Positions 1 through 64,000 of a DNA stretch of 64,000 bases are shown piece after piece. Source of the DNA: Halorussus litoreus (GTDB lineage: Archaea > Halobacteriota > Halobacteria > Halobacteriales > Haladaptataceae); NCBI RefSeq assembly GCF_003382685.1, contig NZ_QLVG01000033.1, forward strand, positions 1-64,000. The letters run 5' to 3'. The translations under genes were made by a program, and so were the position numbers. A model generated the notes under the pieces. It did not search any database. It had not been told where the DNA came from and worked only from the letters and a program-made list of their open reading frames with translations. Every line of letters starts with the position of its first letter. Positions within the stretch are counted from its first letter, which is position 1.

Positions 1-27
1 CCCCCCCCCCCCCCCCCCCCCCCCCCC
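1..27. other. 27-base poly-C run at window edge
   Basis: The window opens with 27 consecutive C residues, unlike anything else in these 64 kb. It sits exactly at the edge, just outside the stop codon of the first gene. A sequencing or assembly end artefact is the likeliest explanation; a real homopolymer cannot be excluded from the sequence alone. Confidence 0.6.
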
Positions 28-36
28 GACCGCGAG

Positions 37-510
37 CTACATGTCGAGCGAGATGAACGACACGTCACGCTCGCGCATGTAGCTCCGGAACTCGTCGACC
101 ACGGTCGGGAGTACTGGGAGGATCCCCCGCTCGAACGACGCCACGACGACCTCGTCGTCCACGAAGCCGGTGAATAGTATCTTGTCGTCGGCGACCTTGA
201 TGATCTGGTTGACGTTCTCGGCGTTCATCAGCGCCTCGTAGCTCTCGCTGGCGACGAGTTCGAGGAGCTCGGACTCGACCTCGCGTTGGCGACGCCGGGT
301 CCAGTCGAGGTCCTCGCGGAGGTGGAGTACCTCGATCTGCTGGTCGGCGGCGACTTCCGAGCCCGGAGCGTCAGTCGAGTCGAGATCGCGCTCCGAGATA
401 GAATCGCCTTCGTTGCCATTCCCGTTCTCCGGATCTGCCCGGACGAAGTACCGGAGTTTCCTCCCGGCGTGTTCGCTGGTGATCGAGCACATGTCCTCGG
501 CGATAGTCAT
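37..510 (-). CDS. Conserved haloarchaeal hypothetical protein
   Basis: This 157-residue acidic protein is not recognised with certainty. Residues about 50-85 are charged and probably helical or coiled coil (IEVLHLREDLDWTRRRQ). The C-terminal half has alternating hydrophobic strands (KILFTGFVDDEVVVASFERG) and looks like a small alpha/beta domain. There is no signal peptide, membrane segment or Cys cluster. The ATG chosen gives the full open frame and has no better internal alternative. It lies on the opposite strand to adk, in tandem with the next minus-strand gene. The function is unknown, though the acid-rich linker near residues 30-50 is typical of halophile regulators. Confidence 0.7.
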   Translation of the reverse strand: MTIAEDMCSITSEHAGRKLRYFVRADPENGNGNEGDSISERDLDSTDAPGSEVAADQQIEVLHLREDLDWTRRRQREVESELLELVASESYEALMNAENVNQIIKVADDKILFTGFVDDEVVVASFERGILPVLPTVVDEFRSYMRERDVSFISLDM

Positions 511-582
511 GTCTCAGCACGGTGGCGGTCGCTCGGAATAAATCCTGTGACGCGCGTTCGGACTACCCTTTCGACGGGGTAC

Positions 583-1038
583 TCAGACCGCGGTGACCCA
601 CGCCCGGAACGTCTCGGGTTGGTCGTACACCTCGCGGAACGCCCGCTCGACGAACTGCGCGACTCGGTTGGCGTCGGCCAGCGCCGACACCCGGACGTTG
701 ACCCCCTCGGTCTCCTCGGGACGGTTGAGTTCGTCGACCTTGAACGCCGGGAACTCCGACAGCAGGCGCTTCAGATCCTCTAGCTCTTCGTCGGTGCAGT
801 CGAGGTTGCAGACGCCGTCGCCGAACTGGATCCACGGCGGGGCTCGCTCGGTGTCGTCTTCATCGTCGCCTTCGCCTGCTTCCTCGACCTCGGCTGCATC
901 GGCGAACTCCTCGCCAGCGGCCGCGTCCCGGTGGGCCTCGAACGTGACGAACGCGCTCGCCCGCTCGCGGTGGGCCGCGATGCCCTCCGCGAACAGCTTC
1001 TGGCGGTCCTCGGGGCTGTCGGCGTCGAATCTGGTCAT
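583..1038 (-). CDS. Conserved haloarchaeal hypothetical protein beside adk
   Basis: This 151-residue acidic soluble protein begins MTRFDADSPEDRQKLFAEGI. I chose the ATG at 1038 because the N-terminus then starts with a plausible amphipathic helix; the open frame further upstream encodes basic, non-halophilic sequence. Around residue 50 is an Asp/Glu-rich linker, followed by a conserved-looking segment with a CNLDC pair (WIQFGDGVCNLDC). The two Cys could bind metal but a second pair is missing. It is divergent from adk with about 200 bp between the starts. I do not recognise a functional family. Confidence 0.75.
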   Translation of the reverse strand: MTRFDADSPEDRQKLFAEGIAAHRERASAFVTFEAHRDAAAGEEFADAAEVEEAGEGDDEDDTERAPPWIQFGDGVCNLDCTDEELEDLKRLLSEFPAFKVDELNRPEETEGVNVRVSALADANRVAQFVERAFREVYDQPETFRAWVTAV

Positions 1039-1205
1039 ACAGGTGGTACTCGACCGGGCTTGAAAAAGGATGCCGGACGCGAGTGATGGAATCGGAGAGT
1101 CGTGATTCGCTGCTGCAGGTGTTGTTCGGTTGGTCGGTATGTCTTTCCACCTCGGCGCGTGCTGGCGCGAGTTTAGCTCGCGCTTCCTGTCCGCTTTCTT
1201 CAAAG

Positions 1206-1234
1206 CTTTAAACGTGGGCACCGCACGTCGAATC
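1206..1234 (+). promoter_or_regulatory. adk promoter (TATA box)
   Basis: CTTTAAA at 1206-1212 lies about 25 nt before the adk ATG at 1235, the spacing expected for a haloarchaeal promoter giving a leaderless or nearly leaderless mRNA. No Shine-Dalgarno motif precedes the ATG. Confidence 0.65.
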
Positions 1235-1879
1235 ATGAACCCGCACATTCTGATACTCGGTGCGCCGGGCGCAGGGAAGGGAACCCAGAGCGACAACATC
1301 GTCTCGGAGTTCGGCGTCGAGCACGTCACGACCGGGGACGCGCTCCGGTCGAACAAGGGCATGGACATCAGCCATCTCGGCCTCGAATACGACACGCCGG
1401 GCGAGTACATGGACAAGGGCGAACTCGTCCCGGACCCCGTGGTCAACGAGATCGTCAAGACCGCGCTGGAGGAGGCCGACGGCTACGTGCTCGATGGCTA
1501 CCCGCGCAACCTCGATCAGGCCGAGTACCTCTCGGAGATCACCGACCTCGACGTGGTGCTGTACCTCGACGTCGACGAGGACGTGCTGGTCGCGCGCCTG
1601 ACCGGCCGCCGCGTCTGCGAAGAGTGTGGCGCGACCTACCACGTGGAGTTCAGCCCGCCCGAGGAGGAGGGCGTCTGCGACGAGTGCGGCGGCGACCTCT
1701 ACCAGCGCGAGGACGACTCCGAGGAGACCGCCCGCGAGCGCATCCGCGTCTACGAGGAGAACACCGCGCCGGTCGTGGAGTTCTACGACGACGAGGGCGA
1801 CCTCGCGCGCGTCGACGGCGAGGGAACGCCCGACGAGGTGTGGGCCGACGTGCGCGAGGCCATCGAGTCGAACGCCTAA
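1235..1879 (+). CDS. adk: Adenylate kinase
   Basis: It catalyses ATP + AMP = 2 ADP in the cytosol, balancing adenine nucleotides. The 214-residue protein has the P-loop GAPGAGKGT at residues 9-17 and the NMP-binding segment TTGDALR. DGYPRN near residues 87-92 is the usual AMP-binding loop. The LID domain carries four Cys (128, 131, 148, 151) in CxxC...CxxC arrangement, so a zinc-stabilised long-type LID. The ATG is set by the TATA box 25 nt upstream. The gene begins the adk - DUF106 - cmk - truB block common to haloarchaea. Its stop codon overlaps the stop of the convergent downstream gene by 3 nt. Confidence 0.97.
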
Positions 1880-2301
1880 CGTTCTAGTTCCTGATCGCGC
1901 TTCCGGCCAGTTCGGCCTCCCGCGTCCGTTCTGCGTCCGGCGTCCGTTCGGTACTGCTTCGCGTCTTCGAGCGTCTCGGTCTCGAGCAGTCGGTCGAGAC
2001 GACGCTCGAACTCATCCTCCGTCAGGTCGCCGTCCGCGTAGCGCCGCCGCAACCGTTCGAGCGCCGCCTCGTCGTCGTCGAGTTCGGAGTCGGACCCCAC
2101 GAGGCCGTCGAACGTCCCGGTCTGCGTGAAGAACCACAGCAGCGGGACGACGACCGCGAGGACGGCCAGCGGGATGGCGAGCACGAATAGCACCGCCGGC
2201 GCTTCGGCGGCGAGTATCGAAACCACGACTGTCGTGACCACGCCCGCTATCACGATCTTGGGTGTCGACTCGGACTCGCCCCCGTCGAGCGCATCGTTCA
2301 T
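1876..2301 (-). CDS. SHOCT-domain membrane protein
   Basis: This is a 141-residue protein with two closely spaced N-terminal hydrophobic segments (about residues 15-55). A short acidic linker follows, then a SHOCT-type motif, [20 protein letters not shown], at about residues 80-100, with a basic C-terminal tail. SHOCT modules are short oligomerisation or membrane-associated motifs in prokaryotes and the biochemical role here is unknown. The ATG at 2301 places the first membrane segment near the N-terminus; an upstream in-frame start would add a poorly hydrophobic stretch overlapping the next gene's promoter. The 3' end is convergent with adk (stop codons overlap). Confidence 0.8.
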
Positions 2302-2416
2302 GAGAGATGGGTTAGATTCGGTGACAGATAATTCAGGGGGGTTCTGCCCGGCGCGTGGGTGGCCACTACGGTTCGATAGCGAAAGTTGATTAACCGGGAA
2401 GTCCCAACGCAGCACA

Positions 2417-3346
2417 ATGGCACGGACCGCGGACAAGATCGAATCGCTCATCGCCGAGGACGAGGAGATGAGCGACGCGCTGGCGGTCGTCTACGACCGC
2501 ACCGGCGGCGGCTCCGACGAGATCGCGTGGGGTGACGTGAACGACGAGCTTTCGAGCGGGCAGTGGGGCCGGCTCATCGAGAAGGACGTCCTCCGAAGCG
2601 ACGGCGACGAGTTCCGACTCGCCGACCCCGACGCGGTCGTGGCCGCGCTCGAAGACGAGCCGAACACGACCATCTCGACCGGCGAAACCGATACCGACAT
2701 CGAGTTGGACGTCGAGGACATCGACGACGACGGTTCGTCGTGGACCACGTGGGACAAGTTGGCCGGGCTGGGCTCTATCGGGCTGTTCCTCGGCTACTCC
2801 CAGACGCCCATCCGGAACGCGGTCGGCGGCTTCGTGAACCTCTTCGTCGGCCCGCTCGATCAGGTGTTACCGTTCTACGTTATCGTGCTGGTACTGGCGC
2901 TGGTGACAGGGCTGTTCACCACGCTCCTTCAGGCGAATCTGATGGACATGGAGAAGATGAGCATGTATCAGAATCGGATGAAGGAGATCCAGGAAAAGCG
3001 CAAGGAGGCCAAGGAACGCGGCGACGACGAGGCCATAGAGCGCATCCGCGAGGAGCAGATGGACGCGATGGGCGACCAGCTCGGCATGTTCAAAGAGCAG
3101 TTCCGCCCGATGGTGTGGACGATGTTCTTCACCATCCCCGTCTTCCTCTGGATCTACTGGAAGGTGTTCGGCGGCCACATCCCCGACGCCGAGTGGCAGA
3201 TCGTCGCACCGTTGATCGGTGAGGCGACGTGGCGCACCGGCGTCGTCGGGCCGATGGAACTCTGGATCGTCTGGTACTTCCTCTGCTCGATGGGGTTCTC
3301 CCAGATCATCCGGAAGTCGCTGAACATCCAGACGACGCCGACGTAG
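2417..3346 (+). CDS. DUF106/EMC3-TMCO1-like (YidC/Oxa1 superfamily) membrane protein
   Basis: The 309-residue protein has an N-terminal acidic, helical soluble part (residues 1-110). Membrane segments lie near 120-140, 155-175 and 230-290, separated by a long charged coiled coil, MKEIQEKRKEAKERGDDEAI. That layout (TM, cytoplasmic coiled coil, TMs) is the hallmark of archaeal DUF106 proteins, which belong to the Oxa1/YidC/EMC3 superfamily. They are thought to act as membrane-protein insertases with the Sec machinery. The position between adk and cmk is the conserved haloarchaeal order. The N-terminal soluble extension is longer than in minimal members and looks HTH-like, which I infer only from helical pattern. 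Confidence 0.9.
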   Translation: MARTADKIESLIAEDEEMSDALAVVYDRTGGGSDEIAWGDVNDELSSGQWGRLIEKDVLRSDGDEFRLADPDAVVAALEDEPNTTISTGETDTDIELDVEDIDDDGSSWTTWDKLAGLGSIGLFLGYSQTPIRNAVGGFVNLFVGPLDQVLPFYVIVLVLALVTGLFTTLLQANLMDMEKMSMYQNRMKEIQEKRKEAKERGDDEAIERIREEQMDAMGDQLGMFKEQFRPMVWTMFFTIPVFLWIYWKVFGGHIPDAEWQIVAPLIGEATWRTGVVGPMELWIVWYFLCSMGFSQIIRKSLNIQTTPT

Positions 3347-3442
3347 ATTCGGATTCGTCGGTTCTCTCGGTGGCTTTTTCTTTCAGTCCTCTGTCCGATA
3401 TTGGTTCTCTCTCCGACTCTCGCTCCGTTATCCAGAAATCCC

Positions 3443-3580
3443 GGCGCGCGAGCAACGCGCGCGAGGGACGAGTCAGCACAGCGAAACGAGCAACGCAGGA
3501 GGCTGGGGAGGGTCGAGGCTCCGGTGCGGTCGCGGGGCGGTGCTGTGCGGTCACGCCGAGGCTCAAGCAGTAGCTAGCTT
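3443..3580 (-). repeat. Dispersed repeat family B, copy B1a (inverted)
   Basis: Read on the minus strand, this starts at AAGCTAGCTACTG and continues through a GACCGCACAGCAC-like block and CCTCCCCAGCCTC to a CTCGCGCGCGTTGCTCGC end. It matches copies B1b (3612-3751, opposite orientation) and B2 (33860-34030). Together with B1b it forms an imperfect palindrome of about 300 bp with a T-rich 31-bp centre (TCGTTTTTTATCG). It fills most of the 600-bp interval between the DUF106 gene and cmk. Confidence 0.75.
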
Positions 3581-3611
3581 CACGGTCGATTCGTTTTTTA
3601 TCGAGACTGCG

Positions 3612-3751
3612 AAGCTAGCTACTGCCGAGGCATATGAGAGACCGCAACCGCACAGCACTGCGACCGCACAGCACGGGCCTCAGACCTCCCCAACCTCCTG
3701 CGCTTCTCGGCCTTCGGCCTGCGATGCTCGTCCCTCGCGCGGTTTGGCGCG
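3612..3751 (+). repeat. Dispersed repeat family B, copy B1b
   Basis: It begins AAGCTAGCTACTGCCGAGGC and runs through GAGAGACCGCAACCGCACAG, GGGCCTCAGACCTCCCC and AACCTCCTGCG to CGTCCCTCGCGCG. The flanks agree closely with B2 near 33860, whereas the inner hairpin (GGCCTTCGGCC here) is different. No plausible coding capacity. It lies just upstream of cmk, separated by about 200 bp that hold only the cmk promoter region. Confidence 0.75.
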
Positions 3752-3948
3752 ACACGGAGGTCGCGTCCGCACACGCCGGGTGGAAAGATGAGCCAGCGCA
3801 GCCAGTGGAGAGACAATTTCGTCCAACTTATCCGGAAGTCCCACCAGCCCACGCGGTCCGAAAATCCGGAGCAGAGAGTACCCAACCCGCCGCCGTCGCA
3901 CCCGGGGAAGTTCAAAACCCCTTTCATAGCTCGCCGACGAGGGAAGAT

Positions 3949-4524
3949 ATGCTGATTACAGTCTCCGGACCACCCGGAAGCGGCAAGAGCACGACCGCTT
4001 CCAATCTCGCCGACGCGCTCGGGCTCGACCACGTCAGCGGCGGGGACATCTTCCGCGAACTCGCCGACGAACGGGGGTACACGCCGCTGGAGTTCAACAA
4101 ACTCGCCGAGGAGAACGACCAGATCGACCGCGACCTCGACCGTCGCCTGCAGGACGTCGCCATCGACCGCGACGACGTGGTGCTCGAATCCCGACTGGCG
4201 GGCTGGCTGGCGGGCGATCAGGCCGACTTCCGGGTGTGGCTCGACGCGCCGCTGGACGTGCGCGCCGAGCGCGTGGCCGACCGCGAGGGCAAGCCCGTCT
4301 CGGAAGCCCGCGAGGAGAGCGCGGCCCGCCAGAGCAGCGAGGCCGACCGGTATCTCGACTACTACGGTATCGACGTGACCGACCTCACCATCTACGACCT
4401 CTCGGTCAACACCGCGCGGTGGGACGCCGACGCGGTGCTCGACATGCTCGTGACCGCCGTCGAGGACTACGACCCCGAAGTCGACGAGGGCAAGTACCCC
4501 GTCGACGTGGACTACGACTTCTGA
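3949..4524 (+). CDS. cmk: Cytidylate kinase (archaeal short type)
   Basis: It phosphorylates CMP/dCMP to the diphosphate using ATP. The 191-residue protein opens with [15 protein letters not shown], a P-loop at residues 7-15. [14 protein letters not shown] is the NMP-binding segment, and the R-rich LID-like part ([20 protein letters not shown]) contains the expected arginines. The ATG at 3949 is the only start compatible with a P-loop right at the N-terminus; the upstream open frame is repeat DNA. Only 3 nt separate its stop from truB, so the two are co-transcribed. Archaeal Cmk of about 180-195 residues lacks the bacterial insert, as seen here. Confidence 0.95.
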
Positions 4525-4527
4525 GCC

Positions 4528-5442
4528 ATGCTCCGCGGACCTCCCGAGGAACGGTCGCCGGCCGAACTGCTCGCCTTCGGCGTCGTGAACCTCGACAAGC
4601 CGCCGGGCCCCTCGGCCCACCAGGTCGCGGGGTGGGTGCGGGATTTCGCGAGGGAGGCCATGGCCTCCGTGGAGCGGGCCGACGGCCACGCGGAACCCGT
4701 CGAGCAGGCCGCCCACGCCGGGACGCTCGACCCGAAGGTGACGGGCTGTCTCCCGATGCTGACCGGCACCGCGACCCGGCTCTCGCAGGTGTTCCTCGAA
4801 GGCGCGAAAGAGTACGTCGCGGTGCTGGAGCTCCACGACCGCGCCCCGGCCGACGTCGAGGCCATCGCCGCGGAGTTCGAGGGACCGCTGTACCAGAAGC
4901 CGCCGCGAAAGAGCGCGGTCGCCCGCCAGTTGCGCGTCCGGGAGATCTACGACCTCGACGTGCTGGAGGTCGAAGACCGGCGCGCACTCGTCCGCATCCG
5001 CTGTGAGAGCGGGACCTACATTCGGAAGCTCTGTCACGACCTCGGCCTCGCGCTCGGCACGGGCGCGCACATGGGCGACCTCCGCCGGACCGCGACCGAC
5101 CCCTTCGACGACACCGACCTCGTGACGATGGAGGACTTCGCCGATGGATTGGCCCGCTGGCGCGAAGACGACGAAGACGACTGGCTCCGAGAGGTCGTCA
5201 GTCCGGCCGAGCGCGCGCTGGACCACCTCCCCGCGGTGACCGTCGCGCCGAGCGCGGCCGAGCAGGTCGCGCAGGGCGCGCAGGTGTACGCGCCGGGCGT
5301 CATCGAGGTCGAGGACGCGGACGAGGGGCAGCTGGTGGCCTGCCTCACGCCGGACGGGGCCGCGGTCTGTCTCGGCACGATGGTCGGTGACGCCGACGCC
5401 GAGGAGGGCGTGGTGGTGGAGCTAGAGCGCGTGTTGGTTTGA
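4528..5442 (+). CDS. truB: tRNA/rRNA pseudouridine synthase TruB/Cbf5 family
   Basis: This is the catalytic subunit of archaeal box H/ACA RNPs, and can also make tRNA pseudouridine 55. The 304-residue protein has the family motif HAGTLDPKVTG at residues 63-73, with catalytic Asp68. The second conserved block is YIRKLCHDLG, near residue 170. A C-terminal PUA domain (about residues 220-304, AAEQVAQGAQVYAPGV onward) binds the RNA. Between residues 45 and 60 is a short acidic insert (ERADGHAEPVE). The gene follows cmk by 3 nt. It is shorter than eukaryotic dyskerin, as expected for archaea. Confidence 0.95.
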   Translation: MLRGPPEERSPAELLAFGVVNLDKPPGPSAHQVAGWVRDFAREAMASVERADGHAEPVEQAAHAGTLDPKVTGCLPMLTGTATRLSQVFLEGAKEYVAVLELHDRAPADVEAIAAEFEGPLYQKPPRKSAVARQLRVREIYDLDVLEVEDRRALVRIRCESGTYIRKLCHDLGLALGTGAHMGDLRRTATDPFDDTDLVTMEDFADGLARWREDDEDDWLREVVSPAERALDHLPAVTVAPSAAEQVAQGAQVYAPGVIEVEDADEGQLVACLTPDGAAVCLGTMVGDADAEEGVVVELERVLV

Positions 5443-5563
5443 GACGCAGACGCTAACCGCACCGTATCCGTGCCGACTGATTTCTGCTTGCTTCGCCACT
5501 GGCGATGAGAGCGAACTACGCGAGTAGTATTCAGACAGGCCCGTTGCGCTGATTCTGTGGTTT

Positions 5564-5594
5564 CGAAAGCCCTGGCCCGTTCAGTCTGCCAGGG
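5564..5594. repeat. Dispersed repeat family A, minimal copy A1
   Basis: Thirty-one bases reproduce only the two ends of family A: CGAAAGCCCT on the left and GTTCAGTCTGCCAGGG on the right. The ~100-bp hairpin core present in A2 (19756-19883) and A3 (46335-46465) is missing. A small hairpin (CCCTGGC/GCCAGGG) remains. It lies in the 288-bp gap upstream of trpD. Confidence 0.55.
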
Positions 5595-5670
5595 GTGTGG
5601 ATCGACCCACTGCTCGAAACAGACGATTGGCCGCGCTTCTCTGAACTGGTCAACTGCACAGCCCCGACAC

Positions 5671-5730
5671 CTTTAAGTCGATGTACGATTGTGTTCATCA
5701 CAAGACGAAGACGTACATTGGTGACACACA
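5671..5730 (+). promoter_or_regulatory. trp operon promoter with palindromic candidate operator
   Basis: CTTTAA at 5671-5676 is a TATA-like box 55 nt before the trpD ATG. Downstream lies TTGTGTTCATCACAA (5689-5703), a perfect 5-bp inverted repeat with 5-nt spacer. It is bracketed by ATGTAC (5681-5686) and GTACAT (5713-5718). This nested symmetry overlaps the expected transcription start and suits repressor binding. Tryptophan control is an inference from the genes that follow. Confidence 0.55.
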
Positions 5731-6735
5731 ATGCAGGATTATATCGAACGCGTCACGGACGGTGCGGACCTCTCGCTCGACGAAGCCCGCGAGGCGGCCA
5801 CCGCCGTCTTCGAGGGTGCGACCGAGACCCAGATCGGCGCGCTGCTGGCGGCTCTCCGCGCGAAGGGCGAGACCGAGACCGAGATCGCCGGGTTCGCCCA
5901 GGGAATGGCCGACGCCGCGCGCACCATCGACCCCGACCGCTCCCCGCTGGTCGACACCTGCGGGACCGGCGGCGACGACTACGACACCATCAACGTCTCG
6001 ACCACGAGTGCCATCGTCGCCAGCGGCGCGGGCGTCCCGGTCGCCAAGCATGGCAACTACTCGGTCTCCTCGTCGTCCGGAAGCGCCGACGTGCTCGAAG
6101 AGGTCGGCGTCGAGGTCGAGGCCGAACCGCCCGCGGTCGAGTCGGCCATCGAGGACGACGGCATCGGGTTCATGCTCGCGCCGGTGTTCCACCCCGCGAT
6201 GAAGGCGGTCATCGGCCCCCGGAAGGAGCTCGGGATGCGCACCGTGTTCAACGTGCTGGGCCCGCTCACGAACCCCGCGGGCGCAGATGCCCAGGTCGTC
6301 GGCGTGTACGACCCCGACCTCGTGCCCGTGCTCGCGCGCTCGCTCGCTCAGATGGACGTCGAGCGCGCGCTGGTGGTCCACGGCTCGGGCATGGACGAGA
6401 TTGCGGTCCACGGCGAGACCACCGCCGCGGAGGTCCGGGGCGGCGACATCGAGGAGTACGCTATCGCGCCCGCCGATCTCGGGCTCGACCGCCACGACGT
6501 ATCGGCCGTCGCTGGCGGGACCCCCGAGGAGAACGCCGCGGACCTGCAGGGCATCGTCGACGGTGAGGTCACCGGCGCGAAGCGCGACATCATCCTTGCG
6601 AACGCCGGGGCCGCGCTCTACGTCGCGGGCGAGGCCGACTCGCTGGAGGACGGCGCGGAGCTCGCCGCGAAGGCCATCGACGACGGCGGGGCCGCCGACC
6701 AGCTCGAACGACTCCAGCGGACCGTGACAGCATGA
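5731..6735 (+). CDS. trpD: Anthranilate phosphoribosyltransferase
   Basis: It transfers phosphoribose from PRPP to anthranilate, the second step of tryptophan synthesis. The 334-residue protein has the PRPP-binding CGTGGDD motif at about residues 77-83 and KHGNYSVSSSSGSADVLEE at 106-124. The family's later FNVLGPLTNPA motif is also present. Length is normal for the family. It is the first gene of the operon; its stop overlaps the trpF start (ATGA, 4 nt). The start is supported by the promoter 55 nt upstream. No residues known to be essential appear to be lost. Confidence 0.97.
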   Translation: MQDYIERVTDGADLSLDEAREAATAVFEGATETQIGALLAALRAKGETETEIAGFAQGMADAARTIDPDRSPLVDTCGTGGDDYDTINVSTTSAIVASGAGVPVAKHGNYSVSSSSGSADVLEEVGVEVEAEPPAVESAIEDDGIGFMLAPVFHPAMKAVIGPRKELGMRTVFNVLGPLTNPAGADAQVVGVYDPDLVPVLARSLAQMDVERALVVHGSGMDEIAVHGETTAAEVRGGDIEEYAIAPADLGLDRHDVSAVAGGTPEENAADLQGIVDGEVTGAKRDIILANAGAALYVAGEADSLEDGAELAAKAIDDGGAADQLERLQRTVTA

Positions 6736-7454
6736 CGCAGGCCCGTGACAGCGCGACGCGGGTGAAGGTCTGCGGGATCACCTGCCCGGCCGACCTCCGG
6801 GTGGCCGTCGAGGCGGGCGCGGACGCAATCGGCCTGCTGGTGGACGTGCCGGTCGACTCTCCCAGAGAGATCGACGCCGAGACCGCCGCGGCGCTCGCCG
6901 AGAGCGTCCCGCCGTTCGTGACGACAGTACTGGTCACGATGGCCGAGACGCCCGAGGAAGTGGTCGAACTCGCAAACGTCATCGACCCGGACGCCGTGCA
7001 GGTCCACGGCGAGCTCTCGGCCGGCGACCTCGCGTACCTGACCGCGAGCGTGGACGCCCAACTCCTCAAGACCGTGGCCGCCAGCGACCCGGAGCGCGCC
7101 CGCCAGTACGACGAGGTCGCGGACGCGCTGCTGGTCGACTCGGTCGACGACGACGGCGCTGGCGGCACCGGTCGAACCCACGACTGGGAGCGCACCGCCG
7201 CGGTCGCCGCGGACCTCGACTCGCCGGTCGTGCTCGCCGGCGGGCTGACGCCCGAGAACGTCGGCGAGGCCGTGGGGACGGTCGCACCGTTCGCGGTCGA
7301 CGTGGCGAGCGGCGTCGAGCGCGAGGGCGTGGATTGCGACGGTGGTGAGTCCGATGCCGACGCCGAGTCGGCCTCGCCAAGCCGGAAGGACCCCGAAGCG
7401 GTCGCCGAGTTCGTGGAGAACGCCAGACGAGCGCGTCGGCCCCCGACGCCATGA
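6732..7454 (+). CDS. trpF: Phosphoribosylanthranilate isomerase
   Basis: It carries out the Amadori rearrangement of phosphoribosylanthranilate to CdRP. The 240-residue TIM barrel has VKVCGIT at residues 11-17 with the catalytic Cys14. The usual GFVF strand is replaced by the haloarchaeal form GLLVDVPVDSPREI. DAVQVHGE and VVLAGGLTPENV follow, then VDVASGVER as the phosphate-binding end. An acidic insert near residues 200-220 is halophile-specific. It overlaps trpD and trpE by 4 nt each, which implies translational coupling. Confidence 0.96.
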   Translation: MTQARDSATRVKVCGITCPADLRVAVEAGADAIGLLVDVPVDSPREIDAETAAALAESVPPFVTTVLVTMAETPEEVVELANVIDPDAVQVHGELSAGDLAYLTASVDAQLLKTVAASDPERARQYDEVADALLVDSVDDDGAGGTGRTHDWERTAAVAADLDSPVVLAGGLTPENVGEAVGTVAPFAVDVASGVEREGVDCDGGESDADAESASPSRKDPEAVAEFVENARRARRPPTP

Positions 7455-9214
7455 CGGGGGACGCCGACGACGTGACGACGGACACTGACTCCGCGAGGAC
7501 GGCCTCCGACGAGACGACGAGCGGCCCCGCCAGCCTGACGCTGGAGCGCGAGCAGTTCGCGGACCTCGCCGGCCGCGACGACCCGGCCGTCATCCGAGTC
7601 GAGGCCGAACTCGACGCCGAGGCGACCCCGCTGTCGGCGTACGCCGCGCTGACCGGACGCTCGACCGACGCCGAGTCCTCCGAGTACGCCTTCCTGCTCG
7701 AAAGCGCGGAGAAGACCGCCTCCAGCGACCCCGACGGTGCGTTCTCTCCCGAGACGTCGGGCGACCGCCACGCCCGGTACTCGTACGTCGGCTACGACCC
7801 GGACGCGGTCGTCACCGTGGACCCCGACGAGGTTTCCGTCGCGTCGCTCGGCGGGCGGGCCGCCGAGTACGTGACTGCTGACGGAGGTGACGGCGGCCCG
7901 GCCGGCGCTCCTGCTGGCGGCGCGCTCGACGCGGTCCGGGCCGCGATGCCAGACGCCGAGCAGCGCGGCTTCCCCGGGGGCGACCGCCAGCAGTTCGACG
8001 GCGGACTGGTCGGCTTTCTGGCCTACGACGCGGTGTACGACATGTGGCTCGACGAGGTGGGTCGCGAGCGGCCCGAGTCGCGGTTCCCGGACGCGCAGTT
8101 CGTCCTGAACACGAAGACCATAGCGTTCGACCACCGCTCGGGGACCGTCTCGCTGGTGTTCACGCCGCTGGTCGGGGTCGACGACGACCCGGACGCGGTG
8201 TACGACGAGATTCGAGCCGAAGCCGAACGAGTGGCCGATCTGCTCCGGGACGCCGACTCGCCGGAGACGGGCGGGTTCGCCTGCGAGGGCGAGCGCGCTG
8301 GCCCGCGAGACGAGTACGAGGACGCGGTCCGGACCGCCAAGGAGCACGTCCTCGACGGCGACATCTATCAGGGCGTCATCTCCCGGAAGCGCGAACTGCG
8401 GGGCGAGGTCGACCCGCTGGGGTTCTACGCGGCGCTCCGGGACGTGAACCCCTCGCCGTACATGTACCTGCTCGGTTACGACGACCTGACCGTGGTCGGC
8501 GCGAGCCCCGAGACGCTGGTGTCGGTCCGGGGTCGCGAGGTGATGGCCAACCCCATCGCGGGCACCTGCCGCCGGGGATCGAGTCCAGTCGAGGACCGCC
8601 GGCTCGCGGGCGAGATGCTGGCCGACGGCAAGGAGCGCGCCGAGCACACCATGCTCGTGGACCTCGCGCGCAACGACGTGCGCCGGGTGAGCGAGGCCGG
8701 CAGCGTCTCGGTCGACGAGTTCATGAACGTGCTCAAGTACAGCCACGTTCAGCACATCGAGAGTACGGTGACGGGACGGCTCGCGCCCGACTTGGACGCG
8801 TTCGACGCCACCCGTGCCGCGTTCCCGGCCGGCACCCTCTCGGGCGCGCCGAAGATCCGCGCGATGGAGATCATCGACGACCTCGAACGCGACCCCCGCG
8901 GCCTCTACGGCGGCGGCGTGGGCTACTACTCGTGGTCGGGCGACGCCGACTTCGCCATCGTGATCCGGACCGCGACGGTCGAACGCGAGGCTGACGTGGA
9001 TAACTCCGCGCGAGATCGCATTACGGTGCAGGCCGGCGCGGGCATCGTTGCCGACAGCGACCCAGCCGCCGAGTACGAGGAGACCGAGCAGAAGATGGAC
9101 GGGGTACTCACGGCGCTCGACCGGATCGAGGACGAGGCAGCGTCCGATTCTGGCTCCGAGTCCGAATCCGACGACCCGGCCGACGAACCGGACGCCGCGG
9201 AGGTGGGTCGATGA
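7451..9214 (+). CDS. trpE: Anthranilate synthase component I
   Basis: With TrpG it converts chorismate and glutamine to anthranilate. The 587-residue protein has an acidic N-terminal extension of about 40 residues and the TrpE N-terminal domain. The chorismate-binding domain shows IYQGVISRKRELRG, PSPYMYLLGYDDLTVVGASP, NPIAGTCRRG and MLVDLARNDVRRV. PAGTLSGAPKIRAMEIID and VQAGAGIVADSDP complete it. The allosteric segment near residue 50 (AYAALTG, in place of a clear LLES) is atypical, so feedback sensitivity cannot be read from sequence. It overlaps trpF and trpG by 4 nt each. The C-terminus ends in an Asp/Ser/Glu-rich tail. Confidence 0.96.
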   Translation: MTGDADDVTTDTDSARTASDETTSGPASLTLEREQFADLAGRDDPAVIRVEAELDAEATPLSAYAALTGRSTDAESSEYAFLLESAEKTASSDPDGAFSPETSGDRHARYSYVGYDPDAVVTVDPDEVSVASLGGRAAEYVTADGGDGGPAGAPAGGALDAVRAAMPDAEQRGFPGGDRQQFDGGLVGFLAYDAVYDMWLDEVGRERPESRFPDAQFVLNTKTIAFDHRSGTVSLVFTPLVGVDDDPDAVYDEIRAEAERVADLLRDADSPETGGFACEGERAGPRDEYEDAVRTAKEHVLDGDIYQGVISRKRELRGEVDPLGFYAALRDVNPSPYMYLLGYDDLTVVGASPETLVSVRGREVMANPIAGTCRRGSSPVEDRRLAGEMLADGKERAEHTMLVDLARNDVRRVSEAGSVSVDEFMNVLKYSHVQHIESTVTGRLAPDLDAFDATRAAFPAGTLSGAPKIRAMEIIDDLERDPRGLYGGGVGYYSWSGDADFAIVIRTATVEREADVDNSARDRITVQAGAGIVADSDPAAEYEETEQKMDGVLTALDRIEDEAASDSGSESESDDPADEPDAAEVGR

Positions 9215-9894
9215 CGGCGAGTGCGAACGCCGAGTCAGTCTCGCGGACTGATCTGAACGTCCTGTTCGTGGACAACTTCGACTCGTTCACGTACAACCTC
9301 GTGGAGTACACCAGCGAGTACGCCGACACCGAGATCGTCCGGAACACCGCCTCGTTGGCGGACGTGCGCGCAGCCGACCCGGACGCCATCGTCGTCTCAC
9401 CGGGGCCGGGCCACCCCGCGAACGACCGGGACGTGGGCGTGACCAACGACGTGTTCCGCGAGGTGAGCCCCGAGGTGCCGACGCTCGGGGTTTGCCTCGG
9501 TCTCGAAGCCGCGGTGTACGCCTACGGCGGGTCGGTCGGGCGCGCGCCCGAGCCCATCCACGGCAAGGCGTTCCCGGTGTCCCACGACGGCCGCGGAGTG
9601 TACGCGGGACTCGACCAGGGGTTCCGCGCCGGGCGCTACCACTCGCTGGTCGCGACCGAGGTGCCCGACTGCTTCGAGGTGACGGCAACGACCGAGCACG
9701 CGGTCCCCGTGGGCGACGCGAGCGAGGACTCGTCGGGCGAGGGAGGCGAGTCCGAGGAACGCGAGTCCGAGGAACTCGTGATGGGGGTGCGCCACCGCGA
9801 CCATCCCATCGAGTGCGTGCAGTTCCATCCCGAAAGCGTGCTCACCGCGGTGGGCCACGACGTGATCCGGAACTTCCTCGACGGCGTGGCGTAG
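9211..9894 (+). CDS. trpG: Anthranilate synthase component II (glutamine amidotransferase)
   Basis: It supplies ammonia from glutamine to TrpE. The 227-residue class I amidotransferase has NVLFVDNFDSFTYNLVEY near the N-terminus, the oxyanion loop SPGPGHP, and the nucleophile Cys in GVCLGLEAAVYAYGG at about residue 94. The catalytic His/Glu are in CVQFHPESVLT. The GVCLGHQ of most enzymes is GVCLGLE here, which removes the HQ pair next to the nucleophile. Between residues 170 and 190 is an acidic Ser/Glu insert. It is the last gene of trpDFEG and overlaps trpE by 4 nt. Confidence 0.95.
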   Translation: MTASANAESVSRTDLNVLFVDNFDSFTYNLVEYTSEYADTEIVRNTASLADVRAADPDAIVVSPGPGHPANDRDVGVTNDVFREVSPEVPTLGVCLGLEAAVYAYGGSVGRAPEPIHGKAFPVSHDGRGVYAGLDQGFRAGRYHSLVATEVPDCFEVTATTEHAVPVGDASEDSSGEGGESEERESEELVMGVRHRDHPIECVQFHPESVLTAVGHDVIRNFLDGVA

Positions 9895-10193
9895 ACGCGT
9901 TTCTCGACAGTCGATGTTTGGCTCAGCCCTCCCGGTAGTCGGACTGGCGGTCACGAGGTGCGTCGGAATTGCCGTCTGCCCGAGACGGTGTACCCGGAGT
10001 CGCCTACGCTGACTGACTCGCCAGCGACCTGCCCGCGACCGCCGGAAGCCAACCCACGTCTTCCGCGGTCACACTCGCTGGCTCGCTGCTCCGCCGCTCA
10101 CCTACCGCGGCGCTCCGCGCCGCGCACCGCTCGCGCGACCGAACCAAAATTGCCGGGGCGTTCTCGGTTGTCGGCGAGGCGCTCTCGACCGAC
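9895..10193. other. Intergenic stretch after trpG without recognisable gene
   Basis: About 300 bp between trpG and a small membrane protein gene. It contains GC-rich imperfect hairpins (around CGCGGCGCTCCGCGCCGCG near 10110) and no convincing gene. The hairpin lies about 200 bp past the trpG stop, so a terminator role is uncertain. Confidence 0.4.
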
Positions 10194-10370
10194 CTACATC
10201 AGGACGCCCGCGGCGTACACCGCGCCGACGACGGTGATGGCGACCCACACGAGCTTCCACGCCACGCTCAGGACGATCCGACCGACGAGGACGACGAGCG
10301 CGAGCGCGACGAGTCCCACCAGCAGTTGCCCGAGCGGCGTGGCGGGCAGTCCCAGCAGTACGACGTTCAT
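10194..10370 (-). CDS. Small two-TM haloarchaeal membrane protein
   Basis: The protein of 58 residues starts MNVVLLGLPATPLGQLLVGL. Two hydrophobic segments (about residues 10-30 and 35-57) fill it, separated by VGRIVLSVAWK. I chose the ATG at 10370; a start 24 bases upstream would add eight residues without hydrophobic character. It is convergent with the trp operon. Similar tiny two-helix proteins are common in haloarchaea and have no known function. Confidence 0.6.
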   Translation of the reverse strand: MNVVLLGLPATPLGQLLVGLVALALVVLVGRIVLSVAWKLVWVAITVVGAVYAAGVLM

Positions 10371-10764
10371 GGCGCATCCACTCGATTCGGCCACCGTAAA
10401 CCTATTGGCCGAGGGACAGGCTACCGAATCCGAAAATCGGCGTCAGGCGACGGGGTGATTCGAGACTTTCGGCGTTCCGGTGCGGTTGCCTTACCACTTT
10501 CACCGCGGTCTGGATACTCTTATTAGGGGCCAGACCCTACTAGTGACCGACAACGAACAGCCGTGGTTCCGGCGTGGGAGTTCGGGCTACGGCGAGGTCA
10601 ATTCCGAGCAGAGGCATCACAATACAACTCAATTTGAAGTAGTGCAATCAACACAGCAAAGGTTATACCGGTGGCTTCAGAATGCAATCTTCGTCACGAA
10701 TGATTCCCAAGACGCTACTCACGGGAGCCGAAATCGACGGACAGACGCGCGGGGTGACCGAGGT
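10371..10764. promoter_or_regulatory. Long upstream region of the ribonucleotide reductase gene
   Basis: This 394-bp stretch has no gene. It contains TAGGG-GCCAGA-CCCTA (10524-10539, 5-bp arms) after an AT-rich CTCTTATTA. A relatively AT-rich tract follows (about 10618-10690, with AAGGTTATACC near 10660) and may hold the promoter. I see no cobalamin riboswitch-like core. The gene's long 5' region would suit regulated expression, but no specific regulator can be named. Confidence 0.4.
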
Positions 10765-13700
10765 ATGAGCGGTGCGGGCGAACTCACGGCCGACGAACTC
10801 ACGCTGCCCATCAAGCGGACCGAGGGGGAGACGCTGGCGGACCGGCTGACCGACAACGCGTACCACAACATTCTCCCGGCCCGATACCTCCGGAAGAACG
10901 CCGACGGCGACCACATCGAGGAGCAGGAGGACCTGTTCCCCCGCGTCGCCAAGAACATCGCGCTGGCCGAAGCCGTCTACGAGGCCGACGAGCGCGACGA
11001 GGAGATCACGGTCACGCCCGACCAGCTCAAGCCCGACCATCCCCGCCGCGACGAACTCGCCGGCGAGGTGTTCGGTAAAGGGACCACCGTCGACGACGAC
11101 GCCGAGACGACCCTCTCGGTGTACAACGTCAACAAGTTCTCGTACGACACCGTGGTCCCGGAACTCCCCGACGAGGTCCGCGACCACGTCGAGGACGTGC
11201 GCGGCGAGTTCGAGGAGCTGATGGAGGACCTCTCCTTTATGCCGAACTCGCCGACCCTGATGAACGCAGGCGACGAGCTCCAGCAGCTGTCTGCCTGCTT
11301 CGTCGACTCGCCGGCCGACGACATCGACGACATCCACCAGACCGCCAAGGAGGCCGCGCAGGTGTTCCAGTCGGGCGGCGGCATGGGGTACGCCTTCTGG
11401 CAACTCCGGCCGTACGGCGACGCGGTGGGGAGCACGGGCGGCATCGCCTCCGGCCCCATCACCTTCATGCGCACGTACGACCAGATGTGCGAGACCATCG
11501 CGCAGGGCGGCGCGCGCCGCGGTGCCCAGATGGGCGTCATGCGCGTCTCGCATCCGGACGTCATCCAGTTCATCCACGCCAAGAACAAGGACGTGAGCCT
11601 CGCGAACACCCTCCGGCTCAACGACCCCGACGACTACACCCACAACTCGTTCAAGGACGCGCTCGGCGAGGCCCGCGAACTCATCGACGACGAGGGACGG
11701 GTGCCCAAGCACCTCCGGAACGCCGCCGAGGGCCACCTCTCGAACTTCAACATCTCGGTCGGCGTCACCGACGACTTCATGGAGGCGGTCCAGAACGGTG
11801 AGGAGTTCACCTTCACAAACCCCCGGACCGGAGAGGCCCACGTCGCGACCGAGCACACCAAGGAACTCTACGAGATGTTCGACCTCGGCGAGCACGTCGA
11901 GGTCGGCGAGGAACTCTCGGTGCCCGCCGAACTCGTCTGGGACCGCATCGTCGACGGTGCCCACGAGAACGGCGAGCCCGGCGTCATCTACCTCGAGCGG
12001 GTCAACAAGGAGCACTCGTTCGACGTCGAGGAGCATCCCGACCACCGAATTCTGGCGACGAACCCCTGTGGCGAGCAGCCCCTCGAAGAGTACGAGGCCT
12101 GCAACCTCGGCCACATCAACCTCTCGACGCTGGCCGACACAGACGCGCCCGACTGGCGGGTCTGGTACGACGAGCACGGCGACGAGTACGACGACTTCGA
12201 GCAGGCGGTCGACGCCTTCCTCTCGGAGGCGATGGCGTGGGACGAGTTCGACCACCGCATCGCATTCGGCACACGCTTTTTGGAGAACGTCGTCACGATG
12301 TCGGACTTCCCGGTCGAGAAGATCGAACAGAAGGTCCGGGAGATGCGCAAGATCGGCCTCGGCGTCATGGGGTTGGCCCAGCTGTACATCCAGCTCGGCG
12401 TGAAGTACGGCAGCGACGAGGGCAACGAGATCGCGCGCCAGCTGATGCGGTACATCAACAACGAGAGCAAGTGGACCTCCCACGAACTCGCCGAGCAGCG
12501 CGGCACGTTCGACGAGTGGGAGAAGTCGAAGTACGCCGACCCTACCGAGTACCGCGAGTGGTTCGAGAAGCAGACCGGCCTGAGCGCCGACGACTGGGAA
12601 GACGGCTTCCCGATCCGGAACCACAACACGACCACTATCGCCCCCACGGGGACCACCTCGATGGTGGGTAACACCACGGGCGGCTGCGAACCCATCTACA
12701 ACGTCGCCTACTACAAGAACGTCTCCGACGACGTGCAGGGCGACGAGATGCTCGTGGAGTTCGACGACTACTTCCTCCGCACGCTGGAGGACAACGACGT
12801 CGACGTAACGTCGGTCAAGAAGGAAGCGCAGGAACAGATGGCGAACAACGAGTTCGACGGCGTCGAGGGGCTCGACACCGTCCCGGACGCCATCGGCGAA
12901 CTGTTCGTCGTCACCTCGGACCTCTCGGGCAAGGACCACGCCGCGGTCCAGTGTGCCTGCCAGGAGGGCGTCGACTCGGCCATCTCGAAGACCTGCAACT
13001 TCCCCCACTCCGCCTCGGAGGAAGACATGCGGGACGTGTTCGAGTACATATACGAGAACGGCGGCAAGGGCGTGACCGTCTACCGCGACGGCACCCGCTC
13101 GAAGCAGGTCCTGACGACTCGCGCGGACAACAAGGAGTTCGCCGACGAGAGCGAGGCCGCCGAGGCGCTCGTCTCCCAGATTCGGGAGGTCTTCGACGGC
13201 ATCGAGGGCTTCCTCGACAACGAGGAGGTCCAGGCCGCTCTGGACCGCGAGGTCGAGTCCATCCTCGAAGTCGCTGACGGCGAGGACGGCCAGGGCCAGT
13301 ACCCCGAGAAGCGCCCGCGGCCGGACGTACTCCACGGCATCACCCAGCGCATCGACACCGGCTACGGCAAGCTCTACGTCAACATCAACGAGGACGACCA
13401 GGGCCGGCCGTTCGAGTTGTTCGCCAACATCGGCAACTCCGGCGGCTTCACCGCGTCGTTCACCGAGTCGCTCGCCAAGACCATCTCGACCGCGCTTCGG
13501 TCGGGCGTCGATCCCGAGGAGATCGCCGACGAACTCCAGGGCATCCGGAGCCCGAAGGTCGCGTGGGACAAGGGCGAGCAGATCAACTCTATCCCGGACG
13601 CCATCGGCACCGCGCTGCGCCGCTACCTCGACGGCGAGGTGAACAAGGCTTACCCTCAGCAGAAGAACCTCACCGAGGTCGAAGGGACCGAGGCCGGGAC

Positions 13701-13887
13701 CCAGACCGACGGTGGAGCCGTCGCGAACGAGAAGACCGACCAGCAGGCGGCCAGTCAGCAGGACGCCGACCAGCAGGAACTCATCGCGTCCGGCGAAAAT
13801 CCGGAGTGTCCGAGCTGTAACAGCATGTCCCTAGAGTACTCGGAAGGATGTAAGACCTGTAACAACTGCGGTTGGTCCGAGTGCTGA
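10765..13887 (+). CDS. Adenosylcobalamin-dependent (class II) ribonucleoside-diphosphate reductase
   Basis: It reduces ribonucleotides to deoxyribonucleotides using B12. The protein of 1040 residues has FMPNSPTLMNAG, QLSACFVDSPADD, the substrate-loop motif NPCGEQPLEEYEACNLGHIN and the PTGTTSMVGNTTGGCEP finger region. The C-terminal zinc-ribbon tail is NPECPSCNSMSLEYSEGCK...CNNCGWSEC; its Cys pairs probably shuttle electrons. I chose the ATG at 10765 (MSGAGELTADELTLP) because upstream in-frame sequence is compositionally non-coding. No intein interrupts the conserved motifs, although haloarchaeal RNR genes often host inteins. A linker of Gln/Asp/Thr precedes the tail. It is monocistronic. Confidence 0.95.
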   Translation: MSGAGELTADELTLPIKRTEGETLADRLTDNAYHNILPARYLRKNADGDHIEEQEDLFPRVAKNIALAEAVYEADERDEEITVTPDQLKPDHPRRDELAGEVFGKGTTVDDDAETTLSVYNVNKFSYDTVVPELPDEVRDHVEDVRGEFEELMEDLSFMPNSPTLMNAGDELQQLSACFVDSPADDIDDIHQTAKEAAQVFQSGGGMGYAFWQLRPYGDAVGSTGGIASGPITFMRTYDQMCETIAQGGARRGAQMGVMRVSHPDVIQFIHAKNKDVSLANTLRLNDPDDYTHNSFKDALGEARELIDDEGRVPKHLRNAAEGHLSNFNISVGVTDDFMEAVQNGEEFTFTNPRTGEAHVATEHTKELYEMFDLGEHVEVGEELSVPAELVWDRIVDGAHENGEPGVIYLERVNKEHSFDVEEHPDHRILATNPCGEQPLEEYEACNLGHINLSTLADTDAPDWRVWYDEHGDEYDDFEQAVDAFLSEAMAWDEFDHRIAFGTRFLENVVTMSDFPVEKIEQKVREMRKIGLGVMGLAQLYIQLGVKYGSDEGNEIARQLMRYINNESKWTSHELAEQRGTFDEWEKSKYADPTEYREWFEKQTGLSADDWEDGFPIRNHNTTTIAPTGTTSMVGNTTGGCEPIYNVAYYKNVSDDVQGDEMLVEFDDYFLRTLEDNDVDVTSVKKEAQEQMANNEFDGVEGLDTVPDAIGELFVVTSDLSGKDHAAVQCACQEGVDSAISKTCNFPHSASEEDMRDVFEYIYENGGKGVTVYRDGTRSKQVLTTRADNKEFADESEAAEALVSQIREVFDGIEGFLDNEEVQAALDREVESILEVADGEDGQGQYPEKRPRPDVLHGITQRIDTGYGKLYVNINEDDQGRPFELFANIGNSGGFTASFTESLAKTISTALRSGVDPEEIADELQGIRSPKVAWDKGEQINSIPDAIGTALRRYLDGEVNKAYPQQKNLTEVEGTEAGTQTDGGAVANEKTDQQAASQQDADQQELIASGENPECPSCNSMSLEYSEGCKTCNNCGWSEC

Positions 13888-14098
13888 CTGTCGGATAACA
13901 CCGACTGTTCTTTTGTTCCGCTCTCACACTTGCGGATTCGTGCGAGCGGCGCGTCGGCCGGAACTGGTAGATACGACGACGGCGTATTCGGCCCGTCATG
14001 CCGTCCATGCGAGCCACTCCGACCCGTCGCGACCGTCGGTCCACGCGACCGACCGAACGTTCGTGGTCTTCGATTCGGAGGGGCTGGGAGGGCGACCG

Positions 14099-15400
14099 GT
14101 GAACGACGCGTCCCGACGCGGGATCGCGTTCGTCGTCTTCGGGTCGCTCGTCCTCGTCGCGTCGTTCGGGGTGGGCTGGGCGTTCGCACCCGACGTGAAC
14201 ACCGCCTCGGGCGACGCGAACGGGACCGAGATACTGGTCGGCGTTCAGGGGCCGGGACCGAACGGGAACGTGACCGCCCTCGACGCCGACGGCGAGGTCC
14301 GCTGGAGCATCGGCGACATCATCAGCTACCAGAACGTCCAGAAGCTCGACAACGGCTCGGTGCTGGCGACGTTCGCCGCCGGTGGCTACGAGGACTGCGG
14401 GCCGTACGAGCCGCCGTGCAAGCGAACCGGGGTTCGGATCATCGACCCCGGCTCGAACTCGCCGCCCGCGCGCTCGGAGTCGAGTCCGGACTCAGCAACC
14501 GCCCATTCCGACCCGGACCCGGAGGTCGTCTGGCAGTGGAGCTACCCGGTCCGCACTCGCAAGGACAGCGAGGTCCACGACGCGGAGATGCTACCGTCGG
14601 GGAACGTGCTCGTGGCCGACATGGAATGGGAGAGCATCTTCGTCCTCGACCCGAAGACGGGCGACCGCGAGTGGACGTGGAACGCCAGCGAGTTCTACGA
14701 CCCGCCCGCGGACCCGACCCGGGTCGACTGGCTCCACCTCAACGACGCCGACTCCCTCGGCGACGACCGCTTTCTCGTCTCCATCCGCAACGAGAACCAG
14801 TTGCTGGTGGTCGAGCGCGGCGAGGGCGTGGTCGAGGTGGTCAACGAGGACGGCGACGAGGACGTGCTGAACCAGCAACACAACCCCCACTGGCTCGGCG
14901 ACGGCGCGGTGCTCGTGGCCGACTCCGAGAACCACCGCGTGGTCGAACTCCACCGGAACGACAGTACCGGCGAGTGGGAACCCGTGTGGTCGGTAGCGAC
15001 GGTGGGCGATATCCGACTCGACTGGCCGCGGGACGCCGACCGACTGCCGAACGGCCACACGCTGATCACCGACAGCCGGAACAACCGCGTGGCCGAGGTC
15101 GACGAGAACGGAACCACGGTCGCGAGCTACGCGGTGCCGTCGCTCCCCTACGAGGCCGACCGTCTGCCCCACGGCGAGAGCGCGGCAGTGTCACCCCACG
15201 GCGTCTCGGGCGAAGCCGACGCCGGGGTTCCCGACCGCCGAGTGCCGGTCCTCTCGACCCTGCTGGCGGGAGCGCGACACGTCGTCGCGCTCCCGTACTG
15301 GGTGTCGGAGATCCACCTGCTGGCAGTGGGCGTGGCTGCTGCGCTGTGGATTCGCGGGGGCTATCTGCTGGTCTATGCGGGGCGGCGAGGGAAGGGTTGA
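14099..15400 (+). CDS. Arylsulfotransferase-like beta-propeller protein, membrane anchored
   Basis: The 433-residue protein starts at a GTG (VNDASRRGIAFVVFGSLVLV) that sets an N-terminal membrane segment at about residues 8-28. The large external part has repeated propeller strands, such as NVTALDADGEVRWSIGD, HDAEMLPSGNVLVADMEWE, WLHLNDADSLGDDRFLVSIR and DADRLPNGHTLITDSRNNRV. These resemble ASST (arylsulfotransferase) and NHL/PQQ propellers. A second membrane segment lies near residues 400-425. The H residues at VHDAEML and HNPHWLG would fit ASST-type active-site histidines, but substrate and activity are unknown. An Asn/Ser/Pro-rich loop (residues 115-140) is probably a halophile insert. Confidence 0.8.
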   Translation: MNDASRRGIAFVVFGSLVLVASFGVGWAFAPDVNTASGDANGTEILVGVQGPGPNGNVTALDADGEVRWSIGDIISYQNVQKLDNGSVLATFAAGGYEDCGPYEPPCKRTGVRIIDPGSNSPPARSESSPDSATAHSDPDPEVVWQWSYPVRTRKDSEVHDAEMLPSGNVLVADMEWESIFVLDPKTGDREWTWNASEFYDPPADPTRVDWLHLNDADSLGDDRFLVSIRNENQLLVVERGEGVVEVVNEDGDEDVLNQQHNPHWLGDGAVLVADSENHRVVELHRNDSTGEWEPVWSVATVGDIRLDWPRDADRLPNGHTLITDSRNNRVAEVDENGTTVASYAVPSLPYEADRLPHGESAAVSPHGVSGEADAGVPDRRVPVLSTLLAGARHVVALPYWVSEIHLLAVGVAAALWIRGGYLLVYAGRRGKG

Positions 15401-15426
15401 TACCGCTCGCGGTGGGACTGGCTTCC

Positions 15427-15633
15427 ATGAGCGAGGTGGGCGACCGGAGCGGCGGACGCGCTGAAGGGTCCGATGGCCGCAGCGAGGAGTCCGGCGGACG
15501 CGCCGACGAGTCCGAGGTCGAGCAGGGCGGTCGCCCGTGTCCTATCTGCGAGGAGCCGATGTACTCCCGGCACTGCAAGTACGTCTGCCCGCAACACGGC
15601 GTGGTGTACGACTGTTCGGACACGTTCTACTGA
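15427..15633 (+). CDS. Small haloarchaeal zinc finger protein
   Basis: This 68-residue protein has an acidic, disordered N-terminal half and a compact C-terminal zinc ribbon, CPICEEPMYSRHCKYVCPQH (residues 38-57), ending YDCSDTFY. Three Cys plus His, or four Cys, could ligate one zinc. Proteins of this kind (CPxC...CxxH) form a conserved small family in haloarchaea; the function is unknown but some members are linked to stress or motility phenotypes. It starts 26 nt after the propeller gene, so the two may be co-transcribed. Confidence 0.8.
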   Translation: MSEVGDRSGGRAEGSDGRSEESGGRADESEVEQGGRPCPICEEPMYSRHCKYVCPQHGVVYDCSDTFY

Positions 15634-15720
15634 GCGCTGTCGGTGGTGCTCCCGACCGTTCGAGGGTAACTCCGCGGGTTCGGGCTGCATTTGTTTCGCA
15701 GAGTGAGCTGCTCTCGCGTC

Positions 15721-15861
15721 TCAGACGCCGAGAAACCGGAGAAAGAGGCCCAGAAGTAGCAGAATCGTGCCGATTATCGTGCCGACCAGTGGCGGAAGCA
15801 CCGGAATGGGGATCACGATCAGGAGGAGGCCGACCGCGACGAGGATCGTCGAGGAGCGCAT
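15721..15861 (-). CDS. Very small membrane protein
   Basis: This 46-residue protein (MRSSTILVAVGLLLIVIPIP...) is nearly all hydrophobic and would make one hairpin or two short membrane helices, with a loop at VLPPLVGT. The Gly/Ile/Leu composition and clean ATG support it as a real gene rather than chance. No family function is known. It lies downstream of the minus-strand three-TM gene with a 71-bp gap, possibly in one transcript. Confidence 0.55.
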   Translation of the reverse strand: MRSSTILVAVGLLLIVIPIPVLPPLVGTIIGTILLLLGLFLRFLGV

Positions 15862-15932
15862 ACGCCCCGTTCGCCAGCCGCACGGAAATAGGATAGGGCG
15901 AGTCGGAGAAGTGGCGGAATCCCTGACACCGA

Positions 15933-16220
15933 CTACTTCATCGTCACCCACGTCAGGAACGCGACCGCGACGAACTGTAGCCCGCGGAGCACCAGCACGG
16001 CCTGCTGGACGGTCGGGTCGCCCGAGTACAGCATCTTCATGCTGAAGAAGAAGTAGATGGCCGCCACGTTCTCGACGAGCAGCACGGCTCCGAACGCGAC
16101 GAGTCCGAGCAGCAGTTGCGTGCGGAACTTGCGGTAGTTGCGTACCCACACGGCCGTCAGCAGGCCGAGCAGGAGGATGTTCACGACCGCGATTCCGCTG
16201 GCGAACTGTATCGTGCTCAT
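15933..16220 (-). CDS. Small three-TM membrane protein paired with a winged-helix regulator
   Basis: This 95-residue integral membrane protein (MSTIQFASGIAVVNILLLGL) has predicted membrane helices near residues 5-25, 35-57 and 72-93. A conserved-looking basic loop, VRNYRKFRTQLL, sits after the first helix and a YSGDPTVQQAV loop before the last. Its start lies 51 nt downstream of the stop of the winged-helix gene, so the two probably form an operon. The family recurs beside HTH genes in haloarchaea. I infer it is regulated by, or signals to, that regulator; the function is not known. Confidence 0.75.
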   Translation of the reverse strand: MSTIQFASGIAVVNILLLGLLTAVWVRNYRKFRTQLLLGLVAFGAVLLVENVAAIYFFFSMKMLYSGDPTVQQAVLVLRGLQFVAVAFLTWVTMK

Positions 16221-16271
16221 GCTATCGTGCCCCTCTCGTTCGTTCGTCCCTGGCGTTCAGTCTACTCGATG

Positions 16272-16547
16272 TCATTCGATGTGCTCCATAATCTCCTCGT
16301 ACGCCTCGCGGTGCTGCTCGAACTGGTCGGTCAGGAAGTACAGCTTGCCGTACTCGTTGTCGCCGGGCTCGACCACGCCGTGGTCGTCCAGCATGTCGAG
16401 GTGATGGCGGACCGTCTTGTATCGCACGTCGAGCGCCTCGGCGAGCTGGTTGGCGTTTCGCGGGCGCTCGGACAGCTCACGGATGATGCGCGCGCGGTTC
16501 TCTCCGCCGCGCGTGGCCGTGAGTAGATACCAGAGCGCCTTGTCCAT
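16272..16547 (-). CDS. Winged-helix (ArsR-like) transcriptional regulator
   Basis: The protein of 91 residues is essentially one wHTH domain: TRGGENRARIIRELSERPRN, then NQLAEALDVRYKTVRHHLDM as the recognition helix and the wing GKLYFLTDQFEQ. The C-terminal helix EAYEEIMEHIE probably dimerises. I chose the ATG at 16547 (MDKALWYLL). It is the upstream gene of a two-gene unit with the three-TM protein. It lacks Cys metal-binding pairs, so a classical metal-sensing ArsR role is unlikely. Confidence 0.85.
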   Translation of the reverse strand: MDKALWYLLTATRGGENRARIIRELSERPRNANQLAEALDVRYKTVRHHLDMLDDHGVVEPGDNEYGKLYFLTDQFEQHREAYEEIMEHIE

Positions 16548-16584
16548 CGGCTGGATTCGCTGTTGACAGCGTCGCGACTTATAA

Positions 16585-18090
16585 CTACGGCTCGACACGC
16601 CTCGACACCCAGCCGGTCGGCCCGCTCGGGAAGGCGTTGCGCTCCTCCTCGGGCTGGAGTTCGCCCTCACCGTCGGTCGCGCGGACGACCACCTCGTGGG
16701 ACGAGTCTGCCTCGTAGGTGTACTCCCATTGCCGCCACACGTCGGTCCCGGGAAGCGGCTCCGAAAGCGTCGTCTCGGTCCACGAGTCGCCGCCGTCGGT
16801 CGAAACTTCGACTCGCTCGATTCCTCGGGTGCCCGCGTAGGCGTGCCCGCCGACCTGTATCTCGCCGCCGTCGAGGTGGTTTACGGTGTGGAGCTTCGCG
16901 ACCGTCTCGACCGGCCCGGTGCCGTGCCAGCCGCGCTGCTCCCAGTAGCCGTCGGCCTCCTCCTCCAGAATCTCGATCTCGGTGAGCCACTTGACGTTGA
17001 TCTCGCCCCAGTGACCGGGGATGAGCGCCCGAACGGGGTGACCGTGACCCCGTGGGAGCGGTTCGCCGTTCATCTCGAATGCGAGGAAGCCGTCCCGGAG
17101 GGCCGACAGCGGGAACTCCTCGAAGAAGTCGTCCTCGGCCCGGAACATGACACAGCAGTTCTCGTCTGCGTTCAGGTTCGCCTCGTCGAGCAGGTCCATC
17201 ACGGGCACGCCGGTCCAGAGCGCGGTGTCCATCTTCTTCCCGTTGAGCCCCTCGCCCACGCACCGCAAGGTGACGAACCGCCGCTCTATCGAGTCGGTCA
17301 TCCCGGTGAGGTCGTCGTAGTCGAACTCGATCGGCCGGTCGACCGCGCCGGTCAAGCTGAGCGTCCAGTCCTCGCGCGCGACGTTCGGGTCGACGTTGTT
17401 GATGTCGACCTGATAGAACTGTTCGCTCACGAGCGGTTCGATGCCCTCGACGCCGAGGCTCTTGCCGTCGGCTTCGTCGAGCAGCGTGCGGACCTCCTCG
17501 TCGACCTCGCCGTCGGTCTCGGGGGCGGCGTTGCTGTCGTCGTTCCGCCGGGAGCCCAACACCGCGCCAGCGCCGGCGATCCCGACTGCTCCCGCGAGCG
17601 CCTGCAGGACGCGCCGCCGCGTGTTGCGCCCACGGCCATCCCCGGCTGGCGCGCCGGAGCCACCGGCGGAACCGCCGGTGGCTCCGGCGCGCCAGTTCGC
17701 GACGGCGACGGCGAGGCCTGCGGCCGCACCCGCCGCCAGCGTCGAGAGGAGTGCGCCCGTGAGCGCGAGTCCCACCGCCACCGAGAGGAGGGCGACCACC
17801 GGCGAGGGGTTCACGTCGAACCGGTCGGCGAGCGCGGCGCCGGCCGCGCTCGCCACCGCGAACAGCCCCGCGGTGAGCGCGAGCGCCAGCAGGAATCCGA
17901 GCTGCGCGCCGAGGTCGCCGAGGGTCTGGATAGACCACGTGACCACGGCGTCGGGGGTCGCGGCGACCACGACGTCGCTGATCGGCGCGGCGACGAACGC
18001 CGGCGTCAGTCCTGCGGCCGCGTACGATCCCGCGAGCGCAGCGACGCCCGCCGCGACCGCGACCGTGATGGCTTCGAGTGGATTGCGCAC
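16585..18090 (-). CDS. Membrane-anchored sulfite-oxidase-type molybdopterin oxidoreductase
   Basis: The 501-residue protein starts with four hydrophobic segments (about residues 5-130). A Gly/Ala/Ser linker (132-155) and a TAT-like RRRVLQALAGAVGIAGAG stretch (155-180) follow. The catalytic Moco domain contains FVTLRCVGEGLNGKKMDTALW, with the Cys expected to ligate Mo, and the RALIPGHWGEINVKWLTEIE block. The C-terminal Mo-co dimerisation domain carries VEVSTDGGDSWTETTL. It should sit outside the membrane and oxidise an unknown small substrate; sulfite is one possibility. The linker codons contain a perfect 24-bp inverted repeat. It runs just downstream of a Met-rich PGF-CTERM gene on the same strand (4-nt gap). 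Confidence 0.9.
   Translation of the reverse strand: MRNPLEAITVAVAAGVAALAGSYAAAGLTPAFVAAPISDVVVAATPDAVVTWSIQTLGDLGAQLGFLLALALTAGLFAVASAAGAALADRFDVNPSPVVALLSVAVGLALTGALLSTLAAGAAAGLAVAVANWRAGATGGSAGGSGAPAGDGRGRNTRRRVLQALAGAVGIAGAGAVLGSRRNDDSNAAPETDGEVDEEVRTLLDEADGKSLGVEGIEPLVSEQFYQVDINNVDPNVAREDWTLSLTGAVDRPIEFDYDDLTGMTDSIERRFVTLRCVGEGLNGKKMDTALWTGVPVMDLLDEANLNADENCCVMFRAEDDFFEEFPLSALRDGFLAFEMNGEPLPRGHGHPVRALIPGHWGEINVKWLTEIEILEEEADGYWEQRGWHGTGPVETVAKLHTVNHLDGGEIQVGGHAYAGTRGIERVEVSTDGGDSWTETTLSEPLPGTDVWRQWEYTYEADSSHEVVVRATDGEGELQPEEERNAFPSGPTGWVSRRVEP
17646..17695. repeat. Perfect 24-bp inverted repeat inside a gene
   Basis: The left arm 17646-17669 (CTGGCGCGCCGGAGCC...) and right arm 17672-17695 are perfect reverse complements, separated by AA only. 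The DNA lies within the Gly/Ala/Ser linker-coding part of the molybdopterin enzyme gene. It would form a very stable cruciform or RNA hairpin. Confidence 0.95.
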
Positions 18091-18094
18091 AGTA

Positions 18095-18646
18095 TCACTC
18101 CCGTGCCACGTACAGCGCGGCGAGGAGCGCGACGAGCGCCGCGGCCACGCCGAATCCGGGCACGAACGCGCTCGACTCCTCGTCGGTCGTTTGGTCGCTC
18201 ATTTCGTTCATCGCGGTGGTGTCGTCCATCCCGTCGTCGCTCATCGCGTCGGTCGTTTCGTCCATCGAGTCACCGTCCATCCCGTCGTCACCCATCGCGT
18301 CGGTGGTGTCGTCCATCGAGTCGCCGTCCAGTTCGTCGGTGGTCTCGGTCATTCCGTCATCGCCCATCGAGTCGTCGCTCATCTCGCCGTCCGCGCAGGT
18401 GGTTGTCTCGGCCATGCTCTCGCCGTCCATCCCCGTGGTCTCGTTCGTCGAATCACTCATCGAATCGTCCCCCATCGAGTCGTTACCCATACGTTCGGTC
18501 GTCTCACCCATCACTCCCTCGGTCGTCTCGTTCATCCCGTCGCCCATCGTCGTCTCGCACTCGGTCGTCGTCTCCTGCGCGGGAGCAGGCGCGACGAGGA
18601 CGGCGAGCGCGACCAGCACCATCGTAATCGGAGTTGCGAGCCGCAT
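18095..18646 (-). CDS. Met/Asp/Thr-rich PGF-CTERM cell-surface protein
   Basis: The 183-residue protein has a Sec signal peptide (MRLATPITMVLVALAVLV, cleavage near APAQ). A long low-complexity body is built of units like DSMDDTTDAMGDDGMDG. It ends in an archaeosortase A signal, SSAFVPGFGVAAALVALLAA, then YVARE. It is therefore exported, trimmed and lipid-anchored. More than twenty Met residues in acidic context are reminiscent of Met-rich copper-binding segments, which is inference. Adjacency (4 nt, same strand) to the exported molybdopterin oxidoreductase suggests a joint job on the cell surface. The DNA repeats are direct tandem units. Confidence 0.85.
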   Translation of the reverse strand: MRLATPITMVLVALAVLVAPAPAQETTTECETTMGDGMNETTEGVMGETTERMGNDSMGDDSMSDSTNETTGMDGESMAETTTCADGEMSDDSMGDDGMTETTDELDGDSMDDTTDAMGDDGMDGDSMDETTDAMSDDGMDDTTAMNEMSDQTTDEESSAFVPGFGVAAALVALLAALYVARE

Positions 18647-18791
18647 ACCTCCACGGGCGATAGCCGCCCTAAAAGGAGTTTTTCGAACTCTCGCCCACTT
18701 CGTTCCGGGTCGGTGGCGAGTCTCTTCCAACTCTATTCCAATTTCGAACGGGGGAAGTTCCAGCACACCGACGAACAGCATCGAAGAACCG

Positions 18792-18977
18792 TCACGCGGA
18801 CGCATCGGCGACCAGCCACGCGACCCAGCCGACCAGCATCGCTCCGACGACCGCGAAGACGAACAGCAGGAACGGCGTCACGTCGGTCACGGCCCAGAGC
18901 AGCGTCGCCAGAAGCCCGACGATCAGGCACAGCAGTACGACGATGACGTTCAGGTACCGCTTCAGTTCGGCGTCCAT
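18792..18977 (-). CDS. Small two-TM membrane protein
   Basis: This protein of 61 residues (MDAELKRYLNVIVVLLCLIV) has two membrane helices, about residues 8-28 and 35-55, separated by AVTDVTP. The ATG at 18977 is chosen because the preceding in-frame Met would add only charged residues. Short proteins of this pattern are widespread in haloarchaea and have no known role. It sits alone between the PGF-CTERM gene and the VTT gene, all on the minus strand. Confidence 0.65.
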   Translation of the reverse strand: MDAELKRYLNVIVVLLCLIVGLLATLLWAVTDVTPFLLFVFAVVGAMLVGWVAWLVADASA

Positions 18978-19014
18978 CGGTTCCGAACGCACACCCGCGA
19001 CGGATAAAAACAGG

Positions 19015-19662
19015 TCATCGGCGAGTGGTCACCGCGCGGTACGCCGGCCCCGCGAGCAGCGCGACCGCGATTGCGCCCGCAGCGACCAGCAGCTCCCAGC
19101 CCACCGCCGACAGTCCCGCGGTCGAGAGCCGGTCGAGCGAACTCCCGGCGAGCACTGCCGCGACGGTCCACGGGATTTCGCCGACCGCGGTGCCGACGAC
19201 GAACGCTCGGGGCCGGACCCCCGACAGCCCCGCCGCGGCAGAGACGGGGTCGGAGGGCGCGGGCGCGAGCCGCGAGGCGACCATCCCGCGGAGGTCGCCC
19301 GTCGCCGCGAAGAAGCGCTCGCCCGTGTCGCCGAGGCGCGCGACCAGCCCCGACCCCTCGCCGACGTAGCGCGCCGCCAGATACGGGAGGCACGCGCTCG
19401 CGGTCGTGCCTGCCAGCGCGACGGGGACGCCTGCGACGGGGCCGAAGCCGTAGCCCGCCAGCACTGCGACCAGCGAGGTCGGCCACGCGAACAGCGGGCG
19501 GACGAGGTAGACGCCGACCAGCAGCGCGCCGAACAGCACGGGTCGTCCCGCGAGCTCGCGCGCCGGCCGGACGAGTAGGTCCGGGCCGGCGAGCAGGCTG
19601 GCGGCCGCGACGACGCCGACGAGGGCCAGCCCGACTGCTTGCCTGCGCGCGAACCCGGTCAT
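19015..19662 (-). CDS. TVP38/VTT-domain (DedA-like) membrane protein
   Basis: The protein of 215 residues has five to six membrane segments. The family motifs are LFAWPTSLVAVLAGYGFGPV (about residues 58-77) and the glycine-rich GTTASACLPYLAARYVG that follows. The basic/proline segment MVASRLAPAPSDPVSAAAGL is typical of VTT proteins, which include lipid scramblases and DedA proton-coupled homologues. The substrate here is unknown. It lies 37 bp upstream of the two-TM gene on the same strand and could be co-transcribed with it. Confidence 0.85.
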   Translation of the reverse strand: MTGFARRQAVGLALVGVVAAASLLAGPDLLVRPARELAGRPVLFGALLVGVYLVRPLFAWPTSLVAVLAGYGFGPVAGVPVALAGTTASACLPYLAARYVGEGSGLVARLGDTGERFFAATGDLRGMVASRLAPAPSDPVSAAAGLSGVRPRAFVVGTAVGEIPWTVAAVLAGSSLDRLSTAGLSAVGWELLVAAGAIAVALLAGPAYRAVTTRR

Positions 19663-19755
19663 CGGAGGTGGGTTTTCGGCCCCTGGGTAACTTCTTTTGG
19701 GTTCGGTGCGTGAGGATAGTGTTCAGAAAATCAGGTAGAGTTGATACGACGTTCT

Positions 19756-19883
19756 CGAAAGCCCTCGGCGCGCCGCGGTCGCTCAGCGACATCTCCTCCG
19801 CTCGCTGACGCTCGCTTCGGATAGGGGTCGCTGAGACGACCAAGCGGTGCGCGAGCGCGCCTCGCCCTTTCAGTCCGCCAGGG
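19756..19883 (+). repeat. Dispersed repeat family A, copy A2
   Basis: The element begins CGAAAGCCCTCGGCGCG and ends GCGAGCGCGCCTCGCCCTTT plus CAGTCCGCCAGGG. Outer ends are imperfect inverted repeats. An inner hairpin follows, GGTCGCTCAGCGAC pairing with GTCGCTGAGACGACC near 19825-19841. Ends match A3 (46335-46465), but the inner core is unrelated in sequence. It occupies the 382-bp gap between the VTT gene and the PH-like gene. Confidence 0.8.
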
Positions 19884-20005
19884 ATGTCGGCTGATTCACC
19901 GAGTGAAACCGAGAACTAGTCGCTCCTATCCGAACACCGCCCGGTGAGATGCGTTCGCAGCATCGAATGCGAACCGGAATTTGGGCGGACATGTCGCGAG
20001 GCTTA

Positions 20006-20025
20006 CCCGGCGGATTTAAGCCGGG
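20006..20025 (+). promoter_or_regulatory. TATA box flanked by an inverted repeat
   Basis: ATTTAA (20014-20019) lies 26-30 nt before the ATG at 20045, so a leaderless transcript is expected. CCCGGC (20006-20011) and GCCGGG (20020-20025) form a 6-bp inverted repeat exactly around it. Such placement would let a dimeric repressor cover the TATA box. Confidence 0.5.
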
Positions 20026-20044
20026 GGCCTAATCATACCTGAGC

Positions 20045-21325
20045 ATGAGCGTTCCCGGTATCGTCCAGTCCCGGCTCGACGGCGAACAGGTCGCGGCGCA
20101 GGTCCCCCTCGGGAGCGAGGACGGCCTCTTCGTGACTCCGACCCGAACCCTCATCTACCGCGCGGACGGACTCCTCAGCGACGAGTCCGTCGAGGAGTAC
20201 CCCCACGACGCCGAGCGCATCTCCATCTCGGAGGGACGGCGCAAGTCCGCTATCGAACTCGACTACGGCATCGAGGGTGACGAGAAGTTCAAGGTGCCGA
20301 GCAACCGCCTGTACGAGGCGCTCCACCCCGTGCTCGCGGGCGTGCTCAACGCCGCGGGCGTGACCACCGCCGAGGAGACCGTCAAGCAGACCTACCAGTT
20401 CAGCGAGCTCACGCTGGTCATCACCAGCGAGCGCGTGGTCAAGCACGTCGGCGCGGCGGTCTGGGACCAGGACTACGAGGAGTACCACTTCGGCGACGTG
20501 ACCAGCCTCGGCGTCGAGGAGGGCAGCGTCTCCTCCCAGATCATCGTCGAGAGCGGCGGTCGCCCCCAGCGCATCAAGACGCCGAGCGACCAGACCCGAG
20601 AGGTTCGCGAACGCATCGAGCGCGCGCTGGTGGCGTACCACGGCGCGGACTCCTACGAGGCGTTCGCCCGGGAGCACGCCGACGCCGAATCGACTGACGA
20701 CGCGGACTCGGCCGACAGCGACGGGTCGACCGGCGACGCCGGAAGCGGCGAGGAGACCGCCGACCCGCTGGCCGGTGGCGTCGACCCCATCGACGCGAAC
20801 CCGCCGGAACTCGACGACGACGGCGCTATCGTCGAGGACGACGCGAGCGTGACGACCGGCGAGCAGGCGGGCGCGGGGTCGGCCCCGGACGCGAGCGCAG
20901 ACGCGAATGCGGGTACGGATACGACCGCGAATGCGGATGCGAACGCGGGTACGGATACGACCGCAAATGCGGATGCGAACGCGGACGCAGGCGTGAACGC
21001 GAGCGCGGACCAGAACGCTGGCGCGGAGGACGCTGCCATCGTCGACGCCGACGGTGCAGACGCGGCTCGCACCGGTAGTGCGAACACGGGCGGAACGAAC
21101 GATGGCTCGCGTGCGGGCGACGAGCCCCGAGCGAGCGATGGATCGGAGTCGGGGAACGGCTTCGCGGACTCCGGCTTCGAGTCCGCGAGTTCGGAACTGG
21201 AGAGCGACGACACCGAGGCCCAGCTGGAGGCGCTGACGACGGCGGTCGAGCGCCAGAACGAACTGCTGGCCGAACAGCAGCGCACCCTGGAACAGCTCGT
21301 GGACGAGCTCAGCCGCGGTCGGTGA
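20045..21325 (+). CDS. Haloarchaeal PH-like protein with low-complexity tail and coiled coil
   Basis: This 426-residue protein has a conserved N-terminal ~200 residues with a double beta-sandwich character (LFVTPTRTLIYRADGLL; VITSERVVKHVG; SSQIIVESGG). This resembles bacterial PH-like or short-form stress domains. Then comes an acidic spacer and a region of Asn/Ala/Asp/Thr repeats (NAGTDTTANADA twice). The end is a coiled coil, EALTTAVERQNELLAEQQRT. It looks like a cytosolic scaffold that oligomerises through its C-terminus. I do not recognise a biochemical function. The start follows from the TATA box. Confidence 0.75.
   Translation: MSVPGIVQSRLDGEQVAAQVPLGSEDGLFVTPTRTLIYRADGLLSDESVEEYPHDAERISISEGRRKSAIELDYGIEGDEKFKVPSNRLYEALHPVLAGVLNAAGVTTAEETVKQTYQFSELTLVITSERVVKHVGAAVWDQDYEEYHFGDVTSLGVEEGSVSSQIIVESGGRPQRIKTPSDQTREVRERIERALVAYHGADSYEAFAREHADAESTDDADSADSDGSTGDAGSGEETADPLAGGVDPIDANPPELDDDGAIVEDDASVTTGEQAGAGSAPDASADANAGTDTTANADANAGTDTTANADANADAGVNASADQNAGAEDAAIVDADGADAARTGSANTGGTNDGSRAGDEPRASDGSESGNGFADSGFESASSELESDDTEAQLEALTTAVERQNELLAEQQRTLEQLVDELSRGR
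20906..20977. repeat. 36-bp tandem repeat in coding sequence
   Basis: Two adjacent 36-bp units, differing at a few third-codon positions, encode the 12-residue repeat NAGTDTTANADA in the low-complexity tail of the PH-like protein. A recent slippage duplication is likely. Confidence 0.85.
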
Positions 21326-21361
21326 GGAGTCCGCCGATGGTGTTCGTGGGACGTGTCGTCG

Positions 21362-21790
21362 TCAATCTCGCCCGGTGACCTTCCGGACGCACTCGGGGCC
21401 GAACGGACCGTGTTCGGCCGCGTCGAGCTTGATGAAGTGGCCCTTCGAGATGCTCGCGCCGCACCGCCGACAGGAGAAGTCGCCCTCCTTCGTGACGACC
21501 TCGCTCTGGAAGCTGACGTAGCCGCCGCCGGTCGGCCGGACGATCCCCTGCTCGCGCTCGATGACGCCGCGCTTTTCGGCTTCGTCGAGGATGGTTCGCG
21601 TGGTCGCGGGATGGGTGGTGATCGTCTCGATGCGGTCGACCGCCTCCGCGACGCTGAGTTCGGGCTGTTCGAGCTTCGAGAGGAGTTCGACGCCCACCGC
21701 GACGGGGTCGGCGTCGTCGCCCGCAGGGTCGACATCTGTCGCGTCGACACCTGCCGGGTCGGCGTCCGCTGAGTCGGCGTCCTCTGCCAT
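21362..21790 (-). CDS. HTH protein with C-terminal zinc-binding module
   Basis: The 142-residue protein has an acidic N-terminal 28 residues. A winged-helix-like domain follows (ELLSKLEQPELSVAEAVDRI; PATTRTILDEAEKRGVIERE), then FSCRRCGASISKGHFIKLD...HGPFGPECVRKV. The Cys/His spacing (CxxC...H...C) would bind one zinc. This looks like a dedicated haloarchaeal DNA-binding protein; I cannot name its regulon. The ATG at 21790 is chosen because further upstream the frame is basic and non-conserved. It is convergent with the PH-like gene (36-bp gap). Confidence 0.8.
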   Translation of the reverse strand: MAEDADSADADPAGVDATDVDPAGDDADPVAVGVELLSKLEQPELSVAEAVDRIETITTHPATTRTILDEAEKRGVIEREQGIVRPTGGGYVSFQSEVVTKEGDFSCRRCGASISKGHFIKLDAAEHGPFGPECVRKVTGRD

Positions 21791-21966
21791 CACGTCGAAG
21801 TCGCCCGCGCGGCGGATTAAAACTTGCCCGACGGCGGAACTGGAGGTTCCGGGAGTCTCGCGGCGACGGCAGGCCGGAGCGATCACTCGGCGATGCTCCT
21901 TGCCCCGCTCGTGTTCGCCCGAAAACCACCATGCGTCGCGGTGGCGCGCCGCCGGTAGATGAGAAC

Positions 21967-21972
21967 TTTAAA
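21967..21972 (+). promoter_or_regulatory. tRNA-Met promoter TATA box
   Basis: TTTAAA at 21967-21972 is centred about 30 nt upstream of the first tRNA base at 22000, as expected for an archaeal tRNA promoter. Confidence 0.6.
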
Positions 21973-21999
21973 GACCGCCACCCACCTACGATGAACCGC

Positions 22000-22153
22000 G
22001 CCCGGGTGGCTTAGCTGGACATAGCGCCGCACTCATAGGGTTCTGAGATTCGGCGACAACTCAGGCCTTGGAAGCCTCCTCATGTCCGCGAGGCCCGCCG
22101 AGCCTCGAACCTGGGACATGCGGAGATCGAGGGTTCGGAGCCCTCCCCGGGCA
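22000..22153 (+). tRNA. Elongator tRNA-Met (CAU) with intron
   Basis: The 5' acceptor GCCCGGG (22000-22006) pairs with CCCGGGC (22146-22152) plus discriminator A (22153); CCA is not encoded. Anticodon stem CCGCA/TGCGG (22027-22031/22119-22123), loop CTCATA|A, anticodon CAT at 22034-22036. The T arm GAGGG-TTCGGAG-CCCTC is canonical. The D stem has three good pairs. The acceptor and the GTGGCTTAGCTGG start fit haloarchaeal elongator tRNA-Met rather than initiator or Ile2. The mature length would be 74 nt. Confidence 0.9.
22038..22117 (+). other. 80-nt intron in tRNA-Met
   Basis: The intron lies between positions 37 and 38, one base 3' of the anticodon, the canonical archaeal site. It starts GGGTTCTGAG and ends CTGGGAC, and should be removed by the splicing endonuclease at a bulge-helix-bulge. 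Elongator tRNA-Met introns are common in haloarchaea. The interior shows short GC-rich hairpins but no clear C/D box guide. Confidence 0.8.
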
Positions 22154-22285
22154 TTCTACCGAAGCTTGTTATGCCCAGTCACGTCTCGTCACACTCGGTC
22201 AGTCGCTCGCAAAACGGGACGCTCGTCGGGCGAAACTGCTCTCTCGCTATCCGACACAGTACGGAAAGAACGACGAGCGCTCGGC

Positions 22286-22432
22286 TCAGTTCCCGCGCTT
22301 CGCGGCGACCGAAACGAACTCGGTCTCTCCGCAGTCCGGACACGCGTCTCTGACCGGCGAGACGCCGTCGTCGGTGTCCCGTCCGACTCGCGTTCTCCCG
22401 CAGTCGGTACACTCCAGTGCGTGAACGACCAT
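22286..22432 (-). CDS. 48-residue zinc-ribbon protein (short gene)
   Basis: The frame encodes MVVHALECTDCGRTRVGRDT followed by an acidic turn and ACPDCGETEFVSVAAKRGN. Two CxxC pairs (Cys8/11 and Cys31/34) form a classic zinc ribbon. The ATG begins 1 nt after the TGA of the HTH gene at 22434-22784 on the same strand, so it is the second gene of a tight operon. Cys spacing, acidic loop and the junction make it very probably real. Function unknown; a partner for the HTH protein is an inference. Confidence 0.8.
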   Translation of the reverse strand: MVVHALECTDCGRTRVGRDTDDGVSPVRDACPDCGETEFVSVAAKRGN

Positions 22433-22433
22433 C

Positions 22434-22784
22434 TCAGATCGACGCGGGCGTCGCTTCGTCGCCGGTCGTCCGCCGGTCGTCGGGCGAGTGGAGAAGGCTG
22501 GCGACTGCTTTCAGCCGATTCGTCGCGGTCACCGTCTCCTCGTCGTAGGTGACGAGTCCGGCGTCGGCGAGTCGCGGGAGGTGGTTGTGGTGCAGGGCGA
22601 TGCGCATCCTGTGACGGGCCTCCTCGGTACCCTCACTGGCTCCGAAGCCGGTGGCGTCACCTGCTTCGGCCGCCAGCGTCGCCGTCAGTCGGTCTCGTTC
22701 GATGGAACTCGATTCGCGGAGAATGGCGAGGAGGTTCCGCCGGACCGGATTTCCCAACAGGTCGAAGGTAGTCTCGGTGGTCAT
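22434..22784 (-). CDS. Haloarchaeal winged-helix regulator
   Basis: The protein of 116 residues begins MTTETTFDLLGNPVRRNLLAIL, the opening of the many ArsR-like haloarchaeal regulators in which the HTH domain is the whole protein. It continues with RMRIALHHNHLPRLADAGLV, the recognition helix, then VTYDEETVTATNR as the wing. It resembles the protein at 33357-33788 (LVRMHLPRLADAGIVEYDRE), so the window carries two members of this family. It is followed after 1 nt by the zinc-ribbon gene, so both are probably on one message. Its targets are unknown. Confidence 0.85.
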   Translation of the reverse strand: MTTETTFDLLGNPVRRNLLAILRESSSIERDRLTATLAAEAGDATGFGASEGTEEARHRMRIALHHNHLPRLADAGLVTYDEETVTATNRLKAVASLLHSPDDRRTTGDEATPASI

Positions 22785-22924
22785 GGTAAAGGTGGTGTTC
22801 GTTGCGGGGCGCTCCCGCGTCTACTTCAGTCCACTCACACCGGCCACGTAAACGCCCCCGTCACTCCCGGTGGTTTCGGTCGCTTGCGACCGTTTCAGTC
22901 GTTGCAACTCGAAGGGAAACCAAG

Positions 22925-23185
22925 TCACGTGTCTGGTTCGCCGAGGTCGTCGGCGTCCACGTCGCCGTCGAGGTACGCTCTCCCGAGCGAACTGATGGTG
23001 TAGATGTCGCTTCCGAGGTGGTCGACGAGCCCGTGGGCAGCCAGCGTCCGGCAACGCTGCGCGACCTGCTCTCGCGGGATGGGTAGTTGGCCCGCGATGG
23101 CGTTGAGCGTGTCCTTGCGCCCGGCCCGAAGCAGGGCGAGCAGGTGGTCGTCCTCCGGACGCATCCAGTCCGCTCGCTCGCGCAT
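22925..23185 (-). CDS. PhiH1-repressor-like winged-helix protein
   Basis: This 86-residue protein starts MRERADWMRPEDDHLLALLR. The helix-turn-helix IAGQLPIPREQVAQRCRTLA and wing VDHLGSDIYTISSLGRAYLD follow. The opening WMxPxDD is typical of the haloarchaeal family related to the phage PhiH1 repressor; many members are chromosomal and have no phage neighbours, as here. I chose the ATG at 23185 because the family begins just before this motif; upstream in-frame residues are basic. It ends 140 bp downstream of the previous regulator's start on the same strand. Confidence 0.8.
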   Translation of the reverse strand: MRERADWMRPEDDHLLALLRAGRKDTLNAIAGQLPIPREQVAQRCRTLAAHGLVDHLGSDIYTISSLGRAYLDGDVDADDLGEPDT

Positions 23186-23591
23186 GGTCGGACGTAGTCG
23201 GCGCTCGTACTCGTGATTTTCCCCCGCGAGATTGGTCTCCAACGATGGCTGAGGTCGGCCGAACGAGATCGCCGCGAACGCTCGGACTGCCCCAGTTCGA
23301 GCGCTTTCGTCTCCCGTCCGAGTCCGACAGCACGGAGTTGGCTCCCGTTGTTCGAACGAAGGCAACGCCTGATTACCGCTCGTCGTGAACCGGTACGGCG
23401 GCATTTATACGTGTAATTTACCCGGTAGAAAAACGCCCAGATGGCGCTTTAAATTTTATAATAGGATTAGAAGCCGTCGTGAAACGTTTCGGTTCGCGTC
23501 GGTTCACGATGAACTGTGATGAACTCGCGCTAACGCTCGGCCCGTTATATGACCCTTCCTGTCATAGCATGCATCGAGGTCGAGACGACCC
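23186..23591. promoter_or_regulatory. Gene-free AT-rich divergent intergenic region
   Basis: This 406-bp stretch between divergent genes is the most AT-rich part of the window, notably GCTTTAAATTTTATAATAGG near 23445-23465 and GCATTTATACGTGTAATTT near 23401. These are candidate TATA boxes in both directions. GTTATATG at 23544-23551 lies about 45 nt before the next gene's ATG. I see no small gene. Confidence 0.5.
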
Positions 23592-23888
23592 ATGCCCGAA
23601 TCCACCCTCCAAAACGAAAACAAGTCCGCCATCGGTTCCCCCGCCGACGCCGGTGAGACCACCGGCGGGCGAGCCAAACTCGCCTCGCTGTACGAACGGT
23701 ACCGCGACCACACGCTCACGACGCCGGTCGAAGTCGTCGGCTTCTGGGTGGCAATCGCGCTGCCGTTCCTGTACGTCCCCCTGCTGTTCACCGGCATCTC
23801 CTCGAACGCGGAACTGCTCACCTTCGTCGGTCTGCTCGCGCTGAACGTCGCGGCCCTGCTGGCCGGTCACGACCACAAGCGCGAGTAG
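23592..23888 (+). CDS. Small conserved two-TM protein
   Basis: The 98-residue protein has a soluble N-terminal half (MPESTLQNENKSAIGSPADA...RAKLASLYERYRDHTLTTP) and two membrane helices, about residues 45-67 and 72-92, ending GHDHKRE. The charged YERYRDHTLTTPVEVVGFWV junction is probably conserved. No function is known. It stands alone between an AT-rich upstream region and the CBS gene. Confidence 0.65.
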   Translation: MPESTLQNENKSAIGSPADAGETTGGRAKLASLYERYRDHTLTTPVEVVGFWVAIALPFLYVPLLFTGISSNAELLTFVGLLALNVAALLAGHDHKRE

Positions 23889-24076
23889 GTCCCCTCGCGT
23901 TCCTCCTTCGCTTCGGCCCGCCCTCCGCCCTTCTCGCTCTCGGTCCTCCCTATTTCTTCGCCCTCTCGGTCCGCCCCGATTTCGATCCTCTCGAATCATG
24001 CTGACCGGCCGTCGAGCCGTTTCTCTCTCAGCGGAGTACCGGAAAGGATACGGGTCGAGACCCCGAGGCTTCGACC

Positions 24077-24625
24077 ATGAGAGCCAGCGATCTGATGACG
24101 ACGGACGTCGAGACGGTCCACCCCGACGACGAGGTAAGCGAAGTCCTGACGCGACTCGCACGCACGGACTTCAACGGCTTCCCGGTCGTCGAACCGGTCG
24201 AAGCGGAGTCCGGCGACGAGTCGGACGACCGGCGCGGCGGCCGAGTCGTCGGCATCGTCACCCAGCGCGACCTCGTGAACCTGTTCCAGCCGAGCGACCG
24301 CACTCTCTGGATTCCGGTCGGCTTTCCGCCGTTCCTCGAGACGCTGGAGTACGCCATCGACCTCTCGTGGGATGCCCTCGACACCGAACTTGACCTGCTC
24401 AAGCACGCAGGCAAGCCGGTCAGCACGGTCATGACCGAGGACGTGGTGACGATCCGCCCGGACGAGGAGTTCGACCGGATCCTCGACGTGCTGGCCGACG
24501 ACGAGCGCGACATCAACCGGCTGCCGGTCGTCGACGACGACGGCCGACTCCTCGGTATCGTCGCCCGACAGGACGTTCTTCGGGCCGTTCGGGACGAGCG
24601 GCGGGCAGCCCAGACCGGAGCCTGA
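24077..24625 (+). CDS. CBS-domain pair protein
   Basis: This 182-residue protein has two CBS motifs: MRASDLMTTDVETVHPDDEV...VVGIVTQRDLVNLF (residues 1-75) and PVSTVMTEDVVTIRPDEEFD...LLGIVARQDVLRAV (115-175). A middle segment, RTLWIPVGFPPFLETLEYAI, bridges them. Such pairs bind adenosyl nucleotides (AMP, ATP or SAM) as energy or metabolic sensors. There is no fused enzyme domain, and the ligand cannot be told from sequence. An acidic insert (ESGDESDD) sits in the first CBS. The gene is monocistronic. Confidence 0.9.
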   Translation: MRASDLMTTDVETVHPDDEVSEVLTRLARTDFNGFPVVEPVEAESGDESDDRRGGRVVGIVTQRDLVNLFQPSDRTLWIPVGFPPFLETLEYAIDLSWDALDTELDLLKHAGKPVSTVMTEDVVTIRPDEEFDRILDVLADDERDINRLPVVDDDGRLLGIVARQDVLRAVRDERRAAQTGA

Positions 24626-24716
24626 CCCCACCGCTCGAATCTGAGTTCCCCACTCCGGGTCGTCGCTATCCGGAGTACCGGCAAGCTTCGGCCCGCTCCG
24701 AAACGTTGAGGCGTGA

Positions 24717-25661
24717 GTGGCGTCGAGTGCTATCGTGAGTAGATACCGGAACGCCGCGCTGTTCGTCGCGCTGGCCGCCGTGTGGGGGTCCGCGTTCATG
24801 GCCATCAAGGCGGGGCTCGATTACTTCCCGCCCGTGCTGTTCGCCGCGATTCGGTACGACATCGCGGGCGTGCTGATGCTCGGCTACGCCGCCTACGCCG
24901 TCGACCGGTGGCGGCCTCGCGGCCGGGGCGAGTGGACGCTGGTCCTCGTCGGCGGCGCGCTCATGATCGCGGGCTACCACGCGTTCCTGTTCGTCGGCCA
25001 GCAGTACGCCACGAGCGCGGTCGCCGCGGTCGTGGTCAGCCTCAGCCCCGTCCTCACGACCGGGTTCGCCAGAGCGCTGCTGCCGAGCGAGCGACTGACG
25101 ACCACCGGACTGGCGGGGCTGTTCCTCGGACTGGTCGGCGTGGTCGTACTCAGCAACCCCGACCCGAACAACCTGCTCGCGACCGAGGTGGTCGGCAAGG
25201 CGCTGGTGTTCGCCGCCGCGGCCTCGTTTGCGCTCGGGAGCGTGCTCACCCGGCGCATCGACGCCGAGCTCCCCATCGAGACGATGGAGGCGTGGTCGAT
25301 GCTCCTCGGCGCGGTCCTGATGCACGCGGCCAGCGTCGCTCGGCCGACCGAGTCGCTGGCGGCCGTGGAGTGGACGCCGGAGGCCATCTGGGCGCTCGCG
25401 TACCTCGCCATCGCAGCGAGCGCGCTGGGTTTCCTCGTCTACTTCGACCTGCTGGACCGGCTCGGCCCAATCGAGATCAACCTCGTCTCCTACGTCGCGC
25501 CCGTGTTCGCCGCGCTCTCGGGCTGGTGGTTCCTCGAAGAGGGAATCACTCTCCCGACGGTCGCAGGCTTCGTGATAATCTTCGCGGGCTTCTGTCTGGT
25601 CAAACACGAGGCGCTGGCCCGCGAACTCCCCCGCCTCCGGACCGCGGGCAGTCGCCGGTGA
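24717..25661 (+). CDS. EamA-family (DMT) metabolite exporter
   Basis: This 314-residue protein has ten membrane helices in two EamA halves. VALAAVWGSAFMAIKAGLDY and GLFLGLVGVVVLSNPD in the first half and LGFLVYFDLLDRLGPIEINL with VAGFVIIFAGFCLV in the second are typical. It would export amino acids or other small metabolites; the substrate is unknown. I took the GTG at 24717 as start, but a GTG 18 nt downstream would also work. Its stop codon lies inside the 18-bp inverted repeat 25647-25705, which may act in termination. Confidence 0.9.
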   Translation: MASSAIVSRYRNAALFVALAAVWGSAFMAIKAGLDYFPPVLFAAIRYDIAGVLMLGYAAYAVDRWRPRGRGEWTLVLVGGALMIAGYHAFLFVGQQYATSAVAAVVVSLSPVLTTGFARALLPSERLTTTGLAGLFLGLVGVVVLSNPDPNNLLATEVVGKALVFAAAASFALGSVLTRRIDAELPIETMEAWSMLLGAVLMHAASVARPTESLAAVEWTPEAIWALAYLAIAASALGFLVYFDLLDRLGPIEINLVSYVAPVFAALSGWWFLEEGITLPTVAGFVIIFAGFCLVKHEALARELPRLRTAGSRR

Positions 25662-25705
25662 GCCGCCCCAGGCCCGAAGCCGGCGATGGCTCACCGGCGA
25701 CTGCC
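25647..25705. repeat. Perfect 18-bp inverted repeat spanning a stop codon
   Basis: Arms GGCAGTCGCCGGTGAGCC (25647-25664) and its exact complement (25688-25705) surround a 23-nt loop. The TGA of the EamA gene lies in the left arm. It could be a terminator-like hairpin, though no T tract follows closely. Confidence 0.85.
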
Positions 25706-25747
25706 GTTCCAGAAAGACTTTGACGCCCGGCCAGACACCACGGTTCA

Positions 25748-26290
25748 ATGACCGAACGCCGAACCGAGTTCGCCCGCCCGACGCCCGAACGCAGCGGGGC
25801 CGAGCCCGCTCGGTCTCGACTCGCGACGGCGCTGTTCGCCGTCGGGCTGGCGGTCGTCGCCGCGAACAGCGCGCTCTACTTCTTCGGCGTCGCGTCGCTG
25901 TCTCATCCCGCACTCTCCGTGCTGGGGCTGGGGCTGCTCGTTCCGAAGTACCGTCGAGAGCGGTGGGCGACGGGGGCACGACCGGCGCGCGAGCGACAGA
26001 CGAACACCAGCGTTCGTCAGTCGCTCGCGCGCCGGTCGCTTGCTCGGCTGTCGTTCGCAGGGCGGTCGCTTGCTCGACTGTCGCTCGCGCGCCGGTCGCT
26101 TGTTCGACTGTCGTTCGCAGTGCGGTCGCTTGCTCGGCGGTCCCTCGCGCGCCGGTTGCTGGCTCGCCTGTCGGCCCGCGACGGCGGCGGGACCTGCGCG
26201 TCGCTGGACGCGGAGCCGTCCGGCAGGAGACACCGGTCGGCCTTGCGGTTGACGTGGGCGTACTCCTCGGGGGCGTTCGCGAGCGCGTGA
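25748..26290 (+). CDS. Hypothetical membrane protein with repeat-derived C-terminus (doubtful 3' end)
   Basis: The first ~80 residues (MTERRTEFARPTPERSG...RLATALFAVGLAVVAANSAL, YFFGVASLSHPALSVLGLGL) look like a small protein with two membrane helices. Beyond residue 90 the frame enters a 30-bp tandem repeat and becomes SLARRSLARL-like, very basic and non-halophilic. That repeat lies antisense to the C-terminus of the convergent RNase H-like gene. So either the gene originally ended near 26010 and lost its stop, or only the N-terminal part is real. The two genes overlap by about 270 bp. Confidence 0.4.
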   Translation: MTERRTEFARPTPERSGAEPARSRLATALFAVGLAVVAANSALYFFGVASLSHPALSVLGLGLLVPKYRRERWATGARPARERQTNTSVRQSLARRSLARLSFAGRSLARLSLARRSLVRLSFAVRSLARRSLARRLLARLSARDGGGTCASLDAEPSGRRHRSALRLTWAYSSGAFASA

Positions 26291-26787
26291 GCCGGGTTCT
26301 GGTCGCTGTCGAGCACCGCGGCCCGGAGTTCGTCGAACCCGCACACCCGCGAACGGATGCCCCGCCAGTGGTTCCTGCCCGCGGTCGGCACCGTCAGCTT
26401 CCGCGGGGGCGACCGATCCGCCCGGCGGGTCGCCAGCGCGGCGCTGTTGACGTTCGCCGCGAGGTCGTCGTGGTCGACGAGGACGCCCACCCGCGCCCCG
26501 TCCGGAGCGCGGGCCGCGAGTACGTCGAGGCCGAGGTGGAGCGCCCGGTACTCCGCGACGTTGTTGTCGGTCACCGAGTGGTCCGGGAGCGCGAGACGCG
26601 CCACTCGGGTTCCGTCGCGGGTCTCGATGATGACGCCCAGTCCGCCGTCGTCGCTGTCGAGGCTGTAGGAGCCGTCTGTGGCGACGTAGAAGTCCCGATG
26701 GTGCGTTCGCGGCGGGTGGGCGATGTGGGGCGTGGGCGATTCGTCGAACAGTGCCCGGAGTTGGGAGGGACGGCCGTGAACGGCCAT
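26017..26787 (-). CDS. RNase H-like protein with tandem-repeat tail
   Basis: This 256-residue protein begins MAVHGRPSQLRALFDESPTP. The RNase H fold shows FYVATDGSYSLDSDDGGLGV with the first Asp, DNNVAEYRALHLGL with Glu, and VGVLVDHDDLAANV with Asp. These supply the D-E-D catalytic set of RNase HI-type haloarchaeal proteins, which remove RNA from RNA-DNA hybrids. Beyond residue 205 the tail is five 10-residue repeats, alternating between ASDRRASDSR- and ASDRTANDSR-like units, probably disordered. TTTAAG near 26812 lies 25 nt before the ATG. It is convergent with the membrane gene at 25748. Confidence 0.75.
   Translation of the reverse strand: MAVHGRPSQLRALFDESPTPHIAHPPRTHHRDFYVATDGSYSLDSDDGGLGVIIETRDGTRVARLALPDHSVTDNNVAEYRALHLGLDVLAARAPDGARVGVLVDHDDLAANVNSAALATRRADRSPPRKLTVPTAGRNHWRGIRSRVCGFDELRAAVLDSDQNPAHALANAPEEYAHVNRKADRCLLPDGSASSDAQVPPPSRADRRASNRRARDRRASDRTANDSRTSDRRASDSRASDRPANDSRASDRRASD
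26021..26170. repeat. 30-bp tandem repeat, five units
   Basis: Five consecutive 30-bp units alternate between two variants (TCGCTCGCGCGCCGGTCGCT-type and TCGTTCGCAGGGCGGTCGCT-type), making a 60-bp higher-order period. On the minus strand they encode the C-terminal repeats of the RNase H-like protein. They also stay open on the plus strand. Confidence 0.9.
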
Positions 26788-26885
26788 GATTTCGGATTCG
26801 GTTCCGGGCAACTTAAACCTACGGCCCGGAACCGCCTGACGGGCGAACGAACGCCGAAACCGGTGGATACCACATATCACCACAG

Positions 26886-26896
26886 CATATTTATGG
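26886..26896 (+). promoter_or_regulatory. Promoter of peptide-type ABC binding protein gene
   Basis: CATATTTATGG (26886-26896) is a strong TATA-like box about 28 nt before the ATG at 26919. Confidence 0.6.
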
Positions 26897-26918
26897 GGTA
26901 GTAAGTGTTGTACACCGT

Positions 26919-28562
26919 ATGGCGCACGACGAAGACACGTCCAGACGACGATTCCTCAAGGCTGCAGGTACCGCTGCGGCTGCGGCTTCGCTCGCCGGCT
27001 GTACCGGCGGCGAGGACCAGGAGACCACGACCGACGAGGAGACCACCGAAGCCGGTGGCATGGACACGGAGACCGAGGCCGAAGAGACCACCGAGGAGGG
27101 TGGCGACGGCTCCGGCGAGTTCGAGGTCACCATCACGCAGGGCCAGATGCCCTCCGGTCTCGATCCCCACGACCACCGCGAGACGCCCACCGACAACGTG
27201 ATGCTCCACGCCTACGAAGGCGTGCTCTCGCGCGACCGCGAGGGCAGCGTCGTCAACGCGCTGGCCACCGAGTACGAGCGCGTCGAGGACGGACTGGTCC
27301 GGTTCACCCTCCGCGAGGACGTCACCTTCCACAGCGGCGACGACCTCACGCCCGAGGACGTCGCGTACAGCATCAATCGCATCGTCGACCCCGAGGTCGA
27401 CTTCGAGAGCCCGCAGAACGACCAGCTCGCGGGCGTTACCGGCGCGGAGGCCGGCGACGGTAACACCGTGGAAGTGTCCTCGGACGGGTTCAACCCGACC
27501 GTCTTCTCGTCGTTCGCGACCTACGGCGACGTGGTCCAGCAGTCCTGGATGGAAGAGCGGAGCAGAGACGAGATCAACCAGGACATGAACGGCACCGGGC
27601 CGTTCCAGCTCGCAAACTACTCGCAGGACGAACAGGTCGTCTTCGAGCGCTACGACGACTACTGGGACGGTCCCGCCGACGTGTCCCAGCTCACGTTCCG
27701 CGCGGGCTCCGAGTCCAGCACGCGGGTCAACGCGCTACTCAACGGCGAGACCGACGTCATCGTCAACGTCCCGCCGCAGGACGCCGGGCGGGTACAGAGC
27801 GAGGGCTCGACTCGACTCTCGGCAGTCCCGAGTACGCGGGTGTTGTTCTCCGCGATGCGCTACGACGTCGAGCCGTTCAGTAACCAGCAGTTCCGGCAGG
27901 CGATGAACTACGCGGTCGACCTGGAGGGCATCATCGAGAACGTGCTCCAGACGTTCGGCGACCCCACGGGCCAGCCCACGCTCGAGGGATTCTTCGGTCA
28001 CAACCCCGACGTCGAGCCGTACCCCCACGACCCGGACCAAGCCGAGTCGCTCGTCGAGGAGAGCGGTCACGCGGGCGTGGAGATCACGCTCGACGGCCCG
28101 TCGGGCCGGTACCTCCGGGACGTCGAGATCGCCCAGGCGGTCGCCGACCAGATCGACAGCCTGTCGAACGTCTCCTGCTCGTACAACCAGCGGGAGTTCG
28201 CGTCGCTGGCCGGCGAGGTCACGGACGGCGACATCACCACGAGTCCGCCGTTCTACCTGCTGGGCTGGGGCGAGGCCACCTTCGAGGGCGTGCTCACAAT
28301 CGGCGCGCTGATGACCAGCGACGGCGCGCTCACCTCGTTCTCCAACGACCGGATCGACGAACTCCACGAGCAATCGATGAGCCAGTCCGGTGACGAGCGC
28401 GAAGCCACCATCCAGGAACTCAACCAGGTCGTCCACGATCAGGCACCGTGGGTGTTCCTCAACCGCCAGTACAGCGTCTACGGCGTCAACGAGCGGGTCG
28501 CGTGGGACGCCCGGACCGACGAGCGCATCGACGCCTACGCGATGAGCCCGGCCGACCAGTAA
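26919..28562 (+). CDS. Dipeptide/oligopeptide-type ABC transporter substrate-binding lipoprotein
   Basis: The protein of 547 residues has a Tat signal (RRRFLKAAG) and a lipobox, SLAGC at about residue 28. An acidic Thr/Glu linker precedes the SBP_bac_5 domain. That domain has NVMLHAYEGVLSRDREGSVV, FTLREDVTFHSGDDLTPEDV and NGTGPFQLANYSQDEQVVFE, typical of DppA/OppA. It sits on the outer membrane face and captures peptides or related compounds; the true ligand is unknown. It is first in a five-gene transporter operon. Confidence 0.93.
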   Translation: MAHDEDTSRRRFLKAAGTAAAAASLAGCTGGEDQETTTDEETTEAGGMDTETEAEETTEEGGDGSGEFEVTITQGQMPSGLDPHDHRETPTDNVMLHAYEGVLSRDREGSVVNALATEYERVEDGLVRFTLREDVTFHSGDDLTPEDVAYSINRIVDPEVDFESPQNDQLAGVTGAEAGDGNTVEVSSDGFNPTVFSSFATYGDVVQQSWMEERSRDEINQDMNGTGPFQLANYSQDEQVVFERYDDYWDGPADVSQLTFRAGSESSTRVNALLNGETDVIVNVPPQDAGRVQSEGSTRLSAVPSTRVLFSAMRYDVEPFSNQQFRQAMNYAVDLEGIIENVLQTFGDPTGQPTLEGFFGHNPDVEPYPHDPDQAESLVEESGHAGVEITLDGPSGRYLRDVEIAQAVADQIDSLSNVSCSYNQREFASLAGEVTDGDITTSPPFYLLGWGEATFEGVLTIGALMTSDGALTSFSNDRIDELHEQSMSQSGDEREATIQELNQVVHDQAPWVFLNRQYSVYGVNERVAWDARTDERIDAYAMSPADQ

Positions 28563-28598
28563 CACCACCACGGCGGCAGACACGTCCGGACACTACGC

Positions 28599-28611
28599 CT
28601 TTTTTATACCT
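28599..28611 (+). promoter_or_regulatory. T-rich terminator/internal promoter between binding protein and permease
   Basis: CCTTTTTTATACC lies in the 72-bp gap after the binding-protein stop codon. The T run could end part of the transcripts. The TTTATACC element is also a TATA box 25-30 nt before the permease ATG at 28635. A dual role would make the binding protein more abundant than the membrane parts. Confidence 0.5.
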
Positions 28612-28634
28612 GCGTTTCACAGTGAGTGACAAGC

Positions 28635-29624
28635 ATGTCGATGGGGCGGTTTCTACTCAGGCGGCTCCTGCAGGGTGTGTTCGTGATCTGGGGCGTCGTG
28701 ACCGTGGTGTTCCTGCTCCGGTTCGTCACGCCGGGCGACCCCATCACGTTCATCGCACCGCTGGACGCACCGCCGGAGGTTCGGCAGAACATCGCCCGTG
28801 AACTCGGGCTCAACAAGCCGCTGTACGTCCAGTACGGCGAGTACCTGTTCAACCTCGTACAGGGCGACATGGGCTACTCGTACATCAACAGCACCCCGGC
28901 GAGACAGCGAATCTTCAACCGGCTGCCCGCGACGCTCGAACTCGCCGTCGCGGCGAGCATCGTTGCGGTCGTCATCTCGATCCCGCTGGGCGTCATCAGC
29001 GCGACCCGGCGACACGAACCCGCCGACTACGCCGCGACGACGTTCTCACTGGTGGGCATCTCGACGCCGAACTTCTGGCTCGGCATCATGCTGGTGCTCG
29101 TGCTCGCGGTCGGGCTCGGGCTGTTCCCGACGAGTCGGCGAGCCATCGGCTTCCTGCCCGCGATAGAGATGCTGCTCACGGATCTAGATCCCGGCGGTCT
29201 GGTGACGTGGCTGTGGCACATCACGCTCCCGGCCATCACGCTCGGAACGTACTTCACCGCGCTCATCACCCGGCTCACCCGGAGCGGGATGCTCGACGAA
29301 CTCGGCAAGACGTACGTTCGGGCCTCGCGCGCCAAGGGCCTGCCCGAGACGCTGGTCCGGTACAAGCACGTGCTCCGGAACACGCTCATCCCGGTCATCA
29401 CGGTGCTGGGCCTCCAACTGGGGACGCTTATCGGCGGCGCGGTCATCACCGAGGCCGTGTTCAACTGGCCCGGGCTCGGCACGCTGGTCATCAACGCCAT
29501 CAACGACCGCGACTGGGTGCTGATACAGGGGTCGCTGGTGGTCATCGGTGCCGGATTCGTGATAGTCAACATCGCGGTCGACGCCATGTACGCGTACATC
29601 AACCCGCAGGTGAGAAGCGAATGA
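28635..29624 (+). CDS. ABC transporter permease (DppB-type)
   Basis: This 329-residue protein starts MSMGRFLLRRLLQGVFVIWG, the standard opening of DppB-type permeases. Six membrane helices follow, with the external loop GDPITFIAPLDAPPEVRQNI and an EAA-like motif near YVRASRAKGLPETLVRYKHV. I use the ATG at 28635 since it follows the TATA box at a leaderless distance. The next gene overlaps its stop by 4 nt (ATGA). Confidence 0.92.
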   Translation: MSMGRFLLRRLLQGVFVIWGVVTVVFLLRFVTPGDPITFIAPLDAPPEVRQNIARELGLNKPLYVQYGEYLFNLVQGDMGYSYINSTPARQRIFNRLPATLELAVAASIVAVVISIPLGVISATRRHEPADYAATTFSLVGISTPNFWLGIMLVLVLAVGLGLFPTSRRAIGFLPAIEMLLTDLDPGGLVTWLWHITLPAITLGTYFTALITRLTRSGMLDELGKTYVRASRAKGLPETLVRYKHVLRNTLIPVITVLGLQLGTLIGGAVITEAVFNWPGLGTLVINAINDRDWVLIQGSLVVIGAGFVIVNIAVDAMYAYINPQVRSE

Positions 29625-30694
29625 TCTCGGAACTGCTCTCCAAACTGTTCGGAGGGGTCTGGGAGACGGTCCGGGGAGGCGTCTCCCCACGGACAGCGCG
29701 CAACCTCCGCAAGGAGTTTCGGAACAGTCTGCTGGCCAAACTCGGCGTCGTACTGGTCGTCGCGGCCATCCTCGTCGCGGCGTTCGCGCCCGTGCTCGCG
29801 CCCCACGACCCGACGACCCAGAACCTCGACGGGTCGAGCCTCCCGCCGCTGGGCTTCAGCAAGGAGACGACCCAGACCTCTTCGGAGATGGTCAACGGGA
29901 GCATCGAGGTGGTCAACGAGACCGTCTACGTCGAGGCCGATCCGAACCACCCGCTGGGAACCGACTCGCTCGGCCGGGACATGCTCTCGCGGGCCATCTA
30001 CGGCGCGCGAACCTCGCTGATGGTCGGCTTCCTCGGGACCGCCATCGCCGCGCTCGTGGGCGTGACCGTCGGGTTGGCCGCGGGCTACTACGGCGGCCGG
30101 GTCGACGACGCGCTGATGCGCAGCGCCGACGTGATGCTCGCGTTCCCGTCGCTCGTGCTGGCGGTCGCGCTGGTCGGGCTGTTCGGCAAGGTGTCGATCC
30201 CCGTGCCCGACCCGCTCGTGGCGCTCGGCGTCGAGTCGGGGATGCCCGACTCGTTCGTCCTCCCGGGAACGGTCATCCTCGTGGTCGGGCTGGTCAACTG
30301 GGTGTGGTTCGCCCGTGTCGCCCGGGGCGAGGCGCTGTCCATCCAGAGCGAGGAGTACGTGAAGGCCGCGCGCTCGGTGGGGGCCAGCGACGGGTTCATC
30401 ATCCGCAAACACGTGCTGCCCAACAGCGTGACCCCGATCCTCGTGCTGGCGACCATCCAGATCGCGGCCATCATCCTGCTGGAGTCCTCGCTGTCGTTCC
30501 TCGGCTTCTCGGGGACCACCCTCTCGTGGGGCTTCGACATCGCGCAGGGCCGGGACTACCTCGCGACGTCGTGGTGGATCTCGACCATCCCCGGCATCGC
30601 CATCGTGCTGACGGTCATCGGCATCAACCTCGTGGGTGACTGGCTCAGGGACGCCCTCGACCCCGGTATCGAAGGCGAGGGAGGTGGTCCGTAA
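29621..30694 (+). CDS. ABC transporter permease (DppC-type)
   Basis: The 357-residue protein has an N-terminal extension, a first membrane helix (LGVVLVVAAILVAAFAPVLA) and the DppC signature PNHPLGTDSLGRDMLSRAIY. An EAA loop near YVKAARSVGASDGFIIRKHV contacts the ATPases. It completes the heteromeric membrane channel with the DppB-type protein. The start codon overlaps the upstream stop, and its own stop shares an A with the ATG of the ATPase gene. Confidence 0.93.
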   Translation: MISELLSKLFGGVWETVRGGVSPRTARNLRKEFRNSLLAKLGVVLVVAAILVAAFAPVLAPHDPTTQNLDGSSLPPLGFSKETTQTSSEMVNGSIEVVNETVYVEADPNHPLGTDSLGRDMLSRAIYGARTSLMVGFLGTAIAALVGVTVGLAAGYYGGRVDDALMRSADVMLAFPSLVLAVALVGLFGKVSIPVPDPLVALGVESGMPDSFVLPGTVILVVGLVNWVWFARVARGEALSIQSEEYVKAARSVGASDGFIIRKHVLPNSVTPILVLATIQIAAIILLESSLSFLGFSGTTLSWGFDIAQGRDYLATSWWISTIPGIAIVLTVIGINLVGDWLRDALDPGIEGEGGGP

Positions 30695-32013
30695 TGTCCG
30701 GAGACGAGACCTCCCACGCCCGCGACGCCAGTCCAGCTATCAGCGATGCCGACGAGGACGCCCGCAACCTGCTCCGGGTTCGGGACCTTTCGACCCGCTT
30801 CTTCACCGAGGAGGGGCAGGTCAACGCGGTCGAGTCGGTCGACTTCGACGTGCGCGACGGCGAGGTGTTCGGCATCGTCGGCGAGTCCGGGTCGGGCAAG
30901 AGCGTGACCGCGCTGTCGATCGGCGACCTCGTGGAGTCGCCCGGCCGGGTCACCAGCGGCGAGGTGTGGTACCGCAACGCCGACCTCGCCGAGGAGATCG
31001 ACGACCCCGAAGCGGTCGACGGTGACTTCGTGGACGTGCGACAGGTTCCCGAGAACGTCCGGCGGTCGCTCCGCGGGCCGTCGTTCAGCATGATCTTCCA
31101 GGACCCGATGAGCAGCCTCAACCCGTCGCTGACGGTGGGCGAGCAGATCGCCGAGGCGGTCGAGGTCCAGCGCCGGGCTCGCGCGAACCCGCGCTCGACC
31201 CGCTCACGCACGCAGGGGTACGGGCTGGCCGACATGCTCGCCAGTACCGTCCTGCCGTCCCGCAGCTACGTGTCCGAGGAGAGCCGCGAGCGCGCCATCG
31301 AACTGCTCGAACAGGTCGGCATCCCCGACCCCGCCGACCGCGCCGACGAGTACCCCCACCAGTTCTCGGGCGGCATGCTCCAGCGGGCGATGATCGCGCA
31401 GGCGCTGGCCGGCGAGCCGGACCTGCTCATCGCCGACGAGCCGACCACCGCGCTCGACGTGACCATCCAGGCTCAGATCCTCGACCTGCTCCGGGACCTG
31501 CAGGACGAGACCGGCATGAGCATCGTGATGATCACCCACAACCTCGGCGTCATCGCTCGGATGTGCGACCGGGTGGGCGTGATGTACGCGGGCGAGATCG
31601 TCGAGCGCGGCCAGTTGGCCGACGTGTTCGACGATCCGGTGCATCCGTACACTCAGGGGCTGCTCGGCTCGATCCCGGACCTGGACGAGCCTGCGTCCCG
31701 GCTCCAGCCCATCGAGGGCAACGTGCCGGACCTGTACGACCACGAGATGGGCGACCGGTGTTACTTCGCCGACCGGTGTCCGTACGCGATGGAGGAGTGT
31801 CTGAGTCATCCGCCGGAGTTCGACACGGAGACGGGGAAGCCCGTCGACCCCAAGACCGACCCCGGTGAGCACGGCGCGCGCTGCGTCCTCGCGAACCACG
31901 AGTTCCGCCCGGAGGATGCGCTGCCCGAGGAGTACTTCGCGGTCGAATCGGAGGACTCCTCCGGGTCGGATCGCGAGGCCGCCGAGACAGAGGAGGTGAA
32001 CACCGATGACTGA
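30694..32013 (+). CDS. ABC transporter ATP-binding protein (DppD-type)
   Basis: The 439-residue ATPase has Walker [10 protein letters not shown] at about residues 66-74, the signature [13 protein letters not shown], and Walker [14 protein letters not shown]. The oligopeptide-type C-terminal extension ([20 protein letters not shown]...CLSHPP) carries Cys that can bind Fe-S in homologues. It is longer than usual (about 330) because of a ~40-residue insert around [20 protein letters not shown] and an acidic tail. It overlaps the next gene by 8 nt. Confidence 0.93.
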
Positions 32014-33061
32014 CCCGCTCGTTCGCGTCGAGGACCTCCAGAAGTACTACTTCGAGCAGGACAGCCTCGTCGACCGGCTGCTCGGCAAGGAGCCCGAGAG
32101 CGTCCAGGCCGTCGACGGCGTGAGCTTCGACGTGCGCGAGGGCGAGACGCTCGGCCTCGTCGGCGAGTCGGGCTGCGGGAAGTCCACGACCGGCGAGACG
32201 CTGTTGCGGCTGCGCGAGCCCACCGACGGCGCGGTGTACTTCGACGGCGAGAACGTCTTCGAGAGCGCCGACCTGGACGAGTTCCGCAAGCGCGCGCAAG
32301 TGGTGTTCCAGGACCCGTTCTCCAGCCTCGACCCGCGGATGACCGCCGGCCAGATCATCCGGGAACCCCTCGACGTTCACGGCATCGGCACGAAGGCCGA
32401 GCGCCGCGAGCGCGTCGAGGAACTGCTCGAACGCGTGGGGCTGTCGGCCGGGCAGGTCGACCGCTATCCCCACGAGTTCTCCGGCGGGCAGCGCCAGCGC
32501 GTGGGCATCGCCCGGGCACTCGCGCTCGAACCGGACTTCATCGTCTGCGACGAGCCGGTGTCGGCGCTCGACGTGTCCGTCCAAGCGCAGATCCTCAACC
32601 TGCTCGAAGACCTCCAGGAGGAGTTCGGACTGACGTACCTGTTCATCGCCCACGACCTGAGCGTGGTCCGGCACATCTCCGACCGCGTCGCGGTGATGTA
32701 TCTCGGCGAAGTGGTCGAGATCGGCCCCGCGGACGAGATCTTCGAGAACCCCGGCCATCCGTACACCGAGGCGCTGCTCGAGAGCGTCCCCCGCGCCGAC
32801 ACCAGCGAACAGGGCCGGGAGGTCGATCCGCTGGCGGGCGACGTTCCCTCGCCGCGGAGTCCACCCTCGGGCTGTCGGTTCCACACCCGGTGTCCGTACG
32901 CCCGCGAAGCGTGCAAGCGGGAGTCGCCCGGCGATTACGACGTGGCGGGACGCGCGGACCATCAGGCGGCCTGCTTCCGCCGGGTGGAGGACCACGACTA
33001 CTGGGACAGTCCGCCGCTCGGCGAGGACGAGCAGGTGGCCGAGGGGACCGCCGACGACTGA
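32006..33061 (+). CDS. ABC transporter ATP-binding protein (DppF-type)
   Basis: This 351-residue ATPase has Walker [10 protein letters not shown] near residues 53-61, signature [15 protein letters not shown], and Walker [17 protein letters not shown]. The oligopeptide C-terminal block [19 protein letters not shown] carries the Cys motif. It forms a heterodimer with the preceding ATPase to drive peptide import. The last gene of the operon, it is followed by a gene-poor 295-bp stretch with a perfect palindrome. Confidence 0.93.
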
Positions 33062-33246
33062 GGGTCGTTCTCGGGAACCGTCAGAGAAGCGTCCTCTGAT
33101 CCTGTTTCTCTGGAAGAAGACTCTCTGCGGTCGGTTCTCGATAGCTTTGCCGCGACATCTCACGACGGTGGGCATCAGCCTTTTGTTCGTCACCGGCATT
33201 TCGGAACTACGGGACTGCACCCGGTGCCGTGGTGCGGGGCGGTCGT

Positions 33247-33284
33247 CCGGCGGTGGCTCCTCGCCGGCGAGGAGCCACCGCCGG
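33247..33284. repeat. Perfect 38-nt palindrome (19+19, no spacer)
   Basis: CCGGCGGTGGCTCCTCGCC (33247-33265) is followed directly by its exact reverse complement (33266-33284). It lies about 70 bp upstream of the winged-helix gene at 33357, in a region with no other gene. Confidence 0.95.
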
Positions 33285-33356
33285 GCGACCCGCGAAGACG
33301 ATTTGCGTTGCGCCGACGACCGGCGCGAACCCCACCGGGACGTTCCAAACCTACAC

Positions 33357-33788
33357 ATGAGTCAGGACGACCGAGGGGAGTCGAGTTCCCCACGACGCGT
33401 CTCCGAGCGGGAAGTACCGTCACTCGACGACGTCGGTCGGCAGGGAGTCCTGTCGCTCGACGACAGCGAGTCGCTCGACGCCGTCTTCCGCGCGCTCGCC
33501 GACTACCGCCGACGCTGCGTCTGTCACTACCTCGTCCGGAGCGAGGAACCGCTCGGGGTGGCCGACCTCGCGGAACGGGTGGCCGCCTCCACGAGCGGAA
33601 CCTCCCGCGCGGTGCTCACCGACGCGGCGGTCGAGAAGTCGCGGGCCGAACTCGTCCGGATGCACCTGCCGCGGTTGGCGGACGCCGGTATCGTCGAGTA
33701 CGACCGCGAGGCGGGACGGGTGGAACTCGCGGAGTCGCCGGGCGTGCGAGCGTGTCTGCGCGCGGCGTCGACCGTCGACTTGGAATAG
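33357..33788 (+). CDS. Haloarchaeal winged-helix regulator
   Basis: The 143-residue protein has a disordered acidic N-terminus and a wHTH domain: DAVFRALADYRRRCVCHYLV, then the recognition helix RAELVRMHLPRLADAGIVEY and DREAGRVEL as the wing. It matches the regulator at 22434-22784 in layout, with a helical insert (ERVAASTSGTSRAVLTDAAV). I place the start at the ATG 33357, since the upstream open frame spans a palindrome. Target genes are unknown. It is not obviously tied to the transporter upstream (295-bp gap). Confidence 0.8.
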   Translation: MSQDDRGESSSPRRVSEREVPSLDDVGRQGVLSLDDSESLDAVFRALADYRRRCVCHYLVRSEEPLGVADLAERVAASTSGTSRAVLTDAAVEKSRAELVRMHLPRLADAGIVEYDREAGRVELAESPGVRACLRAASTVDLE

Positions 33789-33859
33789 TGGTTGGCTCTT
33801 CCGTGCTGGTTCGCGAGTTCGTAGATTCGACGTGTTGTTTTCTGGTGAGAAGATGAGTA

Positions 33860-34030
33860 AAGCTAGCTACTGCCGAGGCATCCGAGAGACCGCACAGCAC
33901 AGCACCGCACAGCGCCGCACCGCGACCGCGGGCCTCGTACCTCCCCAGCCTCGGCGGCCGCGTCTGCACTCGGTCCCCTCGCGCAGACGCGGCCGCCTCC
34001 CTCGCGCGCGTTGCTCGCGCGCGCCGACGA
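33860..34030 (+). repeat. Dispersed repeat family B, copy B2
   Basis: It begins AAGCTAGCTACTGCCGAGGC and runs through CGAGAGACCGCACAGCAC and GGGCCTCGTACCTCCCC to an internal perfect hairpin. That hairpin is GGCGGCCGCGTCTGC (33953-33967) with its complement (33983-33997). It ends CTCCCTCGCGCGCGTTGCTC. The flanks match B1b at 3612-3751; the hairpin does not. It fills most of the 324-bp gap between the HTH gene and the malic enzyme gene. Confidence 0.8.
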
Positions 34031-34112
34031 TTGAGTAGGATCACCGAGCGCTCGTATTCCGAGTTACCGGTACGCCGAAGGATAACTCCGAACGGAAAAT
34101 CGCCCGCGTTCG

Positions 34113-36371
<2,259 letters not shown>

Positions 36372-36478
36372 GGCCTGAAGAATCGCACCCGCCACTAAAA
36401 AACTATCCGAACCCGTCGAAATTCAGTTCGACAGACGACGAACCCATCACGCAGAACGCCGGAAGTTACTGTCCCCCC

Positions 36479-37626
36479 TTATCCGTCTGCGCCCAGCACC
36501 AGCACGTCGGGCCGTTCCACGGTCACGTCGAACCCTTGACCCTCGACCGCGGTCGTCGGCCACCGACCGGTGGCGGTCAGCACCTCGAACTCGTCCTCAT
36601 CGTCGCCGCCCTCGCCGCCGCCCCTACCGCCCTCGCCACCGACCAGCACTGTGTCCTCGCTCTTCGCGCCCTGCACGGTCGGGTTCCACGCGTAGGCCAT
36701 CGGCGCGGTGACGGTGTCCTCGGCGTCCGGCGCGGCGAACCACTCCCGACCCGCGAACCCGGCCGCGCCGCCCTGATGGTGGCGCTGCCACTCGTCTGGA
36801 TAACCGACGGCCTCGTAGGCGTCCTGTATCGCCGCGAAGACGCCGCCGGCGGTTCCGCCCGGCCCGGCATCGCCGGTAGGCTCGTCCCTTCCACCCACTC
36901 CTCCGCGCTCGCCGCGTCGTGGCGCTCGCGGAGTTCGGCGAGTTCGGCGTCGTCTATCGCCGACTCGAACGCCACCGTCCGGGTCGCGCTGGCGTGGAGG
37001 CCGCCGCGCTGGGCCGTCACCGACACCAGCGCGTACGCGCCGAGTTCGGCGTCGGTCGGGGTGTAGTGGCGGTGTTTCCGGGCGCGCTCGGCTCCGCCGA
37101 CGAGCGCGACGGGCGACTCGATATTCCGTGCGAACAGCGCGACCCGGAGCGCCGAGGCGACCTCGGACTCGGTGTCGCCGGGCTGGAGCTCCCGGCAGAC
37201 GGCCTCGACTGCCGCGGCGGTCTGCCGGCCGAGTTCTCGATAGCGCGCCACGTCCTCGTCGGTCAAGGGGTGGCGGAGCGGCGAGGCGTCGACCGACTCG
37301 AACCCCGGCACGTCGAAGTCCGCCGCGGCGGGGTCGGGGCTCCGATCCGCCACGGCCTCGGCCAGCGACCGCTCGTACCAGTCGAACGCGATGACGGGAA
37401 TCTCGCCGCTCACTTCTTCCTCGCGGAGGCGCTCGGCCTCGACGTTGCTCGTCACGACTTCCAACTCCTCGCCGTCGTAGCCCACCGCGGCCACGCCGAC
37501 GTCGCTCTCGCGGTCCACGACGTTGTTCGCGCCGGTCAGCCACGCGACGGAGTTCGGGCGGGCGAACCACACCGCGGCGAGGTCGCGGTCGTCGAGGAGG
37601 GCGTCGAGGCGCTCGCGCTTGGTCAT
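36479..37626 (-). pseudogene. M24/Xaa-Pro peptidase-like gene with an internal frameshift
   Basis: The N-terminal frame starts MTKRERLDALLDDRDLAAVW and stays conserved-looking to ESAIDDAELAELRERHDAA (about residue 240), then turns into basic nonsense. Another minus-strand frame continues with TAGGVFAAIQDAYEAVGYPD, HHQGGAAGFAGREWFAAPDA and PMAYAWNPTVQGAKSEDTVL to the stop at 36479. The total length is 1148 nt, not a multiple of three. The switch lies near 36860-36910, at the G-rich tract GAGTGGGTGGAAGGG. It is either a real mutation or a sequencing error. The family has a creatinase-like fold; several M24 metal ligands are not obvious. Confidence 0.75.
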
Positions 37627-37849
37627 GTCCTATCCGTGGCAGCGGAGAGCCTTCAAGAAGGCGACTTCGGTGATTCTTCGTCCGTTCCCAGTTTCCGGAA
37701 ACGGTCGAACAGACCTAAGTACGACCGGCCGAAACCTCCAGCAAGGGAGTTCAAACCGTGCAACTACGCATCCACCGACTCGCGTCGACGGAAGTCCCGG
37801 TGCCGGGAGTCGTTCGGTCGGGAGTCACGCCATCGGGAGGTGAGCCCTG

Positions 37850-38326
37850 ATGGTCCGGTTCCGCCACCTCGCGGCCGTCACGACCGGCCTCACGTTCTCG
37901 CTCATCCTGCTGGGCGTGTACACCGCCGCGATGGGCGCGGGGCTGTCGTGTTCGGCCCAGTGGCCCTTCTGCGACGGCGGCCTGCTGCCACAGACGTTCC
38001 CGAGCTTCGTCGAGTGGTTCCACCGCCTGATCGCGATGATAACCGGCTTCTTCATCATCGGAACGACGGTCGGCGCGTGGAAGTACACCGCCCAGAAGCG
38101 CATCCGAGGCGCGGCGACCCTCGCGCTGGCGGTCACGCCGCTCCAGATGGTGCTCGGCGGCGCGACGGTGTTCGTCTACACGCCGGTCGTGCAGGTCGCC
38201 CACCACGCGGCCGCGATGATCATCTTCGGATCGCTGCTCGCGACGACGCTGTGGTCGTACGAGACCGCGCGGGCACCCGACGCCAGCCCCGCCGACGCGG
38301 CCAGCGGCGTTCCGAGCGACGACTGA
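37850..38326 (+). CDS. CtaA/Cox15-like four-TM haem-biosynthesis family protein
   Basis: The 158-residue protein has four membrane helices. AAVTTGLTFSLILLGVYTAA, SCSAQWPFCDGG (two Cys on the external loop) and the conserved EWFHRLIAMITGFF with a haem-type His follow. VQVAHHAAAMIIFGSLLATT adds a second His. It matches the half-size haem A synthase homologues of archaea, which hydroxylate haem O for terminal oxidases. Two half-size units would assemble into the bacterial-type eight-helix enzyme. The cytosolic tail is acidic. It is not adjacent to oxidase genes in this window. Confidence 0.8.
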   Translation: MVRFRHLAAVTTGLTFSLILLGVYTAAMGAGLSCSAQWPFCDGGLLPQTFPSFVEWFHRLIAMITGFFIIGTTVGAWKYTAQKRIRGAATLALAVTPLQMVLGGATVFVYTPVVQVAHHAAAMIIFGSLLATTLWSYETARAPDASPADAASGVPSDD

Positions 38327-38489
38327 GCGGTCATTCGGGCGACGGCTGCGTGGCCCGACCAGCCGAGCGCCGAGCGCCCCCGGTTTTAGACGCGAAATCG
38401 CCGGAAATACGGCCTTTCACGCCCGAAACCCGAGCTTTCGGACCAACGATTATGTGGTGTCGCGTAGATACGTCGGTGGGGGAAACAAG

Positions 38490-39431
38490 ATGGACATCGA
38501 CAGGCGGTCGTTCGTCAGGGGGAGTGCGGGACTCGCGGGCGCGGTCGCGCTCGGGGGGCTCGCCGGAGCGCAGGACGACGGACAGGGCGATCAGGGAGTC
38601 ATCCGCATCGGCTCGGACATCCCGTACAACCCGTTCGAGTACCGGACGGAGGACGGGACGCTGGTCGGCTTCGACGTGGACATCGCGGAGGCCGTCTTCG
38701 CCGGGCAGATGGACAGGGAGTACGAGTTCGTCCAGACCGGGTTCGACACCATCATCCCGAGCCTGAACAACGGCAACTTCCGCATCATCATGTCCGCGAT
38801 GACGATCAACGACCAGCGCGCCGAGCAGGTCGACTTCTCGGAGCCGTACTTCGTGGCGTTCCAGACGGTCGCGATACTGGAGGGCAGCGACATCCAGAGT
38901 GTCGACGACCTACAGGGTCAGACCGTCGCGGTCCAGAAGGGCACGACCGGCGAGGCCGCAGCCCAAGAGCTACAGGAGCAGTTCGACGGCGATCTGAACA
39001 TCGACAGCTACGACCAGATTCCGGGCGCGTTCAACGCGCTGCTCAACAATCAGGCGGTCGCGGTCGTCAACGACAACGCGGTCAACCTCCAGTACACCGA
39101 GGACAGCGACAACATCGTCATGCTGGAGGGCGAGGGGCAGGCGGCCGAGGAGTTCGAGAGCGCGCCGCCCTACCTCACGCTCACGGTCGAGCGCTACGGC
39201 ATCGCGTTCCGGCAGGACGACGACGAGTTTCGCCAGCAGGTCAACGAGGCGCTGGCCGCGGTCATCGAGAGCGGGCGGTACGCCGAGATATACAGCGAGT
39301 ACTTCCCGGGCGACCCACCTCAGAGCATCCTGAGCCGGGTAGAGGGGACCACGACCGCTGGCGAGGAGACGACCGGGACCGGAGAAACGAATCAAACCGC
39401 CAGCGACGAGACGACGACGAACGGCGGGTAA
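38490..39431 (+). CDS. Polar amino acid ABC transporter substrate-binding protein
   Basis: This 313-residue protein has a Tat signal (RRSFVRGSAGLAGAVALGGL) and a SBP_bac_3 domain: IRIGSDIPYNPFEYRTEDGT, MSAMTINDQRAEQVDFSEPY, and YGIAFRQDDDEFRQQVNEAL. It captures polar amino acids outside the membrane. There is no lipobox Cys after the signal (LAGAQDDG), which is unusual for a haloarchaeal binding protein. A Thr/Glu-rich tail ends the protein. It is the first gene of a three-gene operon with a permease and an ATPase. Confidence 0.92.
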   Translation: MDIDRRSFVRGSAGLAGAVALGGLAGAQDDGQGDQGVIRIGSDIPYNPFEYRTEDGTLVGFDVDIAEAVFAGQMDREYEFVQTGFDTIIPSLNNGNFRIIMSAMTINDQRAEQVDFSEPYFVAFQTVAILEGSDIQSVDDLQGQTVAVQKGTTGEAAAQELQEQFDGDLNIDSYDQIPGAFNALLNNQAVAVVNDNAVNLQYTEDSDNIVMLEGEGQAAEEFESAPPYLTLTVERYGIAFRQDDDEFRQQVNEALAAVIESGRYAEIYSEYFPGDPPQSILSRVEGTTTAGEETTGTGETNQTASDETTTNGG

Positions 39432-39437
39432 TCCGCG

Positions 39438-40301
39438 ATGGGAGAGACGTACGCCGAGGAGCGGAGTGGCGAAGCCGTCAGCGACGAGGGGCTGCTGACC
39501 GACGAGCGCGTCAAGTTGGTCGGCCTCGCGGTGTCGCTCGCGTTCACCGCGGTCATCGTCGGCTTCATCGCGCTCGTGCTGCTGGAGTACGTGAACTACG
39601 ACCTGCTGATTTCGGTGGCACCGCGGTTCGTGGTTGCGTTCGCTCGCGTGCTCGCGGTCGTGCTCGTCTCCAGCGTATTCGCGGTCACGCTCGGCGTCTT
39701 GGTGGGTCTCGGGCGCGTGTCCCGAACCGGCGTCACCCACTCCATCGCCACCGCGTACGTCCAGTTCTTCCGGGGAACGCCGCTGCTGTTTCAGCTGTTC
39801 ATCATCTACCTCGGCATCCCGTCGCTGTGGCCGCCCGGCGGGTTCCCCATCTCGAGGGGCTGGGAACTCGCACCGCCGGTGCTCGTGGTCGACTGGACGT
39901 TCATCACCGCGGTCGTCGCGCTCACGCTGAACCACGCGGCGTACGTCGGCGAGGCGGTCAAGGGCGGCATCAACGCGGTGCCGAGCGGCCAGATGGAGGC
40001 CGCGCGGTCGCTCGGGATGTCGTACGTCGATTCGATGCGCGAGATCATCCTCCCGCAGGCGTGGCGCAACGCGCTGGCGGCCATCGGCAACGATCAGGTC
40101 ATCCTCGTGAAGGACACCTCGCTGCTGACCGTCATCGCCTTCCCGGAGATCATCACCGTGTTCCGTGAGATCAACTCGAACCAGTTCGACGCGTGGACGC
40201 CGATCGTGCTCGTCGCGGTGACGTATCTCGCCATCACGCTCCCGCTGATGCGGCTGGTGCAGTACCTCGAAAACCGGGCCGAGTGGGGGACCGGCGGATG
40301 A
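39438..40301 (+). CDS. Polar amino acid ABC transporter permease (HisM/GlnP type)
   Basis: The protein of 287 residues has an N-terminal ~50-residue acidic part, then membrane helices from residue 30. The HisMQ signature is around [20 protein letters not shown] and the EAA loop [20 protein letters not shown]. It likely forms a homodimeric channel, as there is no second permease gene. The start is 6 nt after the binding-protein stop, and the ATPase gene follows after 52 nt, so all three share a transcript. Confidence 0.93.
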
Positions 40302-40353
40302 TGGTGAGCGCGTGGCGTCCGCGGATAGCTGCGAACGACTGGAGGTGTTGCGG

Positions 40354-41133
40354 ATGACGGCGAACGATCAGGAGGATCGGCAGGTGAGCGCGGATGGATT
40401 CGACCTTCCGGAGGTCGAGTTCGAGAAGGTGAACAAGTACTTCGGCGAGAACCACGTCCTGAGAGACGTCGACCTCGCGGTTCAGGACCGAGAGGTGGTC
40501 GTGATCGTCGGCCCGAGCGGGAGCGGGAAGTCGACGCTGCTCCGATGCGTGAATCGGTTGGAGGAGATCCAGAGCGGCGAGGTCCGCATCGGGGGCGAAG
40601 CCATCTCGGCCCCCGACGTGGACGTGAATCGGCTCCGCCAGCGCGTGGGGATGGTGTTCCAGCACTTCAACCTCTTCCCGCACAAGACCGCGCTGGAGAA
40701 CGTCACGCTCGCGCCGGTGCAGGTCCGAGGGCTCTCGAAGAGCGAGGCCCGCGAGCGGGGCCTCGACCTGCTGGAGGAGGTCGGCCTCGGCGAGCAGGCC
40801 GATTCGTTCCCGGCGGAGCTGTCGGGCGGCCAGAAACAGCGGGTCGCCATCGCCCGCGCGCTGGCGATGGAGCCCGACGTGATGCTGTTCGACGAGGTGA
40901 CCTCGGCCCTCGACCCCGAACTCGTCGGCGAGGTGCTGGCGGTCATGCGCGGGCTCGCCGAGGAGGGGATGACGATGCTCGTGGTGACTCACGAAATGGG
41001 GTTCGCCCGGGAGGTGGGCGACCGCATCGTGCTGATGTCAGAGGGCGAGATAGTCGAGACGGGCCCACCGGTCGACTTCTTCGACAACCCGAAGACGGAC
41101 CGCGCCAGACAGTTCCTCGAACGGGTTCACTGA
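40354..41133 (+). CDS. Polar amino acid ABC transporter ATP-binding protein (GlnQ type)
   Basis: The 259-residue ATPase has Walker [10 protein letters not shown] near residues 56-64, the Q-loop [20 protein letters not shown], signature [20 protein letters not shown] and Walker [21 protein letters not shown] use the ATG at 40354 because GGAGGTG (40341-40347) is a good Shine-Dalgarno 7 nt upstream. A GTG at 40312 is less likely. It is last in the three-gene operon and convergent with the secreted-protein gene at 41167. Confidence 0.94.
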
Positions 41134-41166
41134 CTGGAACGGAATCGACGGCCCGTCAGCCCGCTA

Positions 41167-41889
41167 TTACGGACGCGTCGTCGACCGGTTCGAGTCGTCG
41201 ACCTCGACCCCGACCGGGACCTCGGACAGCGCGCTCTCGTTCGTCAGCGTCTCGTTGACGACCTCTTGGCCGATCTCGTCCTCGAACTGGTAGAGGCCGC
41301 GAGCGCGCTCGGAGAGGTTCCGGGCGCGAGTGACGTTGAGGCCGTGGCGCTCGCGCACCACGAAGGGCAGCGACTCGGCCGCCCGGACGGTCCGGTTGGC
41401 GCGGAGTTCGACCGCGTGGGCCCGGACGACGAACGCCGACAGCGACGTGCGGTACTCGCCCGCCGAGATGGTGCCGTTCGCCCACGCGCCGGTGACGTTC
41501 GCCCGCACCGCGGCGAGCAGGTCGACGTACTGCTCGATGGTGTCGGCTTCCTCGGCGAGTACCTCGGCGCGCTCGCCCGGCGACGTGGCGTTGTCGAGCC
41601 GGTCCGAGAGCGTCCGGTTCCAGAGCTCGGTCCCGACAGAGGCACCCTGCGCGCCCACCGCGCCCGCGAGCTGCTGGCCCGGCTGGACGACGGTGGTGTT
41701 GTTCTCGGTGCTGTCGTCGCCGGGCCACGCCGGCGGGACGGTCTGATCCGCGAGCGGGACCGCAGACCCGCTGGCTATGTCAACAGCTACCGAACTGTCC
41801 GCCGGAACTCCCGGATCGTCGGCCGCCGCGACTCCCGCCGCGCCGACCAGCGCGAGCCCCGCGAACAGGACGAGGAAGGTGGCTTTCAT
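41167..41889 (-). CDS. Secreted haloarchaeal protein of unknown function
   Basis: The protein of 240 residues has a Sec signal peptide (MKATFLVLFAGLALVGAAGV, cleavage near AAA-DD). The mature part is helical, with repeated potential N-glycosylation sites (NTT, NRT, NAT, NVT, NGT, NLS). The segment DAT-type NATSPGERAEVLAEEADTIE suggests a helical bundle, and there is no C-terminal anchor. It starts 73 bp after the stop of the membrane-bound HTH gene on the same strand. I infer that the two act together in a surface-sensing pathway. I do not recognise a biochemical function. Confidence 0.75.
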   Translation of the reverse strand: MKATFLVLFAGLALVGAAGVAAADDPGVPADSSVAVDIASGSAVPLADQTVPPAWPGDDSTENNTTVVQPGQQLAGAVGAQGASVGTELWNRTLSDRLDNATSPGERAEVLAEEADTIEQYVDLLAAVRANVTGAWANGTISAGEYRTSLSAFVVRAHAVELRANRTVRAAESLPFVVRERHGLNVTRARNLSERARGLYQFEDEIGQEVVNETLTNESALSEVPVGVEVDDSNRSTTRP

Positions 41890-41962
41890 CGGCCGTTACC
41901 ACGCCTCCCACCGACAACAACCCGCCGTTACTGAACCCGGATTAACCCGGATTTAGCTCGGT

Positions 41963-43000
41963 TCAGGGCTCCTGTCGTTCCCGAGCCAACGCGAGTACGT
42001 TCTCCCTACCCAGCCGGAAGCTCTCGATCTCGCCCTGCTCGCGGAGGCTCCCGACGACCTGACTCGTCTTGGCCTCTGTCCAGCCCAGCTCGTCGACCAC
42101 GGCCTTCTGCTTGATGCGACCGCCTCGGCGTTCGAGCAGTCGAAGCACGCGCTCCTCGTTGCTCAGCAGGTCCTCGGGCGGCTCGTCTCGCGATTCGTCG
42201 GGGTCGCCCGCGCTCCCGTTTCGGTAGATCCCGCCCCCGTCTCGGTAGAGGAACCACCAGCCGCCCGCGACCCCAGCTCCGAGGACCGCGACGACGAGTC
42301 CGACAGCGAGCGGTGAGATCGGCAGGTCAAGCGGTCCGGCGGCTGGCGGCGCGATCACGAGCCGGGGCTGATCGGCCGCGAAGTCGGTCGGGCCGGCCCA
42401 CACCGCGGTCCGGGTGCGGCGCTCGTCGGGCTCGGGCCGGATCGTCTCGGGCTCGTAGCCCTCGGGCCACGACACCAGCAGGCGCGTCTTCTCGTCGAGG
42501 AACAGCCCCGAGAGCGCGTCGCCGACCCGGAGCGCGTCGCCGTCGGTCCCGGCGAACCCGACCCACTGGAACGAGTACACCACGACGCCGTAGCGCTGGG
42601 GGAACTCCCGGACGCTGGCCTCGACGCCGAACTGCCGGGCGTCCATCTCCCGGCCGGTCGAGCGCTCGGCGCTGTCGACGGTGGCGGTCATCCGGTCGAC
42701 GAACTGCTGGCTGTACGCCTCCGAGTCGTTCTTCACGTCGGCCCGATAGCTCCGGAACGCCTCGGTCGTCTCCGGGTCGTCGAGCCGCGTTCGGTAGACG
42801 ATCTCCCACGAGGCGGTGCCGTTCTCGTGGACCGTCACGTCCATCAGAACCGTGTCGGGGGTCACGCCCGGCGGCTGGGACTGGGCCGCGGGACGAGTGG
42901 CTGTCCCACTCTCAGCCGCCCCACCGACCGCTGCGCCGCCGACCGCGACCGTGACGCACAGCGTCGCGGCGAGCAGGACGGCGAACTCTCGCGCCCCCAT
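41963..43000 (-). CDS. Membrane-spanning winged-helix signal transducer
   Basis: The protein of 345 residues has a signal peptide (residues 1-28). A ~180-residue external domain follows (TPDTVLMDVTVHENGTASWE; FGVEASVREFPQRYGVVVYS). One membrane helix, PLAVGLVVAVLGAGVAGGWW, near residues 230-250 leads to a cytosolic winged helix (LLSNEERVLRLLERRGGRIK; QKAVVDELGWTEAKTSQVVG). It should sense an external condition and bind DNA directly, without a phosphorelay. Such one-component membrane HTH proteins are known in haloarchaea but ligands are unknown. The secreted protein gene lies next. Confidence 0.82.
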   Translation of the reverse strand: MGAREFAVLLAATLCVTVAVGGAAVGGAAESGTATRPAAQSQPPGVTPDTVLMDVTVHENGTASWEIVYRTRLDDPETTEAFRSYRADVKNDSEAYSQQFVDRMTATVDSAERSTGREMDARQFGVEASVREFPQRYGVVVYSFQWVGFAGTDGDALRVGDALSGLFLDEKTRLLVSWPEGYEPETIRPEPDERRTRTAVWAGPTDFAADQPRLVIAPPAAGPLDLPISPLAVGLVVAVLGAGVAGGWWFLYRDGGGIYRNGSAGDPDESRDEPPEDLLSNEERVLRLLERRGGRIKQKAVVDELGWTEAKTSQVVGSLREQGEIESFRLGRENVLALARERQEP

Positions 43001-43243
43001 TCGTCGGACACGTGCGACCCGCAGCGAAAAAGGGGTTGCGCCGTTTCACCCGGGGATGCGGCGGTCGGGGCCGTGGAACGACTCGTTTCTCGGGAGTAGG
43101 TTGCGATTACTTCCGTTATCTCCGCATTGGGAGTCTGAATCCGGCTTAACTCGGACTCAAACCGCTCTCAGGCCCCCCAATCGGGTTTCAGGGTTTGGGG
43201 GCTTGAAGCGGGTGTCCGCCATTGGCTACGGTGGCGAAATCCC

Positions 43244-43552
43244 ATGTCGAAGACCGAACCGCAGACGGCTGACGCGGTGGAGTACGAATCCGAGACACCC
43301 CTGCGCGTGCAGGCCGACTGGTCGGGCAGCGAGACGCTCGACTCGGCCATCACCTGCGCCATCTCCAGAGCGACCGGGGACCCGGTGACCGAACTCGCGC
43401 CCCTGTACGAGTACATGGACCCCGACGCGCTCCACGTGTTCGTCGCCTCCATGCGCGACCGCGAGACCGAGACCTCGATCACGTTCCAGTACGAGGGCCA
43501 CGACGTGACCGTCCGAGGAGACGGCGAGATACTGGTGTGGCCCTGCTCGTGA
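43244..43552 (+). CDS. HalOD1 output-domain protein
   Basis: This protein of 102 residues consists of one HalOD1 domain: TLDSAITCAISRATGDPVTE, LAPLYEYMDPDALHVFVASM and ITFQYEGHDVTVRGDGEILV. The domain is haloarchaea-specific and thought to be an output or ligand-binding module in signalling. It is here without a receiver domain. It is monocistronic, with 242 bp upstream whose only marked feature is a run of C and G tracts. The partner is unknown. Confidence 0.88.
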   Translation: MSKTEPQTADAVEYESETPLRVQADWSGSETLDSAITCAISRATGDPVTELAPLYEYMDPDALHVFVASMRDRETETSITFQYEGHDVTVRGDGEILVWPCS

Positions 43553-43586
43553 TTCCGGTGTGGCCCTGCTCGTAAGTGACAGCCCG

Positions 43587-43632
43587 CGCGGCCGCTGGCG
43601 AGTGACCCACGGGTCGCTCGCCAGCGGCCGCG
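43587..43632. repeat. Near-perfect 22-bp inverted repeat, 2-nt spacer
   Basis: Arms 43587-43608 (CGCGGCCGCTGGCGAGTGAC...) and 43611-43632 match at 21 of 22 positions; the mismatch would be a G-U pair in RNA. It lies between the convergent stops of the HalOD1 gene and rfcL, so it may end transcription from both sides. Confidence 0.9.
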
Positions 43633-43662
43633 ATGGGCTCGGCAGGTTCCGAAGACCGACGC

Positions 43663-45141
43663 TCAAGCGAAGTCGGTCAGCCCGGATTGGGCCTCGTCGT
43701 CCGAGTCGTCGCTTCCAGCCGACCCGTCACCTCCGTCGCCACCGCCCGAGTCGTCGTCCTCGTCGGGTGCGTCGGACGCCGACGCGTCGGCGTCCGACGC
43801 ACCCGACGCGTCGCGGACCGCTCCCTCGAACGCGCCGCCGGAGTGCTCGACGGCCGCCTCCTCGCGGAGCTGTTCTGCGTCCTCGACGATACGCTGGACC
43901 TTGTTCGTGTCCTCGCCCGACCCCGTGACGAACGAGACGTGCTCGGCGTCGAGATCGTACACCGCGGTCATGGCGACCGTCAGTTCCCGGTTCTTGCAGT
44001 GGTGGGTCATCGACGCGAGGAACGGGACGATCTCCCGGCGCGCGGTCGACATGCTCACGCCGTCGGACTCGGCGATCTTCCGAGCCACGTAGTCGCGCTT
44101 GTTCCGGCTCGCGCGCGAACTCCCGAGCTTCCGCCAGTAGCTCGGCGGGCCGTACCGGGTCCAGCCGCCCTTCTGGCCGTCGCGGGCCGCCGCGACCCCG
44201 GCGGCGACGTTGTCGCCCGCGTAGCGCCAGTACGAGTAGTCCTGGGTTGCCCGCACCCGGCCGAGCCACTTGTCGGCGTTCGAGAGGAACTCGTAGGCGG
44301 TCGCCAGTTCCCTCCCTTCGTAGTCCTTCGGCACGTTGTCCTCGACCCAGTTGAGCAGGTCGTCGGGCGTCTCGTCCACGTCGTAGGACTCCTGAAGCGC
44401 GCCTTGAGCGTCTTCCTCCTTGAACACCGCGTCGAGGAAGTCGAACACGCCGCTGGTCCGGTCGCGCTCGCCGGTGACCTCCACGTCCGCGGCAGTGAGT
44501 CGCTCGCTGGTCTCGGCGATGGCCTGCAGGTCGTTGACCGCCGACCGGAGGTCGCCGTCGTTCTTCTCCGCGATGGCCTGGAGGGCATCCTTCTCGTATT
44601 CGATGCCCTCCTGCTTGCAGATGTGCCGGAGCGCGGGCACGATGGAGCGGGCCGACACGTCCCGGAACTCGATCTCCTGGCAGGCGTTCCGGAGCGTGTT
44701 CGACATGTCGTAGAACTCGTTGGCGATGAGCACCATCGGCTGCCCGGCGTCCTTGACGACGCCGGTGATGGCTCGCGAGCCGCCCCGGTCGACGTTGCCG
44801 TGGAGGTTGTCGGCCTCGTCCATGACGACGAGTCGGCGGCCGATCTCGCCCTGCGCCTGCTGGGTCAGCGTCCCGCTCTTGGCGGCCTCGCCCGCGATCT
44901 GGTCGACCACGTCGGCGGTCCGGGTGTCGCTGGCGTTCAACTCGATGGTCGGCCACCCCATGTCGTTGGCGAGCGCGTGGGCCGCGGAGGTCTTGCCGAC
45001 GCCGGGGCTGCCGTGCAGGATGGCAGCCTCCCGGTGGTCGTCCCACGTCTCGGCCCACTCCTGCAACTGGTCGCGGGCCTTGTTGTTCCCGCGCAGCTCG
45101 GAGAGAGTGGTGGGCCGATATTTCTCGGTCCAGTCGGTCAT
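43663..45141 (-). CDS. rfcL: Replication factor C large subunit (clamp loader)
   Basis: This 492-residue AAA+ protein has Walker A GSPGVGKT at residues 44-51 and Walker B VVMDEADNLHG near 103. It loads the PCNA clamp with the RfcS subunit. The C-terminal domain has the helical lid, then a ~60-residue acidic Ser/Asp/Ala linker, then QSGLTDFA at the end. That is a PIP-box-like sequence (Q-x-x-L-x-x-F-A) for PCNA binding. The linker codons contain a perfect 48-nt palindrome (43761-43808). The start at 45141 is unambiguous. Confidence 0.96.
   Translation of the reverse strand: MTDWTEKYRPTTLSELRGNNKARDQLQEWAETWDDHREAAILHGSPGVGKTSAAHALANDMGWPTIELNASDTRTADVVDQIAGEAAKSGTLTQQAQGEIGRRLVVMDEADNLHGNVDRGGSRAITGVVKDAGQPMVLIANEFYDMSNTLRNACQEIEFRDVSARSIVPALRHICKQEGIEYEKDALQAIAEKNDGDLRSAVNDLQAIAETSERLTAADVEVTGERDRTSGVFDFLDAVFKEEDAQGALQESYDVDETPDDLLNWVEDNVPKDYEGRELATAYEFLSNADKWLGRVRATQDYSYWRYAGDNVAAGVAAARDGQKGGWTRYGPPSYWRKLGSSRASRNKRDYVARKIAESDGVSMSTARREIVPFLASMTHHCKNRELTVAMTAVYDLDAEHVSFVTGSGEDTNKVQRIVEDAEQLREEAAVEHSGGAFEGAVRDASGASDADASASDAPDEDDDSGGGDGGDGSAGSDDSDDEAQSGLTDFA
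43761..43808. repeat. Perfect 48-nt palindrome inside rfcL
   Basis: The arm 43761-43784 (CGTCGGGTGCGTCGGACGCC...) is followed with no spacer by its exact complement (43785-43808). It lies in the codons of the Asp/Ala/Ser linker near the C-terminus of RfcL, where coding constraint is weak. Beyond the arms the symmetry stops abruptly. Confidence 0.95.
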
Positions 45142-45245
45142 TGGGAACGGGTAGGTGCGAACGGCGTTTAGTGGTTGCGGAGAACCTCGATGCGGTCGAT
45201 ACCTCTGCCGACACGGCTAAGTCCGCCACTCCCCAGACGCCCACC

Positions 45246-45998
45246 ATGAACGTGGCAGTGCTGTCGGTCGGCGACGAACTCCTCGCGGGCGACACCGTGA
45301 ACACCAACGCCGCGTGGCTGGCCGACCGCATCGACGACCGGGGCGGTCGCGTCCGGCGCATCCTCACGGTGCCCGACGACCGCGAGATGATTGCCGAGAC
45401 GGTCCGTGAGTGGACCGAGGCGTTCGACGCGGTGCTCGTCACGGGCGGCATCGGCGGAACGCCCGACGACGTGACGATGGAGGCGGTCGCCGACGGCCTC
45501 GACCGCGGCCTCGTGGTGGACCCCCACCAGCGCGCCCGCCTCGCGGAGAAGGCCCGCCAGTTCCGCGAGGAGCATCCGGAGATGGCCGAGCAGTACGACA
45601 TCGACATGGACCTCGACGCCGCGACGTCGCTCCCCGAGGGCGGCCGTCCGTTGACCACCGAGGTCGGATGGGCACCGGGCTGTGCGGTCGGGAACGTCTA
45701 CGTGCTGCCCGGCGTCCCCGACGAGATGGAGGCGATGTTCGAGACGGTCGCCGACGAGTTCGGCGGCGACGTGGTCTCGGAAGTGGTCTACACACCCGAA
45801 CCGGAGGGTGCGCTCGTGAGTCGGCTCGACGCCGTGCGCGAGCGATTCGACGCCACGGTCGGGAGCTACCCCGGCGCTGGATCGACGCCGGGGCGGCTGA
45901 AGGTCACCGGAACCGATCCCGTCGAAGTCGGGGCCGCCATCGACTGGCTCCGCGAGCGCGTGGAGACGACGGACACCGAAGCGACGAAGGACGAGTGA
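45246..45998 (+). CDS. CinA-like molybdopterin-binding domain protein
   Basis: The protein of 250 residues starts MNVAVLSVGDELLAGDTVNT. The MoCF/CinA fold shows VLVTGGIGGTPDDVTMEAVA, PLTTEVGWAPGCAVGNVYVL and PGVPDEMEAMFETV. CinA-type proteins act on NAD-derived pyrophosphates or bind molybdopterin; only the N-terminal domain is present, without the amidase domain. It is divergent from rfcL, with about 100 bp between the starts. I chose the ATG at 45246 because the upstream frame crosses the rfcL start region. Confidence 0.85.
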   Translation: MNVAVLSVGDELLAGDTVNTNAAWLADRIDDRGGRVRRILTVPDDREMIAETVREWTEAFDAVLVTGGIGGTPDDVTMEAVADGLDRGLVVDPHQRARLAEKARQFREEHPEMAEQYDIDMDLDAATSLPEGGRPLTTEVGWAPGCAVGNVYVLPGVPDEMEAMFETVADEFGGDVVSEVVYTPEPEGALVSRLDAVRERFDATVGSYPGAGSTPGRLKVTGTDPVEVGAAIDWLRERVETTDTEATKDE

Positions 45999-46055
45999 GT
46001 CCAAGCCCGAGCTACGACGACCGAACGCGGCCACGACCGACGACCGAACTCGACC

Positions 46056-46286
46056 ATGACCGACGACCGATTCGACGTTCACGACCACCGCCACGCCCTG
46101 AAACTTCGGAAGGACGCGGGCGACACCGAACTCTGGGAGAACCGCGAGAACCTCGACTGTCCGGCCTGCGAGGAACAGTTCGACGAACTGCTGATCTCCG
46201 AGCGCAGGGAAAACAGCTTCAATCCGCCCGGCGGCCGGTTCTGCGTTGTTCGGGAAGAAGGGCGGATTCTGGTGTTCACGCACTAG
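46056..46286 (+). CDS. Small Cys-pair haloarchaeal protein (flagella-cluster family type)
   Basis: The protein of 76 residues begins MTDDRFDVHDHRHALKLRKD. DCPACEEQFDELLISERREN gives one CxxC pair near residue 35, and PPGGRFCVVREEGRILVFTH ends it. His residues near the N-terminus could complete a metal site. It resembles small proteins often labelled as flagella (archaellum) cluster proteins, though no such genes are nearby. It starts 57 bp after the CinA-like gene and may share its transcript. Function is not established. Confidence 0.7.
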   Translation: MTDDRFDVHDHRHALKLRKDAGDTELWENRENLDCPACEEQFDELLISERRENSFNPPGGRFCVVREEGRILVFTH

Positions 46287-46334
46287 GTTGTTCGTCTGGA
46301 GTGGTCGGAGAAATAGTTCGGACTAGGGTTAGGC

Positions 46335-46465
46335 CGAAAGCCCTCGGCGCGCTCGCGGTCGTCTCCACGGGATATCCGTCGGTCTCCGCACCGACCCGAC
46401 CGACGGATATCCCGTGGAGACGACCAAGCGATGCGCGAGCGCGCCTCGCCCTTTCATCCGCCAGG
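46335..46465 (+). repeat. Dispersed repeat family A, copy A3 with perfect 28-bp hairpin
   Basis: The outer ends CGAAAGCCCTCGGCGCGCTC and GCGCGAGCGCGCCTCGCCCT...CCAGG are imperfect inverted repeats shared with A2. The inner hairpin is a perfect 28-bp inverted repeat (46357-46384 with 46398-46425; loop of 13). It begins GGTCGTCTCCACGGGATATC and is unrelated to the A2 inner arm. No coding potential is seen in the 336-bp gap containing it. Confidence 0.88.
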
Positions 46466-46484
46466 ACCGCAGATGTAGCACGGA

Positions 46485-46559
46485 GCGCCACTGGTGGCTG
46501 TCTCACCGGGCGCTACTGGCGGCTGTGACACCGGGCGCTACTGGCGGCTGTCTCACCGG
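46485..46559. repeat. 25-bp tandem repeat, three units
   Basis: Three contiguous 25-bp units, GCGCTACTGGCGGCTGTCTC... (46485-46509, 46510-46534, 46535-46559), differ from each other at two to four positions. A degenerate fourth start follows. The units lie just downstream of repeat A3 and upstream (3' side) of the amidohydrolase stop. There is no spacer variation, so this is not a CRISPR array. Confidence 0.85.
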
Positions 46560-46622
46560 CCGAAACTGCCAGTTGATCGCCCCGTCGCGGAATCGCCCAA
46601 CAGCGTCAGCCTCCAAGCGTTC

Positions 46623-47822
46623 TCACTCGACGCGTTCGCCCACGCCGCCCGAACCGAACCCGTCGCCGGCGACGACCTCGCCGCCCTTGACCACCGTCCG
46701 CGGATCGCCGATGGCGGCCACGTCGTCCAGCGGGTCGTCGTCGAGCACGAGGAAGTCGGCGTGGCTTCCGGATTCGAGCGTGCCGGCGTCGTCGAGGCCG
46801 ATCACCTCGGCGGACCGGCCGGTCATCGCGACGATGGCGTCCATCGGCTCCATCGCGTACTCGACCATGAAGGAGATCTCCGCGGCGTTCGTTCCGTGGT
46901 AGTTGAACGGGGTTCCGGCGTCCGTGCCGCTAGCCACGTCGACGCCCGCCTCGACCGCCAGTCGGAACGATTCGACGTGGCGCTCGTACACGTCGTTGGT
47001 CTTCCGGAGGCTCTCGTCGGTCGCGCTGTCGGCGTTGCGGACGATGTGGTGGGGCGCGGAGAGCGTGGGCACGAGCGTCACGTCCTCGGCGACCAGCAGG
47101 TCGACGGTCTCCTCGTCGAGGAACGTACCGTGTTCGAGCGTGTCCACGCCCGCTCGGACGGCCGCTCGCGCGCCAGCCGCGCCGTGGGCGTGCGCGGCCG
47201 CGTGGACGCCCCGGCGGTGCGCCTCGTCGACGAGGGCGTCCATCTCCGCGTCGGTGAAGGCGGGCGAGTTCGGGTCCGTGCCGGGCGTGGTCACCCCGCC
47301 GGTCGCCATGAACTTGACGAACTGCGCGCCCTGCTTGATCTGCTCGCGGACCGCCTTCCGGCACTCGGTCGGCCCGTCGACTTCGCGGCCGAGGTGGTGG
47401 CCGTGGCCGCCGGTGATGGTGATCGACCGGCAGTTGGCGACCGTCCGCGGGCCGGGCAGGTTGCCCCGCGCGATGCGGTCGGCCAGCACCACGTCGAGGT
47501 CCCGCGCGCCCATCGCGCGGACGCCCGTGACGCCGGATTCGAGGGTCGTCCGGGCGTTCTCGGCCTCCGTTAGCGCGAGTTCGGCGTCGCTCATCGCCGC
47601 CACGGACACGACGCTGGCCTCGCCCGACAGCGAGTAGTGGACGTGAGCGTCGACCAGCCCCGGCATCACCGTCTTCCCGTCGAGGTCGTACGCCGGTTCG
47701 TCGCCGCGAGGCTCCGCGTCGCCGACTGCCTCGACGCGGCCCGAGTCGGGGTCGACCCGGACCGCGGCGTCCTCGTGGACCGCACCCGTCCCGTCTATCA
47801 CGCGAGCGTCCCGAATAATCAT
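46623..47822 (-). CDS. Metal-dependent amidohydrolase (imidazolonepropionase/prolidase-like)
   Basis: This 399-residue protein has a composite beta-sandwich and TIM barrel. Metal ligands appear in VDAHVHYSLSG (HxH), FVKFMATGG (probable carboxylated Lys), HAAAHAHGAAG, and SGTDAGTPFN (Asp). It hydrolyses a cyclic amide or dipeptide; substrate not predictable. I chose the ATG at 47822 (MIIRDARVIDGTGAVHEDAA), which opens the sandwich domain. It is divergent from the membrane protein gene at 47946. Confidence 0.9.
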   Translation of the reverse strand: MIIRDARVIDGTGAVHEDAAVRVDPDSGRVEAVGDAEPRGDEPAYDLDGKTVMPGLVDAHVHYSLSGEASVVSVAAMSDAELALTEAENARTTLESGVTGVRAMGARDLDVVLADRIARGNLPGPRTVANCRSITITGGHGHHLGREVDGPTECRKAVREQIKQGAQFVKFMATGGVTTPGTDPNSPAFTDAEMDALVDEAHRRGVHAAAHAHGAAGARAAVRAGVDTLEHGTFLDEETVDLLVAEDVTLVPTLSAPHHIVRNADSATDESLRKTNDVYERHVESFRLAVEAGVDVASGTDAGTPFNYHGTNAAEISFMVEYAMEPMDAIVAMTGRSAEVIGLDDAGTLESGSHADFLVLDDDPLDDVAAIGDPRTVVKGGEVVAGDGFGSGGVGERVE

Positions 47823-47945
47823 CTGTGGAAACTTTTCGTTCCGATGGTTTGAATCTCTCGGACGGCGACCCCGCGTTGGTCGACCGCTCGACGTGACGAG
47901 TCCCCAGCCACAAGATACTCCCTCCGTCGGTGGAAGTTCCCGCAC

Positions 47946-48578
47946 GTGTCTACCATCGACAACTCCGTTCCCGAGAACGAACGAGCCGGTGCGCGGAGCG
48001 TCCTCGGCCGGGGCGCTCTCGCGGGAATCTGCGCGTGGCTGGCGGGCTATCTCGTCGTCTACGTCGCGCGGGCCGACGCCGTCTCGGAGGCGCTCCGCGG
48101 CGTCGGCTTCGTCTCGGAGGTACTCGGCGGCGACGCCATCCCCGCGTGGAAGGGCGTCGCGTGGCTGTTCGCGAACGCGCACTTCGTCGACGCTCGACTG
48201 TCCGCGCCGATGCTCGGAACCGAGACGTTCAACGCGGTGACCGGCGAGGGGTCGGGCCTCCTGCTCGCGCTCCCGCCGGTCGTCCTCCTCGCGGCGGGCG
48301 CGCTGGCGGCGTGGGCGCGACGCAGTGGCTCCGCTCCGCGTAGCGGTGCTGCGGGCGGTCGCGACTCCGGGCTTCGCTCGGCGGTGACGGCGGGCGCAGC
48401 GGTCGCGCTCGGCTACCTCCCGCTCTCGGTTGCGACCGGGTTCCTGACCGAGCACGCCATCGGGGGGTCCGGGCCGACCATTGCGCTCGACCCGGTGACC
48501 GCCGTCCTGCTGGCCGGACTCGTCTATCCCGTCGTCTTCGGCGCGCTCGGCGGGGCCGCTATCGCCGCGCTCGACTGA
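47946..48578 (+). CDS. Haloarchaeal five-TM membrane protein
   Basis: The protein of 210 residues (GTG start, MSTIDNSVPENERAGARSVL) has about five membrane helices: GALAGICAWLAGYLVVYVAR, a second after the loop WKGVAWLFANAHFVDARLS, GLLLALPPVVLLAAGALAAW, VTAGAAVALGYLPLSVATGF and AVLLAGLVYPVVFGALGGAA. This layout matches a conserved haloarchaeal family of unknown function. A charged loop (RRSGSAPRSGAAGGRDSG) separates the halves. No partner is evident. Confidence 0.75.
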   Translation: MSTIDNSVPENERAGARSVLGRGALAGICAWLAGYLVVYVARADAVSEALRGVGFVSEVLGGDAIPAWKGVAWLFANAHFVDARLSAPMLGTETFNAVTGEGSGLLLALPPVVLLAAGALAAWARRSGSAPRSGAAGGRDSGLRSAVTAGAAVALGYLPLSVATGFLTEHAIGGSGPTIALDPVTAVLLAGLVYPVVFGALGGAAIAALD

Positions 48579-48670
48579 CCAACTACCTGTTTCTCTGGCT
48601 GTCCGTCCGCCGCGGACGCGACGGGTTTGTGCTGCACGGCGGTGGCGCTCGCGTTCAGCCTGCACGGCGA

Positions 48671-48717
48671 CCGCGCTCGCGTTTGCGCTCGCCGGGCGAG
48701 CGCAAACGCGAGCGCGG
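48671..48717. repeat. Perfect 23-bp inverted repeat, 1-nt spacer
   Basis: The arm 48671-48693 (CCGCGCTCGCGTTTGCGCTC...) is the exact complement of 48695-48717, with only G48694 between. It lies in the gap after the five-TM gene stop and before the alcohol dehydrogenase promoter. Confidence 0.95.
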
Positions 48718-48831
48718 CCGCGGAGGTCGGGGGTCGTCCTCTGGCGTCTGTGCGAGCATCGCAAGCCGCGACTACCGATTCAGCCACCAATTTTAATGAA
48801 GCATCTGTGGTCATCGGGGACGGTTCACACC

Positions 48832-48957
48832 ATGGAGAACACAGTGCTCCTGCACACGGCGAGTGGTAGCCCGAACGTGGGGAGAGATGACACGGAAACG
48901 GGGAAGGACGACTCGGAAATGCGGCGGAAGCCGGAAACGGGGAGGGGGAATCGATGA
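48832..48957 (+). CDS. Possible 41-residue leader ORF overlapping the dehydrogenase start
   Basis: ATG at 48832 opens [20 protein letters not shown] and continues to a TGA that overlaps the next ATG by 4 nt (ATGA). TTTTAA at 48790-48796 would be a TATA box about 38 nt upstream. The peptide has no known motif. The overlap suggests translational coupling, but the codon signal is short and could be chance. Confidence 0.4.
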
Positions 48958-50123
48958 GAGCGCTCACGTGGCACGGCAAGGAGGACGTGCGCGTCGAGGA
49001 GGTCCCGGACCCGGAGATCGTCAACCCCCACGACGCCATCGTCGAGATCACCGCCACTGCGATCTGCGGGTCGGACCTCCACCTCTACGACGGCTACGTG
49101 CCCACGATGCGCGAGGGCGACGTGCTGGGCCACGAACCGATGGGCGAGGTGGTCGAGACCGGGAGCGCGGTCGAGACCCTCGAAGCGGGCGACCGCGTGG
49201 TCGTCCCGTTTACCATCAGCTGTGGCTCGTGCTGGTTCTGCGAGGAGGACCTCTACTCGCTCTGTGACAACTCGAACCCGAACGCGGAGATAGCCCGCAA
49301 GATGATGGGCCAGTCGCCGGCCGGGCTGTTCGGCTACTCGCACATGCTGGGCGGCTACGCCGGCGGACAGGCCGAGTATCTGCGAGTGCCGTACGCCGAC
49401 GTGGGGCCGGTCAAGGTCGATTCGGACCTGCCGGACGAGCAGGTGCTGTTCCTCTCGGACGTGTTCCCGACCGGCTACATGGCCGCCGAGAACGCCGACA
49501 TCGACGACGGCGACACCGTCGCGGTCTGGGGGTGTGGACCGGTCGGCCAGTTCGCCATCCAGAGCGCGTGGCTGCTCGGCGCTGGTCGGGTGGTCGCCAT
49601 CGACCGCGTGCCCGAGCGGCTGGGGATGGCCCGCGAACACGGCGACGCCGAGACCATCGACTTCGAGGCGGAGGATGTGTACGACCACCTGATGGCGATG
49701 ACCGGCGGGCGCGGCCCCGACAGTTGCATCGACGCGGTCGGGTCGGAGGCCCACGGTACGGGACTGATGGGCTACGCGGACAAGCTCAAACAGGAGGCGA
49801 AGCTCGAAGCCGACCGACCGCACGTCCTCCGGCAGGCCATCCGGTGCTGTCGGAAGGGCGGGACGCTCTCGGTGCCGGGCGTCTACCTCGGGCACGTGGA
49901 CACCTTCCCTGCCGGCCCGATGATGAACAAGGCTCTGACGGTGAAGACGGGCCAGACTCACATGCAGCGCTATCTCGACCCGCTGTTAGAGCGCATCGAG
50001 GACGGCGATATCGACCCCTCGTTCGTCATCACGCACCAAGAACCGCTGGAGAAGGGGCCGGAGATGTACCGGACGTTCCGCGAGAAGGACGACGATTGCA
50101 TCAAGGTCGTGCTGGAGCCGTGA
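48954..50123 (+). CDS. Zinc-dependent alcohol dehydrogenase (formaldehyde dehydrogenase-like)
   Basis: The protein of 389 residues has the catalytic-zinc Cys in [10 protein letters not shown] and [10 protein letters not shown]. The structural-zinc loop is [19 protein letters not shown] with four Cys. The Rossmann motif is [14 protein letters not shown]. The length and the long insert after [16 protein letters not shown] fit the glutathione-independent formaldehyde dehydrogenase-like group, which uses NAD. A purine-rich GGAGGGGG near 48941 may be the Shine-Dalgarno. Substrate not predictable. It ends in a 30-bp direct repeat shared with the downstream region. Confidence 0.93.
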
Positions 50124-50178
50124 GGGCCGAGGGGGAGTACCCCCGGTCCGTGAGGGCCGAGAGGGAGCTATCCCCGGT
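50118..50178. repeat. 30-bp direct repeat across two convergent stop codons
   Basis: CCGTGAGGGCCGAGGGGGAG... (50118-50147) is repeated almost exactly at 50148-50178. The first copy holds the stop of the dehydrogenase gene. The second holds the stop of the convergent HPP-Usp gene. A local duplication created it. Confidence 0.8.
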
Positions 50179-51592
50179 GGACGATGGCCACGTCGCACTC
50201 CAGTTCGTGCAAGCGCTCGAACGTCGGCGGCGAGACGAACCGGGAGGCCGCCGACCGGTCCGTGCTCGCGCCCACGACGGTGAGGTCGTAGTGGGCGTCG
50301 TTGGCGTCGAGGAACGACTCGATGGACGACCGCGACACCCTCGTCTCGAACGCTCCCTCGAAGGTCTCCACGAGGTTGGCCAGCGTCGTCTCGGCCGACC
50401 GGCGCTCGGCCTCGCGGTCGATGCAGGTGCAGACGCTGACGCTCCCTGACTCGCCGGTGAGCCGCCGCGCGAAGTCGATCATCTGGTGGGCGGTGTCGCC
50501 GGGTCTGCGCACGGGGACGAGCACTCGCTTCCAGCGCTCGCGGACCTCCTTCTCCGGGCTGGACCGGAACGCGATGGTGTCCACGTCGCCCCGGAACAGG
50601 CCGTGGACGAACGACGAGAGGGCCCCGTCCGTCTGCTCGTAGGGTGCGACGATCAGGTCGCAGTTGGTCTCGCGCGCCGTTCGGAGTACCGTTCCCGAGA
50701 GGTCCGTCCCGTCGCCCGCGACGACCACCTCGCACGGGACGCCGACGTCGGTCTCGATGCGGTCGGCCTCGGATTCGAGTCGGTCGACCGACTCGTCGGT
50801 CGCTTCGCCGTCTTCGGTCTCGGCCGACGCCGCCTCGACCACGTCGAGCAGGACGACCTTGCCCGCGTCGTGGGCCGCCGCGAGCCGCGCGCCGAAGGTG
50901 GCCGTCGCGCTCGCGCAGTCGCCCCGCATCGGCACCAGCACGTGGTCGTCGCCGTTCGTGGACTCGTAGAGGAACTGCGACCTGCGCTCGTAGAACTCTC
51001 GTCGCCAGAGGTGGAACGCCGCGGCGACGAGGCTGCTGGCGACGAACACGGAGCCGACGTACTGGACGAAGAACGTCCGAACCGTGGTGGTGTCGCTGAA
51101 GGCAGGTGCGATGAGCGCGAGCAGCGCGGTCGAGAACGCCGCCGGTTCCTCGAAGTCGAGCAGCCACGTGACCGTGCCCGTGAGGAAGACGGCCAGCGCG
51201 GCTTCGGTCGGCGAGACGACGAAGACGGCCGACCCGAGCGGGTTCCGGAGTCCCGTCAGGAGCCCGAGCCAGACGGCCGCCGTCCCGCAGACCGCACCGG
51301 CGGTCAGACCGCCGACGAACGTGGTCGGCGACGCGTACGGCCCCTCCGGGTCGGCGAACAGGGTGAACGTGCCCGACGCGAGCGGCGGGAACAACACGAA
51401 CGGGAGCAGTTCCACCGAGTTCGAGATCGCGGTCACCGCAGCGATGAGCAGCGGGACGAACAGGAGTATCGAGAGGTGGATGAGGTTCGCGGTGTGCTCG
51501 ACCCACCGCCGGAACTCTCGGACCTCGCGGCGCTCGATACGACGCAGCCGCCGGAGGACGGCGTGATAGCGCGCCCGGAGGTCGTCCAGCAT
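50168..51592 (-). CDS. HPP-family membrane protein fused to two Usp domains
   Basis: This 474-residue protein has an N-terminal HPP-type membrane domain of four to five helices (VLFPPLASGTFTLFADPEGP; ASPTTFVGGLTAGAVCG) and two universal-stress-protein domains. The first has HVLVPMRGDCASATATFGAR, the second RWKRVLVPVRRPGDTAHQMI. HPP proteins have been tied to nitrite transport in plants; Usp domains bind ATP or related ligands. It may couple transport to stress signals, which is inference. I chose the ATG at 51592 over a GTG 9 nt upstream. Confidence 0.85.
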   Translation of the reverse strand: MLDDLRARYHAVLRRLRRIERREVREFRRWVEHTANLIHLSILLFVPLLIAAVTAISNSVELLPFVLFPPLASGTFTLFADPEGPYASPTTFVGGLTAGAVCGTAAVWLGLLTGLRNPLGSAVFVVSPTEAALAVFLTGTVTWLLDFEEPAAFSTALLALIAPAFSDTTTVRTFFVQYVGSVFVASSLVAAAFHLWRREFYERRSQFLYESTNGDDHVLVPMRGDCASATATFGARLAAAHDAGKVVLLDVVEAASAETEDGEATDESVDRLESEADRIETDVGVPCEVVVAGDGTDLSGTVLRTARETNCDLIVAPYEQTDGALSSFVHGLFRGDVDTIAFRSSPEKEVRERWKRVLVPVRRPGDTAHQMIDFARRLTGESGSVSVCTCIDREAERRSAETTLANLVETFEGAFETRVSRSSIESFLDANDAHYDLTVVGASTDRSAASRFVSPPTFERLHELECDVAIVHRG

Positions 51593-51772
51593 TGGTATCA
51601 CGTCACCGCCCGAGCGTCAAATGTCTATCCACTCGGCCACTGCCGATACAGTGATTTCGACGCGTCGCAAGAACCCGCCGTAGCGAGTCAGACGACATGG
51701 ATCGAGGCGATAGTTCAAACGCTTCTTTGAGCCTACTGAAAGCACTTTACCCCGGATAGTGAACTGGAGTGT

Positions 51773-52705
51773 ATGAACCGCCGCCGTGTGCTCGCACTCT
51801 GTGGACTCTGTCTCTCCGGTAGCGCGGGCTGTCTCTCCCGGTTGCCCGGGCAGCCGACCAACGAGACCGACGAGCCGACGGAGGAACCGACCGAAACTCG
51901 GACGAACGCCTCGACAGGCGACCCATCGAATGACGAAACCGGCGAGACGACCACCCGAGAGCGCGACGAGTCCGCCACGAAAGACGGCGTCACCGTCGAG
52001 AATATCGTCGTCCGGAAAGCGATCACCTACAAATCGACGATGGGCTCTGGCGGCGTCCTCGCCGGGGACGGCCAACAGTACGTCGTCGCGTCGGTCCGTG
52101 CCGACCGCGAACTCTCGGAGTCCGATTTCTCGTTTGTCACCGATTCGGACTCGTGGACGCCCGGACTCCCCGAAACAGCGGGGGCCATCAACCGCTCGGT
52201 CGCGGGCCGCGACGGCGGTCCTATCGGTCGACGCCTCGGCGGCGGAGACGGTCGCTCGTATCTGGCGTTCACAGTACCCTCCCCGCTGTCGGCGTCGAAC
52301 CCGCGGATTCGACTCGCGGGGTCGGACGCGACCGAGTGGCCGCTCGACGCCAGTCAGCGCGAGCGCCTCGAAGCGCCGGCACCGCGATTCGAACTCGATT
52401 CGCTGGAGGTACTGGACGAGATCGCGCAAGGGGAGACGCTGTCGGTGTCGCTGACAGTCACGAACGGCTCCGAGACCGACGGCCGGTTCCTCGCGGCCGT
52501 CTACTGGCCGACCAAGCAGATAGCCGACGACGACGAATCGCACGTCGTCGACCGGACGGTCGCGGCCGGCGACGACGTGACGGCGTCGCTGGACATCGAC
52601 ACCCGCTACACGACGTACGAGGACGAATCGGTGACGCTGTCGGTCCGGGGCCACGTCTCCACCGAGCGCACGGTCAGCGTGGAGGACGCCACCACGCCGT
52701 CCTGA
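51773..52705 (+). CDS. Secreted haloarchaeal lipoprotein
   Basis: The protein of 310 residues has MNRRRVLALCGLCLSGSAGC: an RRR-type Tat signal with lipobox Cys20. A Thr/Glu/Asn-rich spacer of about 50 residues precedes the folded part. The body holds beta-rich segments (VTVENIVVRKAITYKSTMGS; RYTTYEDESVTLSVRGHVST), like an immunoglobulin-type domain. It is anchored on the outer face of the membrane. No enzymatic motif is seen. It is convergent with the nucleoside phosphorylase gene. Confidence 0.8.
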   Translation: MNRRRVLALCGLCLSGSAGCLSRLPGQPTNETDEPTEEPTETRTNASTGDPSNDETGETTTRERDESATKDGVTVENIVVRKAITYKSTMGSGGVLAGDGQQYVVASVRADRELSESDFSFVTDSDSWTPGLPETAGAINRSVAGRDGGPIGRRLGGGDGRSYLAFTVPSPLSASNPRIRLAGSDATEWPLDASQRERLEAPAPRFELDSLEVLDEIAQGETLSVSLTVTNGSETDGRFLAAVYWPTKQIADDDESHVVDRTVAAGDDVTASLDIDTRYTTYEDESVTLSVRGHVSTERTVSVEDATTPS

Positions 52706-52710
52706 CGCCC

Positions 52711-53442
52711 TTACTCCGCCAGTTCGACCACGGCGTCGAGCGTGATGCGGATGGCGCGCTCGACGTTGTTCTTGGCCTTCTCCGGGAGTTCGTCGTCTTC
52801 AGTTTCGCCCTTCTGGGTGCCCTCCACGAGGTTGCCGTCCACCGTGCAGATGGCTCCCGCGCGCATGTCCCGGCGGCGGGTCAGCGAGAAGACCGCCGCG
52901 GCCTCCATCTCGACCGAGAGGATGTTCGCTTCCTCCCACGCGGCGACGTACTCGTCGGTCTCGGCGTAGAACGCGTCGTCGCTGGCGATGGGGCCGACGT
53001 GCACATCTTCGTCATTCGCTTCCGCCGAATCGACCAAGGCCGAGAGCACGCCGTAGTCCGGCACGGCGGGGTACTCGACCGATTCGTAGCGCTTGCTCGT
53101 CCCCTCGTTCTTTGCCGCGCCGGTCGCGACGATCATGTCGCCGATCTCGATGTCCGACTGGAGCGCGCCGGTGGTCCCGACCCGGATGACGGTCTCGACG
53201 CCGACGTTGTGGAGTTCCTCTATTGCGATTGCGGCGGAGGGACAGCCGATGCCGGTCGAGCAGATGGTGAGGTCCGTGCCCTCGTAGGTGGCGTTGACGA
53301 CCTTGTACTCGCGGTTCTGCGCGACGACCTCGGAGCTGTCACAGAGGTTCGCGATGCGGTCGACCCGGCCGGGGTCGCCCGGGATGAGCGCGACGTCGTT
53401 CAGGTCACCGTCTTCCACGAGGAGGTGGGGCTGCTTTGCCAT
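52711..53442 (-). CDS. Nucleoside phosphorylase (uridine phosphorylase type)
   Basis: The protein of 243 residues has the PNP/UDP fold: VALIPGDPGRVDRIANLCDS (phosphate site), ICSTGIGCPSAAIAIEELHN, VIRVGTTGALQSDIEIGDMI and LSVEMEAAAVFSLTRRRDMR (ribose site). It splits a nucleoside with phosphate to give ribose-1-phosphate and the base. In haloarchaea such enzymes feed the pentose bisphosphate nucleoside-degradation pathway. A PfkB kinase suited to act on ribose-1-phosphate is encoded 1.1 kb away on the same strand. The uridine preference is by family resemblance only. Confidence 0.93.
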   Translation of the reverse strand: MAKQPHLLVEDGDLNDVALIPGDPGRVDRIANLCDSSEVVAQNREYKVVNATYEGTDLTICSTGIGCPSAAIAIEELHNVGVETVIRVGTTGALQSDIEIGDMIVATGAAKNEGTSKRYESVEYPAVPDYGVLSALVDSAEANDEDVHVGPIASDDAFYAETDEYVAAWEEANILSVEMEAAAVFSLTRRRDMRAGAICTVDGNLVEGTQKGETEDDELPEKAKNNVERAIRITLDAVVELAE

Positions 53443-53511
53443 GCGGATTGCTTGTCGCGAGCGGGAGAAAAAGCGTGCGGGTTCGAGACGGTGGCTTGGA
53501 GTAGGTGAGAG

Positions 53512-53928
53512 TCAGGCGTAGCGTTCGAGGGACTCCCAGTCTCGCCGGATGAGTTCCTCGATACCCTCTTCGAGAAGGGCTTCACCCATCGCGCTCGCCC
53601 GGTAGTAGGAGTACACGCCGCCCTTCTCGGGTTCGTTTCGCATTCGATTCTCCACGAGTCCGACGTCCACCAGTTCGTCTAGATGGTAGTGAAGCGTGTT
53701 CCCCGCGACGCCGAGCCGAGTGCGGAGTTCCTTCGCGCTCTTGTTCCCCTCACATTTCAACGTGTATAGGATTCGGAACCGAGTCTCGTTCCCGAGGGCG
53801 CTCTGCATGTCGAGATAATCCTGGAGGTCGAGGAGACTCGGGTCGGGGAGAATCTGGTCGGGTGACGGCCCGTCTTCGCGAGAGACGGAGTCGCTTCCGT
53901 GGTCGGGGTCCGAACTTGACTGGGTCAT
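53512..53928 (-). CDS. ArsR-type winged-helix regulator
   Basis: This 138-residue protein has an acidic N-terminus and a wHTH: DYLDMQSALGNETRFRILYT, then GNKSAKELRTRLGVAGNTLH as the HTH and YHLDELVDVGLVENRMRNEP as the wing region. The C-terminus, GVYSYYRASAMGEALLEEGI, is the usual haloarchaeal tail. It has no metal-binding Cys. It is divergently oriented to the gene at 54021 and probably binds the palindrome between them. It lies 69 bp upstream (transcriptionally) of the nucleoside phosphorylase gene. Confidence 0.85.
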   Translation of the reverse strand: MTQSSSDPDHGSDSVSREDGPSPDQILPDPSLLDLQDYLDMQSALGNETRFRILYTLKCEGNKSAKELRTRLGVAGNTLHYHLDELVDVGLVENRMRNEPEKGGVYSYYRASAMGEALLEEGIEELIRRDWESLERYA

Positions 53929-53952
53929 GTGGAACTCTTGTTCGCCTTCCGA

Positions 53953-53996
53953 CTTAATGATTACTGACTCAGCGTTCACTGAGTTAGATTTTAAAT
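53953..53996. promoter_or_regulatory. Divergent promoters with shared palindromic operator
   Basis: ATTAAG on the minus strand (53953-53958) lies 25 nt from the regulator ATG, and TTTTAAAT (53989-53996) on the plus strand lies 25 nt from the ATG at 54021. Exactly between is ACTCAG (53967-53972) and CTGAGT (53979-53984), a 6-bp inverted repeat with a 6-nt spacer. A dimer bound here could repress both genes. Confidence 0.65.
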
Positions 53997-54020
53997 CCGA
54001 GGACGGGACGAACCAGTCCC

Positions 54021-54581
54021 ATGCGTGGTCGATTACTCGACGAACTCGGTGCCGTCGCTCGCCAACAGTTCCTCGTCTATCTGATGGGTCCGTACGGAGA
54101 GTACGGCGAAGAGGACGAATCAGCGTTCGACCCGCTGTTGCACGTGAGAGACGAACTCCGCGTCCACCCCGGCGTGAACGCGTTTCTCGCCATCGATGCG
54201 AACGTCCCACTGGAGGAGATGGACGCCGCGACGCAGAGCATCGAGTTCGCTCGCGCCAGCAACGCGGTCGTGTTCGTCGCCCCGTACGGGGGACAGAACC
54301 TCGGGGTCGGCATCGAAGTCGGGGCTATTCTCGAACGGATTTACGACGAGGGGTCAGCGGAAATCGAGGAACGAGTCCTCTTCGTACACGAAAAGGCGGT
54401 TCGTAGCGCGATGATCGATTCGCTCTCGCAACGCTGGAACGTGACCGTCTATTCGTACACCGACATCGACGCGCTCGTCGATCAGATACAGGAGTTCGTG
54501 TCCAACGTCATCAGTCGTGCGTTGACCGGTGAACTAGAGGGTCGAATCGAGACCGACTCCTCGGACGGAAGGCCGTTCTAG
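54021..54581 (+). CDS. Haloarchaeal protein of unknown function, nucleoside-deoxyribosyltransferase/TIR-like fold suggested
   Basis: The protein of 186 residues has FLVYLMGPYGEYGEEDESAF, LRVHPGVNAFLAIDANVPLE and EMDAATQSIEFARASNAVVF. VAPYGGQNLGVGIEVGAILE follows. The order (strand-MGPYG, conserved D, SNAVVF strand, GVGIEVG helix) resembles nucleoside 2-deoxyribosyltransferase or TIR-like NAD-binding folds. The Glu in GIEVG is a candidate catalytic residue. This is inference from pattern. It is controlled with a divergent ArsR-like regulator from a shared palindrome. Its 3' end overlaps the PfkB gene by 4 nt (convergent). Confidence 0.75.
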   Translation: MRGRLLDELGAVARQQFLVYLMGPYGEYGEEDESAFDPLLHVRDELRVHPGVNAFLAIDANVPLEEMDAATQSIEFARASNAVVFVAPYGGQNLGVGIEVGAILERIYDEGSAEIEERVLFVHEKAVRSAMIDSLSQRWNVTVYSYTDIDALVDQIQEFVSNVISRALTGELEGRIETDSSDGRPF

Positions 54582-55486
54582 AACTGCCCGTCCAAAAACG
54601 ACTCCACGTCTTCGAACGACGGGGCGGTCCGCGCGCCCTCTTCCATCGCGGCCAGCGCGCCACAGGCGTTCGCGAACTCCAGCGCGCGCTCGTAGTCGGC
54701 GTCTTTCGGCAGCACGCCGTCCTCGCGTAGGAGCACCGCGAGAAAGCCCGCGGCGAAGGCGTCGCCAGCGCCCGTGGTGTCGACGACCTCGGCGTCGAAG
54801 CCCGGATGCTCGAACGACGCTTCGGGGGTGTCGACCTGCGCGCCCGCCTCGCCCTGCTTGATGACGACCACGCGCCCATGGAGTTCGGAGGCGGGCTGGG
54901 CCAGTTCGTCGTCGAGGATCGTTCGGGCCTCGCGGTCGTTGAGGAAGACCACGTCCGAGTAGGCCAGCGCCTCGGCGAAGTCGCGCTCGGCGAGCCGCCG
55001 TCCGGGATCGAAGCTCACGGTCACGCCCGCCTCGCTGGCGACCCGCGCGAGTTCCGCCGCGGTGTCGGGACGCTGGCTGGTGAGGTGCAAGTGGTCGGCT
55101 CGCCGAACGTACTCGGGGTCGACGTCGTCGGGCGCGACCATCTCGTTCGCGCCGTCGTTGCCGAGCACCATCACCTCGCCGTCGGCGTCCACGATGAGAT
55201 ACTTCGTGGTGGTCTCGCCGGCCCCGACCTCCAGTAGATGCGAGCAGTCCACGCCCGCCGACGTCAACTCTCGGCGAGCGAGCAGCCCGCTGTCGTCGCC
55301 GCCGACGCTCCCGACGATGCCGGCGTCGAACGCCATCCCCGCCAGCGCGACCGCGACGTTCGCGGCGCTGCCGCCGCCGGAGCGCCGCTGGGAGTCGATG
55401 CGGGCCTCCCCGTCGGGTTCGGGGAGCGCGTCCACGCGGAGGGTCACGTCCCAGTTGACGTGCCCGGCGGTGATCACGTCGACCAT
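54578..55486 (-). CDS. PfkB-family carbohydrate/nucleoside kinase (candidate ribose-1-phosphate kinase)
   Basis: This 302-residue kinase has the two PfkB signatures: GGGSAANVAVALAGMAF near residue 38 and DTTGAGDAFAAGFLAVLL near 240, with catalytic Asp in the second. GHVNWDVTLRVDALPEPDGE opens the fold. PfkB kinases phosphorylate sugars or nucleosides. In haloarchaea one PfkB kinase converts ribose-1-phosphate to ribose-1,5-bisphosphate, and the nucleoside phosphorylase nearby makes that substrate. The link is inference. I use the ATG at 55486; a TTG 9 nt upstream is weaker. Confidence 0.85.
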   Translation of the reverse strand: MVDVITAGHVNWDVTLRVDALPEPDGEARIDSQRRSGGGSAANVAVALAGMAFDAGIVGSVGGDDSGLLARRELTSAGVDCSHLLEVGAGETTTKYLIVDADGEVMVLGNDGANEMVAPDDVDPEYVRRADHLHLTSQRPDTAAELARVASEAGVTVSFDPGRRLAERDFAEALAYSDVVFLNDREARTILDDELAQPASELHGRVVVIKQGEAGAQVDTPEASFEHPGFDAEVVDTTGAGDAFAAGFLAVLLREDGVLPKDADYERALEFANACGALAAMEEGARTAPSFEDVESFLDGQF

Positions 55487-55676
55487 AGTTGGCAAGGGCG
55501 GGAGCGGTTCGCAGACTGGAGGATGGGGCGGTTCGCAGACTGGGAGATATCCGGCGCGAGATGCATGTCCCTATCGTACGCAACCGCCGGTCAAAATTCT
55601 GGTGGACGAACTGGGGAATCGAGGGTCGAAGCCTCCGAACAGTAGTTTGAACAGCCGGCCCCCCGAGACGACGGAC

Positions 55677-56648
55677 ATGGAACACACCGCCGAGCGCGTC
55701 ACGCTCGCGCGACTCCCCTCCGGCGTCGAGATCGAGACGACCGTCCACACCTACGACGGGTCCAGCGACGGGCCGACCGTCTACGCGCAGGCCGCCCAGC
55801 ACGGCCGCGAGATAAACGGCACCGAGGTGCTCCGGCGGATTCACGACCGGCTGACGGGCGGCGAGTGGGAGTTAGCCGGGCAACTGATCGCGGTCCCCGT
55901 CGCAGACCCGCTCACGTTCGACCGGGTGTCGTACACCACGCCCGAGCAACTCGACAGCGTGAACCCCAACATGAACCGGGTGTGGCCGGGCGACAGCGAG
56001 GGCTCGGTCCACGAGCGCATGGCCGCGCGGCTGTGGGAGTACGTCGAGGATGCCGACGCGGTGCTCGACCTCCACACCGGGAGCCCGGACATGCTGACCC
56101 ACGTCGTGTTCACCGAGGGCCACGAGGCCTCTCGAAGCCTCGCTGAGGCGTTCGGGACCGACCTCCTGCTGTCGGAGGAGGCAGGCGAGGACGCCGACGA
56201 GGAGTGGGCCGCCCGGGACTTCGGCGGCAAGCTCCGGGTCGCGGCCGCGCGCGAGGGCGTCCCGACGATAACGCCCGAGCTGGCCCACAACAAGCAGCTC
56301 GTCGAGGACGCCGTCGAGACCGGCGTGACGGGCACGGTGAACGCGCTCCGGCATCTCGGCCTGCTCGACGGCGAGCCCGAGCCGAACGGCGAGTGCGTCG
56401 TGGCCCGCAACCACCTCGGGCGCGTGACTGCCGACGAGTCCGGACTGTTTCGCGCCGACCCCGACCGGTCGGTCGGCGAGCGCGTGGACGCGGGCGAGCG
56501 CGTTGGCACCCTCTACGACCCGACGACGTTCGGGGTCTTTCAGGAGGTCGAGACCGACAGGGCGGGGATCCTCTACGCACTGACCCAGGAGGCGACGGTC
56601 AGCGGCGGCTCGTCGCTGGTGAACGTGGCACTCGTACGCGAGGAGTAG
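55677..56648 (+). CDS. M14-family succinylglutamate desuccinylase/aspartoacylase-like deacylase
   Basis: This 323-residue protein has AQAAQHGREINGTEVLRRIH (zinc ligands H-x-x-E), DAVLDLHTGSPDMLTHVVFT (third zinc ligand) and the conserved Glu in TPELAHNKQLV. That matches the AstE/AspA group of M14 zinc carboxypeptidases, which remove acyl groups from amino acids. A C-terminal beta domain (residues 230-320) completes the family layout. Substrate unknown. The start is the first ATG of the conserved frame. Confidence 0.9.
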   Translation: MEHTAERVTLARLPSGVEIETTVHTYDGSSDGPTVYAQAAQHGREINGTEVLRRIHDRLTGGEWELAGQLIAVPVADPLTFDRVSYTTPEQLDSVNPNMNRVWPGDSEGSVHERMAARLWEYVEDADAVLDLHTGSPDMLTHVVFTEGHEASRSLAEAFGTDLLLSEEAGEDADEEWAARDFGGKLRVAAAREGVPTITPELAHNKQLVEDAVETGVTGTVNALRHLGLLDGEPEPNGECVVARNHLGRVTADESGLFRADPDRSVGERVDAGERVGTLYDPTTFGVFQEVETDRAGILYALTQEATVSGGSSLVNVALVREE

Positions 56649-56715
56649 GCGGAAAAGTCGAAGAAGGCCGAAAAGAGGAAGTCGAAAACGGAGAAGTCGG
56701 CGAAGTAGAGAGGGG

Positions 56716-56976
56716 TTATCGGCTCGCGGTCACGTACAGCAGGGGCGCGACGACGAGCAGGGCGATGCCGAGGTACTTGAACTGGAGCGGTACCATGCTC
56801 GCCGGCGTGAGCACGAACAGCAGTCCGAACGTGATCGCGTTCAGCGACAGCACCTTCCGCGAGCCGAGCGGGATGGCCGCCAGTATCGACAGCACGAACA
56901 GCAACAACAACGCCTGCCCGACGTTGTACTGTATCAGGAAGTCGTCGATGAGCGGCAGTGGCGCGAACTCTATCAT
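56716..56976 (-). CDS. Small three-TM membrane protein
   Basis: The protein of 86 residues (MIEFAPLPLIDDFLIQYNVG) has three hydrophobic helices, about residues 18-38, 44-62 and 66-84. Between them lie short polar turns (GSRKVLSLN). No family is recognised. It is in tandem with the next minus-strand membrane protein gene (75-bp gap), and the two could form one unit. Confidence 0.6.
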   Translation of the reverse strand: MIEFAPLPLIDDFLIQYNVGQALLLLFVLSILAAIPLGSRKVLSLNAITFGLLFVLTPASMVPLQFKYLGIALLVVAPLLYVTASR

Positions 56977-57051
56977 CCTTATCGGAAGTCACCCCGAAAT
57001 ACCCTTTAAAGTTCCGCTATCCCGCGGTCAGCCCCCTGCCCCGCTCCGCGG

Positions 57052-57252
57052 TCAGCCGCTCGCCCCGCTGAAGTCGATGGGTCGAATCCAGACGTACCAG
57101 ATGGCGACCACCGCGGTCAGGTAGCCGGTGGCCCACACCGCCGACCCGACCGTCGGATAGCCGACGCTCGTGAGGGCGTACTTTCCCAGCCCCGGTACCA
57201 TGACGCCGAGCGTGAGCGCCAGTCCGAATCGGATCTTCTCGGCTCGGCCCAT
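57052..57252 (-). CDS. Small two-TM membrane protein
   Basis: This 66-residue protein (MGRAEKIRFGLALTLGVMVP) has helices near residues 8-25 and 40-57. The Trp/Tyr-rich VAIWYVWIRPIDFSGASG end suggests an interface segment. It sits just upstream of the three-TM gene on the same strand, so they may be co-transcribed. Its start abuts the lamin-tail fragment on the other strand. Confidence 0.6.
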   Translation of the reverse strand: MGRAEKIRFGLALTLGVMVPGLGKYALTSVGYPTVGSAVWATGYLTAVVAIWYVWIRPIDFSGASG

Positions 57253-57300
57253 CAGCGGTCACCCCAGCGGTTACCTGTTCGTTCCGTCACGGTCGGCGAT

Positions 57301-57735
57301 ACGGACTCGAACAAAGTCAACCACTCGGTTTCGGGCGGCGGTGCGGTGGTCCTGCTGGGAAGCGGCAAGACCTCGGCGACCGCCCGGGCGAACGTCAACG
57401 ACCTCGCGGCCAGACTCGGCACCGACCTGCGAGTCAACGCCGATCAGGTTCGGGACTCGACCACCCCGGTCGGAGCCGACGCCGCGGTGTTCGAGACCAC
57501 GGCGTTGGACACCTCGTTCCCGCTGTTCACCCCGTACACGCCCGACGAGTCGGACTACGCCGTCTCCATCCCGACCATCAGCGAGGACGGCGAGACGCTC
57601 AACGACGAGTACGTCGACGTGCGCAACGACGGGTCGAGCAGCCTCGACCTCACCCGCTGGACGCTCGAAGACGAGGCGGGCTACTCCTACCAGTTCCCGG
57701 ACGGCTTCGTCCTCGGCGCGGGAGTGATCGAGTAG
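57301..57735 (+). pseudogene. Remnant of a lamin-tail-domain surface protein
   Basis: The frame has GGGAVVLLGSGKTSATARAN, then NDLAARLGTDLRVNADQVRD, then a lamin-tail start LNDEYVDVRNDGSSSLDLTR with GYSYQFPDGFVLGAGVIE at the end. This resembles the C-terminal half of halophile lamin-tail proteins, but the N-terminal half and signal peptide are missing. The lamin-tail domain also stops after about 50 residues, short of its usual length. There is no credible start. It looks truncated at both ends. Confidence 0.65.
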
Positions 57736-58046
57736 GGTCGTGTCTCGAAAACGGGGGAAAGAGATGGAGACCGCGGGATCGACGACAGACTTTCGCCGAC
57801 GGGCTGTAACGTCGACGACTGACTGGCTGTAGCGTCAGCGGCTGTTTACTGTAGCGCTGTCGCGGCGCAGACGACAGGTGCCGCGCCCGCGGCGTTTCGA
57901 GGCGTGGGGAGTGGGACGCGACACAGTGAGTTCGAGACGCCCACTCCCCAAAAGGCTCGCTAATTGTACGCTGTACCGCTCTGACGGCTCTATACGGCTC
58001 CCCCCTCGTCAATACTTACTTGTACCGTCTCCGAGAACCGCGGCCC
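57736..58046. other. Gene-free stretch with short direct repeats
   Basis: This 311-bp region has no convincing gene. GGCTGTAACGTCG and GGCTGTAGCGTCAGCGG near 57802-57845 are imperfect direct repeats. GTCAATACTTACTTG just before the next ATG may hold its promoter. Confidence 0.45.
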
Positions 58047-59291
58047 ATGCGCCGAACGACGGGTGTCGCGTTCGCCGTCGCGCTCGTCGCGGTCGCAGCG
58101 GTCGTCCTCGTCACGGTCGGGGCGGCCGTCCTCGTCCCCACGACGCCGGTCGGGGCGCTGTCGGTCGAAGGAGTCGACGGCGTCGGGACGCCAGACGGCG
58201 AGAAGCCCGCGCTGGTGGAGGTCGGCGACGACCGGCTGTGGCCGTACGTCGGGCCGGAGCGGTCGTTCGACCGGCCGGCGAGTTCCATCAACGTCGTCGT
58301 CCGGACCGACCCGGCCAGCGTCCGCGAGTATCTCGCCGACGAGCGCTCGTGGAATCGGAGCGCGGGCGGCGACGCCGACGACTCGCGGGTCGCGGACGCC
58401 GCGACCGACCCGCCGGTCGACGCCGAACGCGTGCCGTGGCTGGACGCTCCGGGTGCGCCCCGCTACACCTACGTGGACGGTGAAGGGTGGCTCGCCGAGC
58501 GCTACCAGCTCCACCGCGGGTCGTACTTCGGGGCACGGTACCACCTCCGCGCGTACGGCCCGCCGAACGGCGACTGGACCGCGGTGCAGGCCCACGCCGA
58601 GCACTGGGACTGGTTCACGATCACGCACACGGTCGACAGCGTCGAAACCGCCCAGATCCGGGTCGAGACGGGCTTTCTTGGCGAGTCGGCGTTCGCCGTC
58701 CGGCGGGTGAACTACGACAACGGCGATACCTACGACGCCGACGGGTGGGCGACAGTGGTCGCGCTCTCGCTGGCTCCCCTGCTGGCGCGGGGCCGGCTCC
58801 GGCTGCGCCCCACGGCGCGGAACGTGAGACGACTCGCGCTCGCGGGGACGCTGGCGGCGCTCCCGCTGGTCGTCAGAGCCGGCGGCATCCTGTTCGAGCG
58901 ACACCTCCCGTGGCTGTCGACCGACGCGGTGGTCGCGATCTGGTACCCGGTGCTGGTCGCGGGGATTCCGCTGGCCGCCTACCGACTGGGGCGTCGCCTG
59001 CCCGCGACGGAGGCGGGCGCGCTCGCGGGGGTCGGCGTCGGGGTCGGCGTGGTGCTCGACTACGCCTGCCTCGAAATCGCCGTACTTCCGATTCCGGTCG
59101 CAGTCCACCGCGTCGCGGTCGTCGCGGCGGGCGCACTCCTCGCGGCCGGGGCAGCCTCTCGCGGTGACGACGGGAACGGGGAGAGCGCCAGCGATGATGA
59201 GGGGGAGGGAGCGACCGCACGGTGGCCGTCGACCCTCCGTCTCGGCGCGGTGTTCTGGGTCGCGGTCGTGATCGGCGGGCATCTGGTCTGA
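58047..59291 (+). CDS. Conserved haloarchaeal multi-TM protein with large external domain
   Basis: The protein of 414 residues has an N-terminal membrane anchor (AVALVAVAAVVLVTVGAAVL). A ~200-residue external part follows (SSINVVVRTDPASVREYLAD; YTYVDGEGWLAERYQLHRGS; HWDWFTITHTVDSVETAQIR). After that are five to six membrane helices (residues 230-414). The pattern recurs in haloarchaea without a known function. It may be a membrane enzyme acting on an external ligand. No catalytic motif is evident. Confidence 0.72.
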   Translation: MRRTTGVAFAVALVAVAAVVLVTVGAAVLVPTTPVGALSVEGVDGVGTPDGEKPALVEVGDDRLWPYVGPERSFDRPASSINVVVRTDPASVREYLADERSWNRSAGGDADDSRVADAATDPPVDAERVPWLDAPGAPRYTYVDGEGWLAERYQLHRGSYFGARYHLRAYGPPNGDWTAVQAHAEHWDWFTITHTVDSVETAQIRVETGFLGESAFAVRRVNYDNGDTYDADGWATVVALSLAPLLARGRLRLRPTARNVRRLALAGTLAALPLVVRAGGILFERHLPWLSTDAVVAIWYPVLVAGIPLAAYRLGRRLPATEAGALAGVGVGVGVVLDYACLEIAVLPIPVAVHRVAVVAAGALLAAGAASRGDDGNGESASDDEGEGATARWPSTLRLGAVFWVAVVIGGHLV

Positions 59292-59348
59292 CGCCAGGGT
59301 TCCGCTCCGAGCGCCGGATTTTTGCCGAGTGACCGCGACGTCCCGCCC

Positions 59349-59699
59349 GTGAGCGCGATCACCTTCTTCGCCACGACGGATCTGGATCGAATCGTCGACT
59401 TCTACGCCGAGACGGTCGGCGCGAGCGTCTGGCTCGAACAGCCCGACTGCACGATCCTGAAGTACGACAACCAACTGCTGGGGTTCTGCGAGCGCGAGTC
59501 GCCCGACACCGAGGGCATCGTGACGTTCGTCTCCCCCGACCGCGAGGGCGTCGACGAGATGCACGAGACGCTGGCCGACCGCGCCCGCGAGCAACCCCAC
59601 GAGAACGAGCAGTACGACATCTACCAGTTCTTCGCCGAGGACCCGGACGGTCGGGCCATCGAGTTCCAGACGTTCCTCCATCCGACCGACGAGGTGTAG
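59349..59699 (+). CDS. VOC-family (glyoxalase-like) protein
   Basis: The protein of 116 residues has one VOC unit: ITFFATTDLDRIVDFYAETV, then QPDCTILKYDNQLLGFCERE and YDIYQFFAEDPDGRAIEFQT (C-terminal Glu metal ligand). VOC proteins use a divalent metal for isomerase, lyase or dioxygenase chemistry, or bind antibiotics. The substrate is unknown. The GTG at 59349 is preferred; a TTG 27 nt upstream is possible. Confidence 0.88.
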   Translation: MSAITFFATTDLDRIVDFYAETVGASVWLEQPDCTILKYDNQLLGFCERESPDTEGIVTFVSPDREGVDEMHETLADRAREQPHENEQYDIYQFFAEDPDGRAIEFQTFLHPTDEV

Positions 59700-59827
59700 C
59701 TCCCCGGACCGTTCGGGTCGTTCCCGACACCGGGTGGGAGACAGGGGACACAACGTGGCATACTTCCGCCACGTACTACTGGCGCTCGTCGGTCGTCCAG
59801 TCGCGAAAGCCCGCGTTTCGTGAACGC

Positions 59828-60613
59828 TTACGGCCGAGTCTTTCGGTCTAACAGATCGACCACGTCGGCCACCGAATCGAGGACGAAGTCGGGCGCGACC
59901 TCCGAGGAGTCGGCCCGGGTCGTGACGCCCGAGAGCACGAGCGCGGTCGTCAGCCCCGCCCGATCGCCCAGCAGGACGTCGGTGTCGAGTCGATCGCCGA
60001 CCATCAACACCGCTTCGCCCTCACCGGCGACCCGCGACTCGACCGCCTCGGCTGCCGTGGCCGCCGGCTTGCCCAGCATCGCGTCCGGGTCGCGGTCGGC
60101 GGCCTCGGCCAGCGCGGCGACGATAGCGCCCGACCCGGGTACCGGACGGTCGGGCGCGGGAATCGTGCGGTCGGGGTCGGTCGCCACGAAGGCCGCGCCG
60201 TCGAGTGCCCACAGCGCGTTCCGGAGTCGGCCGTAGGTGAACTCCCGGTCGATGGAGGCGACGACGACGTCAGCAGCCTCGGGATCGGTGACGAGTGGAA
60301 TCCCGCGAGCCGCGAGCATCTCCCGGAGTCCGGGTTCGCCGAGCAGGTAGGTCCCGCAGTCGGGGTACTCGGTGGCCACGTAGTCGGCGGTCAGCGCGCC
60401 GGAGGTGAGCACGTCGTCGGGGGCGACCGCGAAGCCGAGGTCGGCGAGCCAGTCGGCGTAGTCGGCCGGGGACCGCGTGGGGTTGTTCGACAGCAGGAGC
60501 ACGTCGAGGCCACGCTCGCGAAGGCGGTCGACCGCCTCGACGGCACCGGGTATCGGTTCGTCACCGCGGACGAGGGTGCCATCCACGTCGAGGACGACGC
60601 TCCGAACGGTCAT
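59828..60613 (-). CDS. HAD-superfamily NagD-like phosphatase
   Basis: The 261-residue protein has HAD motif I VVLDVDGTLVRGDEPIPG, motif II LLSNNPTRSPADYADWL, and the C2-type cap. Motif III and IV appear as LGKPAATAAEAV and MVGDRLDTDVLLGDRAGL. The length and cap fit NagD or phosphoglycolate-phosphatase-type enzymes, which dephosphorylate sugar phosphates or nucleotides. Substrate is not predictable. The ATG at 60613 places motif I at residue 8. It is divergent from the PGF-CTERM gene downstream. Confidence 0.92.
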   Translation of the reverse strand: MTVRSVVLDVDGTLVRGDEPIPGAVEAVDRLRERGLDVLLLSNNPTRSPADYADWLADLGFAVAPDDVLTSGALTADYVATEYPDCGTYLLGEPGLREMLAARGIPLVTDPEAADVVVASIDREFTYGRLRNALWALDGAAFVATDPDRTIPAPDRPVPGSGAIVAALAEAADRDPDAMLGKPAATAAEAVESRVAGEGEAVLMVGDRLDTDVLLGDRAGLTTALVLSGVTTRADSSEVAPDFVLDSVADVVDLLDRKTRP

Positions 60614-60756
60614 CGCTTCCGGGTACGGCCCCGGAGACCAAGGGTCTGTCCACCCGAATCGCACGCTCGACCGAGGACCGGGCTCTGTCTCCCGACGACC
60701 TCAGGCGTCGTGCGGTCACCACAAAACACTTCAGCCGCTCCTGTGAGCCAGCAAAT

Positions 60757-61782
60757 ATGAAACGCGAGACGATGCTGGCGGGCGGCGCGGCGGTCGTGGT
60801 GGCGATAGCCCTGGTCGCCGCCGCCGCGGTCCCCGGTGCGATAGCGGTGTCCGAGGACGACCCGGTGCGGCCCGGCCATCTCTCGATTCAGGAGGTCGCC
60901 ATCTCGCCCGGCGAGGTGACCGGCGGCACGGCGACGCTGTCGGTCGACACCCGGCTCGAACACTCCGTGGTGAGCTCGAACAGCGAGTCCGAGAACGTGA
61001 CGATGCGGGTCCGGGCGGTCCACCTCGAATCCGGACTGGTCGAGACCACCGCGGAGGCCGCGGTCCCGACCATCTCCGGCGAGCGCGAGGTGTCGGTCGT
61101 CCAGAATCTCACCGTCGAGCGCGCGGGCGGCTACCGCATCGAGACGGTGGTGTACCGCGACGGCGAGCGCATCGCAGAGGGGCAGAAGTCGGTCCGGGGC
61201 GTCGGCACGCTCACGCCGGCGTACGCCGACACCGACGTCCGGTTCCACTGGCAGGGAAGCGACGGCCTCCCGCCGGTCGAGTACACCGTAGCGAGCGCCG
61301 AGGGCAACCGCACGACGCTGAACGTCTCGACGTTCCTCACCAACGAGGGCGACGTGCCATCCGAGGAGCTCAGGGTAGTGTTCACCGTCCGGCAGGCCGA
61401 CTCGAACATCGTCGCCGACCGGCGCGCGGTCGCGGTGGGAGCCATCCGGCCGGGCCGGACCGCCTCGCCCGGCGCGGAACTGGCGGTCCCCGAGGGCTAC
61501 AACTACTACCTCGACGCGGTGCTGTGGAAGGACGGCGTCATCGTCGGGACGGCCCGGAGCGTCGCGAACCTGAACCCGACCGAGACGCTCGAAGCCAACG
61601 AGACGGTCCGCGAGGTCGGCATCGAGGTGGGCGACTTCGAGGACGACCAGCGCGAGGACGACCGACCGGAGCGGACGACCAGCGAGCGCGACGGCGGCGC
61701 GGGCGGCGTCCCCGGCTTCACGCCGGTCGTAGCTCTGCTGGCGCTGGTCGGTGGCTTGCTCCTCGCACGGAGGCGAGCATGA
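60757..61782 (+). CDS. PGF-CTERM surface protein with Ig-like domains
   Basis: The 341-residue protein has a signal anchor (MLAGGAAVVVAIALVAAAAV) and a beta-rich body. Segments such as VDTRLEHSVVSSNSESENVT and VRFHWQGSDGLPPVEYTVAS suggest two Ig-like domains. It ends GGVPGFTPVVALLALVGGLL plus LARRRA, an archaeosortase A signal. So it is exported and lipid-anchored. Several N-x-T/S sites suggest glycosylation. It overlaps the next gene by 4 nt (ATGA). Confidence 0.85.
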   Translation: MKRETMLAGGAAVVVAIALVAAAAVPGAIAVSEDDPVRPGHLSIQEVAISPGEVTGGTATLSVDTRLEHSVVSSNSESENVTMRVRAVHLESGLVETTAEAAVPTISGEREVSVVQNLTVERAGGYRIETVVYRDGERIAEGQKSVRGVGTLTPAYADTDVRFHWQGSDGLPPVEYTVASAEGNRTTLNVSTFLTNEGDVPSEELRVVFTVRQADSNIVADRRAVAVGAIRPGRTASPGAELAVPEGYNYYLDAVLWKDGVIVGTARSVANLNPTETLEANETVREVGIEVGDFEDDQREDDRPERTTSERDGGAGGVPGFTPVVALLALVGGLLLARRRA

Positions 61783-62210
61783 CCGCTGACGCGCGGGCGG
61801 ACGAGCGCGAAGACGAAGACGCGAGCGAACGTGAAGACGCGAGCGAGCGCGAGGAGGCGGACGCGGGCGGGAATCCGAGCCAGAGCGACCAGACGGCCGA
61901 GCGCACGAACGACTCCGATTCCGAGCGACCACCACGCGATGAACCCATGAGCGACGCCAACACCGACATGCCCGACGAATCGGCGACCGACCTCGCGATC
62001 CGGCGCAACCTCTACCGGGGCGCGTTAGCGCTGTTCGCGCTGCTGGCGGTGGTCGCGGTGATCCAACTGTACGGAAGCGTGAACCAGACCATCAACACCT
62101 TCGTCGCGCAGGAGTACCGGTCGCTGTTCCGGGCGGCGTTCAACGTTGTCGTGCTGTTGGTCGCTGGCATCGGAATCTCGTGGTGCGTGCGGGAGCTGAG
62201 CGGGGAGTAG
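61779..62210 (+). CDS. Two-TM protein with acidic N-terminus
   Basis: This 143-residue protein has a ~75-residue Asp/Glu/Ser-rich N-terminal part with EREDASEREEADAGG-like direct repeats. Two membrane helices, NLYRGALALFALLAVVAVIQ and FRAAFNVVVLLVAGIGISWC, follow. It overlaps the PGF-CTERM gene by 4 nt, so it is translated with it. It may sit in the membrane beside the surface protein. Function unknown. Confidence 0.7.
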   Translation: MTADARADEREDEDASEREDASEREEADAGGNPSQSDQTAERTNDSDSERPPRDEPMSDANTDMPDESATDLAIRRNLYRGALALFALLAVVAVIQLYGSVNQTINTFVAQEYRSLFRAAFNVVVLLVAGIGISWCVRELSGE

Positions 62211-62249
62211 TGGGGTCGGAGACCGAGGAGGGCGCGATCGGCGCACGCC

Positions 62250-62272
62250 CCGCCGGCGGTTTTATCCGGCGG
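62250..62272 (+). promoter_or_regulatory. APC permease promoter: TATA box between inverted repeat arms
   Basis: TTTTATCC (62260-62267) lies 25-30 nt before the ATG at 62292. CCGCCGG (62250-62256) and CCGGCGG (62266-62272) bracket it as a perfect 7-bp inverted repeat with a 9-nt spacer. The layout is like that at 20006-20025. Confidence 0.5.
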
Positions 62273-62291
62273 CTGAAACAACCATAGGAGC

Positions 62292-63722
62292 ATGGCCGAC
62301 GAACGCGTCGATGTCGAATCCACGGGCCAAAACGTCGCTGGCCAGGCTCCCGTCGAGGAACCGGAGGCAGTCACCGACGACGTCACGGTCCACGACGACG
62401 AGGTGGAACTCGAACGGACCATCGGGCTCGTCGGCGGACTGGCTATCGGTATCGGCACCATGATCGGCGCGGGGATTTTCGTCTTCCCGGGGTTAGCCGC
62501 CGACAATGCCGGTCTCGCGGCCACGCTCTCGTTCGTGATCGGTGGGCTGATCGCGTTGCTCGTGGCGCTTCCGACCTCGGAACTCGCCACCGCGATGCCC
62601 CGGAGCGGTGGTGGCTACTACTTCATCTCGCGGAGCATGGGAACGGCGTACGGGGCGGTCGTCGGCCTCGGACTTTGGCTGGGCCTGATGTTCGCCTCCG
62701 CGTTCTATCTGGTCGGGCTGGGCCACTACGCGAGCGCCGTGTTCGTGGAGCTCGGGGTCGAACTCCCGTTCAGCCCCGTCACCGGAATCGGACTGCTGTT
62801 CGGGGTGGGGCTGACCGCGTTGAGCATCGGCGGCACCGAGAACACGGCCAAGATCCAGAACGTGGTCGTGGGGATCTTGCTCGTGGTGCTGACGGGGTTT
62901 CTCTCCTACGGCGTCCTCGACGCCGTAGGCGTCTTCGGCGGCGGAAGCGTCCCCGAGGAGTTCTTCTCTCGGGGGTACTTTCCCGTCCTGACGACCGCGG
63001 CGCTCGTGTTCACCTCGTATCTGGGGTTCGCTCAGGTCGCGACTGTCGCAGGCGAGATCAAACGACCGGGCAGGAACCTCCCGCTAGCGATGGTCGGGTC
63101 CGTCGTGATCGTCACCGTCTTCTACGTCGTGACGATCTTCGTCGCGACCAGTGCGTTCGGCGCGGATCGGCTGGGGCAGTTCGGGGAGACTGCGATGGTC
63201 GAGGTCGCCCGCGACTTCCTCGGATTGCCGGGCGCGGTTGCGATCCTTGGTGCCGGGCTGTTGGCGACGTTCTCGAGCGCGAACGCGTCGATCCTCAGCG
63301 CCTCGCGGGCGGTGTACGCGTTGAGCCGTGACGCCTTGCTCCCACGGAAAGCGAGCGAGGTCAACCTCCGATACGGCACGCCACACGTCGCGTTGCTCGC
63401 CGCCGGAGGGCCGATTCTGGTCCTCGTCGGGACCGGTCGGGTCGAACTGCTCGCGGAGGTCGCCTCGTTCCTCCACCTGATCATGTACGGTCTGATGTGC
63501 GTCGCCCTGATCGTGTTGCGCCGACGGAATCCGGAGTGGTACTCGCCTAGCTACCGCGTCCCGGGCTATCCGGTCGTGCCGGCAGTGGGTGCACTCGCTA
63601 GCTTCGGGCTGATCGTCTTCATGCAACGCGCCTCGATCGCCATCGGTGTCGTGGTGATGGCCGCGTCCTACCTCTGGTACCGATATTACGCTGGAAGCGT
63701 TACCCTCAAAGGAGACATCTGA
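62292..63722 (+). CDS. APC-family amino acid permease
   Basis: The 476-residue protein has 12 predicted helices. The first helix carries the APC substrate-site [40 protein letters not shown] and [20 protein letters not shown] follow. It would move amino acids (cationic type in many haloarchaeal homologues) with H+ or Na+. The 40-residue acidic N-terminus is cytosolic. The gene is followed by a Usp gene after 2 nt, so a shared transcript is likely. Confidence 0.93.
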
Positions 63723-63724
63723 CG

Positions 63725-64000
63725 ATGACAGACAGACCATCGATACTCGTCCCGATCCGCGTGCTCGAAGGAGAATCGATTCCCGAAGGAGTGTCCGAAC
63801 TCCTCGCGAACGCTCACGTCGTCCTGCTGGGATATCACGTTATCCCGGAACAGACCGCCCCGGGACAGGCCCGGATGCAGTTCGAAGAGCGCGCGACCGA
63901 CCGGCTCGAAGCGTACGGGTCGCTATTCGAGCAGGCGGGTGCGACCGTCGAGCGACGACTCGTGTTCACCCACGACGGCCAGAAGACCATCGACCGGACG
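63725..64000 (+). CDS. Universal stress protein family gene, truncated by window end
   Basis: The first 92 residues (MTDRPSILVPIRVLEGESIP...) have the Usp opening strand, then a helix and the LANAHVVLLGYHVIPEQTAP strand. The second part VERRLVFTHDGQKTIDRT fits Usp as well. The open frame leaves the window. Usp domains bind ATP or regulate partners; here the partner is probably the APC permease, 2 nt upstream. Confidence 0.85.
   Translation, partial: MTDRPSILVPIRVLEGESIPEGVSELLANAHVVLLGYHVIPEQTAPGQARMQFEERATDRLEAYGSLFEQAGATVERRLVFTHDGQKTIDRT

Follow-up and report, generated by a model that had tools for sequence, protein, structure and literature searches.

Analysis of a 64,000-nucleotide stretch of Halorussus litoreus DNA (the whole stretch, here called the window) revealed a foldback element, A3, between a gene for a DUF7385 protein and a gene for an amidohydrolase. 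The source genome (G000) comprises 3.84 Mb in 75 contigs. An earlier note on this DNA had described a perfect 28-bp hairpin in A3, and this hairpin was found with its arms and loop at the positions listed in Table 1; the sequence on which the note had centred it, CACGGGATATCCG, lies within an arm. The frame of A3, GAAAGCCCTCG...TCGCCCTTTC, surrounds the structure, and GAAAG of the left frame pairs with CTTTC at 46451-46455, enclosing a conserved C-rich internal loop. Relative to dinucleotide shuffles, A3 folded with a z-score of -10 to -12 on either strand and with DNA or RNA parameters, and none of 200 shuffles folded as well.

Sequence comparison with a second copy in the window, A2 (19757-19882), confirmed that the two share their outer ends and that both keep GACGACCAAGCG. 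The hairpin of A2, which had been regarded as unrelated to that of A3, proved to have outer and second stems identical in kind, and only the apical core differs. A2 has no perfect arm longer than 9 bp, and pairing in its core, with tandem G.A mismatches, is confined to the minus strand. The MITE in which A2 lies has degenerate inverted ends (19719-19732 and 19923-19937).

Table 1. Coordinates of A3, its neighbours and A2 in the window
Feature	Positions	Strand	Remarks
A2, same family, inside an IS6-type MITE	19719..19940	+	hairpin from 19757
Left neighbour gene of A3, DUF7385 protein	46056..46286	+	76 aa
Whole A3 foldback	46336-46455		13-nt loop flanked by perfect arms of 28 bp each, within an outer stem
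A3 left frame, GAAAGCCCTCG	46336..46346	+	lead consensus TCGAAAGCCC over 103 copies
A3 outer stem P1, 5' arm	46347..46356	+	sequence changes from copy to copy, pairing retained
A3 perfect 28-bp stem, 5' arm, GGTCGTCTCCACGGGATATCCGTCGGTC	46357..46384	+	second stem P2 fused with core stem
A3 apical loop, TCCGCACCGACCC	46385..46397	+	variant of class c core motif CTCTCCGCACnGCCC
A3 perfect 28-bp stem, 3' arm	46398..46425	+	exact reverse complement of GGTCGTCTCCACGGGATATCCGTCGGTC; last bases GACGACC
A3 P3 linker, AAGCGATGC	46426..46434	+	
A3 outer stem P1, 3' arm	46435..46445	+	
A3 right frame, TCGCCCTTTCATCCGCCAGG	46446..46465	+	
Right-hand iterons of A3, GCGCTACTGGCGGCTGTCTCACCGG	46485..46559	+	3 x 25 bp
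Right neighbour gene of A3, amidohydrolase (PF01979)	46623..47918	-	part translated

Two other kinds of repeat were observed in the window. Family B consists of inverted repeats around GCTAGCTACTGC (3444-3770 and 33857-34022) with GC-rich hairpins such as CGGCGGCCGCGTCTGC...GCAGACGCGGCCGCC, and it plausibly also contains a variable hairpin. Segments resembling family B adjoin copies of the A3 family (family A) at L003, L198 and L346, and one lies downstream of a TnpB gene at L193. An array of 15-bp direct repeats resembling GGTCGCTTGCTCGGC occupies 26012-26203.

Architecture and distribution of the family

Searching G000 with the whole of A3 yielded 57 matches at 40 or more distinct places, a lower bound obtained with 40 of 296 candidates scored. 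The 19-base tail was found five times exactly and 36 times with up to two mismatches, compared with 5 in the reversed control. Matches to A3 were obtained in 25 of the 40 genomes searched, its own genome counted; those outside the genus include Halosimplex, Natronococcus and other Halobacteriales and from plasmids of Haloarcula and Halovenus. The family is a real and abundant foldback repeat of haloarchaea, located between genes. No copies were found in a phage collection or by a pattern search of viral contigs, and carriage of the repeat by phages or viruses was dropped. In three pNG500-like Haloarcula plasmids (L372, L374 and L375, at about 2950-3100), the hairpin precedes an RPA-like (SOSS B) gene and hardly varies, whereas the ~250 bp on its upstream side have diverged; this is possibly a plasmid maintenance region.

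A total of 103 hairpins from G000 and further genomes were parsed, 94 of them segment by segment. The element is approximately 120-130 bp long, and its frame closes a long hairpin. From the outside inward, the plus strand carries GAAAG, a C-rich internal loop, P1, the second stem GGTCGCTCAGC, which contains a purine bulge, then an A facing a GNNG interruption, and the core, followed by the P3 linker or mini-hairpin, the return strands and CTTTCAGTCC. The second stem bears two interruptions that are conserved across the family. In copies other than A3, P3 either reads TGAACGC or folds into a mini-hairpin whose loop is TNCG (GNA when read on the minus strand). Some copies are flanked by tandem repeats, recurring every ~48 bp on the left and ~25-30 bp on the right.

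P1 varies with its pairing kept, and at least 12 distinct forms with perfect pairing were found. Within copies, the two arms of P1 matched at 0.969 (10-bp class) and 0.947 (11-bp class), against 0.862 and 0.748 (maxima of 2000 shuffles, 0.908 and 0.820) when the 3' arms were shuffled among copies; poorly registered pairs were excluded beforehand, which favours the observed values somewhat. The apical cores are interchangeable and fall into six named classes common to several species, with class counts that are approximate because the automatic labels are rough and placed several class d cores in class c. The genome search and core comparison that the earlier note had suggested thus revealed copies that are not identical and, at least for the minus strand, cores that are mostly self-complementary. 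In roughly 100 copies, taken from more than a dozen genomes, its model of a frame plus a variable hairpin held for the conserved frame and the variable self-complementary insert. The variable part itself is layered: the outer stem changes, the second stem is conserved and the core belongs to one of a limited set of classes; it is not a series of unrelated hairpins.

The perfect hairpin is true of A3 and exceptional elsewhere, the median longest perfect arm of the 103 copies being 13 bp. The next longest arms were those of L026 (24 bp; looked at apart) and L004 (17 bp), the longest in any other parsed copy. Both interruptions of the second stem are missing from A3 and from L026, and both are present in the nearest relative of A3, L242 of Halorussus halobius HD8-83 (G001). 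Compared with L242, A3 has one base more in the 5' arm and three bases fewer in the 3' arm, each change making the arms complementary, and additionally a paired G-to-T/C-to-A change. Published template-switch mechanisms yield perfect hairpins by one mutation (PMC8794818). The perfected arms of A3 and L026 would be as expected from template switching, judging from these two cases.

Insertion, MITE capture and turnover

Comparison of the A3 locus across the genus revealed 13 other genomes in which the DUF7385 and amidohydrolase genes are adjacent, with 0-100 bp between matches and no element. Apart from G000, an element was present at this locus only in G001, in a copy with a different core stem. 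Because the neighbouring genes are tightly spaced and the site is empty in 13 genomes and filled in two, A3 is an insertion. Between the orthologues A3 and L119, the right frame and the loop motif are kept and the core stem is not; the H. halobius orthologue has a right frame identical to that of A3, similar right-hand repeats and the loop motif CTCCGCAmCG..CCCG. Two further G000 copies, L016 and L013, are absent from G001 at the matching loci, in a comparison that gives no precise insertion boundaries because the intergenic DNA is too diverged. These species-specific insertions indicate past mobility.

Some of the copies have inverted ends of the GTAGTGTTCAGATAMGC type, which also bound a 695-bp element with an IS6-type transposase (PF13610; annotated IS6). 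Direct repeats of at least 7 bp were found at the ends of 8 of the 26 elements bounded in this way, among them the degenerate A2, compared with 0.55 expected by chance and a maximum of 4 in 500 shuffles. The target duplications of this set are ~8 bp long; that of A2 is only 5 bp and offset. PF13610 is present in G004 and was not detected in G000. A3 has no recognisable IS6-type ends and was not filed as an IS6-family MITE, and most copies outside G000 likewise consist of frame and hairpin without such ends. At the stringency used, the end sequence was found in 8 of 18 genomes of the genus, whereas some match to the element was found in all 18. Since frame and hairpin are widespread without IS6-type ends, we read some copies, A2 among them, as the result of capture by MITEs that belong to an archaeal IS6-type element; an origin by insertion of the hairpin into a MITE is less likely for the same reason. 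A second insert class was observed in the same MITE frame; its interior (CTCGCTGCGCGC..GCAGTGCTTGCGTCGCCGGGGTTC) is conserved and its outer stem varies (L061, L063, L064, L066, L074, L197 and L220).

Frames in which 1-24 nt replace the hairpin were also found. The 46 empty frames listed come from 12 of 18 genomes, with none in the reversed control. Many of their junctions lie on TCG(C) repeats, as in slippage, and from their sequences the empty frames look like slippage deletions. In G015, one short remnant, GAAAGCCCTCGCGCGGTTCGCGGTCGCCCTTTCAGTCC, recurs about a dozen times on many contigs; this genome may have amplified one empty-frame junction, and the empty form may thus spread by itself.

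The genomes of two closely related species, G003 and G014, were compared at four loci with flanks about 88-96% identical. The hairpin was retained at the first two, with uncompensated changes at both and the loss of four bases from one stem at the second. At the third locus, hairpin and flank were replaced altogether. At the fourth, a 51-bp double-hairpin module with a CCGC repeat at its ends was present in G003 and absent in G014. Slow paired compensatory substitutions were not seen at any of the four loci, where stem diversity looks punctuated. Because the stem changes were uncompensated in two orthologous pairs, selection for structure may be weak. The double-hairpin module consists of CCGGAAGAC...GTCTTCCGAG followed by GTCAC...GTGAC, with variable stems, and examples of it are nested on both strands, each at a different place (L023, L037, L047, L063, L074 and L352).

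Strand asymmetry and interpretation

If pairing were independent of the strand, A.C would be as frequent as G.T among the mismatches on a given strand. In P1, 16 A.C and 3 G.T mismatches were counted on the plus strand (G.T 16 and A.C 3 on the minus strand), and the 20 other mismatches were mostly C.C on the plus strand, equivalent to G.G on the minus strand. The cores revealed 11 A.C versus 1 G.T on the plus strand, the reverse of the minus strand (G.T 11). The de-duplicated count (25 versus 4; P = 1e-4) and the count over whole hairpins (61 versus 32, with the fixed interruptions mixed in) had the same direction. Since G.T and G.G predominate on the minus strand, its mismatches are of the tolerated kind. 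The minus-strand fold was the more stable one in 93 of 96 copies with RNA parameters and in 77 of 96 with DNA parameters, a difference that rests on related copies, in which several recurrent mismatches may be inherited. The class d core forms no proper stem on the plus strand; on the minus strand, it consists of GC pairs split by GA/GA mismatches, and its GNA or GNNA loop was found there in 18 of 103 copies, versus 1 on the plus strand. Because the mismatches are strand-asymmetric and one core class folds on the minus strand only, it is probably this strand that folds. Part of the bias could be due to mutation; unpaired bases, used as a control, offered too few changes. This asymmetry is the most informative property of the family.

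The family as a whole is best explained, with a probability of roughly 0.5, as a non-autonomous foldback repeat with a minus-strand hairpin that is diversified by four processes and captured in part by MITEs. The minus strand of the hairpin would fold and would probably be recognised, more likely as extruded or exposed single-stranded DNA than as RNA. The four processes would be (a) change of core stems and tips in place, either as copies recombine or undergo gene conversion with one another or as a copy is inserted anew; (b) template switching inside the hairpin, which would perfect the arms and produce the 28 bp of A3; (c) insertion of small double-hairpin modules; and (d) hairpin loss by slippage between short repeats of the TCG(C) type. 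MITE-captured copies such as A2 could travel with the IS6-type transposase. Points against this explanation are the uncompensated changes in the two orthologous pairs, the lack of an IS6 transposase in G000 and the lack of a Y1 transposase (PF01797) in the copy-rich genomes G000, G001, G002, G009, G010 and G016, where none was detected; with Y1 absent from these genomes, RAYT/IS200 mobilisation was dropped. A more specific proposal, in which the frame would be recognised on one strand by a putative archaeal enzyme and the core classes would act as specificity or exchange modules, is improbable; such single-stranded DNA hairpins would, by analogy, work like those of attC or IS605 and be unrelated to them.

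Alternatively, the minus strand may give rise to a structured small RNA or an mRNA-borne element, with P1 covarying through selection for RNA pairing and the core classes representing subtypes. The stability of the minus-strand RNA fold, mismatches of the G.U type, the conserved interruptions and the nearly invariant hairpin beside diverged upstream DNA in the three Haloarcula plasmids favour this possibility, and covariation analysis by itself would label the family a structured RNA. Nevertheless, we rate it as somewhat unlikely, given that close species differ by complete stem replacement and by changes without compensation, and given the lack of a consistent gene orientation, which is indicative only (the gene calls are rough, and the left gene of A3 was miscalled). 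No Rfam family matched at the cut-off, weak sub-threshold matches being disregarded, and a recognised structured RNA family was dropped. The loops point in the same direction. The GNRA motif of RNA has a purine at the third loop position. The six GNNA types found in the family (seven loops) carry C or T at this position, which leans to DNA and is not decisive. GNA and GNNA loops are described as very stable in DNA (PMC4686876; PMC8373063, the latter citing Nakano 2002).

A neutral origin, in which dead MITEs and recombination debris contain palindromes that replication errors perfect and delete and that no molecule recognises, would account for the slippage-type deletions, the uncompensated decay and the perfected palindromes, and the one-mutation mechanisms mentioned above (PMC8794818) are in its favour. 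It is unlikely in view of the identical interruptions, frame and core classes that recur across species, the strong strand asymmetry and the mobility indicated by species-specific insertions. That the family is a plain IS6-family MITE with a varying internal palindrome is very unlikely, because the ends and target duplications of the subset with A2 are not recognisable at A3 and most copies outside G000, and, at the stringency used, the end sequence occurs in fewer genomes of the genus (8 of 18) than the element does.

Comparison with known repeat systems

As far as the literature searches reach, the family has no earlier name, and it is a variant, not previously described, of the haloarchaeal MITE, PATE and small-mobile-repeat kind. 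One qualification of the earlier note's reading is that known elements account for part of the frame, since A2-like copies lie inside IS6-type MITEs and nothing described comes closer than haloarchaeal MITEs, PATEs and small mobile repeats. Archaeal IS6-type MITEs (ISH14/ISH15-like) correspond to the 26 elements with common ends, A2 included, and ~8-bp target duplications in eight; in contrast to them, the hairpin and frame are independent of the MITE at A3 and in most copies of other genomes.

REP/BIME sequences with their RAYT proteins resemble the family in being numerous intergenic palindromes with conserved interruptions, and single-strand recognition is proposed here too; the Halorussus element, however, is longer (~120 bp), has variable stems and occurs in G000 without a Y1 transposase. 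PATEs and IS200-IS605-type elements are likewise palindromic, short, non-coding and haloarchaeal. Unlike them, the family is not associated with Y1, and blastn and motif searches of the four TnpB loci of G000 revealed neither the frame nor shared ends, so that identity with IS605/TnpB ends was dropped. In integron attC sites, one strand folds, the outer parts are constrained and the terminal structure varies (PMC2727003); the likeness is one of analogy, cassette arrays were not seen, and on present evidence the repeat is not a member of attC.

SMR-A of Haloquadratum walsbyi is described as ~110 bp long, with prominent inverted repeats, tens of copies per genome and no transposase, and the mobilisation of the Haloquadratum SMRs was called enigmatic in 2011 (Dyall-Smith et al. 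2011, PMC3119063). The Halorussus family is similarly haloarchaeal, of similar size, rich in inverted repeats, present in many copies and tied to other mobile elements. SMR-A inserts in near-terminal palindromes of IS605-type elements or PATEs, whereas the Halorussus hairpins occupy a frame of their own or an IS6-type MITE; A3 is located between two ordinary genes, not in an IS605-type palindrome, and the TnpB loci are without the frame. The sections consulted on SMR-A (HqIRS42/43/55; PMC3119063) make no mention of variable stems or strand asymmetry, features in which the Halorussus family may differ. The family provides a natural test of whether paired stem variation arises from RNA selection or from DNA template switching and copy exchange. 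Since one strand can be named as the folding one, and since close species contain perfected palindromes, inserted modules and frames without a hairpin, the enigmatic mobilisation of SMRs becomes testable.
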